Virus record (IMG/VR): IMGVR_UViG_3300033145_003233 | Location: 372,001-436,000 of that record | Strand: one strand, 5' to 3' | Length of the DNA: 64,000 nucleotides | DNA from: a virus | In this document: in pieces, positions 1-64,000 of the stretch | How the letters are laid out: every line of letters begins with the position of its first letter | Position numbering within the stretch: position 1 is the stretch's first letter | Notes under the pieces: generated by a model | What the model was told of the DNA's origin: nothing | Seen by the model: only the letters and a program-made list of their open reading frames with translations | Database searches by the model: none | Position numbers and translations under genes: made by a program

Positions 1-134
1 TCTTATCATTTTAACACCTATATACATATATCATACATATATCATATATTTCCAAGTATGCGCAAAAAACTCCTTTATTTCATTAAAAGAATAAAGCAAG
101 AAATGATTAAAATTTCACTATTTAGAAGAATATT

Positions 135-1154
135 TTATCTATTGCTCAAATATTGTTGTTCAATCCAAACATATGTCTTCTCCATCCCCTCTTCTAAAGA
201 AATTGATGGTTCCCAATTCAAGACTTGTCTAATAAAATTATTATCACTATTCCTACCCCTAACCCCCTCTGGAGCATTCAGGTCATAAATTTTCTCAACC
301 TTAATATTAGCAATATCCTCAACAAGTGATACCAATCTATTAATAGAAACAAGTTGACTAGAACCAAGATTAATAGGAGTAGCTATTAATTTGTCACAAT
401 GCATAATCATATCAATACCATTTAGACAATCTTCTATATATGTGAAAGTGCGTGTTTGTAACCCATCTCCCCATATAACTATTTTATGATTACTTGTAGC
501 TTTAGCATCTATAACCTTGCGACAAATAGCAGCTGGAGCTTTTTCTCTTCCTCCTTTCCACGTTTCGAAAGGTCCATAAATATTATGAAAACGAGCAACA
601 AAAGTTTTCATCTTGCGCTCGACCCAATATTCTTTACAAAACATTTCCGATATTAACTTTTCCCAGCCATAACCTCGTTCTGCCATCGCTGGATACGCAT
701 CAGATTCTTTTAATGCAGTACTATCAGAATCACCTTGTAAAGAAATATTGTAAGCACATGCTGATGAAGAAAAAAAATAACGATTGACTCCGGCCTTGTA
801 TGCCGCTTCAATCATATGTGTATTAATTAAAATGCTTCGAAGACAATCAACCCTGAATTTCTGAATAAAACCTATCCCCCCCATATCAGCAGCTAGATTA
901 TATACTTCTACCGCTCCCTCACATACCCTAGCACAATTGTCCTTCTCTGTTAAATCTAGGCATAAAGATTCAACACCCTCTACTCTCTGATGCCATTCAG
1001 AAAGCGGTTTTTTATCCACAGCACGAATTCTAAAAAAACCTAGATTGCTGAAATACTTAACTAAAGAGCCTCCGATAAATCCACCCGCTCCGGTAATGAC
1101 AATCAAATCTTCCTTATCAAGCACATCAATAGCTTGCTTGTTTTCCCCCACCAT
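135..1154 (-). CDS. NAD-dependent sugar epimerase, GDP-mannose 3,5-epimerase-like
   Basis: Extended short-chain dehydrogenase fold acting on a nucleotide sugar. The Rossmann motif TGAGGFIGG is at residues 21-29, an SSSACAY serine segment lies mid-protein, and the catalytic pair is in YGWEK. The stretches ARFHNIYGPF and WGDGLQTRTFTYIEDC are characteristic of GDP-D-mannose 3',5'-epimerases, which interconvert GDP-mannose and GDP-galactose forms. The 339-residue length is normal. The ATG is preceded by GGGGGAG. It is the last gene of a minus-strand run, downstream of the intein/radical SAM half. With the other sugar genes in the window it probably feeds glycan synthesis. The exact substrate cannot be fixed from sequence. 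Confidence 0.85.
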   Translation of the reverse strand: MVGENKQAIDVLDKEDLIVITGAGGFIGGSLVKYFSNLGFFRIRAVDKKPLSEWHQRVEGVESLCLDLTEKDNCARVCEGAVEVYNLAADMGGIGFIQKFRVDCLRSILINTHMIEAAYKAGVNRYFFSSSACAYNISLQGDSDSTALKESDAYPAMAERGYGWEKLISEMFCKEYWVERKMKTFVARFHNIYGPFETWKGGREKAPAAICRKVIDAKATSNHKIVIWGDGLQTRTFTYIEDCLNGIDMIMHCDKLIATPINLGSSQLVSINRLVSLVEDIANIKVEKIYDLNAPEGVRGRNSDNNFIRQVLNWEPSISLEEGMEKTYVWIEQQYLSNR

Positions 1155-1175
1155 AATAACTCCCCCTTGAAAAAA

Positions 1176-1910
1176 TCATACCCCTTTATAAACGTTCTTC
1201 ACATATTTAGACAATATAAGATACGCCATAGTTAAGTTATCGGAATTAAAAACAAAATCTTCATACTTATAAGACGGTGACACTCTTAATAAATGACATG
1301 GAATAGTTGGCCTCACCAAATCCTCTGATATAAATTTACCAATCATTTCCATCTCTTCTTCTATCTTATCGTCAGAAAAATATAATGGGATGCTAATCTC
1401 TATATGAGGATTGGCAAAACGAATAGCCCAGTTATTACAAGCTTGTCGTATTCTATCTTTAATTACATAATGCTTAACACCAGCAATAGAATAAAATGAT
1501 TCCTCAGATCCCTTCCAATCTATATTAATAGCATCAGCTACCAAACAAATATATCTCCATGGCCTTTCCTCGACATAAGCATTAGTCTTTATAATAAACT
1601 TAAGATCATTCTTATGACATTCTTCTCCTAGTTCTATCAAAAATTCATAATGAATGGTAGGTTCATTAAATGTCATGCAAATACTATCACAATCGCTCTG
1701 TTTAGCCATAGTAACCAGCTGTAAGGGATCATAATGAAAAGACTTAACCTGCAAATCTTGCTGACTAATCTGCCAATTTTCACAATTATGAACTATGAAG
1801 CCATTAGCAACATAATTTTCATATCCTGGGACATTAAAATTATATACCTTCTGCTTCTTTTTTAATCTTTTAATAGATTTTATTTTTTTATATTCTAAAT
1901 TATCATCCAT
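1176..1910 (-). CDS. Split intein C-part fused to C-terminal half of an AmmeMemoRadiSam-like radical SAM enzyme
   Basis: Residues 1-42 are a C-terminal intein fragment: block F begins around VYNFNVPGYENYVANG and block G ends FIVHN, followed by the +1 Cys43. The remaining 202 residues begin CENWQISQ and match the post-cluster part of AMMECR1-linked radical SAM proteins, including TFNEPTIHYEF and DAINIDWKG. The other half, at 4423-4995, ends in the intein N-part. Splicing in trans would rebuild a CX3CX2C cluster whose third cysteine is Cys43. The two halves are 2.5 kb apart with other genes between, some on the opposite strand. The Shine-Dalgarno site is weak. The enzyme's substrate is unknown. 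Confidence 0.9.
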   Translation of the reverse strand: MDDNLEYKKIKSIKRLKKKQKVYNFNVPGYENYVANGFIVHNCENWQISQQDLQVKSFHYDPLQLVTMAKQSDCDSICMTFNEPTIHYEFLIELGEECHKNDLKFIIKTNAYVEERPWRYICLVADAINIDWKGSEESFYSIAGVKHYVIKDRIRQACNNWAIRFANPHIEISIPLYFSDDKIEEEMEMIGKFISEDLVRPTIPCHLLRVSPSYKYEDFVFNSDNLTMAYLILSKYVKNVYKGV

Positions 1911-1963
1911 AATATCATTGCACTGTCTTTCTCAGAATTACATGACTCTTATCTCACTTAATT

Positions 1964-3025
1964 TTAAAATGGATTGATTCTTTTATATATATGATTCGAA
2001 AACTTTTTTAGCAACTCTTGCCTTTCATTATAAGAAAGATCTTTTGTCTTATTTAACCAATTTCTACCCTGACATAAGACAACTTTTCCACATCTAAATT
2101 TTATATCATAATATTCATATTCATGCCACGCCTGGCCATATTGACAAGTTATGGACCATCGTTCTGTGTCTAATATTTTTTCGGAGATCCGCAAAGGATT
2201 CCCAATAATCCTTCTTACATCATTTTCGGTAGAACCGACTATGATATAATTCAATTTTGAGGTATAAATAGAAAAATCTTTATGGGCTTTTTTGAAATTT
2301 TCTTCTTCCATTTTTCTTATTTCTCCTATCCTCTTCTTCGCTATCCCCTCCTTTTGTTTATATTTTGATATATCGGAATAACCACTTTTTATTATCTCAC
2401 CATTATTTATCCATGCCTCGAAACCATCATCCCATATAAGATATATCTTATTATTGTTTTTATCGTATTCATAACAAATCCCAACGTTATTGCTGTCTAC
2501 GACCAAGACTCTATTCTCATTTTTATCATACCAGCACTGCCACCCATCTGCCCATTTAACATAAATAAATTTACCATCTACAGTTTTTCTATGCTCGTAA
2601 CCATCAGAAATCTTATAATAAATTGGATTATTACTTTTATCATATTCCCATTCCCACTGCTTATATCCATCAGATTCTTTTTGATAAATTTTATTATTAT
2701 TTTTATCATATTCAGCCCATATCTCATACCCTTCTGGGGACTTCTGATAGATGCAATTTTTACGAGTATCATAATTTTTTATATACCCTATAGCAGAATT
2801 ATATGACCCCACACCTACACTCTTAGTTCCTATCTTCCCAGTATAGGGATTTATATTCCCTTTAGTGCTCCAATTATTATAAGGATTACCATCAGGATTT
2901 GACCTATAGTGAGGAGCTACATAAGTCCCATTTTTGCGATAATATCCCTTAACACTAACATCAGCCATAAGAAGAGAAGTAGCTAGAGACATCATAATAA
3001 CTATTAAAATTATTAACTTTTTCAT
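1964..3025 (-). CDS. Secreted protein with YRKNGTYVAPHYRS domain and DGY/YDKNNN repeats
   Basis: Starting at the ATG preceded by AAGGAA, the protein has a typical export signal (MKKL followed by a long hydrophobic run, likely cleaved near LLMA) and no lipobox cysteine. Next comes the GYYRKNGTYVAPHYRS / NPYNNWSTKGNINPYTG block, common in small secreted bacterial proteins. About five degenerate repeats of W/Y-DK-N-N-KIY...DG[YFW]E follow. The C-terminal part (IVGSTENDVRRIIGNP) resembles the SmpA/OmlA-like fold. A start 27 bases upstream is possible but lacks the SD site. It has its own promoter and a terminator-like hairpin upstream, so it looks like an independent cargo gene. Function unknown. 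Confidence 0.75.
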   Translation of the reverse strand: MKKLIILIVIMMSLATSLLMADVSVKGYYRKNGTYVAPHYRSNPDGNPYNNWSTKGNINPYTGKIGTKSVGVGSYNSAIGYIKNYDTRKNCIYQKSPEGYEIWAEYDKNNNKIYQKESDGYKQWEWEYDKSNNPIYYKISDGYEHRKTVDGKFIYVKWADGWQCWYDKNENRVLVVDSNNVGICYEYDKNNNKIYLIWDDGFEAWINNGEIIKSGYSDISKYKQKEGIAKKRIGEIRKMEEENFKKAHKDFSIYTSKLNYIIVGSTENDVRRIIGNPLRISEKILDTERWSITCQYGQAWHEYEYYDIKFRCGKVVLCQGRNWLNKTKDLSYNERQELLKKFSNHIYKRINPF

Positions 3026-3087
3026 TTTGCTGTTCCTTATCAATTTTTCCACAATATTATCTTAATCTTAATCTCAATCTCAACATT

Positions 3088-3116
3088 ATTATATATTAAA
3101 TTGCTTTCACTTTCAA
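3088..3116 (-). promoter_or_regulatory. Promoter, TTGAAAGTGA class
   Basis: On the minus strand, TTGAAA (3116-3111) followed by GTGA, a 17-base spacer and TATAAT (3093-3088), about 60 bases upstream of the secreted-protein start. It is one of a repeated family of such sites in the window. Confidence 0.7.
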
Positions 3117-3142
3117 GAATTTTTTCATATTTTCAAAAATAA

Positions 3143-3159
3143 AGGAGGATTTTCCTCCT
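3143..3159 (-). terminator. Hairpin, possible terminator of minus-strand read-through
   Basis: Perfect 7-bp inverted repeat AGGAGGA/TCCTCCT with a 3-base loop. On the minus strand it is followed by TTTATTTTTG, a U-rich tail. It lies just upstream of the promoter at 3088-3116, a sensible place to stop transcription arriving from the def/radical SAM operon. Confidence 0.5.
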
Positions 3160-3216
3160 AAACTCATAATTATATAGGTAGAAAAACATAACAAATATAT
3201 TTAATAGGAGATAAAT

Positions 3217-3465
3217 ATGAGATATTTTAGATTAGTATTAAGTGAAAAACGAGGAGAATATTACTTTGACAGTATCCACGAAAAATTCGTCCACGCACAA
3301 AACAGAAATAAAGCATACAAAAAAGCTCTAAAAATAGCTGCCACATTCTTTAAAAACTATAAAAATGCTCCAACAGGAATTCCTGATGAAGATACTATCT
3401 TTTGGTTTAATGGTGATTATGCAGCTATCTGGATAAACGATTTAAAAGAAATTGAAATGATCTAA
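3217..3465 (+). CDS. Small hypothetical protein
   Basis: 82 residues with a good Shine-Dalgarno (AGGAGATAAAT-ATG). It begins MRYFRLVLSEKRGEYYF, has a lysine/alanine-rich central helix and an acidic, aromatic C-terminus. No family recognised. It is the first gene of a short plus-strand island lying between the two halves of the intein-split radical SAM gene. Confidence 0.6.
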   Translation: MRYFRLVLSEKRGEYYFDSIHEKFVHAQNRNKAYKKALKIAATFFKNYKNAPTGIPDEDTIFWFNGDYAAIWINDLKEIEMI

Positions 3466-3533
3466 ATTATGAAATTTCACAATCTTTTACGATATAATAA
3501 TGACAATATTATGTAATAAAATAGGAGTAAAAA

Positions 3534-3683
3534 ATGAAAGATTGTAAAACCATTAGGATAGATGTCCCAACAGAGCTTCATGAGCGACTAAAAAAAAGTG
3601 CAAAAAAAGACTATGGCAATATAACATCTGTCGTTAGGAATTTAATAGTTCAATACGTTAAAGAAAAAGAGAAAGAGGGATAA
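3534..3683 (+). CDS. Ribbon-helix-helix protein paired with HNH nuclease
   Basis: 49 residues. The strand TIRIDVPTELHERLKK is followed by a helix-turn-helix-like SVVRNLIVQYVKEK, the pattern of MetJ/Arc/CopG DNA-binding proteins, which bind operators as dimers. SD is AGGAG. Its stop overlaps the start of the next gene (TAATG), so the two are translationally coupled. At least three similar RHH genes precede nucleases elsewhere in the window. Likely role, inferred: repressor of its own cassette. Confidence 0.75.
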   Translation: MKDCKTIRIDVPTELHERLKKSAKKDYGNITSVVRNLIVQYVKEKEKEG

Positions 3684-4712
3684 TGGGAAAATTTATAAAT
3701 CTAACTGATAAAAAATTTGGGCAATTAACAGTACTATCTCAAGCAAAATATCATAATAAAAGAATCCAATGGAAATGCAAATGCTCCTGTGGAAATTATA
3801 TCAATATTTGCACAAAAGACTTAAATAACGGGAAAAGAATATGCTGTAAAAAATGTGGCAAAACAAACTGCCTTATATGTGGCAAAAGAACAAAAAATAA
3901 AAAGATATGCTCCAACAAATGTAAAATAAAATTTGATAAATTATCAAAAAATCCATTACCACCTTTCTATTCCTATAAACATGCTGCTGCATATCTTCAA
4001 AAAGATCAAAGAACTATTAGAAAATGGGAAAATATTTTATATAAAATAGATAAAAATCTTAAATCTGATTTTAATCTAATAAAATGGAAAAACTGCAAAA
4101 TATGCAGGGATAAAACCCCATCAGCAAAATGCAGAGTAGGATACTGCAAAAAATGCTCTGAAAAAGGACTGGGACGTAAGAATACAGCAAAAATACTTTC
4201 TAAAAAATATAAGGGAAAAGGTAATCCAAATTACGTTCATGGCAAAAAAATGGAACATAGCAGAGAAAGAAGCGTCATGCATGATAGATGGGCAAAAAAA
4301 AATATTAAAAATAAAACCAAATGTATGCATGTTGAGTGGAAGAACAGATAAATTACATGTTCACCATATCTTGTCTTTTTCTATATTTCCGAAATTAAGG
4401 TATAAAATATGGAATGGACTTATTATAAACAGGTTTTATCACATAGAACTTCATCGTCTTCAGTTAGATCTTTTGCTTCTACCCACCTTCTGCTCTTTGT
4501 CATCACTGGATGTTCAGGAGTTAATCTCAACTTTTCTCCTTCTACCTCAAGTTCAATCAATTCTTCAGCTTCCCTATCAACAACATGTCCGACATGAGCT
4601 AATACGAGTTGTGGGTCGCTACTCGAATTATCCCAAACAACTATCTCTTCTCCATCCTCAATTTGCTCAATCTTCTTTGTCCCAATTGGAGTCGAGATTA
4701 GAGTTCCAGTAG
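3683..4712 (+). pseudogene. HNH homing endonuclease, frameshifted
   Basis: The first frame (3683-4351) encodes two CxxC zinc-ribbon pairs, a helix-turn-helix-like YKHAAAYLQKDQRTIRKWE and a further Cys pair, ending near MHDRWAKK. The catalytic HNH segment (CMLSGRTDKLHVHHI through NGLIINRFYHIELH) is in the +1 frame, open to 4712, with homology ending about 4457. The frames meet at a run of nine A after GGGC near 4291-4302, so a one-base slip could join them. This could be decay, programmed slippage or a sequencing error. The 3' end runs antisense into the intein N-part gene. It lies inside the fractured radical SAM locus, where homing nucleases of split inteins are expected. Confidence 0.7.
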
Positions 4713-4995
4713 GCAAACAAAAAACACATTTTAAACTACAACCATATCCACCTATAGAAAAAGTTTTTGTACCAGGGAGAAAATGTTTAAATGGTTTCTT
4801 CTCTATAGGATCTATAGATATGGAAGAAATGTGATGATATCCTGATGGGACTACCTCATCGTCCGCCGCTCTCCTCGCCAAACATTGACCCAACTGCCCA
4901 TTTTTTAACAAACAAGAATTAGGACATAATAGGCATTGCACCTTATCATCTTGCTTTTGAAAAAGCTTTAATGTGTCATTCTTGTTCCTGAACAT
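4423..4995 (-). CDS. N-terminal half of AmmeMemoRadiSam-like enzyme fused to split intein N-part
   Basis: The extein begins MFRNKNDTLKLF. It contains CLLCPNSC, the stretch IDPIEKKPFKHFLPGTKTFS and GYGCSLKCVF, all typical of the AMMECR1-associated radical SAM family. It then switches to a 98-residue Hint module: block A CLPTGTLIS and block B LRLTPEHPVMT (the T-x-x-H motif). The complementary intein C-part is at 1176-1910. The longest frame starts at 5115 inside def; I chose 4995 because GAGGGAAAGAG precedes that ATG and homology starts there. It overlaps the def stop by 20 bases, indicating one operon. The 3' end faces the HNH gene tail to tail. Confidence 0.9.
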   Translation of the reverse strand: MFRNKNDTLKLFQKQDDKVQCLLCPNSCLLKNGQLGQCLARRAADDEVVPSGYHHISSISIDPIEKKPFKHFLPGTKTFSIGGYGCSLKCVFCLPTGTLISTPIGTKKIEQIEDGEEIVVWDNSSSDPQLVLAHVGHVVDREAEELIELEVEGEKLRLTPEHPVMTKSRRWVEAKDLTEDDEVLCDKTCL

Positions 4996-5614
4996 CTCTT
5001 TCCCTCTTGAAATCTTCTGACTCAACAACTTCATAAGCTCCAGAGGTTTCTGTTTCTTCATCTTCTCCCTGAGTTTTTCTCCAAGCACTCCCCACCAAAC
5101 AAAGACCATTAACATGATCTATTTCATGCTGAACTATGATGGACTCAAATCCTACAAACTTATCTTTCTGAGATTTTCCTTCCTCATCTACATAAGCCAC
5201 AACCACCTCTTTAGAACGCTCTACACCAACATAAAAATTCGGAAAAGAAAGACACCCTTCTCTCCCCATTTGTTTTTCTTCTCCCATCTCAATTATTTCA
5301 GGATTCACCAAAACTTTCATATCATTGGTTTTTCTGTTAGGACATAACACCACGACCTTTTTAAGATGCCCTATCTGAGAAGCAGATAATCCCACTCCAG
5401 AATCAGATAATTTCAAAATCTGTTTTAATTCCCTAACAATCGGAGAGATATCTTCCGAGTCATCAACGTTCTCGCAAGGGATCTTTAATATAGGATCATC
5501 CCATTTCCTAATAAGAGACATGAGTTTTTTCCTTCTTAGAAAAAACTCATTCTTACGTTGCAACCTCTTCTTCTTATTATCCCTAGCTCTCGCCTTTCCT
5601 TTAGATTTCGCCAT
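4976..5614 (-). CDS. def: Peptide deformylase
   Basis: Removes the formyl group from initiator methionine. All three metallo-deformylase motifs are present: GVGLSASQ (73-80), EGCLSFP (119-125) and HEIDH (163-167), giving Cys plus two His ligands and the catalytic Glu. The core starts near residue 33 and is preceded by a lysine/arginine-rich 30-residue extension. An acidic tail follows residue 180. SD is GGGAGAT. Deformylases are known in cyanophages and huge phages. With IF-3 in the same genome it suggests control of translation initiation or nascent-chain processing. Confidence 0.95.
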   Translation of the reverse strand: MAKSKGKARARDNKKKRLQRKNEFFLRRKKLMSLIRKWDDPILKIPCENVDDSEDISPIVRELKQILKLSDSGVGLSASQIGHLKKVVVLCPNRKTNDMKVLVNPEIIEMGEEKQMGREGCLSFPNFYVGVERSKEVVVAYVDEEGKSQKDKFVGFESIIVQHEIDHVNGLCLVGSAWRKTQGEDEETETSGAYEVVESEDFKRERDVQEQE

Positions 5615-5623
5615 AATATCTCC

Positions 5624-6025
5624 CTATTTCTGGATTCTTAAATGTATCTCTATCTGCCCCTTCTCATTTTCTCTACGCGAAAAAATATTACAAGAAGCAG
5701 TGCTGCCTACATATCTTTTAATCTTTGTCTCTGAATAAGTTTTATTCAACTGTTTTAATTTAAATCTCTTCCCATGAGAACCAGCATCATAATCATCAGC
5801 ATGCATCACAAATCCCTTTTTAGTTCTCTCGAACCCCACATCTCCATAACCTCCGAATACTCCCTTCCTAACAACAACATGAGCAGTAGGTTTGGCACTA
5901 CTGTATGAATTAGAAAGAACAGTCCCATCATTATGAACCTCTGGCTTATACCCCATATCATTGAGGGCCTGAACTAAACAACCTTCATCTTTAAACTTAA
6001 CCTCTACTACATGGTACTCACTCAT
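5624..6025 (-). CDS. DUF1257 (Ycf35-like) protein, copy 1
   Basis: 133 residues with the DUF1257 pattern: KFKDEGCLVQALNDMGY near the N-terminus, a central HVVVRKG strand, DVGFERTKKGFVMHADDYD, and a C-terminal IEIHLRI strand. It is roughly half-identical to its neighbour at 6040-6444, so the pair is a tandem duplication. Ycf35 is a conserved plastid/cyanobacterial protein of unknown biochemical role that also occurs in some phages. Its frequent partner Ycf46 is encoded at 45.3-46.9 kb. Molecular function unknown. Confidence 0.75.
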   Translation of the reverse strand: MSEYHVVEVKFKDEGCLVQALNDMGYKPEVHNDGTVLSNSYSSAKPTAHVVVRKGVFGGYGDVGFERTKKGFVMHADDYDAGSHGKRFKLKQLNKTYSETKIKRYVGSTASCNIFSRRENEKGQIEIHLRIQK

Positions 6026-6039
6026 AATTCATCCTTTAT

Positions 6040-6444
6040 TTAATTAGTTACTCTAATATGAATTTCTATCTTGCCGTTTTCAAGTTCTTTCCTGTCAGTT
6101 ATATTATAACTGGAAATACTATTAACTGTCTTCCTTAATTTATTCTCAGAATAAGATTTATTCAATTGCTTAATTTTAACTCCTTTTCTCCACGGAGAAT
6201 CAAAAGCTGAAGCATGAAGAACAAACCCCTTCTTCACTCTTTCAAAGCCCACATCATTACTCATTCCCCCCACTTGAGAACGAGGGATAACAATATGTGC
6301 CTTTTGTTTCCTTTTATCTCCACGATATCCATGAAGACTAACGGCATCTTTATGAACCTGAGGATTATAGCCCATCTCTTTTAAAGACTGAATTAGGACT
6401 CCTTCATCCTTGAAACCAACTTCTACTACATGGAATTCTGACAC
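6040..6444 (-). CDS. DUF1257 (Ycf35-like) protein, copy 2
   Basis: 134 residues, paralogous to the 5624-6025 product: FKDEGVLIQSLKEMGY, AHIVIPRSQVGG, DVGFERVKKGFVLHAS and the final IEIHIRV strand align throughout, including the LNKSYSE block. The 14-base gap to copy 1 indicates co-transcription. Both copies keep the glycine and aromatic framework, so neither looks decayed. Function as for copy 1. Confidence 0.75.
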   Translation of the reverse strand: MSEFHVVEVGFKDEGVLIQSLKEMGYNPQVHKDAVSLHGYRGDKRKQKAHIVIPRSQVGGMSNDVGFERVKKGFVLHASAFDSPWRKGVKIKQLNKSYSENKLRKTVNSISSYNITDRKELENGKIEIHIRVTN

Positions 6445-6445
6445 A

Positions 6446-6790
6446 TCATTCCTCTTCGGTTTTATAAACTGTTATTTTATCATCAACATATACAATTTTT
6501 TCCCAATTCTTGAAAACTTCATCAAAATTATCAAATTCATAAACTGTGCTATAAGGATCATTCACTGCATTATTAATAGCATTCTCAAAAGAACAGTAAT
6601 TATCACCGATTTCAGATATATCAATAAAACGATCCGTTCTTAATGAAACCCATTCCCATGTATGATGACCATGACCTACTTTGATTTCTTTTAAAAAGAA
6701 TTTATTTTTAGTATCTGCTGCAAAAACATAAACATGATATTTTGCAATTGTCACAACCTTTTGACCTGTATTTGATTCTAAAATTTTCAT
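6446..6790 (-). CDS. Hypothetical protein
   Basis: 114 residues, no family recognised. A predicted mixed alpha/beta protein: strand-rich N-terminus (KVVTIAKYHVYVFAADT), a GHGHHTWEWVSL turn rich in His and Trp, and an acidic C-terminus ending KTEEE. It overlaps the start of the HAD gene upstream by 4 bases and sits one base from the DUF1257 copy 2 start, so it is part of the same operon. Confidence 0.6.
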   Translation of the reverse strand: MKILESNTGQKVVTIAKYHVYVFAADTKNKFFLKEIKVGHGHHTWEWVSLRTDRFIDISEIGDNYCSFENAINNAVNDPYSTVYEFDNFDEVFKNWEKIVYVDDKITVYKTEEE

Positions 6791-7314
6791 TTATTCTCCT
6801 TCTTTTTTTGTGCTAGTATATGTGTGCAAAAATCATGAACTGCACCTTTACCTCCATAATAATCTGAGGGATAAGTCACATCATCTCTAATTTGAGGAAC
6901 AGCATCAGTAGGACATGCTGTAACTCCTGCTAATTCCATGCACTCAAGGTCATTCTCTGCATCTCCCATGTATGCCACGTTACTCCATTCCAAATCTCTA
7001 CTACGCAAAAAATTATCAACAACGAGAACCTTACTTGTAGCTCCGATTGCTATAATTAATTCCTCATTATACCACTTGCTCCATCTTTCAGAATGATTAC
7101 GAATCCTCCCTACTTGCTTATGTATCACATGATCATGAGAAGCAGTAAGAATAAGTATCATTATCCCCGCTTCCATTACCCTAGTCATAGCATCAAAATC
7201 ACGAGTATAGAATGATTTAATAACATATCCATCTTTGTCAACTTGATAGATTCCATCCGTTAATGTGCCGTCCACATCAAGTACAAGCAGTTCTATCTCT
7301 TTATACATAGTCAT
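6787..7314 (-). CDS. HAD-superfamily phosphatase, KdsC / sialic-acid-9-phosphatase-like
   Basis: Compact C0-type HAD: motif I VLDVDGTLTDG near residue 12, motif II in ILILTAS, and motif IV GDAENDLECMELAG near the C-terminus. It lacks a cap domain, as expected for KdsC and for the phosphatases that dephosphorylate nonulosonic-acid 9-phosphates. The GGKGAVHDF tail matches the KdsC subfamily. NeuB at 7883 and NeuA at 13875 support a role in nonulosonic-acid synthesis. SD GGGAG precedes ATG-ACT-ATG. Its own promoter (7355-7382) lies in the end of the upstream nuclease gene. Confidence 0.85.
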   Translation of the reverse strand: MTMYKEIELLVLDVDGTLTDGIYQVDKDGYVIKSFYTRDFDAMTRVMEAGIMILILTASHDHVIHKQVGRIRNHSERWSKWYNEELIIAIGATSKVLVVDNFLRSRDLEWSNVAYMGDAENDLECMELAGVTACPTDAVPQIRDDVTYPSDYYGGKGAVHDFCTHILAQKKKENK

Positions 7315-7341
7315 AACTCCCTATTCTACAAGCACTTAGTA

Positions 7342-7893
7342 TTACCATTGCCCTATTATACCACATTGACAATCACTTTCAAATTGTTTTTTTCTACTAT
7401 TTTCTTCGATATATAATACGGCATTTTTTAACAAAGGAAGGGGATCTCTAAATTTGCCCCCCAAACCTCTTTCGATCATTCCCAACACGCTATTACATTT
7501 ACGGCAAAGTAATCCTCTGGGATGCCCATTTTTATGATTATGATCTAAACATAATTTATTTTTAAATTCTAATTCATGAACTTCACAAATAGCACATTTA
7601 CCTTGCTGTTTTTTATATATTTCTTCATAACCGCCAATAGTTATGCTGATTTTGCGTTTTTTCCAAACAGACATCCTGCTTTTTAGAGGGTTTTTCTCTC
7701 TATATCTCTTACTTCTTAATTTCCTCTTCTCCTTATCCTCGGCATCTGGATTGTCTTTCCTATATTTCTTAATTCTTTTCAGTATTGCTTCTTTATTTTC
7801 TTTGTAATATTTTTTACTATATTCTTTAAAATACTCTTTCTTTCTTAAACGATATTCTTTATCATATTTTTTCTTGGCTTCTTTAGAGATCAT
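7342..7893 (-). CDS. Endonuclease VII-like HNH nuclease
   Basis: The N-terminal 90 residues are highly charged with repeated YxKExK and KxYRxKN helices, probably DNA-binding. The C-terminal domain has the recombination endonuclease VII pattern: GKCAICE, the catalytic core LCLDHNHKNGHPRGLLC, RKCNSVLG. T4 gp49 of this family resolves DNA junctions, but many phage members are free-standing homing enzymes. SD AGGGGAGG. The gene overlaps the neuB stop by 11 bases, which fits insertion next to that gene. Junction resolvase and homing roles cannot be told apart here. Confidence 0.85.
   Translation of the reverse strand: MISKEAKKKYDKEYRLRKKEYFKEYSKKYYKENKEAILKRIKKYRKDNPDAEDKEKRKLRSKRYREKNPLKSRMSVWKKRKISITIGGYEEIYKKQQGKCAICEVHELEFKNKLCLDHNHKNGHPRGLLCRKCNSVLGMIERGLGGKFRDPLPLLKNAVLYIEENSRKKQFESDCQCGIIGQW
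7355..7382 (-). promoter_or_regulatory. Promoter, TTGAAAGTGA class
   Basis: Minus-strand TTGAAA (7382-7377) with GTGATTG extension, 16-base spacer, TATAAT (7360-7355). It lies inside the 3' end of the endonuclease VII-like gene and would drive the HAD phosphatase and genes below it. Confidence 0.7.
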
Positions 7894-8746
7894 TTCCTCC
7901 CCTTTTGATTTTTAATTTCTCACTATTATTTCTTTCATCTTCCGTCAAGTCAATATTTTTGTAACTCAATGACCTATGACAAGCTTTCAAATTCCTACAA
8001 AGTTTTTGCAATCCAATTGGCTCTAAACTAGCGGCGTTATCTGTTCCCTTGGCCGTCCTGTCTAAAGTAAAATGTCTCTCTATCCACTCTGCCCCTAAAA
8101 CGTAAGCACCAATATCTACAGCTATTCCTAAATGATGCCCGCTATAACCAACCCTCTCAAATACCCTTTTTAATGCTGTAATTTCCATCAAATATAATTC
8201 TTTAAATTTGACAGGATAACCAGAAGTCGTGTGATATACTACTATTCTGTTTTTCTTGTCATGAAAATAATTAAATAATTTTTCTTTCCCTTTTTTAGAA
8301 ATCATCCCCAAAGATATATGAACATCGCCATGATAATTATTAAAAAGAGTATCTAATAAAACATAATTTTCATTCATGGGAGATGGTATTTTGATGAAAT
8401 CTGGGTTAAGAGATGCTATCTCTAACGCAGAGTCCTCATCCCAGACAGAAGTAGAATACCCTATTTCTAACTCATCACAATAATCTTTCAATTCTACATG
8501 TTGAGGAATTGTAAATTCTAGATTAATCCTGTGTTTTAAATATGTTTCTCCAAAAGAATGCACAGGACAAGGATGCGGTCTATTATGCATATTCATAGGC
8601 ACTGCTTTTATCGGATTCCTTTTTTGAAATTTAACATAATCAGCACCGCACAATTTTGCCATTTGAATCATTTTCTTAGCTAAATCTATATCTCCTCGAT
8701 GATTACAACCTATCTCGGAAACTATTTTACATTTCTTGTATTCCAT
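7883..8746 (-). CDS. neuB: N-acetylneuraminate synthase family protein (NeuB)
   Basis: Condenses phosphoenolpyruvate with an N-acyl-mannosamine-type sugar to make a nonulosonic acid. NeuB TIM-barrel signatures are clear: VSEIGCNHRGDIDLAKKMI at the start, ADYVKFQKR, HINLEFTIPQ-type strands, SGHHLGIAVDIGA and the late EWIERHFTLDR. At 287 residues it lacks the C-terminal SAF antifreeze-like domain of full-length NeuB (about 340), as in some short homologues. An RHH gene overlaps its start and an HNH nuclease overlaps its end. Product sugar (sialic, legionaminic or other) cannot be assigned. Confidence 0.9.
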   Translation of the reverse strand: MEYKKCKIVSEIGCNHRGDIDLAKKMIQMAKLCGADYVKFQKRNPIKAVPMNMHNRPHPCPVHSFGETYLKHRINLEFTIPQHVELKDYCDELEIGYSTSVWDEDSALEIASLNPDFIKIPSPMNENYVLLDTLFNNYHGDVHISLGMISKKGKEKLFNYFHDKKNRIVVYHTTSGYPVKFKELYLMEITALKRVFERVGYSGHHLGIAVDIGAYVLGAEWIERHFTLDRTAKGTDNAASLEPIGLQKLCRNLKACHRSLSYKNIDLTEDERNNSEKLKIKRGGNDL

Positions 8747-8889
8747 TTTTCCCCCTTTTTATATTTCTTAATATATTCAAATAGAACATCTGTCACCAAT
8801 TGAGTGAATGTTTTTTTATTCTCCTTCGCTATTGCCTTACAAATAGATATAATTTCCACATCTAATTTCATATTAACTGGTTTTTTCAT
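8722..8889 (-). CDS. Ribbon-helix-helix protein upstream of neuB
   Basis: 55 residues: a short strand KPVNMKLDVEIISICK, then KKTFTQLVTDVLFEYIKKY, the Arc/CopG arrangement. It overlaps the neuB start by 25 bases in another frame, so neuB is probably translationally coupled to it. A long inverted repeat just upstream (8909-8957) may be its operator. It resembles the RHH proteins paired with nucleases elsewhere. Confidence 0.65.
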   Translation of the reverse strand: MKKPVNMKLDVEIISICKAIAKENKKTFTQLVTDVLFEYIKKYKKGEKWNTRNVK

Positions 8890-8908
8890 CTCTCTTTGCC
8901 TCCAAAAA

Positions 8909-8957
8909 AATAATCTTTATTTAGTATTTAATATATATTTACTAAATAAAGATTATT
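8909..8957. repeat. 18-bp perfect inverted repeat
   Basis: Arms 8909-8926 and 8940-8957 are exact reverse complements (left arm AATAATCTTTATTTAGTA) around a 13-base AT loop. It lies between the RHH gene and the plus-strand gene at 9060. There is no GC-rich stem, so a regulatory operator or weak terminator is more likely than a strong terminator. Confidence 0.6.
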
Positions 8958-9059
8958 ATCCTCTTTTTTACTGGGGGAAATTTGTATTATACAAGTGGAC
9001 TGGAGCAAATTTGTATTATAATTATGGAAGATCGCATTTAATCATAAAGGAGATCAAAA

Positions 9060-9191
9060 GTGGGACAAAATTTACATTATAAACAACGTAACAACAATAA
9101 AACGAGGGCAATACCAAGAAGAAAAAGAGTTGCCAAAGAAAAAAAATGGACTCAAAAACGAAACAGATTAAGAAACAAACTAAGGATTTAG
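9060..9191 (+). CDS. Very basic small protein, GTG start
   Basis: 43 codons from a GTG preceded by AAAGGAGA at good spacing; about 40 percent Lys/Arg (for example PRRKRVAKEKKW). Two copies of AATTTGTATTATA at 8980-9020 provide TATAAT-like boxes. Likely nucleic-acid binding if real. It overlaps the end of the opposite-strand gene at 9180 by 12 bases. Short length keeps confidence low. Confidence 0.4.
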   Translation: MGQNLHYKQRNNNKTRAIPRRKRVAKEKKWTQKRNRLRNKLRI

Positions 9192-9557
9192 GAAATCACT
9201 TCTTCCCATTTTCCTCAATTTAGTAAAATCAATAATATGAACATTATTATGATATTGCCCTAGATATTTTTTTATATTTCTTTGACCGCGAGGATTGACC
9301 GTATGAACAACTATACACGCATTTTTAGCCAGCTGCTCTTCTTTCATAACCCAAGCCACATCTTCTCCATTCTCTTTTGGGTGGCTCAGGTCTCTATCTA
9401 GAAATATAAGGTCATAATCCTTCGTCCTTATTTCATCACAAGCTTCTTCGACTCTTTGAGCAAAGACTATATTGCAATCCCCAAATGTTTTTTGAAACCA
9501 TTTGATTCTTTCAGGACTATCTTCTAGAACAAAAATATCCATAACTCCATTATCCAT
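9180..9557 (-). CDS. Receiver-like domain protein (cyclic-phosphate-processing cREC type)
   Basis: 125-residue single-domain protein. It has the response-regulator beginning DIFVLEDSPERI, the acceptor-like aspartate in DLIFLDRDL and a conserved VVHTVNPRGQRN loop, the last being a hallmark of the cREC family rather than of phosphotransfer receivers. That family was proposed bioinformatically to bind or process cyclic phosphates in conflict systems. Its start overlaps the end of the NADAR gene by 8 bases, so the two are probably a functional pair. No output domain. Confidence 0.75.
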   Translation of the reverse strand: MDNGVMDIFVLEDSPERIKWFQKTFGDCNIVFAQRVEEACDEIRTKDYDLIFLDRDLSHPKENGEDVAWVMKEEQLAKNACIVVHTVNPRGQRNIKKYLGQYHNNVHIIDFTKLRKMGRSDFLNP

Positions 9558-10038
9558 TTTCTAAATCTTTTAAAACAGTTCTAACTTTCATTATCGCCTC
9601 ACCCAACCAATTAGTTCCTCTCCAATTTTTAGAATCTAATATCTTCGAACTAGTAGCTCTTAACCCCACTCCCCAAATACAATCAGTAGGACTAGCTTCA
9701 ACGATAACTTTATCTCCACTATCCATCAATTGTTGTTTCAAATTGTCGTGTTGTGTAAACTTCGCATAATTAGCGTCAAAAACAACTTTTCTTGCTATCT
9801 TTTCCCATTTATTCTGATCAAAATTTTTAACTCGTCTACCCCAGGATTTTTGAGCAGCTGGATCAGAACTACTCATAATCTGACCAAGAGCATAATTATC
9901 ATCGAATAATTCTGCCTTCTTAATCATCATATATTGTTCGCATGTGCAGTATTTTATATTATCTATCACTATATCACATAAATGCCATTGTGAAAAAATC
10001 CCACCATAAAAGAAAATATATTTATCAGTAACTTTCAT
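9550..10038 (-). CDS. NADAR (YbiA/RibX-like) protein
   Basis: 162 residues covering a complete NADAR domain: FFYGGIFSQWHLCDI, CEQYMMIKKAELF, the ARKVVFDANYAKFTQ block, and CIWGVGLRA with NWLGEAIM near the end. NADAR enzymes act on N-glycosidic bonds of ADP-ribose-type compounds; some relatives reverse guanine ADP-ribosylation of DNA. In a phage this could counter host NAD- or ADP-ribose-based defence. It overlaps both neighbours (HNH gene upstream by 14 bases, cREC gene downstream by 8). Confidence 0.85.
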   Translation of the reverse strand: MKVTDKYIFFYGGIFSQWHLCDIVIDNIKYCTCEQYMMIKKAELFDDNYALGQIMSSSDPAAQKSWGRRVKNFDQNKWEKIARKVVFDANYAKFTQHDNLKQQLMDSGDKVIVEASPTDCIWGVGLRATSSKILDSKNWRGTNWLGEAIMKVRTVLKDLENG

Positions 10039-10606
10039 CTAAAAACCCATTATTTTTTAAATTATTATACACATTTTTAATCCATGTTATAAAATCATTT
10101 TTAGACATAGTATCTTTGGACCTATTACACTTTTTACAACAAGGAACACAATTGCTTTCTTCATAACCAACATTATTATCTATTCTATCAATACCATTAT
10201 ATTTAAAATCTCCATAATAATTCTTAATCTCTCTATAATTACTTGGAGGGAAACCACAATAATAACAATTCTTATTTGTCACCTCTTTAAAAAACTCTTT
10301 AGATATGTTAAATTCAATATTTCTTCTTATAGCATTCTTTCTATATCCAGCATAAACAACTCCCATTACTCCATCACCACTATTTAAACGCTTATCACAA
10401 CCGCAACTTTTTATTTTTCCTTTTTCTAGAACATCAGATCGAACCCATATATTATTTCCACAAGAGCATTCACACAACCAGTAAGATCTACCATGTCCTG
10501 CCTTGCTTGTTCTTTCTTTGCTTTTTGAACTATGCCTTATTTCTCTTTTATCAGTAACACATAACAGATTTACTTGAATATTACTCAGATCTTTTATTTT
10601 CCCCAT
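10025..10606 (-). CDS. HNH homing endonuclease, cassette A
   Basis: The N-terminus carries a zinc-ribbon DNA-binding module (WLCECSCGNNIWVRSDVL, SCGC). The C-terminal HNH is NCYYCGF, YNGIDRIDNNVGY, NCVPCCKKCNRSKDTMS. Aligns along its length with the 12842-13657 product, differing mainly by one fewer N-terminal repeat. Preceded by and overlapping an RHH gene by 26 bases; a palindromic operator lies upstream. Probably a self-mobile cassette that inserted ahead of the NADAR gene. Confidence 0.85.
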   Translation of the reverse strand: MGKIKDLSNIQVNLLCVTDKREIRHSSKSKERTSKAGHGRSYWLCECSCGNNIWVRSDVLEKGKIKSCGCDKRLNSGDGVMGVVYAGYRKNAIRRNIEFNISKEFFKEVTNKNCYYCGFPPSNYREIKNYYGDFKYNGIDRIDNNVGYEESNCVPCCKKCNRSKDTMSKNDFITWIKNVYNNLKNNGFLDESY

Positions 10607-10766
10607 TATTTCTTTCCTGTTTAGAATATTGAACCATATAATCCCTAATCACCTCTGATATGGTTTTATATTCATTTTTACAGGACTTCTTAAAAGACTT
10701 ATATAATGAAGGTTGAACCATAACCCTAATTTCTTCTGTTAATTTTTCTCCAGCATTCTTTTTCAT
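10581..10766 (-). CDS. Ribbon-helix-helix protein, cassette A
   Basis: 61 residues: EEIRVMVQPSLYKSFKKSC gives the DNA-contacting strand and first helix, TISEVIRDYMVQYSKQ the second helix. Nearly identical in the core to the 13635-13805 product. The annotated ATG coincides with a TATAAT box (GATATAATG), so translation may be leaderless or start at the next in-frame Met. Likely represses the cassette through the palindrome at 10777-10791. Confidence 0.75.
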   Translation of the reverse strand: MKKNAGEKLTEEIRVMVQPSLYKSFKKSCKNEYKTISEVIRDYMVQYSKQERNNGENKRSE

Positions 10767-10776
10767 TATATCTTAT

Positions 10777-10791
10777 TTCTGTATTACAGAA
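10777..10791. promoter_or_regulatory. Palindromic operator TTCTGTATTACAGAA
   Basis: Perfect 15-base palindrome centred on one base, ending about 7 bases upstream of a minus-strand TATAAT. The identical palindrome precedes the homologous cassette at 13825-13839. Position relative to the -10 box suggests repression by the adjacent RHH protein. Confidence 0.65.
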
Positions 10792-10800
10792 CAAAATCCT

Positions 10801-11091
10801 TTATTTATTTTCTTCTATGATTACACTTAAATCATTATTCATTATTTTTCTAATTGATGGACTAGGGCACTCCTCAATTTTCTGCATAATCTTTACTGCT
10901 TGTTTATGCCACAAATCACTGATATAAGGACAACAAAATGCATCATGCAGATGCCCCCTACGAGACATCGCCTCCCCAAAACTAGTAGCACCATGCACTC
11001 TGCGCCTTACATCACAAATTGCCCCGCAAACATCGCATTTCTTTTCTGAAACAGAATCTGGTTCAGCACTAGAAGACCCATAGCCACTCAT
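10801..11091 (-). CDS. Small cysteine/histidine-rich protein
   Basis: 96 residues. A serine/acid-rich start leads to KKCDVCGAICDVRRRVHG and later HLHDAFCCPYISDLWHKQA, giving Cys/His pairs consistent with one zinc site. The C-terminal 40 residues are predicted helix. No family recognised. It overlaps nothing and sits 1 base from the 11093 gene, so it is probably co-transcribed. Confidence 0.55.
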   Translation of the reverse strand: MSGYGSSSAEPDSVSEKKCDVCGAICDVRRRVHGATSFGEAMSRRGHLHDAFCCPYISDLWHKQAVKIMQKIEECPSPSIRKIMNNDLSVIIEENK

Positions 11092-11092
11092 T

Positions 11093-11359
11093 CTATGCTC
11101 CGCTTTTTAATTTTTCCAGCTCATCTCCATTGACAGCACTAATACAGTTCTTTCCACCCTCGCCCTTCCATTGAAATACAAAATTATCATTTCCAGCCTG
11201 ACTATCTTGAGACATTATAATTCCATCTACTTTTTTGCCTCCTCTAGTCAACGTAACTCTCCTACCATGCAAACTAGGTGGAGCGATAATAACTGTGCCA
11301 ACCGGCTTAGCCTCTTCAGCAACTACTTTTTTCTTTTTTTTCTTGGCTTGTTTTGCCAT
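11093..11359 (-). CDS. Small hypothetical protein with lysine-rich N-terminus
   Basis: 88 residues: MAKQAKKKKKKVV, then a beta-rich domain with GRRVTLTRGGKKVDGIIMS and FVFQWKGEGGKNCIS, suggesting a small barrel. SD GGGAGAAAAAA. Possibly nucleic-acid binding through the basic tail; no family recognised. Confidence 0.55.
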   Translation of the reverse strand: MAKQAKKKKKKVVAEEAKPVGTVIIAPPSLHGRRVTLTRGGKKVDGIIMSQDSQAGNDNFVFQWKGEGGKNCISAVNGDELEKLKSGA

Positions 11360-11384
11360 TTTTTTCTCCCTTTAACTTTAAATA

Positions 11385-11945
11385 TTACTTAATTTCTTTT
11401 TTATCTATATCTAATATTTCAAAACGATCTTTTATTCCACCCTCTGCCCTTCTCTCTCTCTCCTTTTCTACATAATACTTTATCTCCCCCTGAGTGATAA
11501 GAAACCTATCATTCACCACGACCCCCATATCTAAATCATCAACATGTCTACCAATAAAATTTTTAGAAAATTCTTGATGACGAGAAACTACTTCCCAATC
11601 TATCTTATCGTGATATTGATCCATAAAAGATTCTGACAACTTTTGTTTAACACACACAATATCCCAACAATGGATATAAGTCGCAAAAACCCCTAAAAAC
11701 TCATTAGATACCTTATTCTCGGCAAGAAGTACTCTCCAATTAATTTTAACAGGAAATCGTAAAAGAGAACATTTTAAATTATATTGAGTTATATAATGCT
11801 CAACAGATTTTTGAACTGTCCTGCTATAAGCTATAGAATCATCAGGATGCCTCCCGACTACAACCCTACTAGAGTCATTACAATTAGTGCCGTGACGATT
11901 GTTCCCATTAGGGTTATTCCTAATTATTGGACCTTTTTTAGCCAT
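11385..11945 (-). CDS. Hypothetical repeat protein with near-terminal RFEILD motif
   Basis: 186 residues. The centre contains three or four degenerate helical repeats of about 20 residues with the pattern KI[DN]W..V...Q..S..F.., a repeat type I have seen in other large phages and giant-virus proteins without known function. The end reads DRFEILDIDKKEIK, a variant of the C-terminal RFEILDL tag shared by other genes here but extended by six residues. It lies between the MBL-fold gene and the 11093 gene. Confidence 0.6.
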   Translation of the reverse strand: MAKKGPIIRNNPNGNNRHGTNCNDSSRVVVGRHPDDSIAYSRTVQKSVEHYITQYNLKCSLLRFPVKINWRVLLAENKVSNEFLGVFATYIHCWDIVCVKQKLSESFMDQYHDKIDWEVVSRHQEFSKNFIGRHVDDLDMGVVVNDRFLITQGEIKYYVEKERERRAEGGIKDRFEILDIDKKEIK

Positions 11946-11947
11946 TT

Positions 11948-12778
11948 TTAAAACTCGAATATCTGTCCTTCTTTAACAAAACCAGCAAATCCATCTGCTA
12001 CAGCATCAGGCATTACACCATACCTTTTGCTACCTTCCTCATCAAATTTAGATAAATCTGTATAATGATAAAGCCATATATCTTTTTTACGATCAGAAGG
12101 CATCCTTTTTAATATATCATAATTACAATGAATACCACCCGAATTAAGGGTGTCAGCATCTTGAAAAACTAAATCTATTTCCTCATCCCAAATCTCGTCA
12201 GGAGGACAAGACACAGTATCAGAAGAGATATATAATCTTTTCTTGTATTTATCTAAACCCTTACGATGATGATAAATTATCGACAAGCCATAACTATACA
12301 TATCTCCCACAAAAGAATCTACATGAAGATTCTTAACGAGATTACACTCCATTGTCGTAAACCAAAAATCAAGATGTCTATCATAAACTATATGAAGATT
12401 AAAATAAGTTTCAAGAGTCTCAAATCTAGTTCCCTTATGTTGCCTGTTCATGGCCGGTGATAACATCTGCCATAAACTATCAACCAAAGACTCATGAATA
12501 TAAAGATATATCTTACGTTTTAAAACGAAATAATTATAATAAGCCAACCAGCTCAAACCACCCATATGATCATAATGCAAATGACTAATATAAACGCCAT
12601 CTATTTCTTCTACTTTTCTATTCGCATTCTTCAGAGATTGACTGATATCCTCCCCACAATCAATCAATAAGGTATATTTGTCCCTCTTAGCTTCTGTCGC
12701 CGGAATATCTATCAACATATTAGAATTAAATCCTTCTGACAAAGCACCTGAGACACCTAAAAACGTTAATTTTGACAC
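11948..12778 (-). CDS. MBL-fold metallohydrolase, RNase Z-like
   Basis: 276 residues. LTFLGVSGALSEGFNSNML begins the fold, TLLIDCGED follows, and the metal motif SHLHYDHMGGL is intact. A later YISSDT supplies an Asp ligand and a C-terminal IWLYHYTD the last His. The overall order resembles RNase Z/ElaC and cyclic-nucleotide phosphodiesterase members. RNA 3'-end processing or cleavage of a signalling nucleotide are both possible; sequence alone does not decide. Confidence 0.75.
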   Translation of the reverse strand: MSKLTFLGVSGALSEGFNSNMLIDIPATEAKRDKYTLLIDCGEDISQSLKNANRKVEEIDGVYISHLHYDHMGGLSWLAYYNYFVLKRKIYLYIHESLVDSLWQMLSPAMNRQHKGTRFETLETYFNLHIVYDRHLDFWFTTMECNLVKNLHVDSFVGDMYSYGLSIIYHHRKGLDKYKKRLYISSDTVSCPPDEIWDEEIDLVFQDADTLNSGGIHCNYDILKRMPSDRKKDIWLYHYTDLSKFDEEGSKRYGVMPDAVADGFAGFVKEGQIFEF

Positions 12779-12841
12779 AATTATACCCTTTATACTAAAA
12801 TCTTAATATTCTTTATATCCGCTAATTTCTCTATTAATATA

Positions 12842-13657
12842 CTAACATAAAATTTCATTTTTGTCAAGATTATAATAAACTTTTTTTATCCATTCTATAA
12901 ATTCTCTTTTGGACATTATATCCTTTGCCCTATTACATATAGAACAACAAGGGACACAATTATCCAATTCATAGCCTTTTAAATTAACGACCCTATCTAT
13001 ACCGTTATAATGAAAACCTCCATTATTATTAGGAGCTGGATTATAATTAGATAAATCAGACCCACAATAAGAACAATTTTTCTGAGTAATTTCTTTAAAT
13101 TCTTCTTTATTTAATCTAAAAACTATTCCTTTTCTATTGGCCCTATTTCTATACTGAGAATAAATAGCATTAAAAGCTGCTTCTCCTTTTTTCTTACTGT
13201 TTACTTCTGATGCTCTTTCTTTTGCCAAACATCCACAACTCCTTGTACGCTTCTTACCAGAAACAAGAGAAGCCATTTGAATCCATTTTTCATCACCACA
13301 ATCACATTTACACAACCATTTTGTAACAAATCTTTTACCTGATTTAAACCTTTTGTGACTTGAAGTAACTACTAATTTGCCAAATCTTTTACCGCTTAAA
13401 TCAATTAAATCTTTTTTACCACTAATTTTATTTGCTCTATTCTTCATTAAAATAGAGTTATTTTCTTTTCTATAACAACCGCAACTCACATAAGAGCCAG
13501 AAGTGATAGAAGATCCTCTAATCCATTTCTTATTTCCGCAATCGCAAATACATAACCAATACGCTTTCTTGCTGTTATACTCTCTTCTCAATTCATATTC
13601 AGAAGACACAGCCAATCTCCCGAACTTTTGCCCCTCAAGATTTTTTACTTTTCCCAT
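12842..13657 (-). CDS. HNH homing endonuclease, cassette B
   Basis: 271 residues with two tandem zinc-ribbon DNA-recognition modules (each with G-x-L-x-V-S-S then WLC.CDCG..KWI and SCGC) followed by an HNH: NCSYCGS, YNGIDRVVNLKGY, NCVPCCSICNRAKDIMS. Clear paralogue of the 10025-10606 protein, with one extra N-terminal module, suggesting altered target specificity. Coupled to an upstream RHH gene, overlapping by 23 bases. Confidence 0.85.
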   Translation of the reverse strand: MGKVKNLEGQKFGRLAVSSEYELRREYNSKKAYWLCICDCGNKKWIRGSSITSGSYVSCGCYRKENNSILMKNRANKISGKKDLIDLSGKRFGKLVVTSSHKRFKSGKRFVTKWLCKCDCGDEKWIQMASLVSGKKRTRSCGCLAKERASEVNSKKKGEAAFNAIYSQYRNRANRKGIVFRLNKEEFKEITQKNCSYCGSDLSNYNPAPNNNGGFHYNGIDRVVNLKGYELDNCVPCCSICNRAKDIMSKREFIEWIKKVYYNLDKNEILC

Positions 13658-13805
13658 TATCCTTCTCCTGTTTAGAATATTGAACCATATAGTCCCTAAT
13701 TACTTCTGATATGGTTTTATAATCATCATTACAGGCATTTTTAAAAGACTTATATAATGAAGGATAAACCATAACTCTAATTTCTTCTGTCATTTTTTCT
13801 TTCAT
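13635..13805 (-). CDS. Ribbon-helix-helix protein, cassette B
   Basis: 56 residues, EEIRVMVYPSLYKSFKNAC followed by TISEVIRDYMVQYSKQ, almost the same as the cassette A RHH. GGAGAAG lies 3 bases before the ATG but directly after TATAAT, so the mRNA 5' end must be very short; a start at the fifth codon is an alternative. Presumed autorepressor. Confidence 0.7.
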   Translation of the reverse strand: MKEKMTEEIRVMVYPSLYKSFKNACNDDYKTISEVIRDYMVQYSKQEKDNGKSKKS

Positions 13806-13824
13806 ATCTTCTCCATTATATTAT

Positions 13825-13839
13825 TTCTGTATTACAGAA
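13825..13839. promoter_or_regulatory. Palindromic operator TTCTGTATTACAGAA
   Basis: Same 15-base palindrome as at 10777-10791, again just upstream of a minus-strand TATAAT. A second palindrome, TTATTTTATATAAAATAA (13849-13866), lies between it and the end of neuA. Confidence 0.65.
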
Positions 13840-13874
13840 TAAAATCCTTTATTTTATATAAAATAATTAATCTA

Positions 13875-14789
13875 TTATCTATATACTAGATGACCGTCAA
13901 TTCCCAATTTGGCTTTTTTACTTTTGTCAAAAAGTCTGGGAACCAACTTTGGATTTTCCTCACTCCCTATATTTTTATATTCATCCTTATTGTAGATAAA
14001 ATTTTCCTTTACATTTGGTGAAAATGGATTTACATCTTCATCAACCAGACTTTTTATCCCCTCCGCCTTGGCCATACTCTCTATAAGATTAAAATCATAT
14101 TTCTTATCTATTTGAAGATTTTGAATCCCTATAGTTTCATAAACCATATGATTGTCACTTATTCTACATCCTGTTTTTAATAAAACTTTAGAATCAACCA
14201 CATAAATACTCCCATTATCGTGCATCAAAAATTTCGAATTCTCCTCATCTTCAAAAATTTCTTGCCTCATTGGACGTTTACAACAATCTTCTCCAGTTAT
14301 ATATTCCCATTTGTTATTTATTTTTTGCCAAAAAAAAGGAGTATATTTTTGAGCAGTAAAAAGACTCTTATAGTTTCCATTGCTATATTTCTCCAAACAC
14401 TTATCAAGCAATCTTTTAAAACGGCAAGGAGAGGTAGGCTGAAGATTTACTATAATTTTAAATTGCTCTCCACTTTTTTCTCTGAGATAATCCATAGAAT
14501 GTATTAATGCTTCTTCATTTTTAGACAAATCTCCTGATATTTTTTTGGGCCTCAGAATAAAAAGCAATCTGGGTTCTTCCTTTTCAGTCTTATACTTTTC
14601 AACTATTTGTTTTATCTGTAAACAATCGCTCGAAACAACAACTTTATCTACATACTTAGATTGCAAACCCGCGTCTACGCTCCATATAAACAAGGGCTTT
14701 CCTAATAATTCTCTATAGTTTTTACCATGAATTCCCTTGGACCCAGCTCTTGCTGTGATTACACACAATATTTTTTTATTTTTTATCAA
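13875..14789 (-). CDS. neuA: CMP-nonulosonic acid (CMP-sialate) synthetase
   Basis: Activates a nonulosonic acid with CTP. The nucleotide-binding start ILCVITARAGSKGIHGKN is diagnostic, followed by LLGKPLFIWSVDA, VVVSSDC, NLQPTSPCR and DNGSIYV. The 304-residue length exceeds the usual 230; the last 70 residues (from DVNPFSPNVKEN) are an unrecognised extension. It overlaps the upstream 14776 gene by 14 bases. Together with NeuB and the HAD phosphatase it completes the core of a nonulosonic-acid pathway. Confidence 0.92.
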   Translation of the reverse strand: MIKNKKILCVITARAGSKGIHGKNYRELLGKPLFIWSVDAGLQSKYVDKVVVSSDCLQIKQIVEKYKTEKEEPRLLFILRPKKISGDLSKNEEALIHSMDYLREKSGEQFKIIVNLQPTSPCRFKRLLDKCLEKYSNGNYKSLFTAQKYTPFFWQKINNKWEYITGEDCCKRPMRQEIFEDEENSKFLMHDNGSIYVVDSKVLLKTGCRISDNHMVYETIGIQNLQIDKKYDFNLIESMAKAEGIKSLVDEDVNPFSPNVKENFIYNKDEYKNIGSEENPKLVPRLFDKSKKAKLGIDGHLVYR

Positions 14790-15435
14790 TTTTCTTCTTT
14801 GTCTTCCTTACATCTTTCTTTACTGCTTTTTTCTTAGCTTTCTTTACCGCTTTTTTCTTAGCTTTCTTTACTGCTTTTTTCTTAGCTTTCTTATTTTTAA
14901 TAACCTGGATTATAGCCTTACCAGCATCAGAACTGTTACATGTAGGGGATATAGGATCATCATTAGGATCATCATAATTATTTTTTATCAATTTCTCTAT
15001 CATGTCTTTTTTTTGTTCATCTTCCAATCCCTCTGTTAAATCAATTTTTATCATTTCATCCATCACAGGATTGGACCTCAAATGAACAGATTCAGCATTA
15101 GAAACAACCGGAGATGCGTTACGCATTATTGTCTTTTTAATATCTATCACCTTCGCCTCTTCCCCATATTGCTGAACAATCTCCTCCCCCTGCTCTTCAA
15201 TGAACTTACCCATAACGTTGTCACAAAATTCAACATATTCTTCATCATCTTGATAAACTCCAGAATATACTCCTCTTGTTATTTTAGATACAAATTGCAA
15301 CCTTTTTACAATCCCGCCTTTTATTTTTCCGCCTTTTTTCATATTAGCCATCATAACATTAGTCACAACTCTTCCCTCCATTACTATAGGACCAGTTGCC
15401 ATTTCTTGATTATTTGATTCATTTTCTTCTTTCAT
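14776..15435 (-). CDS. Hypothetical protein with histone-H1-like lysine tail
   Basis: 219 residues. The first 150 are acidic and unrecognised. The C-terminus carries three near-identical 8-residue repeats of the type KKAVKKAK plus KKDVRKTKKK, resembling the tails of bacterial H1-like proteins that bind DNA nonspecifically. The repeat is visible in DNA at 14821-14892. It overlaps neighbouring genes by 4 bases (upstream) and 14 bases (downstream), so it is in the glycan operon by position rather than by evident function. Confidence 0.6.
   Translation of the reverse strand: MKEENESNNQEMATGPIVMEGRVVTNVMMANMKKGGKIKGGIVKRLQFVSKITRGVYSGVYQDDEEYVEFCDNVMGKFIEEQGEEIVQQYGEEAKVIDIKKTIMRNASPVVSNAESVHLRSNPVMDEMIKIDLTEGLEDEQKKDMIEKLIKNNYDDPNDDPISPTCNSSDAGKAIIQVIKNKKAKKKAVKKAKKKAVKKAKKKAVKKDVRKTKKKIDKK
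14821..14892. repeat. Three tandem 24-bp units encoding KKA repeats
   Basis: Three copies of a 24-base unit (TACTGCTTTTTTCTTAGC then TTTCTT) differing at one or two bases, inside the lysine tail of the 14776 gene. In-frame tandem duplication can lengthen or shorten the tail. Confidence 0.85.
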
Positions 15436-16154
15436 TTCTTTTCTCCATACTTATCTAATATCTCATTTATATTCATTTTAGGAAAGCACTTTAAAGCACT
15501 TTCTGACGCATCTATTATATCAACGGTTTCTCCCAAAATGTCTTTATTAACTTTAGCAAAAGTATTCCAATAATTTACAAAGGCCTTTTGATCGAAACCT
15601 ATAGATTGTGTTCTTTTGTTAAATTTAGTCCCTGCTATCCTCTGAGCTTTATTCTCTCCCTTATATTGCCAGAAATATCTTTTACCACTTTTAAACTTGC
15701 AATCATTACCCAATAAAACAATAGGATTACATCCCATTATATATGCCAGATGGACAGCAGATCCCATAGATGTCCTTGCCCCTATAATAGGTTCACTATC
15801 TCTAAGCAATAAACCTTTCATATTAAAATGTCTTTCTTTGGGAGAATACCACCATGTGTGAGAAAATAAACAAACATAATCTAGGTGACTACAATGATCT
15901 TTTAATTTATCTCTATACAAAAATTTAACACAATCTAAAGTAGGCAACAACTCCGTATAATAGTCCCAATTTTTTACTCCTATATCATCAGATACAAAAG
16001 CATAGCAATTAGGATATTTAACTATTCCTGAATTAACTGCTATAATGACATGATCTTTAATTAAATCTATATCAACATCATGAAGAGAAGGTCCACCACC
16101 TAATAAAAAAGCTATCCTTCCCTTATATTTATCTTTAAAATCACTTACCTTCAT
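15432..16154 (-). CDS. DUF115/MptE-like glycan protein, copy 1
   Basis: 240 residues. The start KGRIAFLLGGGPSLHDVDIDLI plus VIIAVNSG and AFVSDD matches the DUF115 / 6-hydroxymethylpterin-kinase-like family, whose relatives include motility-associated sugar transferases and share a fold with GT42 sialyltransferases. GARTSMGSAVHLAYIMGCNPIVLLGND is the conserved second half. With NeuA/NeuB nearby, a nonulosonic-acid transferase is a reasonable inference, not proven. Paralogue at 18060-18782. It overlaps the upstream nuclease gene by 4 bases. Confidence 0.7.
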   Translation of the reverse strand: MKVSDFKDKYKGRIAFLLGGGPSLHDVDIDLIKDHVIIAVNSGIVKYPNCYAFVSDDIGVKNWDYYTELLPTLDCVKFLYRDKLKDHCSHLDYVCLFSHTWWYSPKERHFNMKGLLLRDSEPIIGARTSMGSAVHLAYIMGCNPIVLLGNDCKFKSGKRYFWQYKGENKAQRIAGTKFNKRTQSIGFDQKAFVNYWNTFAKVNKDILGETVDIIDASESALKCFPKMNINEILDKYGEKK

Positions 16155-17320
16155 AAAATCTCAATCTCTTCTTTTAATTTAATAATTGATTTTTCGATGT
16201 TCTCATCATATCTAATTCTGTAAAGAATAATTCCCTTCTCTTTACAAAACATAGCATCAAGTTTATCTACAATTTGTTGTCTTTTAAATTGTTTCTGAGC
16301 TTTTTTGATAGATATCCCATTAAAACTCACTGGCTTAAAATGTTGTTCTCCATCATATTCTACAATCATTTTTATGTCTTTTTTCTCCAACCAAAAATCA
16401 CAATATCTCTTATGATGATAATGCCTATATCTATCCCATATCCTCTTATTAGGAACAATTTTCCAATCATCAAAATATTCTAATAAAAATTCTTTAACTT
16501 TCCCTTCTTTCTTATATCTGCAATGGGGGCAGCCGTGATCTCTTAAATGATTATTTGCGGTTGTCTCGTAATCACCATGTTTAGGACACGTAACAATGAC
16601 TTTGTGGTAATGTGTTATATATCTTGTCTTAGAATAATCATATTTATTCTTATGCACCTGACTAGCTTTTTCTACGAATTCTTCCTGAGTTAATCTTCTC
16701 TCTTTGCTTTTCCTTGCTTGCTCTATTTTACCGCAATCAGGACAACCCTTTCCTTTTAAATGATTATCTGGTGTTTGCTTAAATATGCCATGAATTTTAC
16801 AACCAATATCGATATATTTATGAAAACCATCGTAATGCATTCTACTGTAATCATACCTATCACCATGAATTTGAGACACTTCTTTAATAAATTTTTTCTC
16901 ACTTCTCTCTATTCTAGGTAATTGATTCTTTATTAAACCACAGTCTGGACATCCCTGACCATATAAATGAGCATATGGAACTTGTTTGAATTCTCCATGA
17001 ATTTTACAAATAATTACTACTTTTTTGTTACTACTTTTATATTCTACTCTAGAATAATCGTATTCGTCACCATGCATCTTTTTTGCATTTTCTATAAAAT
17101 ATTTTGTTGTGCTTGCCGCTGTTCTTGCGCAATGACCACAACCTCCACCATTTAGATGGTAAAATGCCCGTTGATAAAAAAAATACCCATGTTTATTACA
17201 ATATATTTTTACCTTATCTCTAGCTCTTACATATTCTGCTTCTCTGTAATCATACTTATCACCGTGGACAGCTTTAGATTTTCTTATAAACTCTTTTGTA
17301 GTTAATCTTTTATTTGGCAT
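16151..17320 (-). CDS. Homing-type endonuclease: four DUF723-like repeats plus PD-(D/E)XK domain
   Basis: Four repeats of about 58 residues, each F[IV].KA..VHG[DK]KYDYS...Y, a C..HG.F pair and HL.G.GCP.C, make a tandem zinc-binding DNA-recognition array (about residues 4-266). The last 120 residues hold a Vsr/DUF559-like nuclease: RYCDFWLEKKDIKMIVEYDG then EQHFKP. The same nuclease domain, with different repeats, ends the 54214-55533 protein. It overlaps the RHH gene upstream by one base. Confidence 0.8.
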   Translation of the reverse strand: MPNKRLTTKEFIRKSKAVHGDKYDYREAEYVRARDKVKIYCNKHGYFFYQRAFYHLNGGGCGHCARTAASTTKYFIENAKKMHGDEYDYSRVEYKSSNKKVVIICKIHGEFKQVPYAHLYGQGCPDCGLIKNQLPRIERSEKKFIKEVSQIHGDRYDYSRMHYDGFHKYIDIGCKIHGIFKQTPDNHLKGKGCPDCGKIEQARKSKERRLTQEEFVEKASQVHKNKYDYSKTRYITHYHKVIVTCPKHGDYETTANNHLRDHGCPHCRYKKEGKVKEFLLEYFDDWKIVPNKRIWDRYRHYHHKRYCDFWLEKKDIKMIVEYDGEQHFKPVSFNGISIKKAQKQFKRQQIVDKLDAMFCKEKGIILYRIRYDENIEKSIIKLKEEIEIL

Positions 17321-17607
17321 TATTCCCCCATAGGATATTGCTTCAAGGCAGCTTCAGTTATAAATCTCTGATAAGGAACATCTTTTTTGGTTCTCACAGA
17401 TTGTTTTCTTGCCAGTTGCTTAAAATGCTCTAATTCTTCTGGCAACATTCTCATAGAAAAAACAACAGTATCAGGACTTCTATGTTTTTGGATATTTAAA
17501 TCAACCAACCCATTCTCATCCACATCCTCGTCCTTTACTGTAACATCTAAATCTATAGGGGGTGCAGAAGTGTCTAATATCTCATCTTTTTTCTTTTTCT
17601 TTGCCAT
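17320..17607 (-). CDS. Ribbon-helix-helix-like protein coupled to nuclease
   Basis: 95 residues. A lysine-rich, then acidic, 40-residue lead precedes TVVFSMRMLPEELEHFKQLA and PYQRFITEAALKQY, the strand-helix-helix order of RHH proteins. The stop/start overlap with the 16151 nuclease is one base. SD GGAGAAAAA. Probably regulates the cassette. A TTACAGAA half-site resembling the cassette A/B operator lies upstream near 17630-17645. Confidence 0.65.
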   Translation of the reverse strand: MAKKKKKDEILDTSAPPIDLDVTVKDEDVDENGLVDLNIQKHRSPDTVVFSMRMLPEELEHFKQLARKQSVRTKKDVPYQRFITEAALKQYPMGE

Positions 17608-17695
17608 TTTTTCTCCATAAATAATAAGATTGTAATTCTGTAAGAAATATTCTCATATTACTTTCAAATTTCCTTCTTTTATTTTTCCACGGCGA

Positions 17696-18067
17696 TTATG
17701 GGACTGGAATATTGCGCCTGCTTGCCCCCGTATCTTCTAAATGATATTTATATTTTTTTGCTAATCTCTTTAATTCTTCCTTCTCTTTTTTCTCTTCCTT
17801 AACTGTCCATTCTTCATTCGCCTTGTCAAACTCTATCTTTTTAGCAATTCTTCCCTTACGCTCTGTATCATCTTCTTTTCTGTTACCATACAAACGAAGA
17901 CAATAGTGATCTTCTCCGTCAGTATCTAATATGAGAGAAAGTCTATAGTATTCTTCCTCATACTTTAATTTTAACTTTATTAGAATTTCAATCTCATCCC
18001 CTATCGTTTCTCCATGGATGGGAACAGTATCTACCATCTCAAAAATTTCTTCTCTATCTTCACTCAT
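17696..18067 (-). CDS. Hypothetical charged protein
   Basis: 123 residues, strongly charged. Beta-rich first half (EIEILIKLKLKYEEEYYRLSLIL, HYCLRLYGN) and a long coiled-coil-like helix KEEKKEKEELKRLAKKYKY. No family recognised. It overlaps the DUF115 copy 2 stop by 8 bases. Confidence 0.55.
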   Translation of the reverse strand: MSEDREEIFEMVDTVPIHGETIGDEIEILIKLKLKYEEEYYRLSLILDTDGEDHYCLRLYGNRKEDDTERKGRIAKKIEFDKANEEWTVKEEKKEKEELKRLAKKYKYHLEDTGASRRNIPVP

Positions 18068-18782
18068 CTTTATCCCCTTTCTCTATTATTATTTTAGCTT
18101 GATCAAAATTTATCTTATCAAATGCTTTTACCGAACTTGTCGGGCTACAACTATATATCTCTACTTTCTTACTAATAGCCCAACTCTCTAAAGCAGCATA
18201 TGCTAAATTACTTATTTCAAATACTTTCTCTTGCCCTTTATATGGTTGTTGAGCTGGCCTATTCTGAGTAGGCCAATCTTTCTTGTCCCATAATAATTGC
18301 CAATAATGGGTGGCATCTCCACATCTATTATGATCTAATCCAAAAACGAATATTCTTTTACACCCCATCTGAATAGCCAAATCAATCCCGCTAGGGACAC
18401 TAGAACAATATGCTAAACCCTCATCATCAGAATCAATAATACCCTCACTCGTTGGTCTGGGTTTGAAGAATAAAAAACCAGGAAGCTCATCTTTATATTT
18501 TAACCAACTATCTCTTACTATTTTTGTGCATTTGGAATTTAGAACTTTCTCCCACCAAGACCATCTCCTACAAAGAGAATCATTAGAAATGAAATATCTT
18601 TTATCCGGATCTCCTTCTTCCCAGTGAGTAACCATAATACTAGAATTGATAGATATGACAACATGATTAAAAATCTCAGGAAAAGAATAACTAACACATA
18701 AATCATATAAAGAAGTACCTGCTCCTAAAACAAAAGCATTCTCTCCTTCATGCTTCCCTATTAAAGATGTATAAGTATTCAT
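18060..18782 (-). CDS. DUF115/MptE-like glycan protein, copy 2
   Basis: 240 residues, the same size and layout as the 15432 protein: ENAFVLGAGTSLYDL, VVISINSSI, YFISNDS, SVPSGIDLAIQMGCKRIFVFGLDH. The central segment is diverged, consistent with a different acceptor. A small Trp-rich insert (YWQLLWDKKDW) is unique to this copy. Starts right after a gene whose end carries an RFEILD motif. Transferase activity is inferred from the family. Confidence 0.65.
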   Translation of the reverse strand: MNTYTSLIGKHEGENAFVLGAGTSLYDLCVSYSFPEIFNHVVISINSSIMVTHWEEGDPDKRYFISNDSLCRRWSWWEKVLNSKCTKIVRDSWLKYKDELPGFLFFKPRPTSEGIIDSDDEGLAYCSSVPSGIDLAIQMGCKRIFVFGLDHNRCGDATHYWQLLWDKKDWPTQNRPAQQPYKGQEKVFEISNLAYAALESWAISKKVEIYSCSPTSSVKAFDKINFDQAKIIIEKGDKDE

Positions 18783-18786
18783 AAGT

Positions 18787-19257
18787 CTAAGGTCTAAAAT
18801 CTAAAATCTCAAATCTATTTTCTATAAGAATGTCCTCTCTATCTTTAATCGTATAAGGGGCACATTCTCCATCAGTGAAATCCTCAGAAGTCAGATGGGC
18901 ATTGATAATATACCCCCCATTAAAACCATTTGATGATGCAGGACTCATAAACCAAGATTGTTTATACTCCCAAAAATCAACATGAACAGGAATCTCTATA
19001 TCATGTCTTTTTAAAAAAATTATATCCATAAGACGAGGTTGTGCCTTATATCTAATTTCCCATTCGTGATAACCAGCCTTTGCACATATTAATTCTAATT
19101 GATATATATCATACTTAAAAGGAGGGAAACGAGCAACCCCTTCCATTGTAGATATTACAACTGATAAACCATCTGGAAAGTCAGGATAATAAAGAGACCA
19201 TTCGTCCCATTTAAACGAACGCAAATATTTTAACGCCTTCTGTATTTCTGTTATCAT
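18787..19257 (-). CDS. Hypothetical protein ending in RFEILD variant
   Basis: 156 residues, no family recognised. Aromatic-rich alpha/beta protein (FKWDEWSLYYPDFPDG, VDFWEYKQSWFMSPASS). The end is ENRFEILDFRP, the shared C-terminal tag altered by replacement of the final Leu with FRP, apparently through loss of the in-frame stop. Its ATG overlaps the tag-ending stop of the 19254 gene (TTATGA). Confidence 0.6.
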   Translation of the reverse strand: MITEIQKALKYLRSFKWDEWSLYYPDFPDGLSVVISTMEGVARFPPFKYDIYQLELICAKAGYHEWEIRYKAQPRLMDIIFLKRHDIEIPVHVDFWEYKQSWFMSPASSNGFNGGYIINAHLTSEDFTDGECAPYTIKDREDILIENRFEILDFRP

Positions 19258-19742
19258 AAATCCAATAATTCAAATCGACTACAATATTCTTCATAAGCAT
19301 CTTTAGTATCTTCAGCAGAAGCGAATAAAGAGATATTAGTATCTTCTAATTTCAACTCTATTCTCACATGATCATTAATGGTATTAGCAATAGCAAATAG
19401 ATGGTATGTCCTCCCATCAGGTCTAGCGGTTATATCTGCTTTAAATCTATATTCTTCCCTGCCTAATTGGAGATCGACATCTGTGGTATGTAATATTGAA
19501 GAAGCTAAAGACCCAGCATTTTTAAATATAAATTTAAACTTTTCTTTATTAGCAGAATCTATCTTGACATAATAAGTAATAAGAGGAGACAAAATAACTT
19601 TCCTATCTCCCCTCACAAAAGCAATTCTTTGAGAAAAATCTATATTAATATTTGCATATTTTTCTATAGATATTCTTTCCCCATTATCGCAAATAATAAA
19701 AAAATATTTTGGATCAGGAACGAGAACTGTCAACAAATTCAT
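19254..19742 (-). CDS. Hypothetical beta-rich protein with C-terminal RFELLDL tag
   Basis: 162 residues, mostly predicted beta strands (DPKYFFIICDNGERISIEK, VDLQLGREEYRFKADITA, HVRIELKLEDTNISLF), suggesting a jelly-roll or Ig-like fold such as a virion decoration or adhesin module. It ends CSRFELLDL with TGA overlapping the next ATG. No family recognised. Confidence 0.6.
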   Translation of the reverse strand: MNLLTVLVPDPKYFFIICDNGERISIEKYANINIDFSQRIAFVRGDRKVILSPLITYYVKIDSANKEKFKFIFKNAGSLASSILHTTDVDLQLGREEYRFKADITARPDGRTYHLFAIANTINDHVRIELKLEDTNISLFASAEDTKDAYEEYCSRFELLDL

Positions 19743-19745
19743 TTT

Positions 19746-20057
19746 TTAATCTTCCCAAAAATCATCCACTTCTACGCATATCTCTTCTATCAACTTAACA
19801 AGAATATCTCCGTGACATGAAGCAGGCTTACAAAAACAACCTAATCTCTTACCCCTTAATTCCCAAAGACTAGCAAGCAATTCTGGTTGCTGTCGTATCC
19901 ACTCCTCATACTTCTCTACTGCTTCTTCTCTTGTCTCTACTATAAACTCAGCTTTAGTTTTCTTGTCCTTTATGTGGGTATAAGGGTTCCCCCACTTAGA
20001 TCCTCTTCCAATATAAACATCATATTCTTCGTAATGTTTATTAACTACTTTTGTCAT
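19746..20057 (-). CDS. DUF4326 protein
   Basis: 103 residues matching DUF4326 throughout: VVNKHYEEYDVYIGRGSKWG near the N-terminus, EEAVEKYEEWI, LRGKRLGCFCKPASCHGDIL. The family is widespread in phages and bacteria and is linked bioinformatically to nucleotide/ADP-ribose biology, without a settled activity. It overlaps the acyl carrier protein gene by 17 bases. Confidence 0.8.
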   Translation of the reverse strand: MTKVVNKHYEEYDVYIGRGSKWGNPYTHIKDKKTKAEFIVETREEAVEKYEEWIRQQPELLASLWELRGKRLGCFCKPASCHGDILVKLIEEICVEVDDFWED

Positions 20058-20295
20058 TAAGCTTTTTTTCTACGCAATCTGCAAGTGAAGCAACAGTTAA
20101 ACACTTTTCTGCTTCCTCATCGGTTATACTTATATCGAAATGGTCCTCTGTCATCATTGTTGTCTCTACAGCATCAAGACTATCAGCATGTAAATCTTTC
20201 ACAAAACTAGCCTCAAGGTCTACTTCATCAACCATTATACCGAATTGAACAGCTATTATCTCTTTTACTTTATTTTCTATTTCTATTCTAGTCAT
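20041..20295 (-). CDS. acpP: Acyl carrier protein
   Basis: 84 residues with the ACP four-helix pattern: VKEIIAVQFGI, then DLHADSLDAVET with the phosphopantetheine-accepting Ser39, and DEEAEKCLTVASLADCVEK. The recognition helix reads TTMMTEDHF instead of the usual VMALEEEF, so interactions may differ from the host ACP. ACP is rare in phages. No acyl-carrier synthase or acyltransferase was recognised in the window, so it may act with host enzymes, for instance in acylating a sugar or peptide. Confidence 0.9.
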   Translation of the reverse strand: MTRIEIENKVKEIIAVQFGIMVDEVDLEASFVKDLHADSLDAVETTMMTEDHFDISITDEEAEKCLTVASLADCVEKKLNDKSS

Positions 20296-20804
20296 TCAGT
20301 TTCTCCTGAATTTTTCCAATTTTTATACGGATTCTTAGCTAAATTACAATTATAATATCTATCATCATCTGTTACTTCTTTACCTATCCATTCTGGCAAT
20401 ACAATTTCTTGATCTTCTGATTCTAGCTCTATTTCTGCCACCCGCAAACCAGAATTCTCACCTTTAAAAATGTCTACCTCCCAGCCATTCCCATCTTCAT
20501 TAAAAATGTATCTAGTTTTATCTATAGAATATTTACAAAACTTTTTCATCATTTTACAAGCATCTTCAACAGGTATATCATATTCAAATTCCAACCTAGA
20601 ACAGCCCTCTGTTTCTCCCTTGATGGTTAAAAACCCCCTCGTAAATTCCTCATAAGGTCCATTAGAAGTTACTCTTACCCTTACCCTATCCCCATGAAAA
20701 TATCCCTGCAAAATATTAACTTCTGAAAAATAAATACTATTCTTGTGTTTCCAAACAGAAAAATCTTCCTTAACTAAAAACTTTCTTTCTATTTCTACTG
20801 CCAT
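20292..20804 (-). CDS. CYTH-domain triphosphate-binding protein
   Basis: Begins MAVEIERKFLV, carrying the ExExK signature of the CYTH/triphosphate tunnel metalloenzymes, followed by VRVRVTSN, FLTIKGETEG, LEFEYDIP, DKTRYIF, WEVDIFKGENSGLRVAEIEL and EVTDDDRYYNCNLA. This is a complete tunnel fold acting on triphosphates (thiamine triphosphatase or tripolyphosphatase class). The start at 20804 is chosen for homology and GAAGGAA; a longer frame to 20837 would overlap the helicase gene. Confidence 0.9.
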   Translation of the reverse strand: MAVEIERKFLVKEDFSVWKHKNSIYFSEVNILQGYFHGDRVRVRVTSNGPYEEFTRGFLTIKGETEGCSRLEFEYDIPVEDACKMMKKFCKYSIDKTRYIFNEDGNGWEVDIFKGENSGLRVAEIELESEDQEIVLPEWIGKEVTDDDRYYNCNLAKNPYKNWKNSGETE

Positions 20805-20805
20805 T

Positions 20806-22701
20806 TTATTCCTTCGTTGCAAGCCCTGACTCAACAAGAAATCTGCTGGCCCTACTTTTATTCCTACTCATATTTCCATGCTTTCCAAATCTACGCCTAT
20901 ATCTACACCAACTAGTAAATAATAATTTTTTAGCTCTTGTCATCCCAACATAACATAATCTTCTCTCTTCTTCCATACCAGCATAAGGATCGTCCAACAC
21001 AGCATTCTTATGGGGCAAGATATCCTCCTCAACGCCTATTACAAACACAATAGGAAATTCCAATCCCTTAGCTGCATGCAAACTCATAAGAGACATATTA
21101 TTCCCCTCTTTTTCTTTATCTGATTTTGTTACAAGAGATATTCTCTGCAAATATTGACTCACTCCGTCATCCTCATCAATAAATTCTCCTGCCGAGTCAA
21201 TGAGTTGACTTATATTATCTTCTCTTTCAGTAGCAGTACCAGCAAATTTATCTAATAAATAATTTCTATAATTAAATTCATGTACTAGCTTCTTCAAACA
21301 TTCTGCCGGATTAGATAAGTCCCAATTATATTTATATACTTCATTTATTTTATAACATGCTTTCTGTATTTTTATAGACTTAATATTCTTAGCCATCTCC
21401 CCGCATGCATCGGGGATAGAAATATCCTTCTGGCTTGATAGTTTTTCAATTTTGCCAACAGTTATATTTCCCAATCCCTTCATCAAAGAACACACCCGAC
21501 TAAATGCTATACCATCTTTTGGATTGGAAAGAAATTTCAGCATGGCGATACAATCTCTAATTTCTTTTCTATCAAAAAAATTCCACGATCCTATTACTTC
21601 ATATGGAATACCATTATTAACCATCGACTGTTCAATAGGTTCTGACATTTTATTGACTCTATATAAAACTGCCATATCTTTAGGGTCCCATCCACCTTCA
21701 TGAATAAGCCTTTTAGCAGTCCTTCCAACCCATGCAGCCTCCTCTAATTGATCATTAAACACATAACATCTAACTTTTTCCCCATCACTGTTATCTGTTT
21801 CAAACATAGTATCCATATGACTGGAATTACATTTTATAAGTTTACTAGCTATTTTAATAATTTGAGGAGTTGACCTATAATTCTTGGATAAAGAAATAAC
21901 CTTACAATCTTTGTAATTGTCTATAAAATCTTGTATATTCTGATACCTTGCTCCCCTCCACCCATAAATGCTCTGATCTATATCTCCAATTAAAACAATA
22001 TTTTTCCATTTGTCTCCAAGCAAATTAACCAAATAGAATTGAGCCTTATTAGTATCTTGGGTCTCATCAACCATAATATATTTGAAAGTATTTTGGACCT
22101 TATTTTTTATCTCTTCGTCATTCTCTATGATTTTAATAGCATCATAGATAAGACCGCTAAAATCTATAAGATTATCACTCTTACATTTTTTAAGGTATTC
22201 CTGAGCTATCTCTACCAATGGCCCCACCTTTAAGGAATCTTCAAGCCAGCTAAAATCCTCCATCTGATCCCTGTATCTATTAAGACGATTAGCTATGCGC
22301 CGAGCATCTCCATATTCTATTTTATATTCTAATTTTCTGGCCACCTGCATAATTAAATCTACTTGGTCTTTTTCATCCAAGATATTAAAGCGAGGAGAAT
22401 ATCCCTGAGATGACCCAAGTTTCCTAATTAGCTTAGAGCATAAAGAATGAAAAGTTCCGACAAAAAAACCAGGCTTTTTATTATCTAATCTCTTACATAT
22501 TCTTTCTTTCATCTCATTGGCAGCCTTATTAGTAAAAGTAAGGACAAGAATATTCCTAGGTTGTACTCCTCGCTCAATAAGCCATAACACCCTTTCCACA
22601 AGAGTGAAGGTCTTACCTGAACCAGGACAAGATGTTACAAGGCAAGGGCCATCAAGATGTTCTACTGCTTCTTTTTGATACTTATTTAACTTCGATTCCA
22701 T
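20806..22701 (-). CDS. UvrD/PcrA-like superfamily 1 DNA helicase
   Basis: 631 residues with the ordered SF1A motifs: Q motif near KYQKEAV, Walker A SCPGSGKT (24-31), LTFTNKAANEMKERI, VDETQDTNKAQ (Walker B), LIGDIDQSIYGWRGA, LSKNYRST, MSLHAAKGLEFPIVFVIG and YVGMTRAKKLL. It lacks the C-terminal extension of cellular UvrD (about 720). A 3'-5' helicase for repair or replication restart. Promoter at 22728-22756 lies directly upstream. Confidence 0.95.
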   Translation of the reverse strand: MESKLNKYQKEAVEHLDGPCLVTSCPGSGKTFTLVERVLWLIERGVQPRNILVLTFTNKAANEMKERICKRLDNKKPGFFVGTFHSLCSKLIRKLGSSQGYSPRFNILDEKDQVDLIMQVARKLEYKIEYGDARRIANRLNRYRDQMEDFSWLEDSLKVGPLVEIAQEYLKKCKSDNLIDFSGLIYDAIKIIENDEEIKNKVQNTFKYIMVDETQDTNKAQFYLVNLLGDKWKNIVLIGDIDQSIYGWRGARYQNIQDFIDNYKDCKVISLSKNYRSTPQIIKIASKLIKCNSSHMDTMFETDNSDGEKVRCYVFNDQLEEAAWVGRTAKRLIHEGGWDPKDMAVLYRVNKMSEPIEQSMVNNGIPYEVIGSWNFFDRKEIRDCIAMLKFLSNPKDGIAFSRVCSLMKGLGNITVGKIEKLSSQKDISIPDACGEMAKNIKSIKIQKACYKINEVYKYNWDLSNPAECLKKLVHEFNYRNYLLDKFAGTATEREDNISQLIDSAGEFIDEDDGVSQYLQRISLVTKSDKEKEGNNMSLMSLHAAKGLEFPIVFVIGVEEDILPHKNAVLDDPYAGMEEERRLCYVGMTRAKKLLFTSWCRYRRRFGKHGNMSRNKSRASRFLVESGLATKE

Positions 22702-22727
22702 ATTATTCCTCTATTAATAAAACCCCA

Positions 22728-22756
22728 ATTATACAACAATCATAATCACTTTTCAA
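22728..22756 (-). promoter_or_regulatory. Promoter, TTGAAAAGTGA class
   Basis: Minus-strand TTGAAA (22756-22751), AGTGATT extension, 17-base spacer, TATAAT (22733-22728), 27 bases before the helicase ATG. Confidence 0.75.
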
Positions 22757-23019
22757 TAATCAGGAAAATAATCCACCAAATATTCAATAAATTCTTTATC
22801 GTGTAACGGCCCAATATGCTCAACTACAACCTGATCTTCATCAAGTATAAATTGAATATGAGGTAATTCTTCCACATTATTTTTATCACATAACATCTGA
22901 ATATCATCATTATCATCAATAGCATCTATATACTTATATTCTACCTGATGTCTGTTTAATATCACAAAAAATTTAAGACACTCTTTGCAATCAGAACTCC
23001 CAAAAAATCTAATCCACAT
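22753..23019 (-). CDS. Glutaredoxin/thioredoxin-like protein
   Basis: 88 residues from the ATG that follows AGGAGGAAA; an earlier ATG 15 bases upstream would contain that SD. Thioredoxin-fold pattern: WIRFFGSSDCKECLKF with a CxxC (CKEC) active site, YKYIDAID, and the cis-proline segment VEELPHIQF. Probably a phage redoxin supporting nucleotide reduction or radical SAM chemistry, but no reductase is in the window. Confidence 0.75.
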   Translation of the reverse strand: MWIRFFGSSDCKECLKFFVILNRHQVEYKYIDAIDDNDDIQMLCDKNNVEELPHIQFILDEDQVVVEHIGPLHDKEFIEYLVDYFPDY

Positions 23020-23380
23020 TTTCCTCCTCCTCATGGGATTGAGACCGAATATTATTTATCATTTCGTTAATAGGATACTGATCTAAATTAGCAATCATTT
23101 CATTCGCACCTTCTCCAGTAAGGCCTCCATTTTTATTCCTACTAACATGGTCAGAAGACGAGTCTATTTCGATAAAAAGATTTTTTTCCTTATTAATCAT
23201 ATTCCCACAAAAATCATCTACTATTTCCTGAGGGACATCTGGGGCTATTCCCCAGTCAGTTCCCTTAATGGCAAAAGTGACCATATCATTTTTCTCCAAA
23301 TCTTTTACCTTCATCTTAAAAAGATTATTATCTCTATCATATTCCATATCTAAAATTTTAACTTTAACTGGCTTATTCAT
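23009..23380 (-). CDS. Hypothetical protein
   Basis: 123 residues: beta-rich N-terminal half (VKVKILDMEYDRDNN, LFKMKVKDLEKNDMVTF) and a polar, acidic C-terminus (HEEEENVD). No family recognised. It overlaps the radical SAM gene upstream by 8 bases and the redoxin downstream by 11, so it is in the same operon. Confidence 0.55.
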   Translation of the reverse strand: MNKPVKVKILDMEYDRDNNLFKMKVKDLEKNDMVTFAIKGTDWGIAPDVPQEIVDDFCGNMINKEKNLFIEIDSSSDHVSRNKNGGLTGEGANEMIANLDQYPINEMINNIRSQSHEEEENVD

Positions 23381-24188
23381 TTTTTATTTCTCTCAAATAT
23401 TTTTCAATTGCTATGTCCCAGGTTTTTGTCTGTATAACCTCTGTTCCATTTTTTAGAGCCGGTTCTAAAAAATGACCGCATAATCGACATAATTTCTTGA
23501 ATTTATCTTTTACATTGCATGAGGAAATATCCTCTATAGTTTTTTCTCCCAGCCCCAAACCGAATATATTATCAATAACATTAGATGGAGTGCAAGGATA
23601 ATATAATCCATTTACAGATTTAGACAAACCACAATCTTGAGTTATCCAGCATCCCTTATCAAAATCTTTGTAACCTTTAAAACTGTTTAAATCTATTGGA
23701 GCAACCCTAGAAAGCCAAAACAAGTCAAACTTCTTTTCAAAAGTTTGATCTACCGAATCTATCTTGCCCAACCAAGGAGGAATACGATTTATTATATCCC
23801 TAATTTTTCCCCCACAACCATTTGTAGAAAGAATAAACATACATTTTTTATAAAATTTCCTATACTTATTTAAAATTTCTATCACTTTAAAAAAAGAAGG
23901 ATGAAGAGTTGGCTCTCCACCAACTAATTTTATACTTTTCCATTTGTGATCTAATCGTATAGATTCTTCTACAAATTCCTCCATATCCTCTAATGAAAGA
24001 TATTTATCTGTTTGGAATACATCCATACAAGCATTACAATTACCACATTTCAAATTACAATAATCTGTTAATTTAAGTTCTATCTTGTTTTTATTTGTCT
24101 GCCATGTTTTTTTGTCTTCCATCTCATAGCATTTAATAAATAATTTTGATAGAAATCTTTTATTCTTATTAAATTTATAAGTTTTCAT
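23373..24188 (-). CDS. Radical SAM protein, tandem copy 3
   Basis: CNLKCGNC (CX3CX2C) binds the catalytic 4Fe-4S cluster. KLVGGEPTLHP is the SAM-binding GGE motif. The C-terminal domain keeps FDKGCW, CGLS, LYYPC and CRLCGHFLEP cysteines, a SPASM-like auxiliary cluster region. The start at 24188 removes overlap with the previous gene; the frame is open to 24227. Two paralogues lie directly upstream. Substrate unknown; the family often modifies peptides or sugars. Confidence 0.85.
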   Translation of the reverse strand: MKTYKFNKNKRFLSKLFIKCYEMEDKKTWQTNKNKIELKLTDYCNLKCGNCNACMDVFQTDKYLSLEDMEEFVEESIRLDHKWKSIKLVGGEPTLHPSFFKVIEILNKYRKFYKKCMFILSTNGCGGKIRDIINRIPPWLGKIDSVDQTFEKKFDLFWLSRVAPIDLNSFKGYKDFDKGCWITQDCGLSKSVNGLYYPCTPSNVIDNIFGLGLGEKTIEDISSCNVKDKFKKLCRLCGHFLEPALKNGTEVIQTKTWDIAIEKYLREIKNE

Positions 24189-25007
24189 ATTTTGATCTAT
24201 TTTTATGATGTTTCTCCAATGCCTCATCCCAGGTTATAGAATTAATATCAAGAACCCCTCCAGGACTATATTTTGTCCCTCTATGAATATTGGGAACTAA
24301 AAACTTCCCACAATAACAACATATTTTTTCCAGCTTGCTCCCGATATCCGCCTCAAACATATCCTTAATATGCTTCTCCCCTATACCCACTTCAAATATT
24401 TTATCTATAAAAGCCGCCACTGGACAAGGGTAGTACATCCCATCAACGAACATCCTTCCCCCACATTTTTGCATCCTTTATTGAATTCTCCATATTCGTT
24501 AAAACATTTTAAATCTACCGGAGCCACCCTAAAAAGAGAAAACTGAGACACTTTATAATCCATCCCTCGACCAGTCGAGTCATCTATACCCACCCAGGAA
24601 GGAAGTTTAGCAATTATTTCCAGAACTTCTTCTCCCCATCCGTTAGTTCTAAGCAAAATTCGATCATCATTAAAATCTTTATACTTTTTCAATATATCAA
24701 TAACATCAAAAAAAAGGGGATGAAGAGTTGGCTCTCCACCAGTAATAGATACTCTTCTCATTCTAACATTTAAATCTATTAAGTCTTTTACAAATTTTTC
24801 CACATTCTCTAATGAAACATATTTATTCGATTCAACAATATCGCAACCCACATTGCACTGAACACATTTTAAATTACAATAATCAGTTAATTGAATTTCT
24901 ATTTGATCTTTACGCATTTTATAAGCTATAATATTTCTATTATTAACATAAAAAGTATCAAGAATCTTTATTATAAAATTAGTATCTTCTTTTTTTATTT
25001 TATACAT
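24175..25007 (-). pseudogene. Radical SAM protein, tandem copy 2, frameshifted
   Basis: Frame 1 (25007-24405) gives the N-terminal two-thirds with CNLKCVQC, SITGGEPTLHP and FNKGC. The remainder, including GMYYPCP and ICCYCGKFLVP, is in another frame open from about 24474 to 24175. The two paralogues are continuous through this point, so one gene has been split near 24455-24475, where runs of five A and five G occur. Genuine decay, programmed slippage or sequencing error are all possible. All cluster cysteines survive in the combined product. Confidence 0.8.
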
Positions 25008-25818
25008 TTTTTTTAGAATATTCTTTTAACGCCCTGTCCCAACTTTCTGATTGTAATTCTAAAGTACTATAAAACAAACCTGGCTCAAAAAAGAAACCAC
25101 AATACTGACATACCTTTTTTAGCTTATTTCTTATATTACTATTTAAAAGATCTGCAAAGCTATCCTCTTCTATCTCTATCTCAAAAATCCGAGCTATAAC
25201 TTCCCCTAGAGAACACGGATAATATTTTCCCCACACAGACATATTTAACCCACATTGTCCTACTACTCTACATCCTTTATCAAACTCTTCATAACCTTTA
25301 AAAGAATCTATATCAACAGGAGCAATTCGAAAAAGTTCAAATCGAGCAAGTTTACCTTCTACCCCTCCCCTCTGCTCCCCTGTAGTATTTAATATCTCCA
25401 TCCATTCAGGAATTTTTTCCATTACTTTTTGAACCTTATTCCCCCATCCATTAGTTTTAATCTCAAATTTACAATCAGAATAAAATTGCCTATATTTACC
25501 TAAAATTTCTATTATTTCCGAAAAAAAGGGATGAAGAGTTGGCTCTCCACCCACCAATACTATATGATTCCATTTATACTCTGATGCTATAGATTCTTTT
25601 ACAAATTTCTCCATATTTTCTAATGAAAGATAATCATTTGTCTGAACTACATCATGACCAGCATTGCAATTACTACACTGCCGATTACAATAATTAGTTA
25701 ATTTGAGTTCTATAGCTTTTTTTCTTATCCCCCATTTTTTTTTATCTTCAAGCTTATAAGTCTCCTTAATCATCCTTAAAACTAAATCTTTTTTATTATT
25801 TAGATCTTCTACACGCAT
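25000..25818 (-). CDS. Radical SAM protein, tandem copy 1
   Basis: 272 residues. CNRQCSNC supplies the cluster and VLVGGEPTLHP the SAM-binding motif. The auxiliary region has FDKGCRVVGQCG, KYYPCS and VCQYCGFFFEPG, aligned with copies 2 and 3. It overlaps the YkgJ-like gene by 23 bases and copy 2 by 8. The three copies share the same length and motif spacing, and diverge most between the GGE motif and the auxiliary cysteines, where substrate contacts are expected. Confidence 0.88.
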   Translation of the reverse strand: MRVEDLNNKKDLVLRMIKETYKLEDKKKWGIRKKAIELKLTNYCNRQCSNCNAGHDVVQTNDYLSLENMEKFVKESIASEYKWNHIVLVGGEPTLHPFFSEIIEILGKYRQFYSDCKFEIKTNGWGNKVQKVMEKIPEWMEILNTTGEQRGGVEGKLARFELFRIAPVDIDSFKGYEEFDKGCRVVGQCGLNMSVWGKYYPCSLGEVIARIFEIEIEEDSFADLLNSNIRNKLKKVCQYCGFFFEPGLFYSTLELQSESWDRALKEYSKKNV

Positions 25819-26551
25819 TTTTTATTATTTGCACCAATTCTTTAATAGTGATTAGCTTATCTTCTTCTCTATCATATAATCTAATTGCTGCTAAAACATT
25901 CAAAACATTTTCAGGCATGTTATATAATAATATATGATCATGGGGTGTTCTATAACTACCCCCCATCTCATCTGTTATCATATTCTCTGGAATACCTATA
26001 AATTTCTCCACATCATTCAATTCTTTCCACCATCTATTCGTTTCAAATATAGTTAATTCAGAATGATCCTTAATAGAAATTAAATTACATTGAGGCCTTA
26101 CAACAGCCCCAATAATACTCTTATATTCTTCCTTTAATTTCTTATACCTTGGAGAAAATTCCTCTTCCGGAGTTATCCCATATATCCTACAATTATACGG
26201 TCTCACCTCATGTACTCCGCAAAGATTTGTTTTATCATTAAAAAAAACACATTGCTTAGAAGGTGTGATATTTACGACATTCTTCATACATCTTTCAAAT
26301 AAATCGCATACATCATCATCATTTGTATTTTTGGACAGATATTCCCAGATAAATAAAAATTCAGAATATAATAATTGAGGAGTTTGGATTTTGCAGCACC
26401 AAGCGCCACAGCCTCCTTCTTTCTCTATATTATCTAAACACCCTTCTGTTTCAGGTATTATATCGTAAATACGATTTAATCTAGAGAAAGCTTTTTTTGT
26501 TTTTCTACAACTAGAAAGACGAATAATCTTATAAAATTCAAATTCTTTCAT
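25796..26551 (-). CDS. YkgJ-family cysteine-cluster protein
   Basis: 251 residues. The clustered cysteines GGCGAWCC, CVFFNDKTNLCGVHEVRPYN and CRIYG match the YkgJ (CxxCxxCC ... C.VY..RP..CR) family of probable metal/Fe-S binding proteins. The remainder is helical with a C-terminal basic stretch. Its overlap with radical SAM copy 1 suggests that it works with those enzymes, perhaps as cluster donor or partner; that is inference. Confidence 0.75.
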   Translation of the reverse strand: MKEFEFYKIIRLSSCRKTKKAFSRLNRIYDIIPETEGCLDNIEKEGGCGAWCCKIQTPQLLYSEFLFIWEYLSKNTNDDDVCDLFERCMKNVVNITPSKQCVFFNDKTNLCGVHEVRPYNCRIYGITPEEEFSPRYKKLKEEYKSIIGAVVRPQCNLISIKDHSELTIFETNRWWKELNDVEKFIGIPENMITDEMGGSYRTPHDHILLYNMPENVLNVLAAIRLYDREEDKLITIKELVQIIKNACRRSK

Positions 26552-26583
26552 AGACCTTCTACTCTAACTAGAAAAGATAGCTA

Positions 26584-27249
26584 TTAAAGATTGTCATAAC
26601 CATCTAATCCGCCAGCTGCTTCGGCCCCCTTAACAGGAATAGGAACATCCTCTATTTCGTCTTCTGCTTCTTCTTCTTTTTCAAAAAATTTCAAAGAAAC
26701 CGTTACTTTTGGAGGATCTTTACTAACAACGCTTTCCACATCTTTTTTGGCCTTACCTAAGAAGTCATCTAGCTTGCCGCTTGATTGCCATGCATCGAGT
26801 AATTTATCCGCTTCTCTTTTTCTAACATTATATTGAACAAATTCCTCAAGGACATCATCTACATCTTCTCCAGCTTTTTTAGCTGCTTTGAGAATTGTAA
26901 TAAATTCTTCCTCATCATCAATTCTCCATCTTCCTTTTTGATTTCTTGAAGAAACCGCACAGGAGCCAGGAAATTTAACACTTTTTTCTTTATTGGACTT
27001 AAGAGTAGAAACAATAACAGATTTAAAAAAGTCTATTTTATTTTCCAAGACTTTTATTTCATCATTAATGTCCTGAGATCTCTTCTTTTTATAGTCCTTG
27101 TTAAAATTCACTTTTTTAGTTAATTCCTGAATAGTCAACGCGGCATCTTCTATTAGATACAAATCATCAAGGGGCTTAATTTCTCCTGCTGCGTACATAT
27201 CATGTAGTTCTTTACGTCTAAAAACATTTTCGTACTCTAATTCTGGCAT
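26584..27249 (-). CDS. Coiled-coil protein, possibly Gam-like
   Basis: 221 residues. A long helical segment (KDYKKKRSQDINDEIKVLEN through STLKSN) is followed by KFPGSCAVSSRNQKGRWRID, the order seen in Mu Gam-like host-nuclease inhibitors, which bind DNA ends. The C-terminus is acidic and ends GGLDGYDNL. Position at the head of a recombination run (nuclease, primase, RecA, SSB) fits a DNA-end role. Similarity is weak. Confidence 0.45.
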   Translation of the reverse strand: MPELEYENVFRRKELHDMYAAGEIKPLDDLYLIEDAALTIQELTKKVNFNKDYKKKRSQDINDEIKVLENKIDFFKSVIVSTLKSNKEKSVKFPGSCAVSSRNQKGRWRIDDEEEFITILKAAKKAGEDVDDVLEEFVQYNVRKREADKLLDAWQSSGKLDDFLGKAKKDVESVVSKDPPKVTVSLKFFEKEEEAEDEIEDVPIPVKGAEAAGGLDGYDNL

Positions 27250-27297
27250 ATTATCACCTCATTAAAAAAAACTTACTTCATAAACACTAATAACTTA

Positions 27298-27618
27298 CTA
27301 CCTAGATGACCCCTCAAGGACAATACCTGTTTTTTCAATCCCTTGAAATTTAACAGTTGTAAAACTAGGATCTAACACAAGAGAGTCCCCCTTCTTCTGA
27401 GCTTCTCCCTTAGCAATAATAAAAGCTTTAATAGCATTATTTAAGGAAGCCGCTCCTACACAACGCAACCTAACAATATCATGTTTATAAAAAACCTGTA
27501 AAACTGCATTAGAAAGTTTCTTGACATACTCCTTATCTTTTTCTTTACTTCCCTTACTCCCACTTACAAGAAGCAAAGCCACATCTATCTCACCATCGCG
27601 TTCCATATCATCTGTCAT
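27298..27618 (-). CDS. SpoVS-like (Alba-fold) protein
   Basis: Starting at the ATG after GGAGAAGG, 106 residues. The pattern YVKKLSNAVLQVFYKHDIVR, RCVGAASLNNAIKAFIIA and the closing GIEKTGIVLEG follow SpoVS, a small Alba-like nucleic-acid-binding protein of sporulating Firmicutes and other bacteria. In phage it most likely acts as a DNA- or RNA-binding factor; sporulation control is possible only if the host sporulates, which is unknown. Confidence 0.75.
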   Translation of the reverse strand: MTDDMERDGEIDVALLLVSGSKGSKEKDKEYVKKLSNAVLQVFYKHDIVRLRCVGAASLNNAIKAFIIAKGEAQKKGDSLVLDPSFTTVKFQGIEKTGIVLEGSSR

Positions 27619-27699
27619 TTTACCTTCTCCTTTATTCAATAAATTTAAATACAATAATATTATCGTATTTTTTGCTAAAAAACTTTATTGAATGGATAT

Positions 27700-28716
27700 T
27701 TACAACAATGACTTATAAAAATCTTTCCTATTCTTCTCTAGGTTAGGATTCTCCCAAACCTTTGATTTCTGACAAAGTTCTTTAAAATCACAATACTTAC
27801 AGGCATATGCTGTTCTAGTAGCGAATTTAGGAGGAGGCAGTTTTGTATTATTCCCCTCTGACATGGCCATCATAGTCTTTGCTTGATATTTAACAACTTC
27901 CCACCACTTATCATTTCTAGGCACTTGATACCACATCATCTTGGAATTATCTTTATTCTCATACATTATCATCCCGTAATCGCAATCAAGTATATGGACA
28001 TATATTGTTAGCTGTACAAGATAATCTTTATGTGGACCTTTTTTCATCAACTGGTTGTCCCATGCTTTACTTCCTATAGTTTTCATATCTCCTACAACCT
28101 TGGCCCCTTTTACTGGTAAAAAATCTTTATTATATGTTATCCTTGTTCCTTCAAATCTTTCTTCTTTCAGAAGATCACAATTTAGAATAATATCTGAATG
28201 ACCTTGAATATTAAACTTAGGAGCAGACACCTTTGCTTCTACATATTCAAAATCTGAACAACCACAAACACATTTTTTAGGTTTGAGAACCGGAGCATCT
28301 TCTCCATATATTCGACCTCCCTTAGTCTTGTACAATGTATTTAGGGAATCGATATCTGAAGCAAAAACATTGCCTTCATCGGTAAACATATAACAAAGTA
28401 TATTTTTACATTTCCAACCACCTAATAAGATATTTCCTATGCCATCAAAATATTCAACCCAGCGACGATGCATATTATGTCCTTTATCGAACAATCTATG
28501 TTTAGTACTATCTGGATCTGAATAAGTTACATCTATCAATCCCTTCCATGCATAATGTTTGTACTGTTGCATCCTAAGGCATTTGCCCCATTCAGAAGGA
28601 TGATAATGGTCATAACTTCTTTCGGATCTTTTATCATTGGTTTTCCATCTAACATAAGTGTCCACAAGATTCATTAAAGAAGTAATCTCTTGTGGAGTAT
28701 AAGAATGATCTGTCAT
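27700..28716 (-). CDS. PD-(D/E)XK exonuclease, RecB/Cas4-like
   Basis: Nuclease motifs in order: CLRMQQYKHYAW with an early Cys, GHNMHR, GHSDIIL (motif II Asp) and VVGDMKTIGSKAW (motif III D-x-K). A C-terminal YACKYCDFKELC supplies the three cysteines that join the early one in a 4Fe-4S site, as in Cas4/AddB. The ATG at 28716 follows GAGGGAAGAA. Located between primase TOPRIM and SpoVS-like genes; probable recombination exonuclease. Confidence 0.85.
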   Translation of the reverse strand: MTDHSYTPQEITSLMNLVDTYVRWKTNDKRSERSYDHYHPSEWGKCLRMQQYKHYAWKGLIDVTYSDPDSTKHRLFDKGHNMHRRWVEYFDGIGNILLGGWKCKNILCYMFTDEGNVFASDIDSLNTLYKTKGGRIYGEDAPVLKPKKCVCGCSDFEYVEAKVSAPKFNIQGHSDIILNCDLLKEERFEGTRITYNKDFLPVKGAKVVGDMKTIGSKAWDNQLMKKGPHKDYLVQLTIYVHILDCDYGMIMYENKDNSKMMWYQVPRNDKWWEVVKYQAKTMMAMSEGNNTKLPPPKFATRTAYACKYCDFKELCQKSKVWENPNLEKNRKDFYKSLL

Positions 28717-28729
28717 AATATTTCTTCCC

Positions 28730-29437
28730 TCAAATAATAAATTCTCCATCCTCCCTAGCGGTAATTAATTTTTTTCTCACTCCCTCTCGCCCTTCTTCTT
28801 TAATATAATCATCTGGGTCATAACCCTCTGGCAAAAATACCGGAAAGAAATTCAAACCATAAGTATTCAAACTATATTTTTCATACATCTTCATGGCTCT
28901 TTCTATAGCGGCTCTTCCTGCCGTGTCCCCATCAAAAAATAAATAAAAATCAGTGCAATATTTGGATAGTAAAGAAATTTGAAAAAGAGTGAAAGCGCTA
29001 CCGCAGCATCCCACTGTCATCGTAAAACCATTAGTGTGAAAAGCAGCAACATCAAATTCTCCCTCAACCACTATAACTTTATTTATTTTGTAAATAGTTT
29101 TTTTGGCATAATACAGACCATATAAATAAGATCCCTTGTCAAAAGTTTCATGCCAAAACCTATTTCTAACATTTTCATTTAGATGACGAGTTGATAGGAC
29201 TATTAGTTCCCCGTAAGCATCATAGATAGGAGTTATAATTCTACCTTGTACTTCATGGTGAAATTCCATGGGGCAATAGCCCATATCAAATCGCTCTATT
29301 ATGTCACTAGAAAATTTCCTAGTATCTCGAAGATATTCAAGAGCCTGTTTTCCTTCTGGCTTTTTTAGGGTTATCTTCCCCGCCTGAACTATCTTCTTTC
29401 TCTCCATCTCCGGAAAGCTGTCCCTTAGATTTCCCAC
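28730..29437 (-). CDS. dnaG: DnaG-type primase, TOPRIM half
   Basis: DnaG catalytic core without its zinc finger: ALEYLRDTRKFSSDIIERF and GYCP of the N-terminal subdomain, GRIITPIYDAYGELI, then TOPRIM motifs VVEGEFDVAAF, FFDGDTAGRAA. Metal-binding Glu and DxD are intact. The CHC2 zinc-finger half is a separate gene at 42252-42884, 13 kb away. The first ATG is inside recA; starts at 29437 or 29407 are both plausible because the frame overlaps recA by up to 100 bases. Product about 235 residues. Confidence 0.88.
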   Translation of the reverse strand: MGNLRDSFPEMERKKIVQAGKITLKKPEGKQALEYLRDTRKFSSDIIERFDMGYCPMEFHHEVQGRIITPIYDAYGELIVLSTRHLNENVRNRFWHETFDKGSYLYGLYYAKKTIYKINKVIVVEGEFDVAAFHTNGFTMTVGCCGSAFTLFQISLLSKYCTDFYLFFDGDTAGRAAIERAMKMYEKYSLNTYGLNFFPVFLPEGYDPDDYIKEEGREGVRKKLITAREDGEFII

Positions 29438-30593
29438 TTACTTCTCCACTTTTCAAGGGTCTATAAAGACTAATCTCAGGAGGAAGGATAACACCCTTTT
29501 CCGAAGCCATTTCCTTAATATCATTAATAAATTCATCAATTAATGAATTATCAACAATATGCTTAATAAAATTCTTTTTTCCTTCAATCCTTAATTCTTT
29601 CCACTTAAATACCTCATGCCGAACCGATACGAGCTTAACCTGTCTCCCAGTATCAAAAGCTATATCCTCTATTTCAGGGAAATAAGGCTCATAATAAATA
29701 GGAATATCTAATGTCTCAGTAAATGGTTTAGCAAATCTATTCTTAACCAACCTAACACCCGCATGCCTACCTATTAACATATCCTCTCCAGTTTCTGGAT
29801 CGGGAATATTAATATTTGCATCTTTACCACTCTTCTTAGAAATCTTTAAACTGAGAGAAGCATTATGTTTTAAAGAATGACCACCAGGACTAGTCTCTGG
29901 ATTGCCATACCTCTGTCCTATTTTTTCCCTCAATTGATTAATAAAAACAAGAAGAGTACCATTCTTTTCGGCATATGAAACTAATTTTCCCAACGCCTTC
30001 GTCAACAATCTTGGAAGCAAACCCATAAATTCTTGTTCTGTATTTGCCTCAAATAATGCCTTTGGAACCAAGTTTGCAACAGAATCCAATACTATTACTT
30101 TTATATCGGTTTCTGCCCAACCCCCATCTTTCTTCTTCCCCATCATACTCATCATAATATCAAACGCATCTTCTGCATGAATGGGCTTCTCTGGGTCATC
30201 ATAATTAATGAAATCGACAATGGCCAATTTATCTCTATCGCAACCATTAATAGTAGCAAGATCTTTATTAAGAGAATGTTCAGCATCAATCCACCCAACC
30301 TTATATCCCATTTTCTGGGCATATCCTGCAATCCTATATGCTATGGACGATTTGCCGCCACCCTCTTCTCCAAAAATTTCAATTAACTTGCCAAGAGGAA
30401 TGCCAAGAGTTTTACCTGGGTCATAGCCATCTACCTGACTTAAATCAACTTTACTAGGATCTCTCCCATATTGAATAATAAAATCCAATCTAAAATGCCC
30501 CGTAGGAATATTGCAAGGAGGTTTTGACCTTACCCCAATCCGACAAAGACCCTCTAACCCTGGAGGGAGACCATCTTTTTTCTTTTTAGACAT
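29337..30593 (-). CDS. recA: RecA-family recombinase
   Basis: 418 residues. Walker A GEEGGGKSS (75-83), DAEHSLNKDLA, Walker B VIVLDSVANLVPK, the L2/DNA-binding region FINQLREKIGQRYGNPETSP and GGHSLKHNASLSLKI. Larger than bacterial RecA (about 350), with a hydrophilic Ser/Gly/acidic C-terminal tail (DGEKEDSSGGEDNP) and a GHFRLDFIIQYG lead before the core. Strand exchange on SSB-coated DNA, adjacent to the SSB-like gene, is the expected role. Confidence 0.95.
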   Translation of the reverse strand: MSKKKKDGLPPGLEGLCRIGVRSKPPCNIPTGHFRLDFIIQYGRDPSKVDLSQVDGYDPGKTLGIPLGKLIEIFGEEGGGKSSIAYRIAGYAQKMGYKVGWIDAEHSLNKDLATINGCDRDKLAIVDFINYDDPEKPIHAEDAFDIMMSMMGKKKDGGWAETDIKVIVLDSVANLVPKALFEANTEQEFMGLLPRLLTKALGKLVSYAEKNGTLLVFINQLREKIGQRYGNPETSPGGHSLKHNASLSLKISKKSGKDANINIPDPETGEDMLIGRHAGVRLVKNRFAKPFTETLDIPIYYEPYFPEIEDIAFDTGRQVKLVSVRHEVFKWKELRIEGKKNFIKHIVDNSLIDEFINDIKEMASEKGVILPPEISLYRPLKSGEVSGKSKGQLSGDGEKEDSSGGEDNPKKARRKTGS

Positions 30594-30608
30594 AGATTCC
30601 TCCCTCTC

Positions 30609-31319
30609 TTACCAGTTATTGGCGAAATCATCCTTGCCGGAACTTTTAGAATCAACAGGAGCAGAAGCGGGAGTAGAAGCGGGAGCAGAAGCAGCAGTAG
30701 CGGCTACTGGCTCACTTGGTGTGCTGCTTTCCTTCTTTTGCCATTCTCCAAACAACTTTTCTTCTATTTGCTCTGGAGCATCCGTCTTGTATAATTTCTT
30801 CAGCTTGTCCTTATCCCCATCCAGAGATTCTTTAATAGCTTCTCTTTCCTCTTCGGTTAAAGGAGTATTTGCACAAAACACAACGTCATATTTAGTATTT
30901 AACCCCTTACCACTTACCGTAACGCTCCAATCGCTACCATCCTTACCACTTCCAGGATTTTTGCCCGTTATCTCTAAACTTTTTCCGATTGGGCGAAAAA
31001 CTGTCTGAGGAGCCTCTAAAATCTTAACTTTGCCGTCTGAACGATCAATAACATACGCAGCAAACCTCAAAGAAGGCTTTTTCAACTCAGAATGACGGTC
31101 CCTGACTGGACAAGTATCAGGAGAACCACAAATAGCAGTTCTCAATCTACCATCATGCTTATGAAAATACTTAAAAAATTTCACTGGAGAAAAGATTGGT
31201 CGGATACGATAGCTTTTTCCGCTTTCAAATCTGAGGTAATCATTTTTCTCCCCATCCCCACCACTACTAGTTGTTGGGATAGAATCCCATTGAACAAATT
31301 CCGTCATTTTTTCTGTCAT
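30609..31319 (-). CDS. Single-stranded DNA-binding protein, gp32-like
   Basis: 236 residues. N-terminal OB-like domain with SYRIRPIFSPVKFFKYFHKH, a CGSPDTCPVRDRH Cys/His zinc pattern, RFAAYVIDR and the DWSVTVSGKGLNTKYDV strand pair. A low-complexity Ser/Pro/Ala linker follows and the acidic-aromatic tip GKDDFANNW closes the protein, as in SSB C-terminal interaction peptides. Between recA and a TTGAAAAGTGA promoter (31362-31390). Confidence 0.75.
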   Translation of the reverse strand: MTEKMTEFVQWDSIPTTSSGGDGEKNDYLRFESGKSYRIRPIFSPVKFFKYFHKHDGRLRTAICGSPDTCPVRDRHSELKKPSLRFAAYVIDRSDGKVKILEAPQTVFRPIGKSLEITGKNPGSGKDGSDWSVTVSGKGLNTKYDVVFCANTPLTEEEREAIKESLDGDKDKLKKLYKTDAPEQIEEKLFGEWQKKESSTPSEPVAATAASAPASTPASAPVDSKSSGKDDFANNW

Positions 31320-31361
31320 TTTTCTATTCTCCTGTTTACTAATATTAACTTTACTTGCTAC

Positions 31362-31390
31362 TTTATAACTTATTCACAATCACTTTTCAA
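31362..31390 (-). promoter_or_regulatory. Promoter, TTGAAAAGTGA class
   Basis: Minus-strand TTGAAA (31390-31385), extension AGTGATTGTGA, 17-base spacer, TATAAA (31367-31362), upstream of the SSB-like and recA genes. Confidence 0.7.
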
Positions 31391-31409
31391 AGCATTTTTT
31401 TAAAAATTT

Positions 31410-32516
31410 TTAAATTTCGCCCCAACCAATTTCCCCGGTCTTAAGATGTTTAGGGGCCGAAGACGCCTCGGAAGGCAAATCATCGTAATCATCTAAATTA
31501 TCTATAATTTCTTTATCAACTACTTTATCTACTCTATCTACTTTATCTACTCTATCTACTTTATCTACAGAAGAATAAGTTGCACTAGACAATGCCCTCT
31601 TCTTCCTTCTATCTATCCTCTCAGCAGGAGGAAGCTCCATGCATATAGTAATTTTTCTACTAAAAGTATCATAAGCAGAAGCAAAATTTTTCTCAGCAGT
31701 AATAATAGAATTATGCAAACCTTCTAACCTACTTAGATATAACTCAACATCTCCCATATGTTCAAAAACAAGACCATCTTGCCTAAGACTAGGCTTAAGA
31801 TATTGCGCCCTCGCCAAAATTCCCCTCAATTCTTCTGTAAACCTTTTAAATTGATAGAATTGATTATTAACCCGAACCCCTATATACTTAACCCTCTCAC
31901 GATATTGTTGCACCTCTTCCATATATACAATTATTATAGTTGGGTCAAAAACCTCACTCGCCATATCTACCTTACCATCTGCCAACTCGTTTATCCATCT
32001 TGTGTATTCTATCTGACCTCCTGGTAAATGATTAAAAAGCTTTCTCTTATGTCGATAAAAACCATTATACATAGGAGCTGGACTTGTTAAAAACCACTGT
32101 ACCTTATCATCAATGATCATGGGTTTTTCTTCCTGCACTTCATTATCAAGAGCATCCGTACTCTCCACAACATTTTTAACAACAGCAACTGGAGGTATAA
32201 AATTATCCAACACATCTTCTTGCTCTTCTTGCTCTGTCTCCATTTCTATTTCTATTTCTACTCCATCATCTATTTCCACTACATTCTTTTCATCATCACC
32301 GATAGAGCAAACATCCTTAACAATATCATGAGGATTCTCTTCATCTCCTGAAATTTGACTTATATCTTCTCTAATATCTTCTGTAAGTTTCTGAAAAGAC
32401 TCTTTAGGAACAGCACCATGCCCATCATCTTCTACCTGAGAACCACTATCCTTACCTGATGGCAAGTCAAATATATCTTCAAAATATTCTATATCTATTT
32501 CTTTTTCTTTGGCCAT
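31410..32516 (-). CDS. Hypothetical acidic protein in replication cluster
   Basis: 368 residues. The first 130 are highly acidic and disordered (for example EIEIEMETEQEEQEDV). The central 170 residues form a folded domain starting VQWFLTSPAPMYNGFYRHK with many aromatics. A VDKVDR hexapeptide repeat follows (DNA repeat 31521-31568), then an acidic end GEIGWGEI. No family recognised. Placement between dnaE C-half genes and SSB suggests a replication accessory. Confidence 0.55.
   Translation of the reverse strand: MAKEKEIDIEYFEDIFDLPSGKDSGSQVEDDGHGAVPKESFQKLTEDIREDISQISGDEENPHDIVKDVCSIGDDEKNVVEIDDGVEIEIEMETEQEEQEDVLDNFIPPVAVVKNVVESTDALDNEVQEEKPMIIDDKVQWFLTSPAPMYNGFYRHKRKLFNHLPGGQIEYTRWINELADGKVDMASEVFDPTIIIVYMEEVQQYRERVKYIGVRVNNQFYQFKRFTEELRGILARAQYLKPSLRQDGLVFEHMGDVELYLSRLEGLHNSIITAEKNFASAYDTFSRKITICMELPPAERIDRRKKRALSSATYSSVDKVDRVDKVDRVDKVVDKEIIDNLDDYDDLPSEASSAPKHLKTGEIGWGEI
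31521..31568. repeat. 18-bp tandem repeat, about 2.7 copies
   Basis: Unit TACTTTATCTACTCTATC repeated exactly, encoding VDKVDR in the 31410 gene. Pure repeats of this kind expand and contract by slippage. Confidence 0.85.
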
Positions 32517-32528
32517 AATCCTCGCTCA

Positions 32529-32807
32529 TTAATCAAACATATCAATTTCATCTTTAGGCGTTTTACTGGTTTTTTTTACCTTAACGCTACCTATACATCT
32601 ATCGACCTTAAGGGTTGTAACCACCTCATTATATGTCTTTGTAAAATCTTCTATCAGAATATCTGTAATTTTATTAGTTTTTTCTTCCCTTTCTCCTGGA
32701 TTCTCCCATTCAATTTCTTCCTCTGCCTCCACTGTAATCGTAACTTGCTCAAATTGTTTCGTTTGTATTCCTCTTACTATACTCTTTTTAATTTTAGACT
32801 TACCCAT
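32529..32807 (-). CDS. Small hypothetical protein with acidic aromatic tip
   Basis: 92 residues: basic N-terminus MGKSKIKKSIVRG, strands QVTITVEAEEEIEW, and a terminal KDEIDMFD that resembles SSB-type peptide tips. No family recognised. In the same minus-strand run as the SSB-like and DnaE genes. Confidence 0.5.
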   Translation of the reverse strand: MGKSKIKKSIVRGIQTKQFEQVTITVEAEEEIEWENPGEREEKTNKITDILIEDFTKTYNEVVTTLKVDRCIGSVKVKKTSKTPKDEIDMFD

Positions 32808-32818
32808 ATTATTTTCCC

Positions 32819-32980
32819 CTATTTAATTTGAACATTTATAAATTCAGCTTTTACATCAAAAACCATATTACATTCCCTACATTCGTGAACCTCAACAAAC
32901 TGACCATACTCGATACAACCAGAATTACCGATAAGCTCCAGCTCTCCACTCTCACACTGAGGACACTTTATCTTATTCAT
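32819..32980 (-). CDS. Small zinc-ribbon protein
   Basis: 53 residues from the ATG after GGGGAA: NKIKCPQCESGELELIG and VHECRECNMVF give two CxxC knuckles. Ends in VNVQIK-type strand. Function unknown; possible RNA-polymerase or DNA binding. A longer frame to 33019 would run through the promoter at 32991-33019. Confidence 0.6.
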   Translation of the reverse strand: MNKIKCPQCESGELELIGNSGCIEYGQFVEVHECRECNMVFDVKAEFINVQIK

Positions 32981-32990
32981 AGGTTCCCCA

Positions 32991-33019
32991 TATATAATAT
33001 AATGGCTATCACTTTTCAA
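32991..33019 (-). promoter_or_regulatory. Promoter, TTGAAAAGTGA class
   Basis: Minus-strand TTGAAA (33019-33014), AGTGATAG, 17-base spacer, TATATA (32996-32991), within the last codons of the DnaE C-half gene and ahead of the zinc-ribbon gene. Confidence 0.6.
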
Positions 33020-34998
33020 AACAAATCCTCAAACATATCCACTGATTCTATTTTCTTTTTCGTTGTTTTTTTACGATCTCTCCTGATCATCAAAAAATCT
33101 TCCATCATTTCTTCCTTACGATCTATTTGCTTTTTCCCGAAAAATCCCGCTTCGATTAAAGCCTCCACCGCTCTAGTATCTACAATAGAAGAATCAGTTT
33201 TATTCACTATATCCCTCATGCCGCTATAAGGCTGATTGTCCTCTATATGCTTAGCCGTATTTGCTCTCATTCCCTTACATAACAAACTAGGTCTTATCTC
33301 TGTCTTTTTTATCCCGTTTTTTTCATCTTTTCTTTTTTCTATAACATATTGAACCTTCGATTTATTTATGTCTCTAGGAAGGAATTTGATATTCATTTTC
33401 CTTTTAAACTCTTTCTCAAAAGCATCTATTTTATCATATCTGTTTCCCTGAGAACCATTAATAGTCACATCTAACAAAGAGCAAATAAATTCATCAGGAT
33501 AATTAGCTTTCAAAAATGCCGTAGTATAAGAGTTGTATCCATAACAGGCACTATGAGCTAAATTAAATCCATACGAAGCAAATGGAGTAATAAATTTAGT
33601 CCAGTATTGTTGAGCTACATCCCTTGGAACCTTATTATCTATACATCCATCAACAAACTGTTTTTCAAACTTAGCCATAAGATATTCTTTTTTCTTTCCA
33701 ATGGCCTTAATCATTACATAACCATCTGTAATAGTAAAACCAGCTAAGTTGCTACATATCTGCATCACTTGTTCTTGAAAACACAAAACCCCATAAGTCT
33801 TTTTTAGATAAGACTTTACAAAAGGCTCAATTGACTTGTGGAAATAAGTTACTTCTTTTTCTCCGCTCTTCCTATCACAATATTCTGGAATACTATCCAT
33901 TGGACCAGGACGATAAAGAGCCAAACCAGCAACAATATCTTCAAAACTATCAACACCTATACTTCTCATGGTATGTTGCATACCATAATTCTCACATTGA
34001 AAAACTCCACCCAAATTACCATCTCTATATAATTTAAAAGCTCCCGCGTCATCAATAGGGAGATTCTCCAAATCAATTTCTATCCCCCAATAATCTTTTA
34101 TTTTTTCTACTGTTTTCTTAATTACCGTCAAAGTGGCAATAGCTAGAACATCAAATTTAATCAACCCCAAAACTTCTAAATCTTCATTAGGAAATTGGGT
34201 TGCCAGCACCCCCTTCTTAGCATTTCTTAATGGAGCTATTTCATTTAAAGGAATATTAGAAACAACCACGCCAGCCGCATGAAAACCGAAATTAGCGAAT
34301 GTGCCTTCGATCACCTCCATATACTCTTTTATACCTGTATCTTCGTACTTATCTATATAATGTCTAAAATCTGGACAATGCTCATAAGCATCATCGAAGG
34401 TTTTAATAAGATGACTATTCCCCCCTTCATCTTTAACTTTAAGCAAGCCATATTTCGGAAATGGTGATAAAATTTCAGAAGCCTTAGCAGCATTTTCGCT
34501 TATATAGGAATCTTTTCCTTTATGAAAAGCATCTGCGATATCTAGTGCTTTAACCACCCTAGTAACACATGATTTAAATTTTAATAAACCATGAGTACCT
34601 ATATTCCCAACATTCTCTCTGCCGTACTTATTTATAATATAACTATATACACCATCCCTATTCTCATAATCAAAATCAGTATCTATATCAGGCAAGCCAG
34701 CTCTAGCAAAAGCACGTCTGGTGGGGAGGAAATCTCCCGATGGCTTAGTTTTAGTCATACCAAGAAAATAGGCCGTCCAGCTATTAATATCATTCCTATT
34801 ACCAGCTTTTTTATCATGATTTTTCCATATATTGTAAAAAACTTCCAAATTATTCCTAGATTCCAGCCCCTCTGTAGTTTCCATTAATTCCATTTCTCGC
34901 TTTGCTTTTGAAAGAATTTTGGATAAATCAGAATGATCAGCGTATTTTCTCTCCACCGCCTCTATGATTTCTAACTTAATTACCCTCAATTCTGCCAT
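33016..34998 (-). CDS. dnaE: DNA polymerase III alpha, C-terminal part of palm and fingers
   Basis: 660 residues. After about 110 lead residues comes LPDIDTDFDYENRDGVYSYI with the first two catalytic aspartates, then KFDVLAIATLTVIKK with the third, RPGPMDSIPEYCDRKSGE, YGVLCFQEQVM, FNLAHSACYGYNSYTTAFLK and KFLPRDINKS. It lacks the beta-binding, OB and tau-binding tail of bacterial DnaE. The PHP and first palm segment are on the separate gene at 36979-38391. Ends VDMFEDLF, an acidic-aromatic tip. SD GGGGAGA. Confidence 0.93.
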   Translation of the reverse strand: MAELRVIKLEIIEAVERKYADHSDLSKILSKAKREMELMETTEGLESRNNLEVFYNIWKNHDKKAGNRNDINSWTAYFLGMTKTKPSGDFLPTRRAFARAGLPDIDTDFDYENRDGVYSYIINKYGRENVGNIGTHGLLKFKSCVTRVVKALDIADAFHKGKDSYISENAAKASEILSPFPKYGLLKVKDEGGNSHLIKTFDDAYEHCPDFRHYIDKYEDTGIKEYMEVIEGTFANFGFHAAGVVVSNIPLNEIAPLRNAKKGVLATQFPNEDLEVLGLIKFDVLAIATLTVIKKTVEKIKDYWGIEIDLENLPIDDAGAFKLYRDGNLGGVFQCENYGMQHTMRSIGVDSFEDIVAGLALYRPGPMDSIPEYCDRKSGEKEVTYFHKSIEPFVKSYLKKTYGVLCFQEQVMQICSNLAGFTITDGYVMIKAIGKKKEYLMAKFEKQFVDGCIDNKVPRDVAQQYWTKFITPFASYGFNLAHSACYGYNSYTTAFLKANYPDEFICSLLDVTINGSQGNRYDKIDAFEKEFKRKMNIKFLPRDINKSKVQYVIEKRKDEKNGIKKTEIRPSLLCKGMRANTAKHIEDNQPYSGMRDIVNKTDSSIVDTRAVEALIEAGFFGKKQIDRKEEMMEDFLMIRRDRKKTTKKKIESVDMFEDLF

Positions 34999-35022
34999 AT
35001 AAATCTCCCCTACGTCAGCTAT

Positions 35023-35051
35023 AGAATATCCGATTCCCTTTCACTTTTCAA
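35023..35051 (-). promoter_or_regulatory. Promoter, TTGAAAAGTGA class
   Basis: Minus-strand TTGAAA (35051-35046), AGTGAAAG, 17-base spacer, TATTCT (35028-35023), upstream of the DnaE C-half. Implies the two polymerase halves are transcribed separately. Confidence 0.6.
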
Positions 35052-35264
35052 CTATAAATCTAAAATTTCGAATCTCAACCCAATATCTGAAACGATATCT
35101 CCATATCCCCTAATAGAAATAGGAGGTTGAAATCTTTTTTCTTTCAACTCGGATACGCTAATAGTGGGAGTAACAAACAATGGAGTATAAGGGACATATA
35201 TATATGCCTCCCCTAGAATATCTCCTCCTTTAAAACCAAGCCGGATTTGACTAGCTGTAGCCAA
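35052..35264 (-). CDS. Small protein with C-terminal RFEILDL tag
   Basis: 70 residues: beta-rich body (SQIRLGFKGGDILGEAYIYV, VTPTISVSELKEKR) and the final LRFEILDL followed by TAG. SD GGGGGAG. No family recognised. One of three tagged or tag-related small genes lying between the two DnaE halves. Confidence 0.6.
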   Translation of the reverse strand: MATASQIRLGFKGGDILGEAYIYVPYTPLFVTPTISVSELKEKRFQPPISIRGYGDIVSDIGLRFEILDL

Positions 35265-35282
35265 TGTTTTACTCCCCCTCTT

Positions 35283-35513
35283 TTATAAATCCAAAATTTC
35301 AAACCTACTTTCTATAGGTTCCCATTCCCACATTATTGATGACCCATAAGGGACAATTATAGAACCAAGAGTTGTTCTTAACCTCATATATTCCAGCATC
35401 ACATCATGGGGAATCTCTCCCCTCCCATAATATTTTATCATCTCTTGAGTTCTCTCGTCCTCAAAAAATTCAACTTTCCCATTAATAGATATCTTAATAT
35501 CTGTCAACGCCAC
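35283..35513 (-). CDS. Small protein with C-terminal RFEILDL tag
   Basis: 76 residues: LTDIKISINGKVEFFEDE, a helical middle, GSSIMWEWEPIESRFEILDL at the end. It begins within the last codons of the 35494 gene. No family recognised. Confidence 0.6.
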   Translation of the reverse strand: MALTDIKISINGKVEFFEDERTQEMIKYYGRGEIPHDVMLEYMRLRTTLGSIIVPYGSSIMWEWEPIESRFEILDL

Positions 35514-35826
35514 CTAAGTCATCCTCTAATTCATGCTCATGCGAATCATCATTTAAGTCAGAAAAATCCATAGCTCGAACAATATTCCCGATATGGTTAG
35601 CCAGTACAGGGTTTTCTGCCTGCATTTCCTCTATCGTATATCTATCTTTCATCCACCGATTCTCCATTTTTTTATCATCGAAAAAAACATACATACCCTT
35701 CCTAAATTCTGATTTATCGCCAAATTTAGTGTACACTAAGATTCCCCCATCCTTAATTTCTTCACGACTCACTATCTCTGTCACTCCTCTTGACCCATCA
35801 TCAAATTCATATCCTATATACAACAT
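35494..35826 (-). CDS. Small protein sharing C-terminal ELEDDLGGVDRY with the DnaE N-half
   Basis: 110 residues with a small-barrel-like start (LYIGYEFDDGSRGVTEIV, GILVYTKFGDKSEFR). The final 12 residues ELEDDLGGVDRY are identical to those of the DnaE N-half at 36979-38391, though codons differ at many synonymous positions. This suggests a shared interaction peptide rather than recent DNA copying. Function unknown. Confidence 0.6.
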   Translation of the reverse strand: MLYIGYEFDDGSRGVTEIVSREEIKDGGILVYTKFGDKSEFRKGMYVFFDDKKMENRWMKDRYTIEEMQAENPVLANHIGNIVRAMDFSDLNDDSHEHELEDDLGGVDRY

Positions 35827-35858
35827 TCTATTCTCCTAACTTTTATTAATATTATCTT

Positions 35859-36896
35859 TCAATTTTTTATATGCTTCTTTAATTCCCAAATTGCTCTCTT
35901 ATATCTCGGCATAAATGTCTCATATTTACAATCCCCAGGTTTAACAGTCCTTAAAGTTATTCCAAGTTCTTTACATTTTTTACGCTTTCTCTTATCTCTA
36001 TCTTTTTGTTGCTTTAGCTTACTTTCTCCATGAATAGGTTTATAATGAAAGTTCCCACTAACCTCTACTGCATAATTTATATCAGGGAAATAAAAATCTA
36101 GCTCTAAAGGAGCAACAACTGTTCTATTATTTCTATCATATTTTACATTCAGTTTTTTAACCAATTTTTCAAACTGAGTCTCTACAAATGATTCTTTAAA
36201 TTTATACTTAGCGAAACATCTAATAGAACAAAAATGATGCTGATTCCTTTTAACATAAATAGGGGATTTAAAAACATTTTTATCGCATCCGTCACATTTT
36301 ACCCGAATTTTATTATTCTGAAATTCATTACAACACTTTTTTGAGCAAAATATATTATCCTTCCCCCTTAAAATGCTAGGAGATCTATATAAAATCTTAT
36401 CACAATTTTTACAATATACTCTCATTCTTTTATTATTATTGTCACTCCTGCATTTGATCGAGCAACAGTGAGTGAGGCTTCTTTTTCGTTCTGCTGAATT
36501 TTTATAAAAGTTTTTCCCACATACCTCACAGGCTACACTATTAATCCTTTGATAATAACTGGACTTACACTGCATATTACAAAAATATATATCTGTTTTA
36601 TTATCATCCCTCTCTCTCTTACATCTGTAAATAGATTTATGACAATTAGAACATCTTACTTCATTTTTTTCTATTTTATGCTTCGACAAACATATTTTAT
36701 TACAATAATGATGCTTAGACTTTTCTAAATATTTTTTTCCTCTCCTATTTTTTTTACCACAATAATCACAGTCTATTATTTTCGATCCCTTAATATCATT
36801 AGCACAATTCCTGGAACAACAATTTGTTTTACTTTTTAATATATGTGACAATTTTTTATAGAATTCTTTACCACAATAATCACAGTCTATAAGCAT
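35859..36896 (-). CDS. Homing-type endonuclease: zinc-finger array plus Vsr-like domain
   Basis: About seven short zinc modules (C[DE].C.K.FY.....H.CS..C...) occupy residues 1-230. The final 110 residues form a Vsr-like nuclease: VETQFEKLVKKLNVKYDR, ELDFYFPDINYAVEVSGN (D and E-x-S active-site strand), then FHYKPIHG. Dassa and colleagues described Vsr-related free-standing homing nucleases in genes broken by split inteins; this one likewise lies in the gap of a split dnaE, though no intein remains here. Confidence 0.8.
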   Translation of the reverse strand: MLIDCDYCGKEFYKKLSHILKSKTNCCSRNCANDIKGSKIIDCDYCGKKNRRGKKYLEKSKHHYCNKICLSKHKIEKNEVRCSNCHKSIYRCKRERDDNKTDIYFCNMQCKSSYYQRINSVACEVCGKNFYKNSAERKRSLTHCCSIKCRSDNNNKRMRVYCKNCDKILYRSPSILRGKDNIFCSKKCCNEFQNNKIRVKCDGCDKNVFKSPIYVKRNQHHFCSIRCFAKYKFKESFVETQFEKLVKKLNVKYDRNNRTVVAPLELDFYFPDINYAVEVSGNFHYKPIHGESKLKQQKDRDKRKRKKCKELGITLRTVKPGDCKYETFMPRYKRAIWELKKHIKN

Positions 36897-36978
36897 ATTT
36901 CTTATCTCCTATTGAAAAATAAATGTTCTCAACTATTATTAAATACAATTTAATAGGAGATAATCCCTCTTTTATTTT

Positions 36979-38391
36979 TTAATAACGGTCTACTCCCCCA
37001 AGATCATCTTCTAATTCTCTATCTACATCTCCTTTATCGGCGGCTTGTTGAATAAGGTTTTCCTCAAAGCCAAAATCTGACTCTTTTATAAACTTGAGCG
37101 AATCAAACCCAAGGAATCTCTCCCACAACAACCCATGTTCTATAGGGTCAATCCCATATGTAATCCCCAAACACCTCAACAAGACACTCGCATAACCCGA
37201 TCCACGCCCACAACCAACTAATATACCTCGTTCTTTGGCATCCTGGATATAATCTCGAACAATCAAAAAATAAGTCGAAAAATCATAATTATTACTTTCC
37301 TGTGCTACCAAAACATCTTTTAATTCCAGTTCTAATCTTTCAACATGTTTTTTACTATTATTCCATCCTACAGTCTTCATGCCTTCCCATGCAAGACGAC
37401 ACAAATATTCATAAGCATTTTTATATTCAGATGGAATTTCAAATTTGGGCAACCTCATTCCCCCAAATAAATTTTCTTCTATGTTCTTGGTATCTATTCG
37501 TTCAGCCAGCATAACAGAATTAGATAAACAATTAGAAGTGTTATTAAATATCTTCGCCATTTCTTCTGCACTTTTAAGATAGAACTCCATATGACTAAAA
37601 CTCAACCTGTCTGGATCTTTAACGCAACGTTGTTGTGACATGCACATTAAAACTTCTTGAGATTGGCCTTCTTTTCCAATTATATAGTGCCCATCATTCG
37701 TGCAAACTACAGGAATATTTAATTCAGAGGATAGTTTAAAAATTAAGGGGATAATCGCTTTCTCTTCCCTGATACCGTGGTACATTACTTCTAAAAAGAA
37801 ATTCTTATTAAATATCTCATTAAAAGTCCCGCATATCTTCTTTGCTCTATCATAGTTGCCATATACCAAATTGATATTAATAACACTTGATAAACAAGCA
37901 GAGCTACACATCACTCCCTCAGAATGCTTAGCCAGCAAATCTATATCAACTCTTGGATCAAAATAAAAACCATCAGTATATGACTTCTGAGACATACGAC
38001 ATATATTCTGATAACCCTTAAAATTCATAGCATATAAGTTGATATGCCTGTTTCCCCTTCTCCCATCAGGTTGGTTCTTTTTAGTTTTTTTAGTATCTTT
38101 TTTTTCATCGTATTGCCCTATATCCATTTTTCTAGAAAGATACATCTCACACCCAAGTATGGGTTTGATAGGAGCATAGGGAATACTATTGCCTTTTTTA
38201 TCTTTTGTGATACGACAATGTTGAAGGAATTTAATCCATCCCATAACAGACCCATGATCTGTTAGGGCAATAGCAGGAAACCCCATTTGCCTAGCTTTCA
38301 AAACAAGCTTATCAATTTTCGCGAGACCATCAAATTGGCTATACTCAGAATGTACGTGCCAATGAACAAAATCTTTATTTTCAAATTTCAT
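36979..38391 (-). CDS. dnaE: DNA polymerase III alpha, N-terminal PHP and first palm part
   Basis: 470 residues. FVHWHVHSEYSQFDGLAKID opens the PHP domain, with LTDHGSVMGW and GCEMYLSR following. The palm begins at GILVGCGRGSGYASVLLRCL, runs through DPIEHGLLWERFLGFDSLKF and stops before the catalytic PDIDTDF, which is on the 33016-34998 gene. The tail ends ELEDDLGGVDRY, shared with the 35494 gene. Neither half alone contains a complete active site, so the two must associate. Confidence 0.93.
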   Translation of the reverse strand: MKFENKDFVHWHVHSEYSQFDGLAKIDKLVLKARQMGFPAIALTDHGSVMGWIKFLQHCRITKDKKGNSIPYAPIKPILGCEMYLSRKMDIGQYDEKKDTKKTKKNQPDGRRGNRHINLYAMNFKGYQNICRMSQKSYTDGFYFDPRVDIDLLAKHSEGVMCSSACLSSVININLVYGNYDRAKKICGTFNEIFNKNFFLEVMYHGIREEKAIIPLIFKLSSELNIPVVCTNDGHYIIGKEGQSQEVLMCMSQQRCVKDPDRLSFSHMEFYLKSAEEMAKIFNNTSNCLSNSVMLAERIDTKNIEENLFGGMRLPKFEIPSEYKNAYEYLCRLAWEGMKTVGWNNSKKHVERLELELKDVLVAQESNNYDFSTYFLIVRDYIQDAKERGILVGCGRGSGYASVLLRCLGITYGIDPIEHGLLWERFLGFDSLKFIKESDFGFEENLIQQAADKGDVDRELEDDLGGVDRY

Positions 38392-38394
38392 CTT

Positions 38395-38562
38395 TTACCA
38401 ATTCCAATTATCTAAACATTTAACGCAGAACGACTCAAATTCTTCCCTTGTAAGATGAGAATCAGGAGTGACTAATCTATGAATTGCCTTTCCTTCATCT
38501 AAATCCTTATAAGAAATGAATCTGCCGCAAAACTCACATCTTATTCGTTCTACTTTTTTCAT
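38395..38562 (-). CDS. Small zinc-finger protein
   Basis: 55 residues from an ATG overlapping the stop of the tagged gene upstream (TTATGA). CEFCGRFISYKDLDEGKAIH and ESFCVKCLDN give a Cys4 zinc site. Unknown role; three bases from the DnaE N-half start. Confidence 0.6.
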   Translation of the reverse strand: MKKVERIRCEFCGRFISYKDLDEGKAIHRLVTPDSHLTREEFESFCVKCLDNWNW

Positions 38563-38918
38563 AAATCTAAAATATCCCACCTCGTTATATCATCATCTAT
38601 ATCTAATATTTTATGCTTTTTTGTGGTAGCATTAATCTCTACAACATGAGCAAAGGGGACTCTCTTCATTGTGGTCTTGACCCCCTTTTTGAAAGCTAAT
38701 AAATCAAGAGTTTGATCTTCGTATATTTTTAAAACTCTTACTTTCTCAAAATCTAAATTAAAAAAATCTTCCTGATGAGGAAGCCACTTCTTCATAGTCA
38801 TAGAAAATTCTATTCTATGATCATAAAGATTTTTAAAAACAATCTTGATAGTATCTATGTCTGACAACTCTTTATTGAAAATAGTTGTAACTATATGTTC
38901 TCGTCTAATAAATCTCAT
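38559..38918 (-). CDS. Hypothetical protein with C-terminal RWDILDL tag
   Basis: 119 residues from ATG 38918 (the frame also opens at a TTG nine bases earlier). Strands IDTIKIVFKNL, RIEFSMTMKKW, KVRVLKIYEDQTLDLLAF indicate a beta-sheet protein. It ends ITRWDILDL with TGA overlapping the next ATG. No family recognised. Confidence 0.6.
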   Translation of the reverse strand: MRFIRREHIVTTIFNKELSDIDTIKIVFKNLYDHRIEFSMTMKKWLPHQEDFFNLDFEKVRVLKIYEDQTLDLLAFKKGVKTTMKRVPFAHVVEINATTKKHKILDIDDDITRWDILDL

Positions 38919-38920
38919 CT

Positions 38921-39181
38921 TTAGCAATGCTTCGTAGGATCGTATCTCTCCCTATGACCATCTTTAAATCTAATGTACTTCGGATTTTGTTTTTTAACAT
39001 AATTAGAATCAGCTTCAAAACACTCTCTATCACCTCTCCATCCCCTAATATTCTTGGGAACTTTTATTCTTATACATTTTGTCCCATCAGGAGCATAAAA
39101 AGGTTTATTAATCTTTTTAAATGGTCTTATTTCCTCAAAAATTTCTCCCGTCTCTGGATGTTCAAATTCGTAAATTGGAAT
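38921..39181 (-). CDS. FmdB-like small protein with ATT start
   Basis: 86 residues. From an ATT codon the product reads I/M-PIYEFEHPETGEIFEEI, then KPFYAPDGTKCIRIKVPKNI, matching the MPIYEF...AxDG.KC.RI pattern of phage FmdB-family zinc-ribbon proteins. GGGGAG lies 7 bases before the ATT, exactly where an ATG would stand. There is no ATG, GTG or TTG in frame nearby. Lacks the usual CxxCG pairs. Neighbours 39194 (upstream) and 38559 (downstream) are tightly spaced, so the frame fills an otherwise empty 260-base gap. Confidence 0.7.
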   Translation of the reverse strand: MPIYEFEHPETGEIFEEIRPFKKINKPFYAPDGTKCIRIKVPKNIRGWRGDRECFEADSNYVKKQNPKYIRFKDGHRERYDPTKHC

Positions 39182-39193
39182 TATTTTTCTCCC

Positions 39194-39724
39194 CTATAAA
39201 TCTAAAATATCAAACCTAGAAATAGATTCCCCTTTAGATTTCTTTTTCCTTTTCTTTTTTACTTTTTTCTTTGATTTTTTCGCTGCCTCAGTCGGAGAAT
39301 CTGGAAAAACCGTGTTCCACTCTATCCCACTAACATGACCCTCATTATATGGTTCACTCAATGTCGAAGAAGATATAGTGAAGCCCGAAGAAAAATGGAC
39401 AGGATTATTAAAATGAATTTGAGAGTTAGCAGTCATATTGATATAATTACCAGAGCTATCCTCGACATATGGCTCAATATGGATAGGATTCTCAGACATT
39501 TGCAATTCACCCGTTTGCACAGTAAGATTAATAGGCAACTGCTTTTCTATTACAAAATTTTTATTTTCAGAAAGATTAAATTGTAAAAATTCTAAAAAAG
39601 TTATACCGGAAACACAACTTTGCATATCATCATGCAAAGTTAAATATTCTGCACGAATATCTAAATAATCTTGTTCTTCATTAAAAACAACTGAGAGATT
39701 TTCTATATTATGCGAATAACTCAT
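39194..39724 (-). CDS. Hypothetical beta-rich protein with C-terminal RFDILDL tag
   Basis: 176 residues. Alternating strand pattern (KNFVIEKQLPINLTVQTGEL, HFNNPVHFSSGFTISSS) resembling virion or adhesin surface proteins. It is followed by the lysine tract KKSKKKVKKKRKKKSKG and SISRFDILDL. Lysine tract plus tag suggests localisation to nucleic acid or packaged head content, which is speculation. Confidence 0.6.
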   Translation of the reverse strand: MSYSHNIENLSVVFNEEQDYLDIRAEYLTLHDDMQSCVSGITFLEFLQFNLSENKNFVIEKQLPINLTVQTGELQMSENPIHIEPYVEDSSGNYINMTANSQIHFNNPVHFSSGFTISSSTLSEPYNEGHVSGIEWNTVFPDSPTEAAKKSKKKVKKKRKKKSKGESISRFDILDL

Positions 39725-39725
39725 T

Positions 39726-39974
39726 TTACAAATCCAATATTTCTAACCTAGATAGACCTTCTTTTCTATCTGGGGAACTTTTAATTTTCACCATAAAATC
39801 TTCGTATTGACTCAAAGATTGCTCCATCTCATATATCATATCAAACAACACGGTATTAGGTTGATCTAATATTTGATCTACCTCCTCAATAGTTAATCCA
39901 TGAAATCTGGCGAAAGATGAGACACCTAATAGGAAGAATATCTCACTAAAACTGCGACCGTGCTGATCACCCAT
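39726..39974 (-). CDS. Small helical protein with C-terminal RLEILDL tag
   Basis: 82 residues, all-helical (SEIFFLLGVSSFARFHGLTI, FDMIYEMEQSLSQYEDFMVK). Ends LSRLEILDL. It starts in the TAATG of the metallopeptidase stop. No family recognised. Confidence 0.6.
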   Translation of the reverse strand: MGDQHGRSFSEIFFLLGVSSFARFHGLTIEEVDQILDQPNTVLFDMIYEMEQSLSQYEDFMVKIKSSPDRKEGLSRLEILDL

Positions 39975-40765
39975 TATAAATCTAAGAGGTCAAATCTATC
40001 ACAGTTGTCCTCTTCTCCCCTATAATCCGTCCCTTCCTCTAACTTATCGGAATATATCCCCATAATTTTCCAACCCTTCTCCATAGCTAACTCCTTGGCC
40101 CTCGTAAAAATCCTTCTCCCATATTTTCTTTTAAATTCTTTGTATTTAAATTTGCTATATGCATTATAATGCCTAGTCTCTATTTTTTCCATTGCCAGAA
40201 TATTTCTTGTCGCTTCATCATAAGATATATTCATCAAATGCGGCAAAAAATTATACTTAATTATATGTTCATCTGAATGACCATTACTCCTTAAATATCC
40301 TATTGACCACCCATATGCAAATTCCTCCCTAATCTCACTACTAACAGAACGATGCCCCAAAGCAACATAACAATAATGACACAATTCATGAACAATAACT
40401 TCATCTTTACTTACCTTTGCCTCTATATGATAAGTTCTATTGACAGGAGTTGAGGAACGATGAGCACCACACAACACCACTATCTTCGTAACAGGGTCAT
40501 AGAAACCCTCCACTCCATGATATCCCATTCTATCCATGTCCCTGGCAGCAACTTTGAAAACCACTACATCTTTTACACTGGCCCCTGGAAATAAAGCATC
40601 TACATAATCATAAGCCTTTTGAAAATCTGTGTAATATATTTTCTTGAGAGCTATTTTTCTAATCTTTTCGATATTTTTTTGAGTTAGCTCAAACTGCTTC
40701 TTCGATTCTTGTCTGAAACCATGATCATACAAATAAGAATGAGATAAACTAGTAGCTCTAAACAT
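39974..40765 (-). CDS. Zinc metallopeptidase-like protein with C-terminal RFDLLDL tag
   Basis: 263 residues. VIVHELCHYCYVALGH carries an HExxH zincin motif with a downstream EEFAYGWSIG as possible third ligand, preceded by a helical N-terminus. Resembles ImmA/IrrE- or SprT-like zincins only in the core. It ends CDRFDLLDL. As the only tagged gene with a recognisable catalytic motif it may help explain the tag, for instance as a co-localised protease. Overlaps 40765 by 1 base. Confidence 0.65.
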   Translation of the reverse strand: MFRATSLSHSYLYDHGFRQESKKQFELTQKNIEKIRKIALKKIYYTDFQKAYDYVDALFPGASVKDVVVFKVAARDMDRMGYHGVEGFYDPVTKIVVLCGAHRSSTPVNRTYHIEAKVSKDEVIVHELCHYCYVALGHRSVSSEIREEFAYGWSIGYLRSNGHSDEHIIKYNFLPHLMNISYDEATRNILAMEKIETRHYNAYSKFKYKEFKRKYGRRIFTRAKELAMEKGWKIMGIYSDKLEEGTDYRGEEDNCDRFDLLDL

Positions 40766-40980
40766 TATCTAATATACCCTTCACATTCTACAATAAATTT
40801 AGGATTACTACCTCTATTATGAACCTTAATAGTCTTCTTAACCCCAACAATACTAAAACTCATTTTTTCTATAGGATGACTACAATCCTGAGTTTGACAT
40901 GTCTCGCAAAGAGGAAAAATAAACCCCTGAGGGCTAACATTTAATTGAGAAACATCAAGCATTTTACATTTATATTCCAT
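40765..40980 (-). CDS. Small Cys-rich protein
   Basis: 71 residues: FPLCETCQTQDCSHP provides a possible zinc site, and KKTIKVHNRGSNPKFIVEC forms strands. No tag. No family recognised; co-transcribed with the metallopeptidase gene. Confidence 0.5.
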   Translation of the reverse strand: MEYKCKMLDVSQLNVSPQGFIFPLCETCQTQDCSHPIEKMSFSIVGVKKTIKVHNRGSNPKFIVECEGYIR

Positions 40981-40985
40981 TATGC

Positions 40986-41570
40986 TTACTTCTTAACCCT
41001 TTTAACACCTTTACCAGAATCGTCTTTCATTGCCCTTCTTAAATTAGAAGCATCTTGCTCGGCACTTAGTGGGTCATCTCCCTTCACCCTAGAACGAATA
41101 ACAGGTCTCTTAACCACTTCCTCTGTTGCTACCTCATCGCCCTCAGAAACAACGGGGCCAACTGGTTGTGCCTTCTCCTCCTGAGGAACAGTTGCATTAA
41201 GTGTCTTACTAATATCAAATGATGAAAGAGGATCAACGTTACTATCCCTAATTATAACAGGAGCTTCAATAGCAACAGAATCACTCTCAGCTATAAGATT
41301 ATCCCTTGCCTCAATAATAGGCATAGGAATAACGCCCCCTCCAAATGAACCCCTCACGCTAGATTGCATAATCCCCTTCCCCCTCAAGAATGCCACTACT
41401 TCCACAAACAATTCCAAAGGAAAACCAGTTGATTCATCTCCATCTTTAATAGTAATAGGAAAAGTTTCATCATTAGAATCATAAATTATATCATATGTCA
41501 CTTTCTCTTTATCTGCCTTATCAAGGGTAAAGATAAATTCTAAAGCCTTGTTTTTCTCTTCTATAGCCAT
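40986..41570 (-). CDS. Hypothetical protein
   Basis: 194 residues. N-terminal alpha/beta domain (EFIFTLDKADKEKVTYDIIY, FPLELFVEVVAFLRGKGIMQ), then low-complexity Pro/Glu/Val and a basic end GKGVKRVKK. No family recognised. SD GGAGAAAATAA. Confidence 0.5.
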   Translation of the reverse strand: MAIEEKNKALEFIFTLDKADKEKVTYDIIYDSNDETFPITIKDGDESTGFPLELFVEVVAFLRGKGIMQSSVRGSFGGGVIPMPIIEARDNLIAESDSVAIEAPVIIRDSNVDPLSSFDISKTLNATVPQEEKAQPVGPVVSEGDEVATEEVVKRPVIRSRVKGDDPLSAEQDASNLRRAMKDDSGKGVKRVKK

Positions 41571-41804
41571 TTATTTTCTCCTTAGTTTCTCTCTCAATTT
41601 TTCTCTCATTTGCTCTCTTAAAAGCTCCATCTTTAACTCATTTTCGCTGATTATTGGCATTTTCCGAAAAGACTTAAGAAAATTGCCACAATTAGGACAA
41701 TGAGTTCCATAAATATTATCGTATTCTTCTACCAAATGTCCTTTACTATATTTATTTCTATCAATCAAATAACCACATTTATTACATACTATTTTCACAA
41801 TCAC
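41571..41804 (-). CDS. Zinc-ribbon protein with uncertain GTG start
   Basis: About 77 residues. VCNKCGYLID and THCPNCGNF form a zinc ribbon; the rest is a charged helix (LREQMREKLREKLRRK). No ATG; candidate GTG codons at 41804 and 41798 lie inside a TTGAAAAGTGA promoter element, so the mRNA would be leaderless or the start further in. No strong SD. Confidence 0.5.
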   Translation of the reverse strand: MIVKIVCNKCGYLIDRNKYSKGHLVEEYDNIYGTHCPNCGNFLKSFRKMPIISENELKMELLREQMREKLREKLRRK

Positions 41805-41811
41805 TTTTCAA
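41783..41811 (-). promoter_or_regulatory. Promoter-like TTGAAAAGTGATTGTGA element
   Basis: Minus-strand TTGAAA (41811-41806) followed by AGTGATTGTGA, identical over 17 bases to the site at 31385-31390 onward. The -10 region TATGTA (41788-41783) is poor. It overlaps the start of the zinc-ribbon gene. Confidence 0.45.
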
Positions 41812-41812
41812 C

Positions 41813-42250
41813 CTATTTTTTCTTAGCATTCTTACCTTCCAGTTGAGGTCTTGTCCCATATACTGTATCAAGATAATCAGAATCTACAACAAGTGTGTCA
41901 TAAAAATGTTTCCAGAATTCTTTATTATTCCTAACTAAATCGGGATGAGGTTGAGGTATGTTCCATCCATTTTCTTGCAACCACATAGACAAAACCTGAA
42001 TATCAGGATTATAAAAAAGATCACCTATAGATGGTTCATAACTTAAAATAAAAACATTTCCATCAGCGTGACATTGGACTTCCATTGTCCCAATTCCAGT
42101 AGGGCCTCCTATTGTTAAATAACTTCTTAAAACCCATTCCCCATCATATGGAAATTCCCCCTTCATTAAGTCATCAATATCTTTAAAGACACCATCTGTC
42201 TCATTAAAAGTCACATCAGTAAAATCTATATTATATTCTGCCGGTTCCAT
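41813..42250 (-). CDS. Hypothetical protein
   Basis: 145 residues, strongly acidic first 40 and an aromatic-rich domain (WVLRSYLTIGGPTGIGTMEV, ILSYEPSIGDLFYNPDIQVL). Basic tip GKNAKKK. It immediately follows the primase zinc-finger gene (one base gap). No family recognised. Confidence 0.5.
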   Translation of the reverse strand: MEPAEYNIDFTDVTFNETDGVFKDIDDLMKGEFPYDGEWVLRSYLTIGGPTGIGTMEVQCHADGNVFILSYEPSIGDLFYNPDIQVLSMWLQENGWNIPQPHPDLVRNNKEFWKHFYDTLVVDSDYLDTVYGTRPQLEGKNAKKK

Positions 42251-42251
42251 A

Positions 42252-42884
42252 TTATATATCCCAATCTACACTAGATAAGGTTTCTTTTTCTTTCCTTTTT
42301 AAAAATGCTTTTGATCTTTTTCCTAATCCAGGCGCTAAAAGATGATGAACCTTTTCCAACGTCTCCACATTTTTAGACCTAGCAACAATCTCAACTTTCT
42401 TAAGAAACTCCCGAATAAAATTAAATTCTTCTTCATCTTTATAAGTTAATAAATGATTTCTACAAGTTGTATTAATTAAAAGTAATAGACACTCTATCCT
42501 CTTATTATCTCCTATCTCCAGATTCCCTTCTTCAACAAATTTTGAAAGATTGTCCGCAACTGACTCTATCCTATCTCCCTTATCTAGCTTCATACCTCTT
42601 AAAAAAGATGTCGCAGACTCCTTAACAGAGAGATCATCTAAATCTTTTTTCAAATTAATAATATTAATACCAGAATGACAACCGAAGCAATAATAAGTTT
42701 GATACTTTCTATCATCTGTTCCTAACAAATATACTACAAAAGAAGGATCATTATCTCCAGAATGAATAGGACAATGATAAACTAACTTATCAGTAGACTC
42801 TCTTACTGGATGAATTCCCCTTTCCTCCAGAAAAGTTGTAATCTTATGCTCTTCTAATATTCTATCAATATAATAATCTTTCAT
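42252..42884 (-). CDS. dnaG: DnaG-type primase, CHC2 zinc-finger half
   Basis: 210 residues. ILEEHKITTFLEERGI, then VYHCPIHSGDNDPSFVVY and TYYCFGCHSGINIINL match the CHC2 zinc-binding domain of DnaG, which recognises template. The remaining 130 residues are helical and unrecognised. The catalytic TOPRIM half is at 28730-29437. Being next to dnaB, it may be the part that contacts the helicase. The C-terminus ends SVDWDI. Confidence 0.85.
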   Translation of the reverse strand: MKDYYIDRILEEHKITTFLEERGIHPVRESTDKLVYHCPIHSGDNDPSFVVYLLGTDDRKYQTYYCFGCHSGINIINLKKDLDDLSVKESATSFLRGMKLDKGDRIESVADNLSKFVEEGNLEIGDNKRIECLLLLINTTCRNHLLTYKDEEEFNFIREFLKKVEIVARSKNVETLEKVHHLLAPGLGKRSKAFLKRKEKETLSSVDWDI

Positions 42885-42897
42885 TTTTAAACTCTAT

Positions 42898-44436
42898 TTA
42901 AAATACATCATCTATATCTTGTGATGATTTAGAATCGCTATAACTATAAATGTCATCAGCTTCTTCAAAAACACTACTCTTCTTAATAATATCCTTGTCA
43001 GCTTTCGCCTCATCCACTTGTTCTCCCATAATATCATCTTCTCCATCATTCCCATCATAAAGAGGAGGGCTTTTAATAAGACCAAACTGAGGATAAATTT
43101 CCAATATAGCTCGTGCCTTACCATCTGCAAAAGTAGTTGGACCATTACGAGACTTAACAGTAAATAAATCTAATATTTGATTTGGTTGTGCAGTATTTTT
43201 TAATTGAGCATATATGTTATCAGCATCAGCGGCATATTCATGTGACCCCCTAATATCTTCAGAATTAATAGATGCTTTATCTCTATTTGCTCCTGCTTTT
43301 CTAAGCCTTTTAAGAGCCTCTCTTCCCAACTGGGCAGCAGACACTACTGCAAAATCCAAATCTTTACCCATTTGTCTCATTGACTTTAACATATCTCCAA
43401 TTTCCAGGTCATTACGATCATATCTTTGCCGATCTGCTTCCAGATTAGCCACATAATCAATAACAACTAACTTGGGAGCAATAAGTTCTATATTCCTTTC
43501 TATCTGTCTACCTATCTTACTTACAGTAGTATAGCCACGTTCTTGCATCATAAAGAACTTAGAAGGCAAAGAATCCCAGTTCCTATTCATTTCTTCTATC
43601 TTCTCAAAATCTTCATCTGACAAATCTTTAACATTTTTGGTAATTACTTCAGATGGCAATCGTGCTTCTCTAGCACATGCTCTTCTCCACATTTGGTCTC
43701 GATGCATTTCCAGAGGAACAAATAAAACATCATAACCAGACCTCCATACATTCAAACCGATATTGAGTATCATCGTGCTTTTATAAGCCCCCACATCCGC
43801 CGTGAATAAAGTTAATGTCCCCTTCTCAAGACCAGTAACCATTGTATAATCTATTTCTCTAATGCCGGTTAAGATTGGAGGTTCTTCTATTATTTTGCCG
43901 CTTCTTACATCTGCTATATATTGAGTTCTTTCTTTAGATAATACCCTGATATCATCAAAATAAGCTTTAGCAGAAGGCCCAGTAGTTCTGTCTAATAAAG
44001 TATTACATTTATCAGACAAATCCTGCACAGCACCGATAATGCCTTTAGATTTATAATTTATTTTAAAAGCATCCATAGCGTCAGCTACAGAGTCCTGCAC
44101 ATGACCTTCTAAAACTTTATTGATATATAGTGGCAAATCATCCATCTCCGCATAAGCAGAGAAACAGGCATTAAAAGATAATTCTCGAGAGATTCTTTCT
44201 TTAGGGATTAAATAACTTTTTATTTTTTCTCGAAATGATTTAGGGGTCAAAAGAACCCCATTAATATCATAAGTTTGTAATATCAATGTGACAAGAGGAC
44301 TATAAATATCGCTAAAATATTCTACAGACAAACCACTATCAATAAAAAAATCGATGGCAGATCGGTGATGTAATAAAAGATATATTAATTCTCTTTCTGT
44401 CTGTAAGCTATCTTTATTTTTTGTGGCATTAGCCAT
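42898..44436 (-). CDS. dnaB: Replicative DNA helicase, DnaB-like
   Basis: 512 residues. N-terminal helical domain (LIYLLLHHRSAIDFFIDSGL), a linker, then the RecA-like core: TGIREIDYTMVTGLEKGTLT, Walker A region FTADVGAYKSTM with an altered first glycine, FVPLEMHRDQMWRR, Walker B LVVIDYVAN, SAAQLGREA, and INSEDIRGSHEYAADADNI. Acidic C-terminus ending DIDDVF. Ring helicase of the replisome, next to loader and primase zinc half. Confidence 0.93.
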   Translation of the reverse strand: MANATKNKDSLQTERELIYLLLHHRSAIDFFIDSGLSVEYFSDIYSPLVTLILQTYDINGVLLTPKSFREKIKSYLIPKERISRELSFNACFSAYAEMDDLPLYINKVLEGHVQDSVADAMDAFKINYKSKGIIGAVQDLSDKCNTLLDRTTGPSAKAYFDDIRVLSKERTQYIADVRSGKIIEEPPILTGIREIDYTMVTGLEKGTLTLFTADVGAYKSTMILNIGLNVWRSGYDVLFVPLEMHRDQMWRRACAREARLPSEVITKNVKDLSDEDFEKIEEMNRNWDSLPSKFFMMQERGYTTVSKIGRQIERNIELIAPKLVVIDYVANLEADRQRYDRNDLEIGDMLKSMRQMGKDLDFAVVSAAQLGREALKRLRKAGANRDKASINSEDIRGSHEYAADADNIYAQLKNTAQPNQILDLFTVKSRNGPTTFADGKARAILEIYPQFGLIKSPPLYDGNDGEDDIMGEQVDEAKADKDIIKKSSVFEEADDIYSYSDSKSSQDIDDVF

Positions 44437-44445
44437 TATACGAAT

Positions 44446-45264
44446 TTAATCTGATAGTGGGATTTTATACGTCCTTGAACTTTCAACAATTCTACCAATC
44501 CCCGTCCCAAATTTACTCCCAATAAGTAATGATTCATTTCTAATATCAAATTTAAAAACTAATATAGTTGGAAGTTTGTTTCTATGTCTTTCTATAAAAA
44601 AAGGATCTATATAATCTAATAATAAAGTTGTTTGAGCTGGAGACCTTCTAGTTCTTGAAATATTATCTACAACCAACCAGTTACTACTTTTATAATCTCC
44701 CAAGTCTAACGAATCTTGTAGTAAAGCGTCCATCAACACAGGAAAATCTATCCAATCATAGGTATGATCTCTTCTGCGATAAGTGGTTCTCAGTTCCATA
44801 GCTTCTTTCATAATAATAGATGCTACCATAGTCCTACCTATAGGCTTTTCTGATGAACCGAATATAACAACATCATTTCCCTTATCTGCCCTGCGATTCA
44901 TGACACTTCTTCCTCTCAAAAATTTCATGGTCTCAGACACAGATTTTAATTCTTGTTTCTTCACTTCTTCCCAGCTTATATTCCAACAATATTTGCATAT
45001 CTCATCTTTAGCTGATAAAAGAACAGAAGGAGACATGACCCAATCTGATATGCTTTTATCCCCATTGACGGCATACCCATCAAAATCACAAATAGTATAA
45101 TGGGCGTGTTCTTCTGGAACTACCGCCTCTATATATGCCCATAATTCAGCGAGAGAGGTACATCTTTTCCTCTCTTTATCAGTCAGGTTCTTCTCTGATT
45201 TACCATAATTCTCATGGGCGAAATATCTTATATATTTTGCTCTGATCTTTTCAATATTTTCCAT
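44446..45264 (-). CDS. Putative helicase loader with degenerate AAA+ core
   Basis: 272 residues. N-terminal 140 residues include a CKYCW Cys pair. A DnaC/DnaI-like core follows: VVIFGSSEKPIGRTMVASII where Walker A is expected (GK replaced by GR), and SNWLVVDNISR as Walker B. It lies directly between dnaB and the Ycf46-like gene. Position and fold suggest a DnaB loader or regulator with weak or no ATP hydrolysis. Confidence 0.6.
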   Translation of the reverse strand: MENIEKIRAKYIRYFAHENYGKSEKNLTDKERKRCTSLAELWAYIEAVVPEEHAHYTICDFDGYAVNGDKSISDWVMSPSVLLSAKDEICKYCWNISWEEVKKQELKSVSETMKFLRGRSVMNRRADKGNDVVIFGSSEKPIGRTMVASIIMKEAMELRTTYRRRDHTYDWIDFPVLMDALLQDSLDLGDYKSSNWLVVDNISRTRRSPAQTTLLLDYIDPFFIERHRNKLPTILVFKFDIRNESLLIGSKFGTGIGRIVESSRTYKIPLSD

Positions 45265-45267
45265 AGA

Positions 45268-46926
45268 TTACAAATCTAAATCTCTCGGTGGGTTAGTTAT
45301 CCCATGACTTGCTTTCTTCTTAGGTTCCTCATTAGCCTTCAAACATCTACTATCGGCCCATTCTTTCAACTCTTCAAAATCCCCTTCTCTCATCTTAAAC
45401 AATGGCTTAAAAGCCTTAAGACTTGCAAGGATATCATCAGTATCAATCGGTCTTTTTTTATCATGAAAACCAACCAACATAGCATTATCTATTGCCTTCT
45501 CTATTTCTGCTCCACTATATGTGTCGCTTCTTTCAGACAATAATTCCAAATTAAACTTCTTAGAATCTATACTTCTCAACCTTAGAAGAACCTCAAAAAT
45601 TTCTGCCCTTTCCTCTACATTGGGTAAATCCACAAAGAAAATCTCATCAAACCTACCAGCCCTAAGAAATTCAGGAGGAATGGCCTGATGGTCATTCGCA
45701 GTAGCCACAACAAAAACAGGGGATGTCTTTTCTTGCATCCAAGTTAGAAAAGTACTTAAAACACGACTAGTGGTTCCACCATCCGAGCGACCACTGGAAC
45801 TGTTCCCTGAAATAGCTTTTTCAATTTCGTCAATCCATAATATAGCTGGAGCAATAGCTTCCGCTAATTTAATAGCTTCCCTAGCATTCTTTTCAGAATC
45901 ACCGACAAGAGAACCAAATAGTCTACCAAAGTCCAGTCTAAGCAATGGAATTTTCCACGCACCACTAATAGCCTTGCACACCAGTGACTTCCCACATCCT
46001 GGCAACCCTATAGTTAAGAGACCTCTTGGCTTTTTTAATCCATAATCTTCAGCTTCCTGAGAAAAAGTTGTCTTCCTAGTTTTAATCCACTTAGTTAGTC
46101 TTTTCAAGCCTCCAATATCTTCCATAGATACTATATTATCATAATACTCTAGCATCCCACTCTTACTAATAAGTTGTTTCTTCTCCTGTAAAATATGTGA
46201 GATGTCCCATGAATGATGTGCAACTAAAGATTTAGAAAAGGCAGTTTGTGCTTCCATTAACGTTAATCCGCTAACAGAGTTTATTAATTCTTCTTCTTGA
46301 GCCTTAGTTTTTTTCTCTATATCAGGGATGCTTTTCTGAGCACCTCTTACAACGTCATATAAAGCGTGTCGAATTTCTTTTTTATTAGCAAAAGGAAAAT
46401 CTACCACAGGCATAAGATTTTCCAATACATCTGTAGCCTGATAATAAGGGCCTGTTACGATAGTGCATAAAATAGAATTTAAATTTGAGATAGCTTTAAA
46501 TCTTCTTTCAATATCTGGGTTATCGGTAATGAATCTGAAATAATCTAGCATAACATATATTATACCGTTAACTCCTTTATCTCTTTTCTCCTGAACAGTA
46601 GTTTTCTTTTTCTCGTAGGTTTTAGCCTCGCTAATAATATAGTCGAGAATAGCCAAGGGATTATTTTTCAACTCCTCAGTAGCAGTAACCTCTTCAGCAC
46701 TGGATAGCTCAATTAGTCCATTATAACTATCCCACAAATAACATTCATATCCCTTTACTCTACAGAAGTGGTCCAAGAATTGAATCAGCCTTCTTTCTTC
46801 ATTAGTAGTAATATAAAATAGTGGGTAACGAGAACGTAACAAATTGGTGAAATCGTTCTTAAACTTATCTGTACACATTTCCTGCAATGTTGCTTCACTT
46901 ATTTTCTTGCTAATTTGTTTTGCCAT
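45268..46926 (-). CDS. AAA+ ATPase, Ycf46-like
   Basis: 552 residues. The N-terminal domain starts FTNLLRSRYPLFYITTNEE, typical of Ycf46-type ATPases. The AAA+ module has LTIGLPGCGKSLVCKAISG (Walker A), ILWIDEIEKAI (Walker B), SRVLSTFLTWMQEK, VVATANDHQAIPPEFLRAGR (sensor 1 and arginine fingers) and a C-terminal lid. Ycf46 is a plastid/cyanobacterial relative of FtsH-type ATPases. Two Ycf35-like genes are at 5.6-6.4 kb. Ends PPRDLDL, a weak version of the C-terminal tag. Confidence 0.85.
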   Translation of the reverse strand: MAKQISKKISEATLQEMCTDKFKNDFTNLLRSRYPLFYITTNEERRLIQFLDHFCRVKGYECYLWDSYNGLIELSSAEEVTATEELKNNPLAILDYIISEAKTYEKKKTTVQEKRDKGVNGIIYVMLDYFRFITDNPDIERRFKAISNLNSILCTIVTGPYYQATDVLENLMPVVDFPFANKKEIRHALYDVVRGAQKSIPDIEKKTKAQEEELINSVSGLTLMEAQTAFSKSLVAHHSWDISHILQEKKQLISKSGMLEYYDNIVSMEDIGGLKRLTKWIKTRKTTFSQEAEDYGLKKPRGLLTIGLPGCGKSLVCKAISGAWKIPLLRLDFGRLFGSLVGDSEKNAREAIKLAEAIAPAILWIDEIEKAISGNSSSGRSDGGTTSRVLSTFLTWMQEKTSPVFVVATANDHQAIPPEFLRAGRFDEIFFVDLPNVEERAEIFEVLLRLRSIDSKKFNLELLSERSDTYSGAEIEKAIDNAMLVGFHDKKRPIDTDDILASLKAFKPLFKMREGDFEELKEWADSRCLKANEEPKKKASHGITNPPRDLDL

Positions 46927-46981
46927 TTCTGCTTCCTTTAAACATCAATTACAATAATACTACCATATTCTACATTCTACT

Positions 46982-47009
46982 ATTATACCAATAAACTTTC
47001 ACTTTTCAA
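46982..47009 (-). promoter_or_regulatory. Promoter, TTGAAAAGTGA class
   Basis: Minus-strand TTGAAA (47009-47004), AGTGAAAG, 16-base spacer, TATAAT (46987-46982), upstream of the Ycf46-like gene and the helicase operon. Confidence 0.75.
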
Positions 47010-47010
47010 G

Positions 47011-47517
47011 TTATATCGGGCGAAGAATGGTAGAAATATCTGTTTTTCTCGAATTTAAGACCTGAACAGGCTTCCATGTAGCCACTCCCTCAAATTCTTG
47101 AAGGTGAGATTCCATCTTTTTTAGAGCTTCGTCCCTCATCTGCCTCTCCCGACCCTTGAGTTCTAAAACATATTTAACAATATATCTCTTCTTTAAAAAT
47201 TTGAAAATCTTCTTATGTTTAACGGCAAGATCGTGATCAGAGATATTAAAACTGCATTTTATTTCTTTTTGATGCTGAATTTGCTTCTGGTTTTTCTTCT
47301 TTTTAGTTTGTTGATATTTCATTTTACCATAATCTAAGATTTTACAAACAGGAGGTTCTCCATCCTTATTAGAGACTTCAACAAGATCCATTCCTTCATC
47401 CTCTGCCATATCTATAGCATCACTCAATAAAACTACTCCCTCTGCCGTACCATCAGGTAAAATCAAATTCACTTTATCAACTCGAATTTGATGATTAATC
47501 CTATATTCTCTGTCCAT
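47011..47517 (-). CDS. infC: Translation initiation factor IF-3
   Basis: 168 residues, full-length two-domain IF-3: INHQIRVDKVNLILPDG, AEDEGMDLVEVSN, PPVCKILDYGKMKYQQ (end of domain N), lysine-rich linker, KEIKCSFNISDHDLAVKH and VLELKGRERQM (domain C). IF-3 checks the start codon and prevents 70S assembly. The ATG at 47517 follows AAGGAG; a TTG precedes it by one codon. Unlike many bacterial infC genes it does not use ATT. Rare in phages, reported from huge-phage genomes. Confidence 0.95.
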   Translation of the reverse strand: MDREYRINHQIRVDKVNLILPDGTAEGVVLLSDAIDMAEDEGMDLVEVSNKDGEPPVCKILDYGKMKYQQTKKKKNQKQIQHQKEIKCSFNISDHDLAVKHKKIFKFLKKRYIVKYVLELKGRERQMRDEALKKMESHLQEFEGVATWKPVQVLNSRKTDISTILRPI

Positions 47518-47531
47518 CAAACTCCTTTCTC

Positions 47532-48428
47532 TTATTTTAGTTGTAAGAATTTAAATTTATTGTCATCGTTAAATTCAATATCTAACTTGATATTATCATC
47601 TACCTCATCCATTATTGACTGAGGACTTTTAAAATTTAAATTAATTGGATAAGGAGAATAACATTCCGTAGAATTTTTAATAATATTAATCATTCCCCTT
47701 TGGTTCATATTCCTGCAAGAATCTATTACTAGTTTAGCTGCTTCCTTTTTTGAAATCTTTTTAATCTTTATTAACCAATTCATGGCAACAACAATACCAT
47801 AATTCCCCACAAGAGTAGTATCTCCAACTATAAACGCTTGTCGAATTTCTTCTCGAGTAATATCTTTTTCCTCCGTTTCTTTCTTCTCTCGTCTAGTATA
47901 ATCTGCAAATTTAACAGCAAAATCATAATGTTCATAAAATGATATAATGACCCAATTAGTAGACATATGTGTGAAGAAAAAATCTCCATTCCTTTTTATA
48001 AAATCATCTATATAATTATCAAAGAAAAAAATAATATAATCTCTCATTATAAGATTACAACAGAAACCAAATAAATCATAAAACTTATCTCTAATTCTAT
48101 TAATTTCTAAACTTCCCCCGCCTATCTTTAAATCCCACGGGCGTCCATACTTCTCCACATATAATTTATGACCGAACACAAAGAAATCATAAGCCCCCCA
48201 TTCTTCAAGACTATTCTTCGGCAACAATTGGTTTGTCTTTTTTCCAATGTCGCTATATTCGCAGAAATCAGTATCTACCTTCTCAATTATAAATCCTTCC
48301 TCATTATCATGGTCAGAACTGCCTTCTTTTTCATCTGCCCTTAAATCCCTAAAAACGATATCGTCAGGAGAAATTCCCTCCCAATCGGACTTCACTTCTT
48401 TTAAAATGTCTTCGGGATCTTTTCCCAT
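47532..48428 (-). CDS. Hypothetical protein in phage replication run
   Basis: 298 residues. Acidic first 70 residues, then an aromatic-rich domain with EEWGAYDFFVFGHKLYVEKY, RPWDLKIGGGSLEI, FGFCCNLIMRDYIIFFFDNY, and a C-terminal RREKKETEEKDITREEI followed by a helical region. No family recognised. The ATG at 48428 follows TTAGGAAA; it is five bases after the helicase stop. Confidence 0.55.
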   Translation of the reverse strand: MGKDPEDILKEVKSDWEGISPDDIVFRDLRADEKEGSSDHDNEEGFIIEKVDTDFCEYSDIGKKTNQLLPKNSLEEWGAYDFFVFGHKLYVEKYGRPWDLKIGGGSLEINRIRDKFYDLFGFCCNLIMRDYIIFFFDNYIDDFIKRNGDFFFTHMSTNWVIISFYEHYDFAVKFADYTRREKKETEEKDITREEIRQAFIVGDTTLVGNYGIVVAMNWLIKIKKISKKEAAKLVIDSCRNMNQRGMINIIKNSTECYSPYPINLNFKSPQSIMDEVDDNIKLDIEFNDDNKFKFLQLK

Positions 48429-48432
48429 TTTC

Positions 48433-49998
48433 CTAATCACCTATAATATTGAATTCTTCTTCTGTCTTATAAATGTTAGCCCTTCTCTTACTATGTGCTT
48501 GCATATATTTACAAGTATCCATAAAATCTACAACAATAGCATTTTCCTTCCCCTCAAAAGGCCTCAATATCCTTCCGACTCTTTGTAAGGCTCTTGTGGG
48601 AGATTTTCCCCCACCAGCTAAAATAAGAGTGTCTAAAGGACGACAATCTATTCCTTCATCAAAAATCACACTAGCGATAGTTATTCTTGGCTTATCTTCT
48701 CTCATAAGATCAAGGTGCTTTTGTCTTTTCTTCTTTGAAGTAGAACCATGCAAAAATATACTTTCAGGAATTAAAGTTTCTAATAATTTACCATGCACAA
48801 TTTGTCTAACTAGAATCAAAATCTTTCTACCGGAATCTCTAAAACGAGTTGCCATCTGAATAATATTATTGTTCCTAAGTTCATTCTCTACTATAGCTTG
48901 ACGATAAATATTAGGATAACTAGTTTTTCTAAATCCCCTCATATTATTTATTTTTGCAAAATAAATCGTTGGCCTAATAAGATATTTTTCTTTAATCAAA
49001 AAAGAAGCACTTATATTAACAATAGACTTACCAAAACAACCATCTATTAAAATATCATCTCCCTTATCTCTCCATGGAGTAGCAGACATCCCATATCTAT
49101 ATTGACAAGACAAAGAATTATCTGAAATAATTTGACATGTCTCGGCCGCCCAATGTTGAACTTCATCACAAATCATTAATCTGCAACTTTTTATAAGCTT
49201 CTTTATTTCTGCCTTCACATCATTGATATCAGTTTCATCTTTTGAGCTATCCTCGTCATCATACTTTACGTATACCCCACCCAACGCTCTAACTGCGGTT
49301 TGAATCGTCATAACTGTTATATCTTTCAGATTTTTATTACCCCCACCAACCACTCCAACTTCTACAGGAATATCATTTTCTCTAACAAACCTAGTAATTT
49401 CATCTTTGGCCTGTTTTAATAAATCTATAGAAGGAACATAAAAAATAGTTGGAGAAACTCCAAGACCAGCGATAATGCCACATGCCACCGGAGTTTTTCC
49501 TCCACCAGTTGCACATTTAATAATCCCCCTATCAATTCCCCCACCATTAGTTCCTACTACTCTGTCAATAATATCTACCTGATAATCTCGAGGCTCAAAT
49601 TCATCCGACATTGTGTATCTATCACTCTTACCAACCTTATCGCGCATATCCCCCACAGTGAAGGTAATGTTATTTTTCTCAAAAAAAGCGATTGCCTTAC
49701 TTAAAAGACCTGTAGGAAAATGGAGTCCGGTTTTTTTAAGACTACAATGACAAAATTGTTTATTCCAGCAAACAGTAGAGATATAACCGTCCCAATCTTT
49801 TTTCCATTTTTCACGTCCAGCCGCCGCCTTCGCCGTATGATTTTGAATCATCCACCAAGCATTTTCTGGAAGATAACCCAAAATCTTTTTAAATTTCTGG
49901 TAAACTTTCGACTCTATTTTACCCGTGATGAGAGTAGAATTATTACATACATGCAAAAACAGTTTATCAGAATTTGTGCTATTTATCGTATCTGACAT
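48433..49998 (-). CDS. UvsW-like superfamily 2 helicase
   Basis: 521 residues from ATG 49998. Ordered SF2 motifs: RDYQVDIIDRVV (Q motif), KCATGGGKT (I), FYVPSIDLL (Ia), LMICDEVQHW (II, DEVQ variant), MSATPWRD (III), KILILVRQ (IV), ASVIFDEGIDCR (V), ALQRVGRILRP (VI). An N-terminal 130-residue domain precedes the core, as in T4 UvsW, which remodels branched DNA and R-loops. The start codon is one base after the stop of the small 50000 gene. Confidence 0.9.
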   Translation of the reverse strand: MSDTINSTNSDKLFLHVCNNSTLITGKIESKVYQKFKKILGYLPENAWWMIQNHTAKAAAGREKWKKDWDGYISTVCWNKQFCHCSLKKTGLHFPTGLLSKAIAFFEKNNITFTVGDMRDKVGKSDRYTMSDEFEPRDYQVDIIDRVVGTNGGGIDRGIIKCATGGGKTPVACGIIAGLGVSPTIFYVPSIDLLKQAKDEITRFVRENDIPVEVGVVGGGNKNLKDITVMTIQTAVRALGGVYVKYDDEDSSKDETDINDVKAEIKKLIKSCRLMICDEVQHWAAETCQIISDNSLSCQYRYGMSATPWRDKGDDILIDGCFGKSIVNISASFLIKEKYLIRPTIYFAKINNMRGFRKTSYPNIYRQAIVENELRNNNIIQMATRFRDSGRKILILVRQIVHGKLLETLIPESIFLHGSTSKKKRQKHLDLMREDKPRITIASVIFDEGIDCRPLDTLILAGGGKSPTRALQRVGRILRPFEGKENAIVVDFMDTCKYMQAHSKRRANIYKTEEEFNIIGD

Positions 49999-49999
49999 A

Positions 50000-50122
50000 T
50001 TATATTGAAACGTCATCAACCATTCTGTTTAGTTGGTAAAGCTTTTTTTTCTTTTTTTTCTTTTTTCTAGAATCGCGATGCTCTTCTGTAGCAACAGGAG
50101 GATGTGTTATTAAATCAGCCAT
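50000..50122 (-). CDS. Small basic protein
   Basis: 40 residues: MADLITHPPVATEEHRDSR, then a run of eight lysines and LYQLNRMVDDVSI. No clear SD, but the stop is separated by one base from the UvsW ATG and the frame fills the gap between genes. Possibly a leader peptide for coupling. Confidence 0.45.
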   Translation of the reverse strand: MADLITHPPVATEEHRDSRKKKKKKKKLYQLNRMVDDVSI

Positions 50123-50135
50123 AAGAATTTTAAAA

Positions 50136-50453
50136 TTATTTGTTATTATTTGTCTCATTTATAATGCTCAAAGAAATCCCTACAATCCCTTCTTTCAGCT
50201 TTTTCATTTGCCCTATTGCTTCCCTATATCTCCCGTTCAATAAATAACTGATAACAGATCTAATAGTTATCAATTGAGGAAACATCTTATCTCTATATTC
50301 ACTATCTAATTCCGCCAACTTTTGCTGTACCCCCAACGCCTTGCGATATGCTAAAATATGTCTTGGCGGATCTTGATGCTCTAAAAAATTAATAGCATTT
50401 TCAATTTTTACCAACACCCCTCTTAGAAACAAGATATATTCTTCTTTATTCAT
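50136..50453 (-). CDS. Hypothetical helical protein
   Basis: 105 residues from the ATG after GGGGAAGAAAG. All-helical (KEEYILFLRGVLVKIENAIN, RHILAYRKALGVQQKLAELD). No family recognised. Promoter at 50486-50513 lies directly upstream. Confidence 0.55.
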   Translation of the reverse strand: MNKEEYILFLRGVLVKIENAINFLEHQDPPRHILAYRKALGVQQKLAELDSEYRDKMFPQLITIRSVISYLLNGRYREAIGQMKKLKEGIVGISLSIINETNNNK

Positions 50454-50485
50454 TCTTTCTTCCCCACTCAGCATAACAGCTAACT

Positions 50486-50513
50486 ATTATACTATATCGG
50501 CTTTCACTTTCAA
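50486..50513 (-). promoter_or_regulatory. Promoter, TTGAAAGTGA class
   Basis: Minus-strand TTGAAA (50513-50508), GTGAAAG, 16-base spacer, TATAAT (50491-50486). Drives the 50136 gene and probably the UvsW-like helicase and IF-3 genes below. Confidence 0.75.
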
Positions 50514-50520
50514 AGCATAT

Positions 50521-51588
50521 TTACCATACTCTATCTGATGAAAGTAATGATTGAATAGTCTGAGTAGGATCTGTTTCATAACCCACTGTCTGCTTTGACT
50601 TTATACGTAGTAGCTCATCAAACGGCACTCCCTCATCATGACCACTTTTCATTCTTTTTTGTTTCACTTCTTCCACTTTGGCCCAAAATTGTTCAACATA
50701 TGGCTGTAAATTCTGATAAACGGACCAATCCCCGCCTCGAGCAGGTTCTATCATTTTTTCCAATATTCCAAGATACCAAAATTGATTAGGAAGACCAGGA
50801 ACAGAGTTTTGCGCTGTCTTTACAAATCTAGGATTTAACTTAGTCATTTTTTTAGTCATCAAGCCATAACAATTGATGCCCAGAATAGTCATAACAGTGC
50901 ATTCAAAATCATTTATCTCATCATCACTATCTAAGCCTATTTCTAATAACCCTCTAAATTTATCATATAGATCTGTTTCATAAATATTTTTTACAACTTC
51001 TATAGGAGACAATCCATATGCTCTTAAAGCCTCCATAAAAATAAAAGAAGTTTGAACTACCCTATTATCAATTCTATTAACAAATATAAAATCCTCTTCT
51101 GCTATTTCTGGAGTAGGAATTTCTTCTTTCTTATAATATTTTGCTATATCAACATGAGGACTTCCAGCACATATCATCTTAAGATTAACAAGATCTTTAT
51201 CATATATTGGGCAAATTATATCTTTCATCAATATCCATACAAGAGAATATTGATATAATCTCAGAATATATGGTTCCTCAGTGGCCCTATCAGGAGAACG
51301 CTTATAAATAAAACTCCTAAGATTGGTAGCAAGCATAATTAAGAAATCATTTCTTTCAGAAATATCTGGCATAAATTCCACACCAACTATTTCAATAGAT
51401 TTTTCTATATATTTGGCAACAATTTTAAAAATAGTATGAGCTATATTTTTAGTATCATCTATAAACAAAGCTCCAGCAACATCTTCATCAAAACTGACAA
51501 AAACATCTGAAAAAGAAGCATTGTATCTTTTACAAAACTTTCTAATTATAGATTCGGCTATTTTAAAATCGCTTACTTTATTATCCAT
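50521..51588 (-). CDS. Hypothetical protein, conserved-looking
   Basis: 355 residues, mainly helical, with hydrophobic segments (YSLVWILMKDIICPIY, FECTVMTILGINCYGLMT) but no clear membrane span. C-terminal KQTVGYETDPTQTIQSLLSS and terminal DRVW. No family recognised. Two bases separate it from the 51590 gene, so they form an operon. Confidence 0.55.
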   Translation of the reverse strand: MDNKVSDFKIAESIIRKFCKRYNASFSDVFVSFDEDVAGALFIDDTKNIAHTIFKIVAKYIEKSIEIVGVEFMPDISERNDFLIMLATNLRSFIYKRSPDRATEEPYILRLYQYSLVWILMKDIICPIYDKDLVNLKMICAGSPHVDIAKYYKKEEIPTPEIAEEDFIFVNRIDNRVVQTSFIFMEALRAYGLSPIEVVKNIYETDLYDKFRGLLEIGLDSDDEINDFECTVMTILGINCYGLMTKKMTKLNPRFVKTAQNSVPGLPNQFWYLGILEKMIEPARGGDWSVYQNLQPYVEQFWAKVEEVKQKRMKSGHDEGVPFDELLRIKSKQTVGYETDPTQTIQSLLSSDRVW

Positions 51589-51589
51589 A

Positions 51590-52069
51590 TTATTTCTTTA
51601 TATTATATTTATCGATCTCTTCCAAAGACATGCCCAAAGCTAGTAAGAATTCCTCATGTGTGTTTAACGACTTTAAGAAACTAACATCTTTATTCATTTC
51701 CTTCAATGTAATCTTACTCCTCTTTCTTCTTTGTGGCCCGCTTCCCTGACTATTTCTTAAAGAAGATGGAATACTTCTTCTTTTCTTCTTTCTTACTTTA
51801 GGCATATGCGCCTTGTCATTCTCTGTTTCTCTTCCCAAAATCTCAAAAGCAAATTCCAATAACGACATTTCTTTTAATTCAAAAATAGTTAACTCTTTAC
51901 ATCTATGACAAAATATCCCAATACATAAAGTATCATGATGAGGGGCTTGGCTACTTTCTTGAATACCTATAGAAATTAAATTATCCACCTCAAATATTTT
52001 ATCACATTTACTGCATGTTAATTCCTCTTCTTTTAGTATATTAAGAATCCAGTTGGGAATCTCTTTCAT
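51590..52069 (-). CDS. Zinc-finger protein with basic linker
   Basis: 159 residues. LTCSKCDKIF and GIFCHRCKEL form a Cys4 zinc site. A strongly basic linker (KVRKKKRRSIPSSLRN, PQRRKRSK) precedes a C-terminal helix. Likely nucleic-acid binding. No family recognised. Confidence 0.55.
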   Translation of the reverse strand: MKEIPNWILNILKEEELTCSKCDKIFEVDNLISIGIQESSQAPHHDTLCIGIFCHRCKELTIFELKEMSLLEFAFEILGRETENDKAHMPKVRKKKRRSIPSSLRNSQGSGPQRRKRSKITLKEMNKDVSFLKSLNTHEEFLLALGMSLEEIDKYNIKK

Positions 52070-52126
52070 TGTATTCTCCCTAAATATATCCCTATTAATA
52101 TATTCAACAATCTTATAAAAAAACCT

Positions 52127-52900
52127 CTAACAATCTGATTTAACCCATGATTTTTGTCTTACTTCTATCCCAAAAAATTGTGGCCAATATTTTCTACACA
52201 TAGTAAAATGCTCTCCTACAGTTTTATCCTGATGTATTGTAGTAACACTATTATCATGCTTTCTATAATAAACTAATGGCTGAAGGATATTATCAAATTT
52301 ATATCCATACGAAATAGCCTTGCCCCATAAATAGAAATCTGGCACTAATCTCCACTCTGCCGAATACCCCCCTATTTTTTCAAAAGCTCGTCTCCTAAAC
52401 ATACTAGCAGGATCTATTATAGGATTTTTTACTTTTAAAAATTCTGCTCTTATCTCTTTGTGTGTCGGTGGAGGATAGTCCATAATCTCTAGCTCTTCAC
52501 CATTCTCATCTATTTTAATGGCCCAGGAACTAACACAAAATACATCTTGATGATCTTCAAGAAAAGCAACTTCCTTTTCTAATCTCTCTGGAAAACTAAT
52601 ATCATCTGCATCATGTATAGCTAAATACTTTCCCTGAGCATATCTAATAGCTTCATTCCTGCCTGCTCCACAACCTATATTTTTCTTTTCTCCCAATTCC
52701 TTAATCGCGATAAAACGATTCAAAATCCCCCCTTTACTATATGCTTTTAATATTTCAAAAGTATTGTCAGTAGAGGCATCATCATAAACAATGAGTTCAA
52801 AATCTTTAAATGTTTGTGAAAAAATAGAATCTAATGCTTCCTCTATAAACTCCTCACAATTATAAACAGTCATAATTATACTAACTTTTGGCCTTTTCAT
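52127..52900 (-). CDS. GT2-family glycosyltransferase
   Basis: Starts MKRPKVSIIMTVYNCEEFIE, the GT-A nucleotide-binding strand; DDASTDNT and IHDADDISFPERLEKE supply the DxD metal site, and FRRRAFEKIGGYSAEW the later conserved block. The ATG at 52900 overlaps the RWEILDL-tag stop of the 52897 gene. Transfers a sugar from a nucleotide donor; works with the GT4 enzyme upstream on some glycan. Confidence 0.9.
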   Translation of the reverse strand: MKRPKVSIIMTVYNCEEFIEEALDSIFSQTFKDFELIVYDDASTDNTFEILKAYSKGGILNRFIAIKELGEKKNIGCGAGRNEAIRYAQGKYLAIHDADDISFPERLEKEVAFLEDHQDVFCVSSWAIKIDENGEELEIMDYPPPTHKEIRAEFLKVKNPIIDPASMFRRRAFEKIGGYSAEWRLVPDFYLWGKAISYGYKFDNILQPLVYYRKHDNSVTTIHQDKTVGEHFTMCRKYWPQFFGIEVRQKSWVKSDC

Positions 52901-53121
52901 AAATCTAATATCTCCCATCTGCTATTAATCGGATCATGAAACCCTTCTAAGCAATCTTCTCTCCATTCAAAAACACCAACCCTTTTTAAAATATATTTAT
53001 CTTTATATATCTTCCTTACCACAGTGGTTCTATCATTTAATTGGTTTATACACGCTTGTGCCGCTGAATTACAAATCAAATCTGTTCTTATCCTTACCTT
53101 GTCCCCTACTTTATACTTCAC
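52897..53121 (-). CDS. SH3-like small protein with C-terminal RWEILDL tag
   Basis: 74 residues. MKYKVGDKVRIRTDL begins an SH3/KOW-like small barrel with VVRKIYKDKYILKR and a Trp-containing strand; ends NSRWEILDL. Paralogue of the 58861-59181 protein, which shares YKVGDKVRI and the tag. Overlaps GT genes on both sides by 4 bases each. Binding partner unknown. Confidence 0.65.
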   Translation of the reverse strand: MKYKVGDKVRIRTDLICNSAAQACINQLNDRTTVVRKIYKDKYILKRVGVFEWREDCLEGFHDPINSRWEILDL

Positions 53122-54212
53122 TTGCTAAACACCTCATGATACAATGGCACAATATTTTTCCAGTCCTTTCCTTCTATCTCTATTTGCCCCTGCTCTTTCT
53201 CTATCGGCTGATTCCCTGTTAAAAAATGCTCAAGACAAGTAGAAAAATGACAAATATCTCTATCTGTAATAATAGCATATCCCTTCTTATCAAGCCCCCC
53301 AGAAAGAGTCATCGCAATTCCCCCTGATTGTTGTAATAAATCTCCCACAGTCAATGCTACCCATGGCAATTCTGCCGCCCTACATTCCAGAATAACTATC
53401 GGAGAAACTTCTTTGAGGCTTGTCAATATGAATACATCAGACGCCAGAAAAGCTGCTACCACATCTTCTCTTGGAAGATCTCTCATAAATCTTATATTTA
53501 ACCCTCTGCTTTGTTGCGCCGCCCTATTGAAAAATCTTTTGTCATAAGGATACTCAATAGTATTTGATAGTTGTAAAATAACAAAATCATCTATTCTTTC
53601 TAACAACTTTTTGCATATTTTGGGAAGAATTTCTTGTCCTTTGCCGAAGAAGAACGAAGCAGCATTTAAAATTATATATTTCTCTTTAATATTATACTTA
53701 TTTTTGAAATCAATGTTATTACTGCTAAATTCTGATAGAGAAATTCCATTGGGTATTATACTCACTTTTAACCCATTTTTTACAGCAAAATCGTAATCTG
53801 GCCCCTTAGAATGAGTAATTAGATTAAATTTATCGATATTCTCCTTTAACAACTTAAAAGATTGAGGATGGGAACGTAGGTGGTAGGCCCCTACGAGGGG
53901 CAGAGACAGCCGTGGGACGATCTTCTCGATATTCTGGAGTAAAGTATCCATCCCCCAAAACGAGTCGCTATAAGTTAATACGTGGTCGTTCTGGTTGATT
54001 TGAGAAATAAGCTCATTTCCTTTAGGACAAGGATAAATACCTATGTCATTATACTTAGAAACTTTTTTATAATTATAACCATAAATACTTACTGTATAGC
54101 CATAGTTCTTTATTAAACCCAATGCCAGGGCAGAAATTACAGCTTCAGACCCCCCTACGCTCCCGCCTACCTCCGGAAAAGGTCCAAAATTACATAGAAT
54201 GCATAACTTCAT
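53118..54212 (-). CDS. GT4-family glycosyltransferase
   Basis: 364 residues. LCNFGPFPEVGGSVGGSEAV is the GT-B N-terminal glycine-rich loop; NAASFFFGKGQEILPKICKK starts the C-terminal Rossmann domain; VFILTSLKEVSPIVILECRA is the retaining E-x7-E donor-binding region. Nothing shows the acceptor. The promoter at 54221-54249 is directly upstream. Confidence 0.88.
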   Translation of the reverse strand: MKLCILCNFGPFPEVGGSVGGSEAVISALALGLIKNYGYTVSIYGYNYKKVSKYNDIGIYPCPKGNELISQINQNDHVLTYSDSFWGMDTLLQNIEKIVPRLSLPLVGAYHLRSHPQSFKLLKENIDKFNLITHSKGPDYDFAVKNGLKVSIIPNGISLSEFSSNNIDFKNKYNIKEKYIILNAASFFFGKGQEILPKICKKLLERIDDFVILQLSNTIEYPYDKRFFNRAAQQSRGLNIRFMRDLPREDVVAAFLASDVFILTSLKEVSPIVILECRAAELPWVALTVGDLLQQSGGIAMTLSGGLDKKGYAIITDRDICHFSTCLEHFLTGNQPIEKEQGQIEIEGKDWKNIVPLYHEVFSK

Positions 54213-54213
54213 A

Positions 54214-55533
54214 TTATACTCTTATAAGGAATTTCCAATCACTTTCCAATCTTTTTATAGATTTTTCTTTATCTTCGTCATATTTTATCCTATGTAGTAT
54301 AATATTATTTTCTTTACAAAATTGAGTGTCCAACTTGTCCTTCAAACGATATTTTTTAAGATTTTTATTAGCCCTATATAAAGAAAACCTTCCATAAGTA
54401 ATAGGCTTAAAATGTTGCTCTCCGTCATATTCCACTATTATATTAGTAGAATCCTTTTCCAACCAGAAATCACAATACCTTCTATGCTTATAGTCTTTAT
54501 ATTCATCCCATATTTTTTTATTTGGGATAATATTCCAATCTTCGAAATATTTTAATAAAAGTTCCCTTACCTTACCCTCATTCTTTTTGTAGCAAAAAGG
54601 ACACCCCTGCCCCTTAACTCGATTAGATACGGAGCTTTCCCACTCATGACTCTCATTTTTAGAACAAATCCACCAAACTTTTCTATCTGACCCATAAGAC
54701 ACCTCCTTAGCAGTTAATTGACCATTCTTAGTGGGATGCCATTCTTTTGCTAATTCTGGATATTTAAGTTTCAAACAATTTTTTTTAGAAACCCTTTTAC
54801 CTCCACAATATGGACAATTATCCCCTCTAGCCCTATGATTAACAATTGTCATCCACTCATGTCTCTTATTGCATTTCCACCACACCTTTTTATTACAACC
54901 TCCCGTAATATCTTTAGCAGTTAATTTACCGTTCTTAGTAGGATGCCATTCTTTAGCTATTTCTGGGTATTTAGTTTCTAAACAATTATCCTTACAAGCT
55001 TTACTCCCCGAACAATATGGACAATTTCTCCCATTTGACCTATTATTAACAGTAGCCTCCCATTCATGTCCCTTACCACATTTCCACCACACTTTTTTAT
55101 TACTTTGTGGCATCACATCCTCAGGAGTTAAATTTTTATTTTTGATAAAATGCCATTCCTTAGATAATATAGAATTCTTAACAGACAAACAAGTTAGTGA
55201 AGTCGTTCCAGATAATTTTTCTCTATAACAATATAAACAATTACAACCATTTTTTCTATTATTTATAACTGCCTCCCATTCATGCCCCTTACCACATTTC
55301 CACCAAACCTTTTTCCCACTGCCTGCTGTCAACTCTTTTGGACTTAACCCTCTCCTATCATTTTTCTCATAATTCCATTCTTTCATTAACTTTTTGTGAG
55401 TCTGATATAATGACTTTTTATCATTTCCTCCTCTACGATAATAATGAAAATAAAAACATTTTTTCGAGCAATAGTTCTTCTGTTGCTTTACCAACCCTTT
55501 CCCACAATTCAAACATTCTTTATTCTTTCCCAT
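54214..55533 (-). CDS. Homing-type endonuclease: DUF4379-like repeats plus PD-(D/E)XK domain
   Basis: 439 residues. After a CLNCGKGL/CSKKC ribbon come four repeats of about 65 residues (KEWH..KN..LT..D, KKVWWKCGKGHEWEA.VNNR, CPYC), the DUF4379 zinc pattern. The last 120 residues (FEDWNIIPNKKIWDEYKDYK, RRYCDFWLEK, IIVEYDGEQHFKP) are clearly homologous to the end of the 16151-17320 protein. So the same nuclease is fused to different DNA-recognition arrays. Coupled to 55533 by TAATG. Confidence 0.82.
   Translation of the reverse strand: MGKNKECLNCGKGLVKQQKNYCSKKCFYFHYYRRGGNDKKSLYQTHKKLMKEWNYEKNDRRGLSPKELTAGSGKKVWWKCGKGHEWEAVINNRKNGCNCLYCYREKLSGTTSLTCLSVKNSILSKEWHFIKNKNLTPEDVMPQSNKKVWWKCGKGHEWEATVNNRSNGRNCPYCSGSKACKDNCLETKYPEIAKEWHPTKNGKLTAKDITGGCNKKVWWKCNKRHEWMTIVNHRARGDNCPYCGGKRVSKKNCLKLKYPELAKEWHPTKNGQLTAKEVSYGSDRKVWWICSKNESHEWESSVSNRVKGQGCPFCYKKNEGKVRELLLKYFEDWNIIPNKKIWDEYKDYKHRRYCDFWLEKDSTNIIVEYDGEQHFKPITYGRFSLYRANKNLKKYRLKDKLDTQFCKENNIILHRIKYDEDKEKSIKRLESDWKFLIRV
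54221..54249 (-). promoter_or_regulatory. Promoter-like, TTGGAAAGTGA variant
   Basis: Minus-strand TTGGAA (54249-54244), AGTGATTGG, 17-base spacer, TATAAG (54226-54221); lies inside the end of the nuclease gene, ahead of the GT4 gene. Confidence 0.5.
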
Positions 55534-55712
55534 TATTTCTCCTCCTCACATTTATATGCCCTTCTTTGGACTTCTCCAATACTTACCTCTATCCTCCTAT
55601 TATTTAATCGTTTGATAATACCTACTACCTTGAAATAAGCTCTATCAGGGTCCTTCTCATTAAGAAACAATCGAGATAACCCACCTACCAACCTATCATT
55701 TTCTTTTAACAT
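55533..55712 (-). CDS. Small protein coupled to nuclease
   Basis: 59 residues: MLKENDRLVGGLSRLFL, DRAYFKVVGIIKRLNNRRIE, basic-acidic end CEEEK. Not RHH-like by eye; perhaps a small barrel. Stop overlaps the 54214 start (TAATG), the same position an RHH gene holds in the other cassettes. SD AGGAGAATAG. Confidence 0.6.
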   Translation of the reverse strand: MLKENDRLVGGLSRLFLNEKDPDRAYFKVVGIIKRLNNRRIEVSIGEVQRRAYKCEEEK

Positions 55713-55866
55713 TTCTATTCTCCTATAAGAAAACTTATATTTTCTTATACTTTCTTAATTTCTATATAAAATCCTTCTTTTATTTTTATTTTCTGTGTAA
55801 AAAATAACGAAGGATAATAATTATTCCGATACAATAGTATAAGAACAAAATATTAAGGAGCAAAAA

Positions 55867-56037
55867 ATGGCCAAAAAAGAAAAAACAGATAAGATAATCA
55901 ATTTTGCAATTAAACAATCTCTCTATGATAAATTTAAAAAGATATGCGATCAACGCTATAAGAGTCTGAGCGAGCAGATTAGAGAATTGATAGTGGAAAA
56001 AGTAAATAGGGAAGATAACATTAAAGAATCTAAGTAG
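55867..56037 (+). CDS. Ribbon-helix-helix protein
   Basis: 56 residues: KIINFAIKQSLYDKFKKICD then SLSEQIRELIVEKVNRED, the RHH pattern of the other cassettes. SD AAGGAG. First gene of the plus-strand island; GATACAATAG about 30 bases upstream resembles a -10 box. The nearest nuclease-like gene is 500 bases downstream (56539). Confidence 0.7.
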   Translation: MAKKEKTDKIINFAIKQSLYDKFKKICDQRYKSLSEQIRELIVEKVNREDNIKESK

Positions 56038-56088
56038 ATTGATCGATACCTAATTATAGATCAAAGTTTAATTAAAAAGGAAAAAATA

Positions 56089-56487
56089 ATGCATGAAATT
56101 ATAATAGCAGTCTTGCTAACGATAATCTCCGGATTAACTGTTAAAATATATGGAGACTATGCCTCTAATGCTAAAATAGCAAAAATACAAAAGAAAAAGA
56201 CAAAAAAATACTACAAAGAATTAGAAGACGATATCCCCTGTGCCTTAAAATATATAAAAAAATGCGTACAAGAAAAGAATAGTGTAAGTTGCATATTTGT
56301 CCCTACCACTTTTGGTAAATTTGAGGATAAAGAATATAATAACCAAAAAATTACAAAAAATCCCCTAATTGAAGAAGAGATTATAGAATCATTACAAAGT
56401 AAACAATTTATTTCTATGTCCCTTAATTCTGATGAAACTTATATATATAAAGAAGAGTTTATAGATTTATTAAAAAAGAATTTATAA
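56089..56487 (+). CDS. Small membrane-anchored protein
   Basis: 132 residues. A single N-terminal hydrophobic segment (EIIIAVLLTIISGLTVKIY) is followed by a lysine-rich helix and a cytosolic-looking domain with ALKYIKKCVQEKNSVSCIFV. SD AAAAGG. No family recognised; membrane location inferred from hydrophobicity. Confidence 0.55.
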   Translation: MHEIIIAVLLTIISGLTVKIYGDYASNAKIAKIQKKKTKKYYKELEDDIPCALKYIKKCVQEKNSVSCIFVPTTFGKFEDKEYNNQKITKNPLIEEEIIESLQSKQFISMSLNSDETYIYKEEFIDLLKKNL

Positions 56488-56538
56488 TCACTTTCTTCTT
56501 AAAAATATAAATATTAGAATAACACTAAGGAAAATAAA

Positions 56539-57327
56539 ATACAAAAGTACAAATATATTTGCCCGATATGTGAAGAAACTGGTAATGAATCCAAAAGAGC
56601 GCATGTTCTCCCTGAAAGTTTAGGATTTACTAAAATTGTCGAAGTAGTTAAAAAAAAAGAATGCAAATGTGATCATATTATGGGGAGTACTTGCGAAAAA
56701 GCTTTAAGAGATTGTTATATCTATAATTATCATAATTACAAAGGAGATAAAAAAACTAATACAGACGATCTATCTGAAGTAAATAAATTAGACTGGAAAA
56801 TAGATACTAAAAAAGATAAAAAAATGAATGCAAAATTTATAGAAAGAAATGGAAACATCGAAATAAAACCATGCCCCTCTGGAGGTTGGGACAAATTTAA
56901 ACAACAATCAAAACACCTATTAAAGATAACCCAGGTAAACACAGTGAAAGCAAAAGCAGAAATAGAAAAAGATGCATATAAAATTTATTTTTGCCTTATT
57001 CATTCTTTGCTTTTAATGAATCTTGACAAAAAAATTCTTGATGATAAAATTAGGAATAATCTCAGAGAGACATTAAAAAGGAACTGTAAGAATAAATTTA
57101 ATGATTTTAGAAATAGACAGGCCACTTGGGAATATCAAAAAGAAAAAGAAATACAACATATTAGTTTTTGTAATCAAATAGGAACAGGGAGGATCATATA
57201 TGCTAAAACCAAAATGATAGGATTTGGGTGTGGAATCCAATTAAATAATTATTGTTATGCCTATACGGTTGATGTCCTAAATTGGACCGTAGAAAAAATA
57301 AAGAAAAAAATCAGAAGACGTTTCTAA
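56539..57327 (+). CDS. HNH_5-like nuclease with ATA start
   Basis: The ATG at 56680 misses an in-frame N-terminus that reads QKYKYICPICEETGNESKR then AHVLPESLGF and CKCDHIMGSTCEKALRD: a Cys/His HNH of the PF14279 type (C..C...H..PESLG...C..C). The frame is open back to a TAG at 56515 and contains no ATG, GTG or TTG before 56680. An ATA at 56539 lies 7-8 bases after AAGGAA, so it is the likely start (263 codons). The C-terminal 170 residues are basic and unrecognised. A start at 56680 would lose the nuclease zinc site. Confidence 0.6.
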   Translation: MQKYKYICPICEETGNESKRAHVLPESLGFTKIVEVVKKKECKCDHIMGSTCEKALRDCYIYNYHNYKGDKKTNTDDLSEVNKLDWKIDTKKDKKMNAKFIERNGNIEIKPCPSGGWDKFKQQSKHLLKITQVNTVKAKAEIEKDAYKIYFCLIHSLLLMNLDKKILDDKIRNNLRETLKRNCKNKFNDFRNRQATWEYQKEKEIQHISFCNQIGTGRIIYAKTKMIGFGCGIQLNNYCYAYTVDVLNWTVEKIKKKIRRRF

Positions 57328-57426
57328 TCTAATTAATCTATTATAACGGCACATCTACTCAATTGTAAATTTTTATTTTCCAGACAATTGTTTTTTTGAT
57401 ATAATAGAATAAAAAGGAGATTAAAA

Positions 57427-57933
57427 ATGAAAAGAATGTTAGTAGTTATAATTATCTTATTAATAATTATTGCTGGTTTGTTAATAGACAACTTTTACCC
57501 TGATATCAGAATAGAGATACAAGATGGAATTTATGCCTCCAAAACGTCCAATAAAATTATAAAAGAAGCTAATGAATGTATATCTCTGTGTAATAAATGC
57601 GGAGAAAAATTAACTCGTTGTGGCCCCATCAGTATATATGCTGCTCTTGATTATACAATTCGAGGTTCTTTTTGTGCTATCTGTAATAAATGTCTATCTG
57701 GTATTAAAGATATTAACTTAGAGAATATTATAAATTCGGGAATAGGAAAAATTTTAACTTATCCTTCTAATGTATATATACCTGATAATAAATTCTGGAA
57801 CATATGGGGAGAAGTTTATATAAGATCAAGAGATGCAAATAAAAATAAAGAATTATTGGTAGAAATAGGCTTTTATGATAAATTCGATGAAAAAGCTCTT
57901 CGCAATTTTAATATTTTCACTGGACAAATCTAA
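57427..57933 (+). CDS. Membrane-anchored or exported Cys-rich protein
   Basis: 168 residues. MKRMLVVIIILLIIIAGLLI is an uncleaved-looking signal anchor. The outer part has LCNKCGEKLTRC and CAICNKCLSG Cys4 site, then mixed strands. GATATAATAG and AAAAGGAG precede the ATG. No family recognised. Confidence 0.6.
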   Translation: MKRMLVVIIILLIIIAGLLIDNFYPDIRIEIQDGIYASKTSNKIIKEANECISLCNKCGEKLTRCGPISIYAALDYTIRGSFCAICNKCLSGIKDINLENIINSGIGKILTYPSNVYIPDNKFWNIWGEVYIRSRDANKNKELLVEIGFYDKFDEKALRNFNIFTGQI

Positions 57934-58008
57934 TTCATTTTCAAATGTTTTTTTTAATTACTTAATAATCAAGATATATCTACTCCATCCTAAATTTTTA
58001 TTTCCTTC

Positions 58009-58036
58009 TTGAAAGTGAAAATATAAATGTTAAAAT
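58009..58036 (+). promoter_or_regulatory. Promoter-like, TTGAAAGTGA class, plus strand
   Basis: TTGAAA (58009-58014) then GTGAAAA and, 16 bases on, TAAAAT (58031-58036), which overlaps the ATG of the first tagged gene in this island. Implies a very short leader or a later start. Confidence 0.45.
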
Positions 58037-58361
58037 GGCATCTATGTTTAAAATCGAAGAAGAAATTCAACTAACAAAAAATGGAGATTTTTTACAAAGT
58101 TCTAAAGAACTTAGAGAATACTACACCCCTAGAACTATAGGCTATCATAAATATTGCGATTCAAATCGATCAAAAGATTCTTTCATGTATTTACACAGAA
58201 CATCAAAACAAAAAAATACCATCTTTTGTAAAAAATGTAATTTTAGAATTGAGATACCCCTAAAAGTAAATAATTTCAAAAAAATAAAAAAATATTTTGA
58301 AAATAGATTTGATGATCCAATTGATAGAATCCAAGACAGATCAGAAATTTTAGATTTATGA
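58035..58361 (+). CDS. Zinc-finger small protein with C-terminal SEILDL tag
   Basis: 108 residues. GYHKYCDSNR and TIFCKKCNFRIEIPL form a His/Cys zinc site; a basic-acidic helix follows and the end is DRSEILDL, a variant with Ser for Phe. TGA overlaps the next ATG (TTATGATG). No SD upstream. Confidence 0.55.
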   Translation: MASMFKIEEEIQLTKNGDFLQSSKELREYYTPRTIGYHKYCDSNRSKDSFMYLHRTSKQKNTIFCKKCNFRIEIPLKVNNFKKIKKYFENRFDDPIDRIQDRSEILDL

Positions 58362-58864
58362 TGAAACTCGAAAAAGATTTTATACAATGTTGTGCAGAAT
58401 TTTTATTCAAAATAGCTGATTTTGAAGACTATGATGATAAACACTATATTAGTATGGGCCACGGGGATGGAGAACACCTTTGTTTTAAGTGTTGTGAAAA
58501 AGAAGTCGAAAAAATTAATAAAGAATTGCCCGAGAATGAAGAAAAAGCTTTTGTAGATGGAGGATGGAATGGTGCGGGTATTGACGGAAATGATGAAGGA
58601 CCTGATTCCTGTGATATATGCTATAAAAAATTAGATTATTCTTTATCTGAAAGTGGAGTTATACAAGAATGTAAATTTTTCTTAGAGGAAGACTTAGTAG
58701 AAATAACTCCGAATAATGCTGCTGAACTATATTATCTTTTCGACAATAGTGATAATTATGATTTTCAAGGTAATGACTTAAATAAATTGACAAAATTAGC
58801 CAATAAAATTTGGCGTCTTTTAGATCAAACAATTGAGAGTAGGTTTGAGATTTTAGATTTATGA
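58358..58864 (+). CDS. Zinc-binding protein with C-terminal RFEILDL tag
   Basis: 168 residues. Cysteines in HLCFKCCEKEVEKIN and DSCDICYKKLDYS suggest a zinc site around an acidic, glycine-rich core. Helical C-terminal part (NDLNKLTKLANKIWRLLDQT) leads to ESRFEILDL. Stop TGA overlaps the next ATG. No family recognised. Confidence 0.6.
   Translation: MMKLEKDFIQCCAEFLFKIADFEDYDDKHYISMGHGDGEHLCFKCCEKEVEKINKELPENEEKAFVDGGWNGAGIDGNDEGPDSCDICYKKLDYSLSESGVIQECKFFLEEDLVEITPNNAAELYYLFDNSDNYDFQGNDLNKLTKLANKIWRLLDQTIESRFEILDL

Positions 58865-64000: not shown

What the first reader, a model, noticed from the sequence alone, without database searches (positions are those of the whole stretch)
1176..4995. 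Split intein interrupting the catalytic cluster of an AmmeMemoRadiSam-like enzyme
IntN (98 residues, blocks A and B) and IntC (42 residues, blocks F and G) are complementary. The +1 cysteine of the C-extein is the third cysteine of CX3CX2C, so splicing is required to rebuild the Fe-S site. The halves are separate genes 2.5 kb apart with an HNH gene, an RHH gene and cargo in between. This matches the fractured-gene arrangement known for other genes, but I know of no report in this enzyme family.
Basis: partly seen in the sequence, partly recalled or inferred. Interest (0 to 1): 0.85.

Follow-up and report, generated by a model that had tools for sequence, protein, structure and literature searches.

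The report
Split intein with antisense-coded homing endonuclease
A huge phage makes one iron-sulphur enzyme from two separate genes joined by a self-splicing protein; relatives in about 38 other phage contigs show that this is a mobile element whose DNA-cutting enzyme is written on the opposite strand of one of its own splicing halves.

Summary
A 548 kb phage record carries one radical SAM enzyme (closest curated family TIGR04337, AmmeMemoRadiSam) as two genes 2.5 kb apart, ending and starting in split-intein halves of 98 and 42 residues. Splicing would restore CX3CX2C. No intact copy, AMMECR1, MEMO or second intein was found in the record. A 43%-identical phage relative in a syntenic block has one uninterrupted gene. 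The TIGR04337 score (183.6 bits) is below the curated cut-off (220).

The larger result came from relatives. The intein belongs to a clade found in about 38 IMG/VR phage contigs, mostly in spore-photoproduct-lyase-like genes, at the same third cysteine. These units are compact (965 bp in 13 of 15 measured). An HNH endonuclease gene fills the gap on the opposite strand and runs antisense through about 88 codons of IntN. That antisense frame is open in 17 of 17 non-redundant units and 0 of 27 control inteins. The window is a derived copy: its HNH has an apparent 4-bp frameshift, and 1.8 kb of cargo was added. Fractured genes and split inteins with HNH are known; the host enzymes and, as far as I could check, the antisense dual coding are new. 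Splicing and homing are untested.

The parts
4720..4995 (-). N-extein (92 aa) of the radical SAM enzyme, ending GYGCSLKCVF; start ATG 4995 overlaps the end of the peptide deformylase gene
   Evidence: translation and geometry; TIGR04337 profile 7-86
4423..4719 (-). IntN, 98 aa (CLPTGTLIS...TPEHPVM...EDDEVLCDKTCL) and stop
   Evidence: NCBIfam TIGR01445 29.2 bits over cut-off; NrdJ-1 split intein is the best PDB match for IntN+IntC, 1.4e-9
1785..1910 (-). IntC, 42 aa (...VYNFNVPGYENYVANGFIVHN)
   Evidence: NCBIfam TIGR01443 32.6 bits and PF14890 36.6 bits, both over cut-off
1176..1784 (-). C-extein (202 aa, CENWQISQ...) and stop; +1 Cys is the third cluster Cys
   Evidence: TIGR04337 profile 84-282
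3683..4322 (+). HNH endonuclease gene, frame 1: extra N-terminal domain, NUMOD1, zinc ribbon
   Evidence: 39% identity over 140 aa to the HNH of L101; PHROG 374 HNH endonuclease 1e-9
4323..4712 (+). HNH endonuclease, second frame after an apparent 4-bp insertion (...LHVHHI...YHIELHRLQLDLLLLP...); from 4426 on it is antisense to IntN
   Evidence: frame translations; 0 antisense stops against 3.63 expected, P=0.003; conserved against SPL units, z about 4
3534..3683 (+). RHH (Arc-like) regulator, its stop overlapping the HNH start (TAATG)
   Evidence: PHROG 582 Arc-like repressor 2.7e-5
3217..3465 (+). 82 aa ORF, cargo, no family
   Evidence: no confident match
1964..3052 (-). 362 aa ORF with N-terminal hydrophobic stretch, cargo between the halves; consensus promoter-like site 3116-3088 (11/12) just upstream
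   Evidence: PHROG 29674, unknown function, 5.9e-19; scan

Best explanation
The two genes are a fractured radical SAM enzyme. The N-half and C-half proteins associate through the split intein and splice in trans, joining ...CSLKCVF to CENWQIS... so that the CX3CX2C iron-sulphur site exists only in the product. The insertion is one copy of a mobile unit. In its compact form in other phages (965 bp) it consists of IntN, an HNH endonuclease gene on the opposite strand and IntC. The HNH start codon shares CATG with the IntC start, and the HNH tail runs antisense through about 88 codons of IntN. The HNH presumably cuts intein-free radical SAM genes at the codons of the cysteine loop, and repair copies the unit in. 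In the window the HNH appears inactivated by a 4-bp frameshift and cargo (RHH, ORF82, ORF362) separates the halves, so this copy is probably no longer homing. Shown: sequence, geometry, clade, empty sites, constraint on the antisense frame. Inferred: trans-splicing, cleavage and homing.
For: Intein and extein profiles with an exact junction. Intact, syntenic, 43%-identical gene in phage L010 and intact genes in L012-L017 in versions of the same neuB-kdsC-DUF1257-def-rSAM block. No second copy in the record. About 38 phage contigs with IntN/antisense HNH/IntC, nearly all in SPL-like genes; every locus with the HNH core carries both halves except one cut by a contig end. Constant 965 bp insert and shared CATG starts in 13 of 15 units. 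76 of 80 SPL relatives are uninterrupted, with an exact join at the site. Window, L149 and SPL inteins form one clade, 95/91. Antisense frame open in 17/17 against 0/27 controls, the controls showing 158 stops observed and 154 expected. Antisense protein similarity exceeds synonymous shuffles, z 3.2-4.4; control L171 z 0.9 against an SPL unit.
Against: No splicing or cleavage data. The IntC start lacks a strong ribosome-binding site. The window HNH is frameshifted (mutation, assembly error or recoding cannot be told apart). Site DNA shared by window and SPL genes is at most 22/36 bases upstream and weak downstream, so how the unit changed host enzyme is unclear. Another antisense offset (0) also shows z 2.5-3.2, as it shares codon positions. 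L171 against the window gave a weaker excess (z 1.85) in the first version of the test. The last 33 residues of the HNH tail are predicted disordered.
Confidence: 0.85

Rival explanations
1. The halves are decaying gene fragments: an intein-bearing gene broken by a later insertion of HNH and cargo, no longer spliced, the enzyme being lost.
For: The HNH is frameshifted and 1.8 kb of unrelated genes lies between the halves. No functional data.
Against: Both ORFs are intact with all splicing residues (C1, TxxH, HN, +1 C) and full radical SAM coverage. The split form itself is conserved in many phages. The gene lies in a conserved block.
Confidence: 0.08
2. An ordinary fractured gene: the HNH is a passenger and the open antisense frame is a by-product of codon bias in IntN, not a coding sequence.
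For: HNH core motifs end within the first few overlapped codons; the tail's last 33 residues have pLDDT under 50; fold search gives only weak HNH matches.
Against: Synonymous shuffles that keep each IntN's own codons predict 2.3-4.5 stops, none are seen in 17/17; 27 control inteins behave as predicted. Antisense protein similarity beyond expectation between window, L149 and SPL units. Tail residues 186-240 are predicted mostly helical at pLDDT 72-86.
Confidence: 0.1
3. The split is kept as a regulatory switch: cluster assembly or redox state controls trans-splicing, so that the enzyme appears only under low oxygen.
For: Intein placement exactly at a cluster-ligand cysteine in several radical SAM families; the +1 nucleophile is also an Fe-S ligand (sequence).
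Against: Homing to the most conserved codons explains the placement more simply; most relatives lack the intein.
Confidence: 0.04
4. The interruption is an RNA intron or trans-spliced RNA rather than a split intein.
For: Split genes with endonucleases in phages are often intron-borne (general knowledge).
Against: No Rfam match at E up to 1 in 1000-5700 on either strand; clear intein motifs on both halves.
Confidence: 0.01

Closest known systems
Fractured genes with split inteins (Dassa et al. 2009, NAR 37:2560; known to me from memory and citations only, paper not held)
   Same: Split intein halves on separate genes, free-standing homing endonuclease gene in the gap, phage-like source
   Different: Host enzyme is a radical SAM enzyme; endonuclease is HNH; endonuclease lies antisense and overlaps IntN. 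Whether any of the 2009 cases is antisense could not be checked.
Split PolB intein with HNH in jumbo phage MIJ3 (PMC6892783, LR588166)
   Same: Jumbo phage, split intein, HNH gene (orf154) between the halves
   Different: MIJ3 HNH is on the same strand as polB with only an 8 bp overlap; different host gene
NrdJ-1 split intein (PDB 8ubs)
   Same: Best solved relative of IntN+IntC, 1.4e-9; IntN ends shortly after the same DLT-DDE motif
   Different: Host is ribonucleotide reductase (my knowledge)
ShiLan out-of-frame HNH element in phage methylase (PMC11855218)
   Same: HNH endonuclease coded in another frame of an insertion in a phage gene
   Different: No splicing domain; [quoted passage not shown] the insertion is thought to stay in the protein
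Intein-containing Rv2578c-family radical SAM protein (NCBIfam NF038136)
   Same: An intein-containing radical SAM protein model; weak match 13.6 bits spanning the Cys motif and the IntN start
   Different: Contiguous intein model, other enzyme family

Membership tests
Split intein (class 1) | Block A nucleophile Cys1 and block B TxxH on the N-part | tested here: met
   C133 of P0001, TPEH; TIGR01445 over cut-off
Split intein (class 1) | Block F/G with penultimate His, terminal Asn and +1 C/S/T on a separate gene | tested here: met
   VHN|C; TIGR01443 and PF14890 over cut-off
Split intein (class 1) | Trans-splicing activity | not testable with these tools
   needs co-expression
Fractured gene (Dassa type) | Collinear extein halves of one enzyme, each fused to an intein half, with a homing endonuclease gene between | tested here: met
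   HNH is frameshifted in the window, intact in relatives
AmmeMemoRadiSam system radical SAM enzyme (TIGR04337) | Score over curated cut-off (220 bits) | tested here: not met
   spliced product 183.6 bits; L010 169.7 bits
AmmeMemoRadiSam system radical SAM enzyme (TIGR04337) | Partner AMMECR1 and MEMO domains in the genome | tested here: not met
   no PF01871 or PF01875 match in the 548 kb record; record may be incomplete
Radical SAM superfamily | CX3CX2C | tested here: met
   CSLKCVF|C after splicing; continuous TIGR04337 match
HNH homing endonuclease | HNH motif in an intact ORF | tested here: not met
   window copy is frameshifted; motif intact in SPL units, HNH PHROGs 1e-4
HNH homing endonuclease | Cleavage of intein-free alleles | not testable with these tools
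   empty sites exist; cleavage needs the bench

The most novel reading that the evidence does not exclude
A mobile genetic unit in which a split intein half and its homing endonuclease are coded on opposite strands of the same DNA, so that neither can decay freely without damaging the other, and which has entered several phage radical SAM enzyme families, always at the third cluster cysteine.
Probability: 0.75. Interest if true: 0.72.

Novelty: new variant of a known kind. Interest (0 to 1): 0.66.

Why it matters
Homing endonucleases usually decay after they have spread. Coding the endonuclease antisense to the intein half that the host enzyme needs would tie the two together and slow that decay, which can be tested. 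It also suggests why the intein is split: an antisense endonuclease cannot be translated as part of a single intein chain. The cysteine placement gives new natural split inteins for protein engineering, with a +1 Cys that is also an Fe-S ligand, and intact and interrupted alleles of the same phage enzymes for comparison.

Tried and rejected
Search of annotated phages for the C-half found nothing; the N-half met only weak matches, mostly IntN to Vibrio phage inteins. No PDB relative of the spliced enzyme by phmmer. Foldseek of the HNH model gave no match below 0.001. Site DNA of window and SPL genes was compared to look for a shared homing target: suggestive (TATGGTTGT) but not beyond what intact TIGR04337-like relatives show, so not claimed. 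An RNA intron was rejected. In one search my HNH query was out of frame, so its HNH column is ignored; one search replaces it. First motif scans were too strict and missed most units. Literature on inteins with SPL or Rv2578c: no paper held. A preprint on actinobacteriophage inteins with non-canonical architecture (10.1101/2025.01.02.630785) is not held and could hold a similar case.

Full report
WHAT WAS CHECKED. The window is part of a 547,943 bp virus record. Two minus-strand ORFs carry the finding. The N-half runs 4995-4423 (ATG with GAGG upstream, overlapping the end of a peptide deformylase gene): 92 aa of extein and 98 aa of IntN. The C-half runs 1910-1176: 42 aa of IntC and 202 aa of extein. 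Intein models are passed on both halves. The exteins match TIGR04337 at 7-86 and 84-282, and the joined exteins give one match of 183.6 bits at 7-271. The cut lies exactly before the third Cys of CSLKCVFC. The best solved relative of IntN+IntC is the NrdJ-1 split intein.

THE ENZYME. It is a relative of the AmmeMemoRadiSam radical SAM enzyme, but below that family's curated cut-off (220 bits), and the record has neither AMMECR1 nor MEMO. There is no other TIGR04337 match and no other intein in the record. A relative with 43% identity in another huge phage (L010, 350 kb) is a single gene at the same place in a syntenic block. Versions of the block neuB-like, kdsC-like, one or two DUF1257 genes, peptide deformylase, radical SAM recur in L012-L017, all with an uninterrupted radical SAM gene. 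So empty sites are known and the gene is probably maintained. The substrate is unknown.

THE INSERT. In the window it is 2,935 bp. Between IntN and IntC lie, on the other strand, an 82 aa ORF, an RHH gene whose stop overlaps the HNH start, and the HNH gene; on the same strand as the halves lies a 362 aa ORF. The HNH frame ends early at 4351, but its catalytic part (LHVHHI...YHIELH) continues in the +1 frame. Alignment by eye to relatives puts the shift at AAATGTATGCATGTTG, best read as a 4-bp insertion. Consensus scans place a terminator-like hairpin (3159-3143, -) and a good promoter-like site (3116-3088, -) between the halves, and a promoter-like site before RHH (3469-3498, +); these are patterns only.

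RELATIVES OF THE INTEIN. A scan with the N-half brought two contigs in which a spore-photoproduct-lyase-like (SPL, PF20903) radical SAM gene is fractured at the same third Cys by a related intein with a related HNH on the opposite strand. Scans with the HNH alignment and the IntN alignment gave 25 and about 35 such loci, 38 contigs in all by my count of the tables. Every locus with the HNH core also had both intein halves, apart from one cut by its contig end. One further unit (L149) sits in another, more distant SPL-like radical SAM gene (GCLGGCMKSYC; 38% identity in the C-part). In a tree of IntN sequences the window, L149 and all SPL inteins form one clade (95/91), and the other SPL units are one subclade. 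Other inteins at the third Cys of a radical SAM motif (L171; a QueE-like gene in L173) lie outside it. Intact SPL genes are common: 76 of 80 fetched run straight through, and the extein DNA of most units aligns across the junction to them with no gap at the join.

ANTISENSE CODING. In 13 of 15 measured units the insert is exactly 965 bp (others 968 and 980), not a multiple of three, and in 13 of 15 the IntC start codon lies in CATG, shared with an ATG on the other strand, the HNH start. The HNH gene runs from the IntC start to within about 25 bp of the IntN start, so its last 88 or so codons lie opposite IntN. Synonymous shuffles that keep each IntN protein and its own codons predict 2.3-4.5 stops in that antisense frame; none occurs beyond the first ten codons in any of 17 non-redundant sequences, including the window (0 against 3.63, P=0.003) and L149 (0 against 2.66, P=0.012). 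Twenty-seven control inteins without an antisense HNH show 158 stops against 154 expected, and none is open. Antisense proteins of the window, L149 and SPL units resemble each other more than shuffles allow (z 3.2-4.4; 3.5-4.0 with stops ignored), whereas control L171 gives z 0.9 and 0.0 against SPL and L149. The same test against the window gave L171 z 1.85 with stops counted. Another antisense offset is raised too (z 2.5-3.2), as it shares codon positions, so the stop test is the cleaner one. AlphaFold gives the overlapped residues 186-240 mostly helical structure at pLDDT 72-86 and a low-confidence last 33. I conclude that the HNH really is coded opposite IntN and that at least the first 50 or so overlapped codons matter.

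HOW IT MOST LIKELY WORKS. The halves are made as two proteins and trans-splice; the cluster site exists only afterwards (inferred from motifs). The unit spreads by HNH cutting of empty sites (inferred from empty and filled alleles, clade and linkage). Coding the HNH antisense goes with a split intein and ties HNH survival to IntN. The window copy is late in that life: HNH frameshifted, cargo added, splicing parts intact.

KNOWN OR NEW. Fractured genes with split inteins and endonucleases are known, and MIJ3 shows an HNH between split PolB halves, but on the same strand. An out-of-frame HNH in a non-splicing insertion is known from ShiLan. I found no held paper on inteins in SPL genes, and saw none on an antisense HNH in a split intein among the titles and abstracts returned, but the two most relevant texts, Dassa 2009 and the 2025 preprint on actinobacteriophage inteins, are not held. 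I therefore file it as a new variant of a known kind.

LIMITS. Shuffles of related sequences are not independent tests; the window, L149 and SPL lineages are the three deep ones. Contigs are metagenomic; host and completeness are unknown. Nothing here was tested at the bench.

Noticed in passing
window 4976-8746 and L010-L017: A recurring huge-phage block: NeuB-like, KdsC-like phosphatase, DUF1257 (one or two copies), peptide deformylase and the radical SAM enzyme, in several viral contigs, with neuB orientation varying. Functional link unknown.
   Followed up: partly
L173 5022-5981: QueE-like radical SAM gene in a phage with a contiguous intein, also inserted at the third Cys of CX3CX2C, with extra sequence between the splicing parts.
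   Followed up: no
L171 4767-6525: Another phage radical SAM gene with a split intein at the third Cys and only about 260 bp between the halves; no HNH seen.
   Followed up: no
L103 5020-8037: Split intein in a ribonucleotide reductase-like gene with a 282 aa ORF between the halves on the same strand (gene identity is my reading of the sequence).
   Followed up: no
window 7342-7893 and L010 2857-3390: Endonuclease VII-like gene overlapping the neuB end in both phages, 62% identical.
   Followed up: no
L019 5660-7870: In a 33.7 kb contig classed viral, MEMO, AMMECR1-like and radical SAM parts appear fused in one 736 aa ORF (my reading of the sequence, not scanned).
   Followed up: no
window 1964-3052: The 362 aa cargo ORF starts with a hydrophobic, signal-like stretch and matches PHROG 29674 of unknown function over about residues 9-76.
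   Followed up: no

Follow-up and report, generated by a model that had tools for sequence, protein, structure and literature searches.

A phage replicase gene divided within the palm, with a diverged second copy of a palm segment opening its C-terminal half

In cyanobacteria, DnaE is encoded by two genes and carries a split intein. Fractured genes in which split inteins occur together with Vsr-like endonucleases were reportedly described by Dassa and colleagues in 2009. The only close case that we found in the literature on split phage DnaE without an intein is that of the group 2.2 jumbo phages, whose minimal Pol III alpha is split into an NTP-binding and a Mg2+/template-binding protein that, according to the proposal made there, come together as a single enzyme (Iyer et al. 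2021, PMC7824862). Phage polymerase genes are also interrupted by endonucleases (PMC12363816) or by a split intein with an HNH (PMC6892783). A phage ribonucleotide reductase is reportedly split by a homing endonuclease gene, and both products still work (cited in PMC10448857). DnaE is likewise annotated as two genes in Rossellomorea phage phiT1, but there the break lies past the third aspartate, and as two CDSs overlapping by a few bases in Corynebacterium phage P1201.

The window analysed here is a stretch of 64,000 nucleotides (positions 372,001 to 436,000) of the metagenomic IMG/VR virus record IMGVR_UViG_3300033145_003233, which has 547,943 bases. Two open reading frames on its minus strand together encode a DnaE. 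The N-half (36979..38391, 470 aa; PF02811, 7.9e-43) comprises PHP and the first part of the palm with GRGSG (37195-37209), and the C-half (33016..34998, 660 aa; PF17657, 3e-47, and PF14579) comprises a lead, the catalytic palm, the fingers and HhH. The domain matches end the N-half ahead of the catalytic strand and place PDIDTDF (34672..34692), which holds two catalytic aspartates and is invariant in alignment A5, in the C-half with the fingers and HhH; the third catalytic aspartate, D283 in IKFDVLA (34150-34152), lies in the C-half as well. A first-pass annotation had claimed a palm divided between GRGSG and PDIDTDF in two genes about 2 kb apart, and the reading frames and domain matches bear this out. 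All features of a family C DNA polymerase (PHP, GRGS, three palm aspartates, fingers and HhH) are present when both halves are combined, in two ORFs with 1,980 nt between them and not in a single chain. NCBIfam TIGR00594 is covered from 1 to 391 by the N-half and from 394 to 916 by the C-half, so the halves essentially lack nothing. The PHP metal-ligand-like residues of the N-half (HxH, DH, E, H and DxH) appear intact, and on this basis the N-half is predicted to bear, perhaps, its own proofreading nuclease. The C-half is preceded by a Shine-Dalgarno-like GGGGAG. Separate promoter contexts for the two halves, as annotated at first, are unsupported, since promoter-like sites were no commoner than in shuffles (24 versus 30.9 expected); the halves and the four genes between them all share one strand.

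The break resembles that of the jumbo phage system in separating NTP-binding from Mg2+-binding parts, here GRGSG in the N-half and PDIDTDF in the C-half. In that system, however, the polymerase is minimal and its distant genes occur beside PolB, whereas here PHP is present, the genes are 2 kb apart, no PolB was found and the two pieces contain overlapping palm copies. As in cyanobacteria there are two genes, but there is no intein at the break and the pieces would stay separate. The fractured genes with split inteins likewise have a Vsr-like nuclease in a broken replication gene, although intein halves are lacking at the present break. The split ribonucleotide reductase is similar in that two peptides appear to sustain an essential function with no splicing. 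In that gene the nuclease caused the split, whereas the present nuclease is among many occupants of the gap, and the two DnaE pieces overlap.

Neither intein blocks nor a second polymerase, both named in the first-pass annotation as evidence that would speak against its reading, were found. No intein-domain family matched in either half, in agreement with its claim that intein halves are missing at the break. Searches of the whole record returned no PolA or PolB, and the Pol III alpha core family was matched there by these two halves alone. Because the record is metagenomic this absence is no proof, and the phage may have a second polymerase or use that of its host, as the record may be incomplete. 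With a divided palm, no intein halves and no second polymerase found, assembly without splicing is nevertheless the best reading, as that annotation had held, and the two chains would then pair. We consider it likely that the replicative DnaE of this giant phage consists of two non-covalent chains that assemble without splicing and arose by partial duplication, with the palm copy coming from the N-half.

A first hint that the halves overlap came from PF07733, which the N-half matches at positions 1-97 and the C-half at 69-260, so that positions 69-97 are matched by both. The homology of the C-half lead was revealed by MAFFT, which in alignments of full DnaE with the halves repeatedly set the lead onto the GRGSG segment. 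When the C-half was searched by tblastn against annotated phages, and its first 130 residues against bacterial genomes, the matches extended N-terminally to residue 66-77, the place at which GRGSG stands in intact DnaE. The two halves match overlapping parts of MT837784, the N-half 2437-3591 and the C-half 934-2532, with 96 bases in common. Sixteen leads aligned by hhalign to canonical segments of intact DnaE scored 40.15 over 78 columns, compared with at most 17.5 for 100 column shuffles and 11.1 for the reversed lead. By these comparisons of sequence, the C-half lead of about 100 residues (residues 1-102; 34693..34998) duplicates, in diverged form, the palm segment at the end of the N-half (residues 346-430; 37102..37356), the latter being the canonical segment of intact DnaE with GRGSG inside. 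At the site of GRGSAAGSLVAYxLGIT in canonical DnaE, the second copy has GNKNDINSWTAYxLGMT. The halves thus overlap because the C-half opens with a second palm copy that has lost GRGSG. By hhalign the lead matched the canonical intact-DnaE segments alone and not the N segment of its own clade, which indicates that the two palm copies have drifted apart. The first-pass annotation had proposed inspecting the lead for leftover intein sequence; this duplicated palm segment, which had gone unnoticed there, is what the lead contains instead. No precedent for an overlapping, motif-less palm copy was found in the literature. It is this copy that is the new element, a two-piece Pol III alpha being already known.

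The proposed origin is a partial duplication inside dnaE, either in tandem or via an integrated circle carrying an internal dnaE fragment. This would have left an upstream piece without the 3' part and a downstream piece without the 5' part, with genes between. The two products would complement each other, the N-half supplying PHP and the GRGSG palm segment and the C-half the three catalytic aspartates, fingers and HhH. The active site would use the palm copy of the N-half, and the second copy may help the C-half to fold, shield the open palm or aid docking of the N-half. The gap would later have held changing cargo, here the Vsr-like nuclease.

A different assignment of roles is that the second copy forms the working palm, leaving the N-half as a PHP subunit whose GRGSG segment is regulatory or a leftover. 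The second copy is itself well conserved and leads directly into the catalytic strand, as this would require. In every split member, however, GRGSG is retained in copy 1 and missing from copy 2, and RGSG of the N-half is conserved in 16/16 split members, as are the three aspartates of the C-half. An AlphaFold2 model of the C-half (62 rows) had a pLDDT of 91.7 and a pTM of 0.78 and matched Pol III alpha 2hnh with a Z of 26.3 over 503 residues (rmsd 5.0). This model matches Pol III only past the lead, most of its Pol III alignments beginning at residue 91-104; the residues before 97 were barely tested, and the outgroup rows in the AlphaFold2 alignment started at PDID by design. Residues 1-91 were mostly confident and 92-101 disordered, with the placement of the lead coming from few rows. 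In the predicted model the lead forms a small helical unit of its own, which hints that the palm position is left to the copy of the N-half. In the structure comparison no Pol III chain beyond the expected ones covers the lead, and this does not imply a novel fold. We therefore regard a working palm formed by the second copy as unlikely. The joint folding of both halves that had been recommended at first was run through the relative L014, with its TAG read as Q, but gave a poor model (pLDDT 59.8, pTM 0.37) that was discarded.

Relatives were collected from IMG/VR scans (44-75% identity) and their ORFs sorted by profile. Comparing break points in other phage DnaE genes, as had also been suggested, showed the same break in 16 members: the window and 15 other contigs (L003, L004, L005, L006, L011, L013, L014, L017, L088, L091, L092, L096, L098, L099 and L102). 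Since 15 other contigs share it, the break is no chance event or assembly artefact, and its recurrence in other phages makes the layout look like a stable mode of building the enzyme rather than damage. In a core-column tree the split members form one clade with L012, L015 and L016 (SH-aLRT 100). The spacing from GRGS to PDID, 39-44 residues in intact DnaE, is 155 in L015, which has both palm copies within one chain, and 51 and 56 in L012 and L016, respectively. In the latter two, ERFLAF is joined to a second-copy-like VFARPGFPDID. Both fall inside the split clade beside L092, which suggests that they were re-fused; re-fusion is the favoured reading, although the alternative was kept by an AU test (p 0.28). 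One clade thus contains intact, tandem, split and apparently re-fused relatives, and with them natural split points of a family C replicase that evolution has already tested. It becomes directly testable how an active site that is essential can be divided, kept functional and healed.

The gap holds four genes, all on the minus strand and as first annotated: one of 345 aa (35859..36896; zf-FCS) with a zinc-cluster array and a Vsr-like (EDxHD-type) nuclease domain, one of 110 aa (35494..35826) with the same 12-residue end as the N-half, and two of 76 aa (35283..35513) and 70 aa (35052..35264) that end in RFEILDL. The nuclease matched PHROG 559 at 1.4e-14 and PHROG 9084, a homing endonuclease, at 7.3e-8. 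A joint profile with the nucleases of L003, L017 and L088 had I-Bth0305I (3r3p) as its best PDB match, a weak one (E 0.06). The gap nuclease is a probable homing endonuclease. Single-sequence scans returned no relatives of either the nuclease or the 110-aa gene.

A nuclease with homing-endonuclease relatives in the break, together with the ribonucleotide reductase precedent (cited in PMC10448857) and an HNH nuclease gene in the break of L042, raises the idea that insertion of the Vsr-like nuclease broke dnaE. The 15 relatives that share the break argue against this: among their palm breaks and the present one, the zinc-array nuclease occurs in the present gap alone. Insertion alone would also leave the overlap of the halves unexplained, and we judge this origin improbable. 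The nuclease had been tied to the break in the first-pass annotation, but the same break in relatives holds other genes or none. As gap occupants differ between relatives, the nuclease does not define the break; it is a passenger and no fixed part of it.

The gap of the polymerase acts as a slot for cargo genes. Small tagged ORFs occupy it in L004, L006, L013 and L088, a ClpP-like protease in L005 and L099, and a dCMP deaminase in L102 and, by sequence, L033. A D12 adenine methylase and another ORF, which has no family match, are found in L091 (7368-8710), L096 (7187-8601) and, by sequence, L017 (2638-4004); in these three the two may be a restriction-modification pair. Cargo is lacking in L092, with a gap of 39 nt, and in L014, whose halves are parted by one stop codon (0 nt). 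This TAG is an ordinary stop, as 9/25 long ORFs of L014 end in TAG.

Reading the sequences of L003, L017, L088 and L013, we observed that their C-half appears broken again at FGC/HAAG by intein-like halves (L003 3789-8580, L088 8557-12563, L017 4012-7281, L013 5929-8404). Between these halves in L003, L017 and L088 is a zinc-finger and Vsr-like nuclease, an arrangement similar to the one attributed to Dassa and colleagues. L003 and L088 seem to carry one more intein.

It is very improbable that the two halves at the palm break are spliced, whether by an intron that escaped recognition or by a split intein, diverged beyond recognition, in the N-half tail and C-half lead. Inteins and intein-like halves do occur at other DnaE sites in relatives (e.g. 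L003, L017 and L088), and some phages combine split DNA polymerase genes with group I introns (PMC12363816). But the lead is palm sequence, intein families were not found, nor introns by Rfam in 32500-39000, neither would fit into the 0 nt of L014 or the 39 nt of L092, and the N-half closes with a conserved GGVDRY at its stop codon. End-to-end joining would also give a product with both copies, which is the state of L015.

The split also occurs outside the main clade. In L033 and L042 the split lies at the corresponding site; their placement with the main clade was rejected (AU 1e-45), and L042 groups clearly with the intact L034 and L044. The same break and overlap are seen in L219, L247 and L275, which the tree places at a great distance from the main clade. 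Their lead is their own: it scored 59.97 with the canonical segment (no shuffle above 18.8) but only 15.55 with the lead of the main clade. Five changes of the split state are needed on the C-core tree, gains and losses pooled, and well-supported branches force at least three of these. With this distant lineage, its own lead and the changes on the tree, the split architecture probably arose repeatedly and had more than one origin. A broader proposal, possible but tentative, is that the palm of phage replicases was divided repeatedly, in independent events, by an overlapping duplication, with loss of GRGS in copy 2, a gap that serves as a cargo slot and a motif-less copy that acts as a folding aid or placeholder. 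If so, the motif-less copy would let the catalytic half exist alone, and polymerase activity would depend on subunit pairing. By sequence, the gap of L275 contains a ThyX-like ORF, and the N-half of L219 carries intein-like sequence.

GGVDRY (36982..36999, minus strand) forms the C-terminus of the N-half after a variable linker, and GG[VI]DRY terminates 11/16 N-halves in the same way. The whole record has two instances of GGVDRY only, at the ends of the N-half and of the 110-aa gap gene (ELEDDLGGVDRY, 35497-35532). The records of 14 relatives each have the corresponding DNA pattern no more than once, at the N-half end, apart from one further site in G012 where no listed ORF ends. The 12-residue ends of the N-half and the 110-aa gene are identical although 7/12 codons differ, every change being synonymous, and it is therefore the peptide rather than the DNA that is conserved. 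A docking peptide is the natural guess for GGVDRY. Another idea, for which the codons are ambiguous, is that an insertion left behind an old tail of the N-half, which now ends the 110-aa gene.

Across the whole record, numerous small and otherwise dissimilar proteins end in [RK][FWL]x[IL]LD[LI], with examples in the window at 35052-35513, 38559-38927, 39194-40765 and 58035-59181. There are 29 strict DNA matches in 548 kb, with varying codons, versus none for the reversed pattern. Our guess is that this ending, which also occurs in L004, L088, L006 and L013, could be a common C-terminal docking or targeting peptide.
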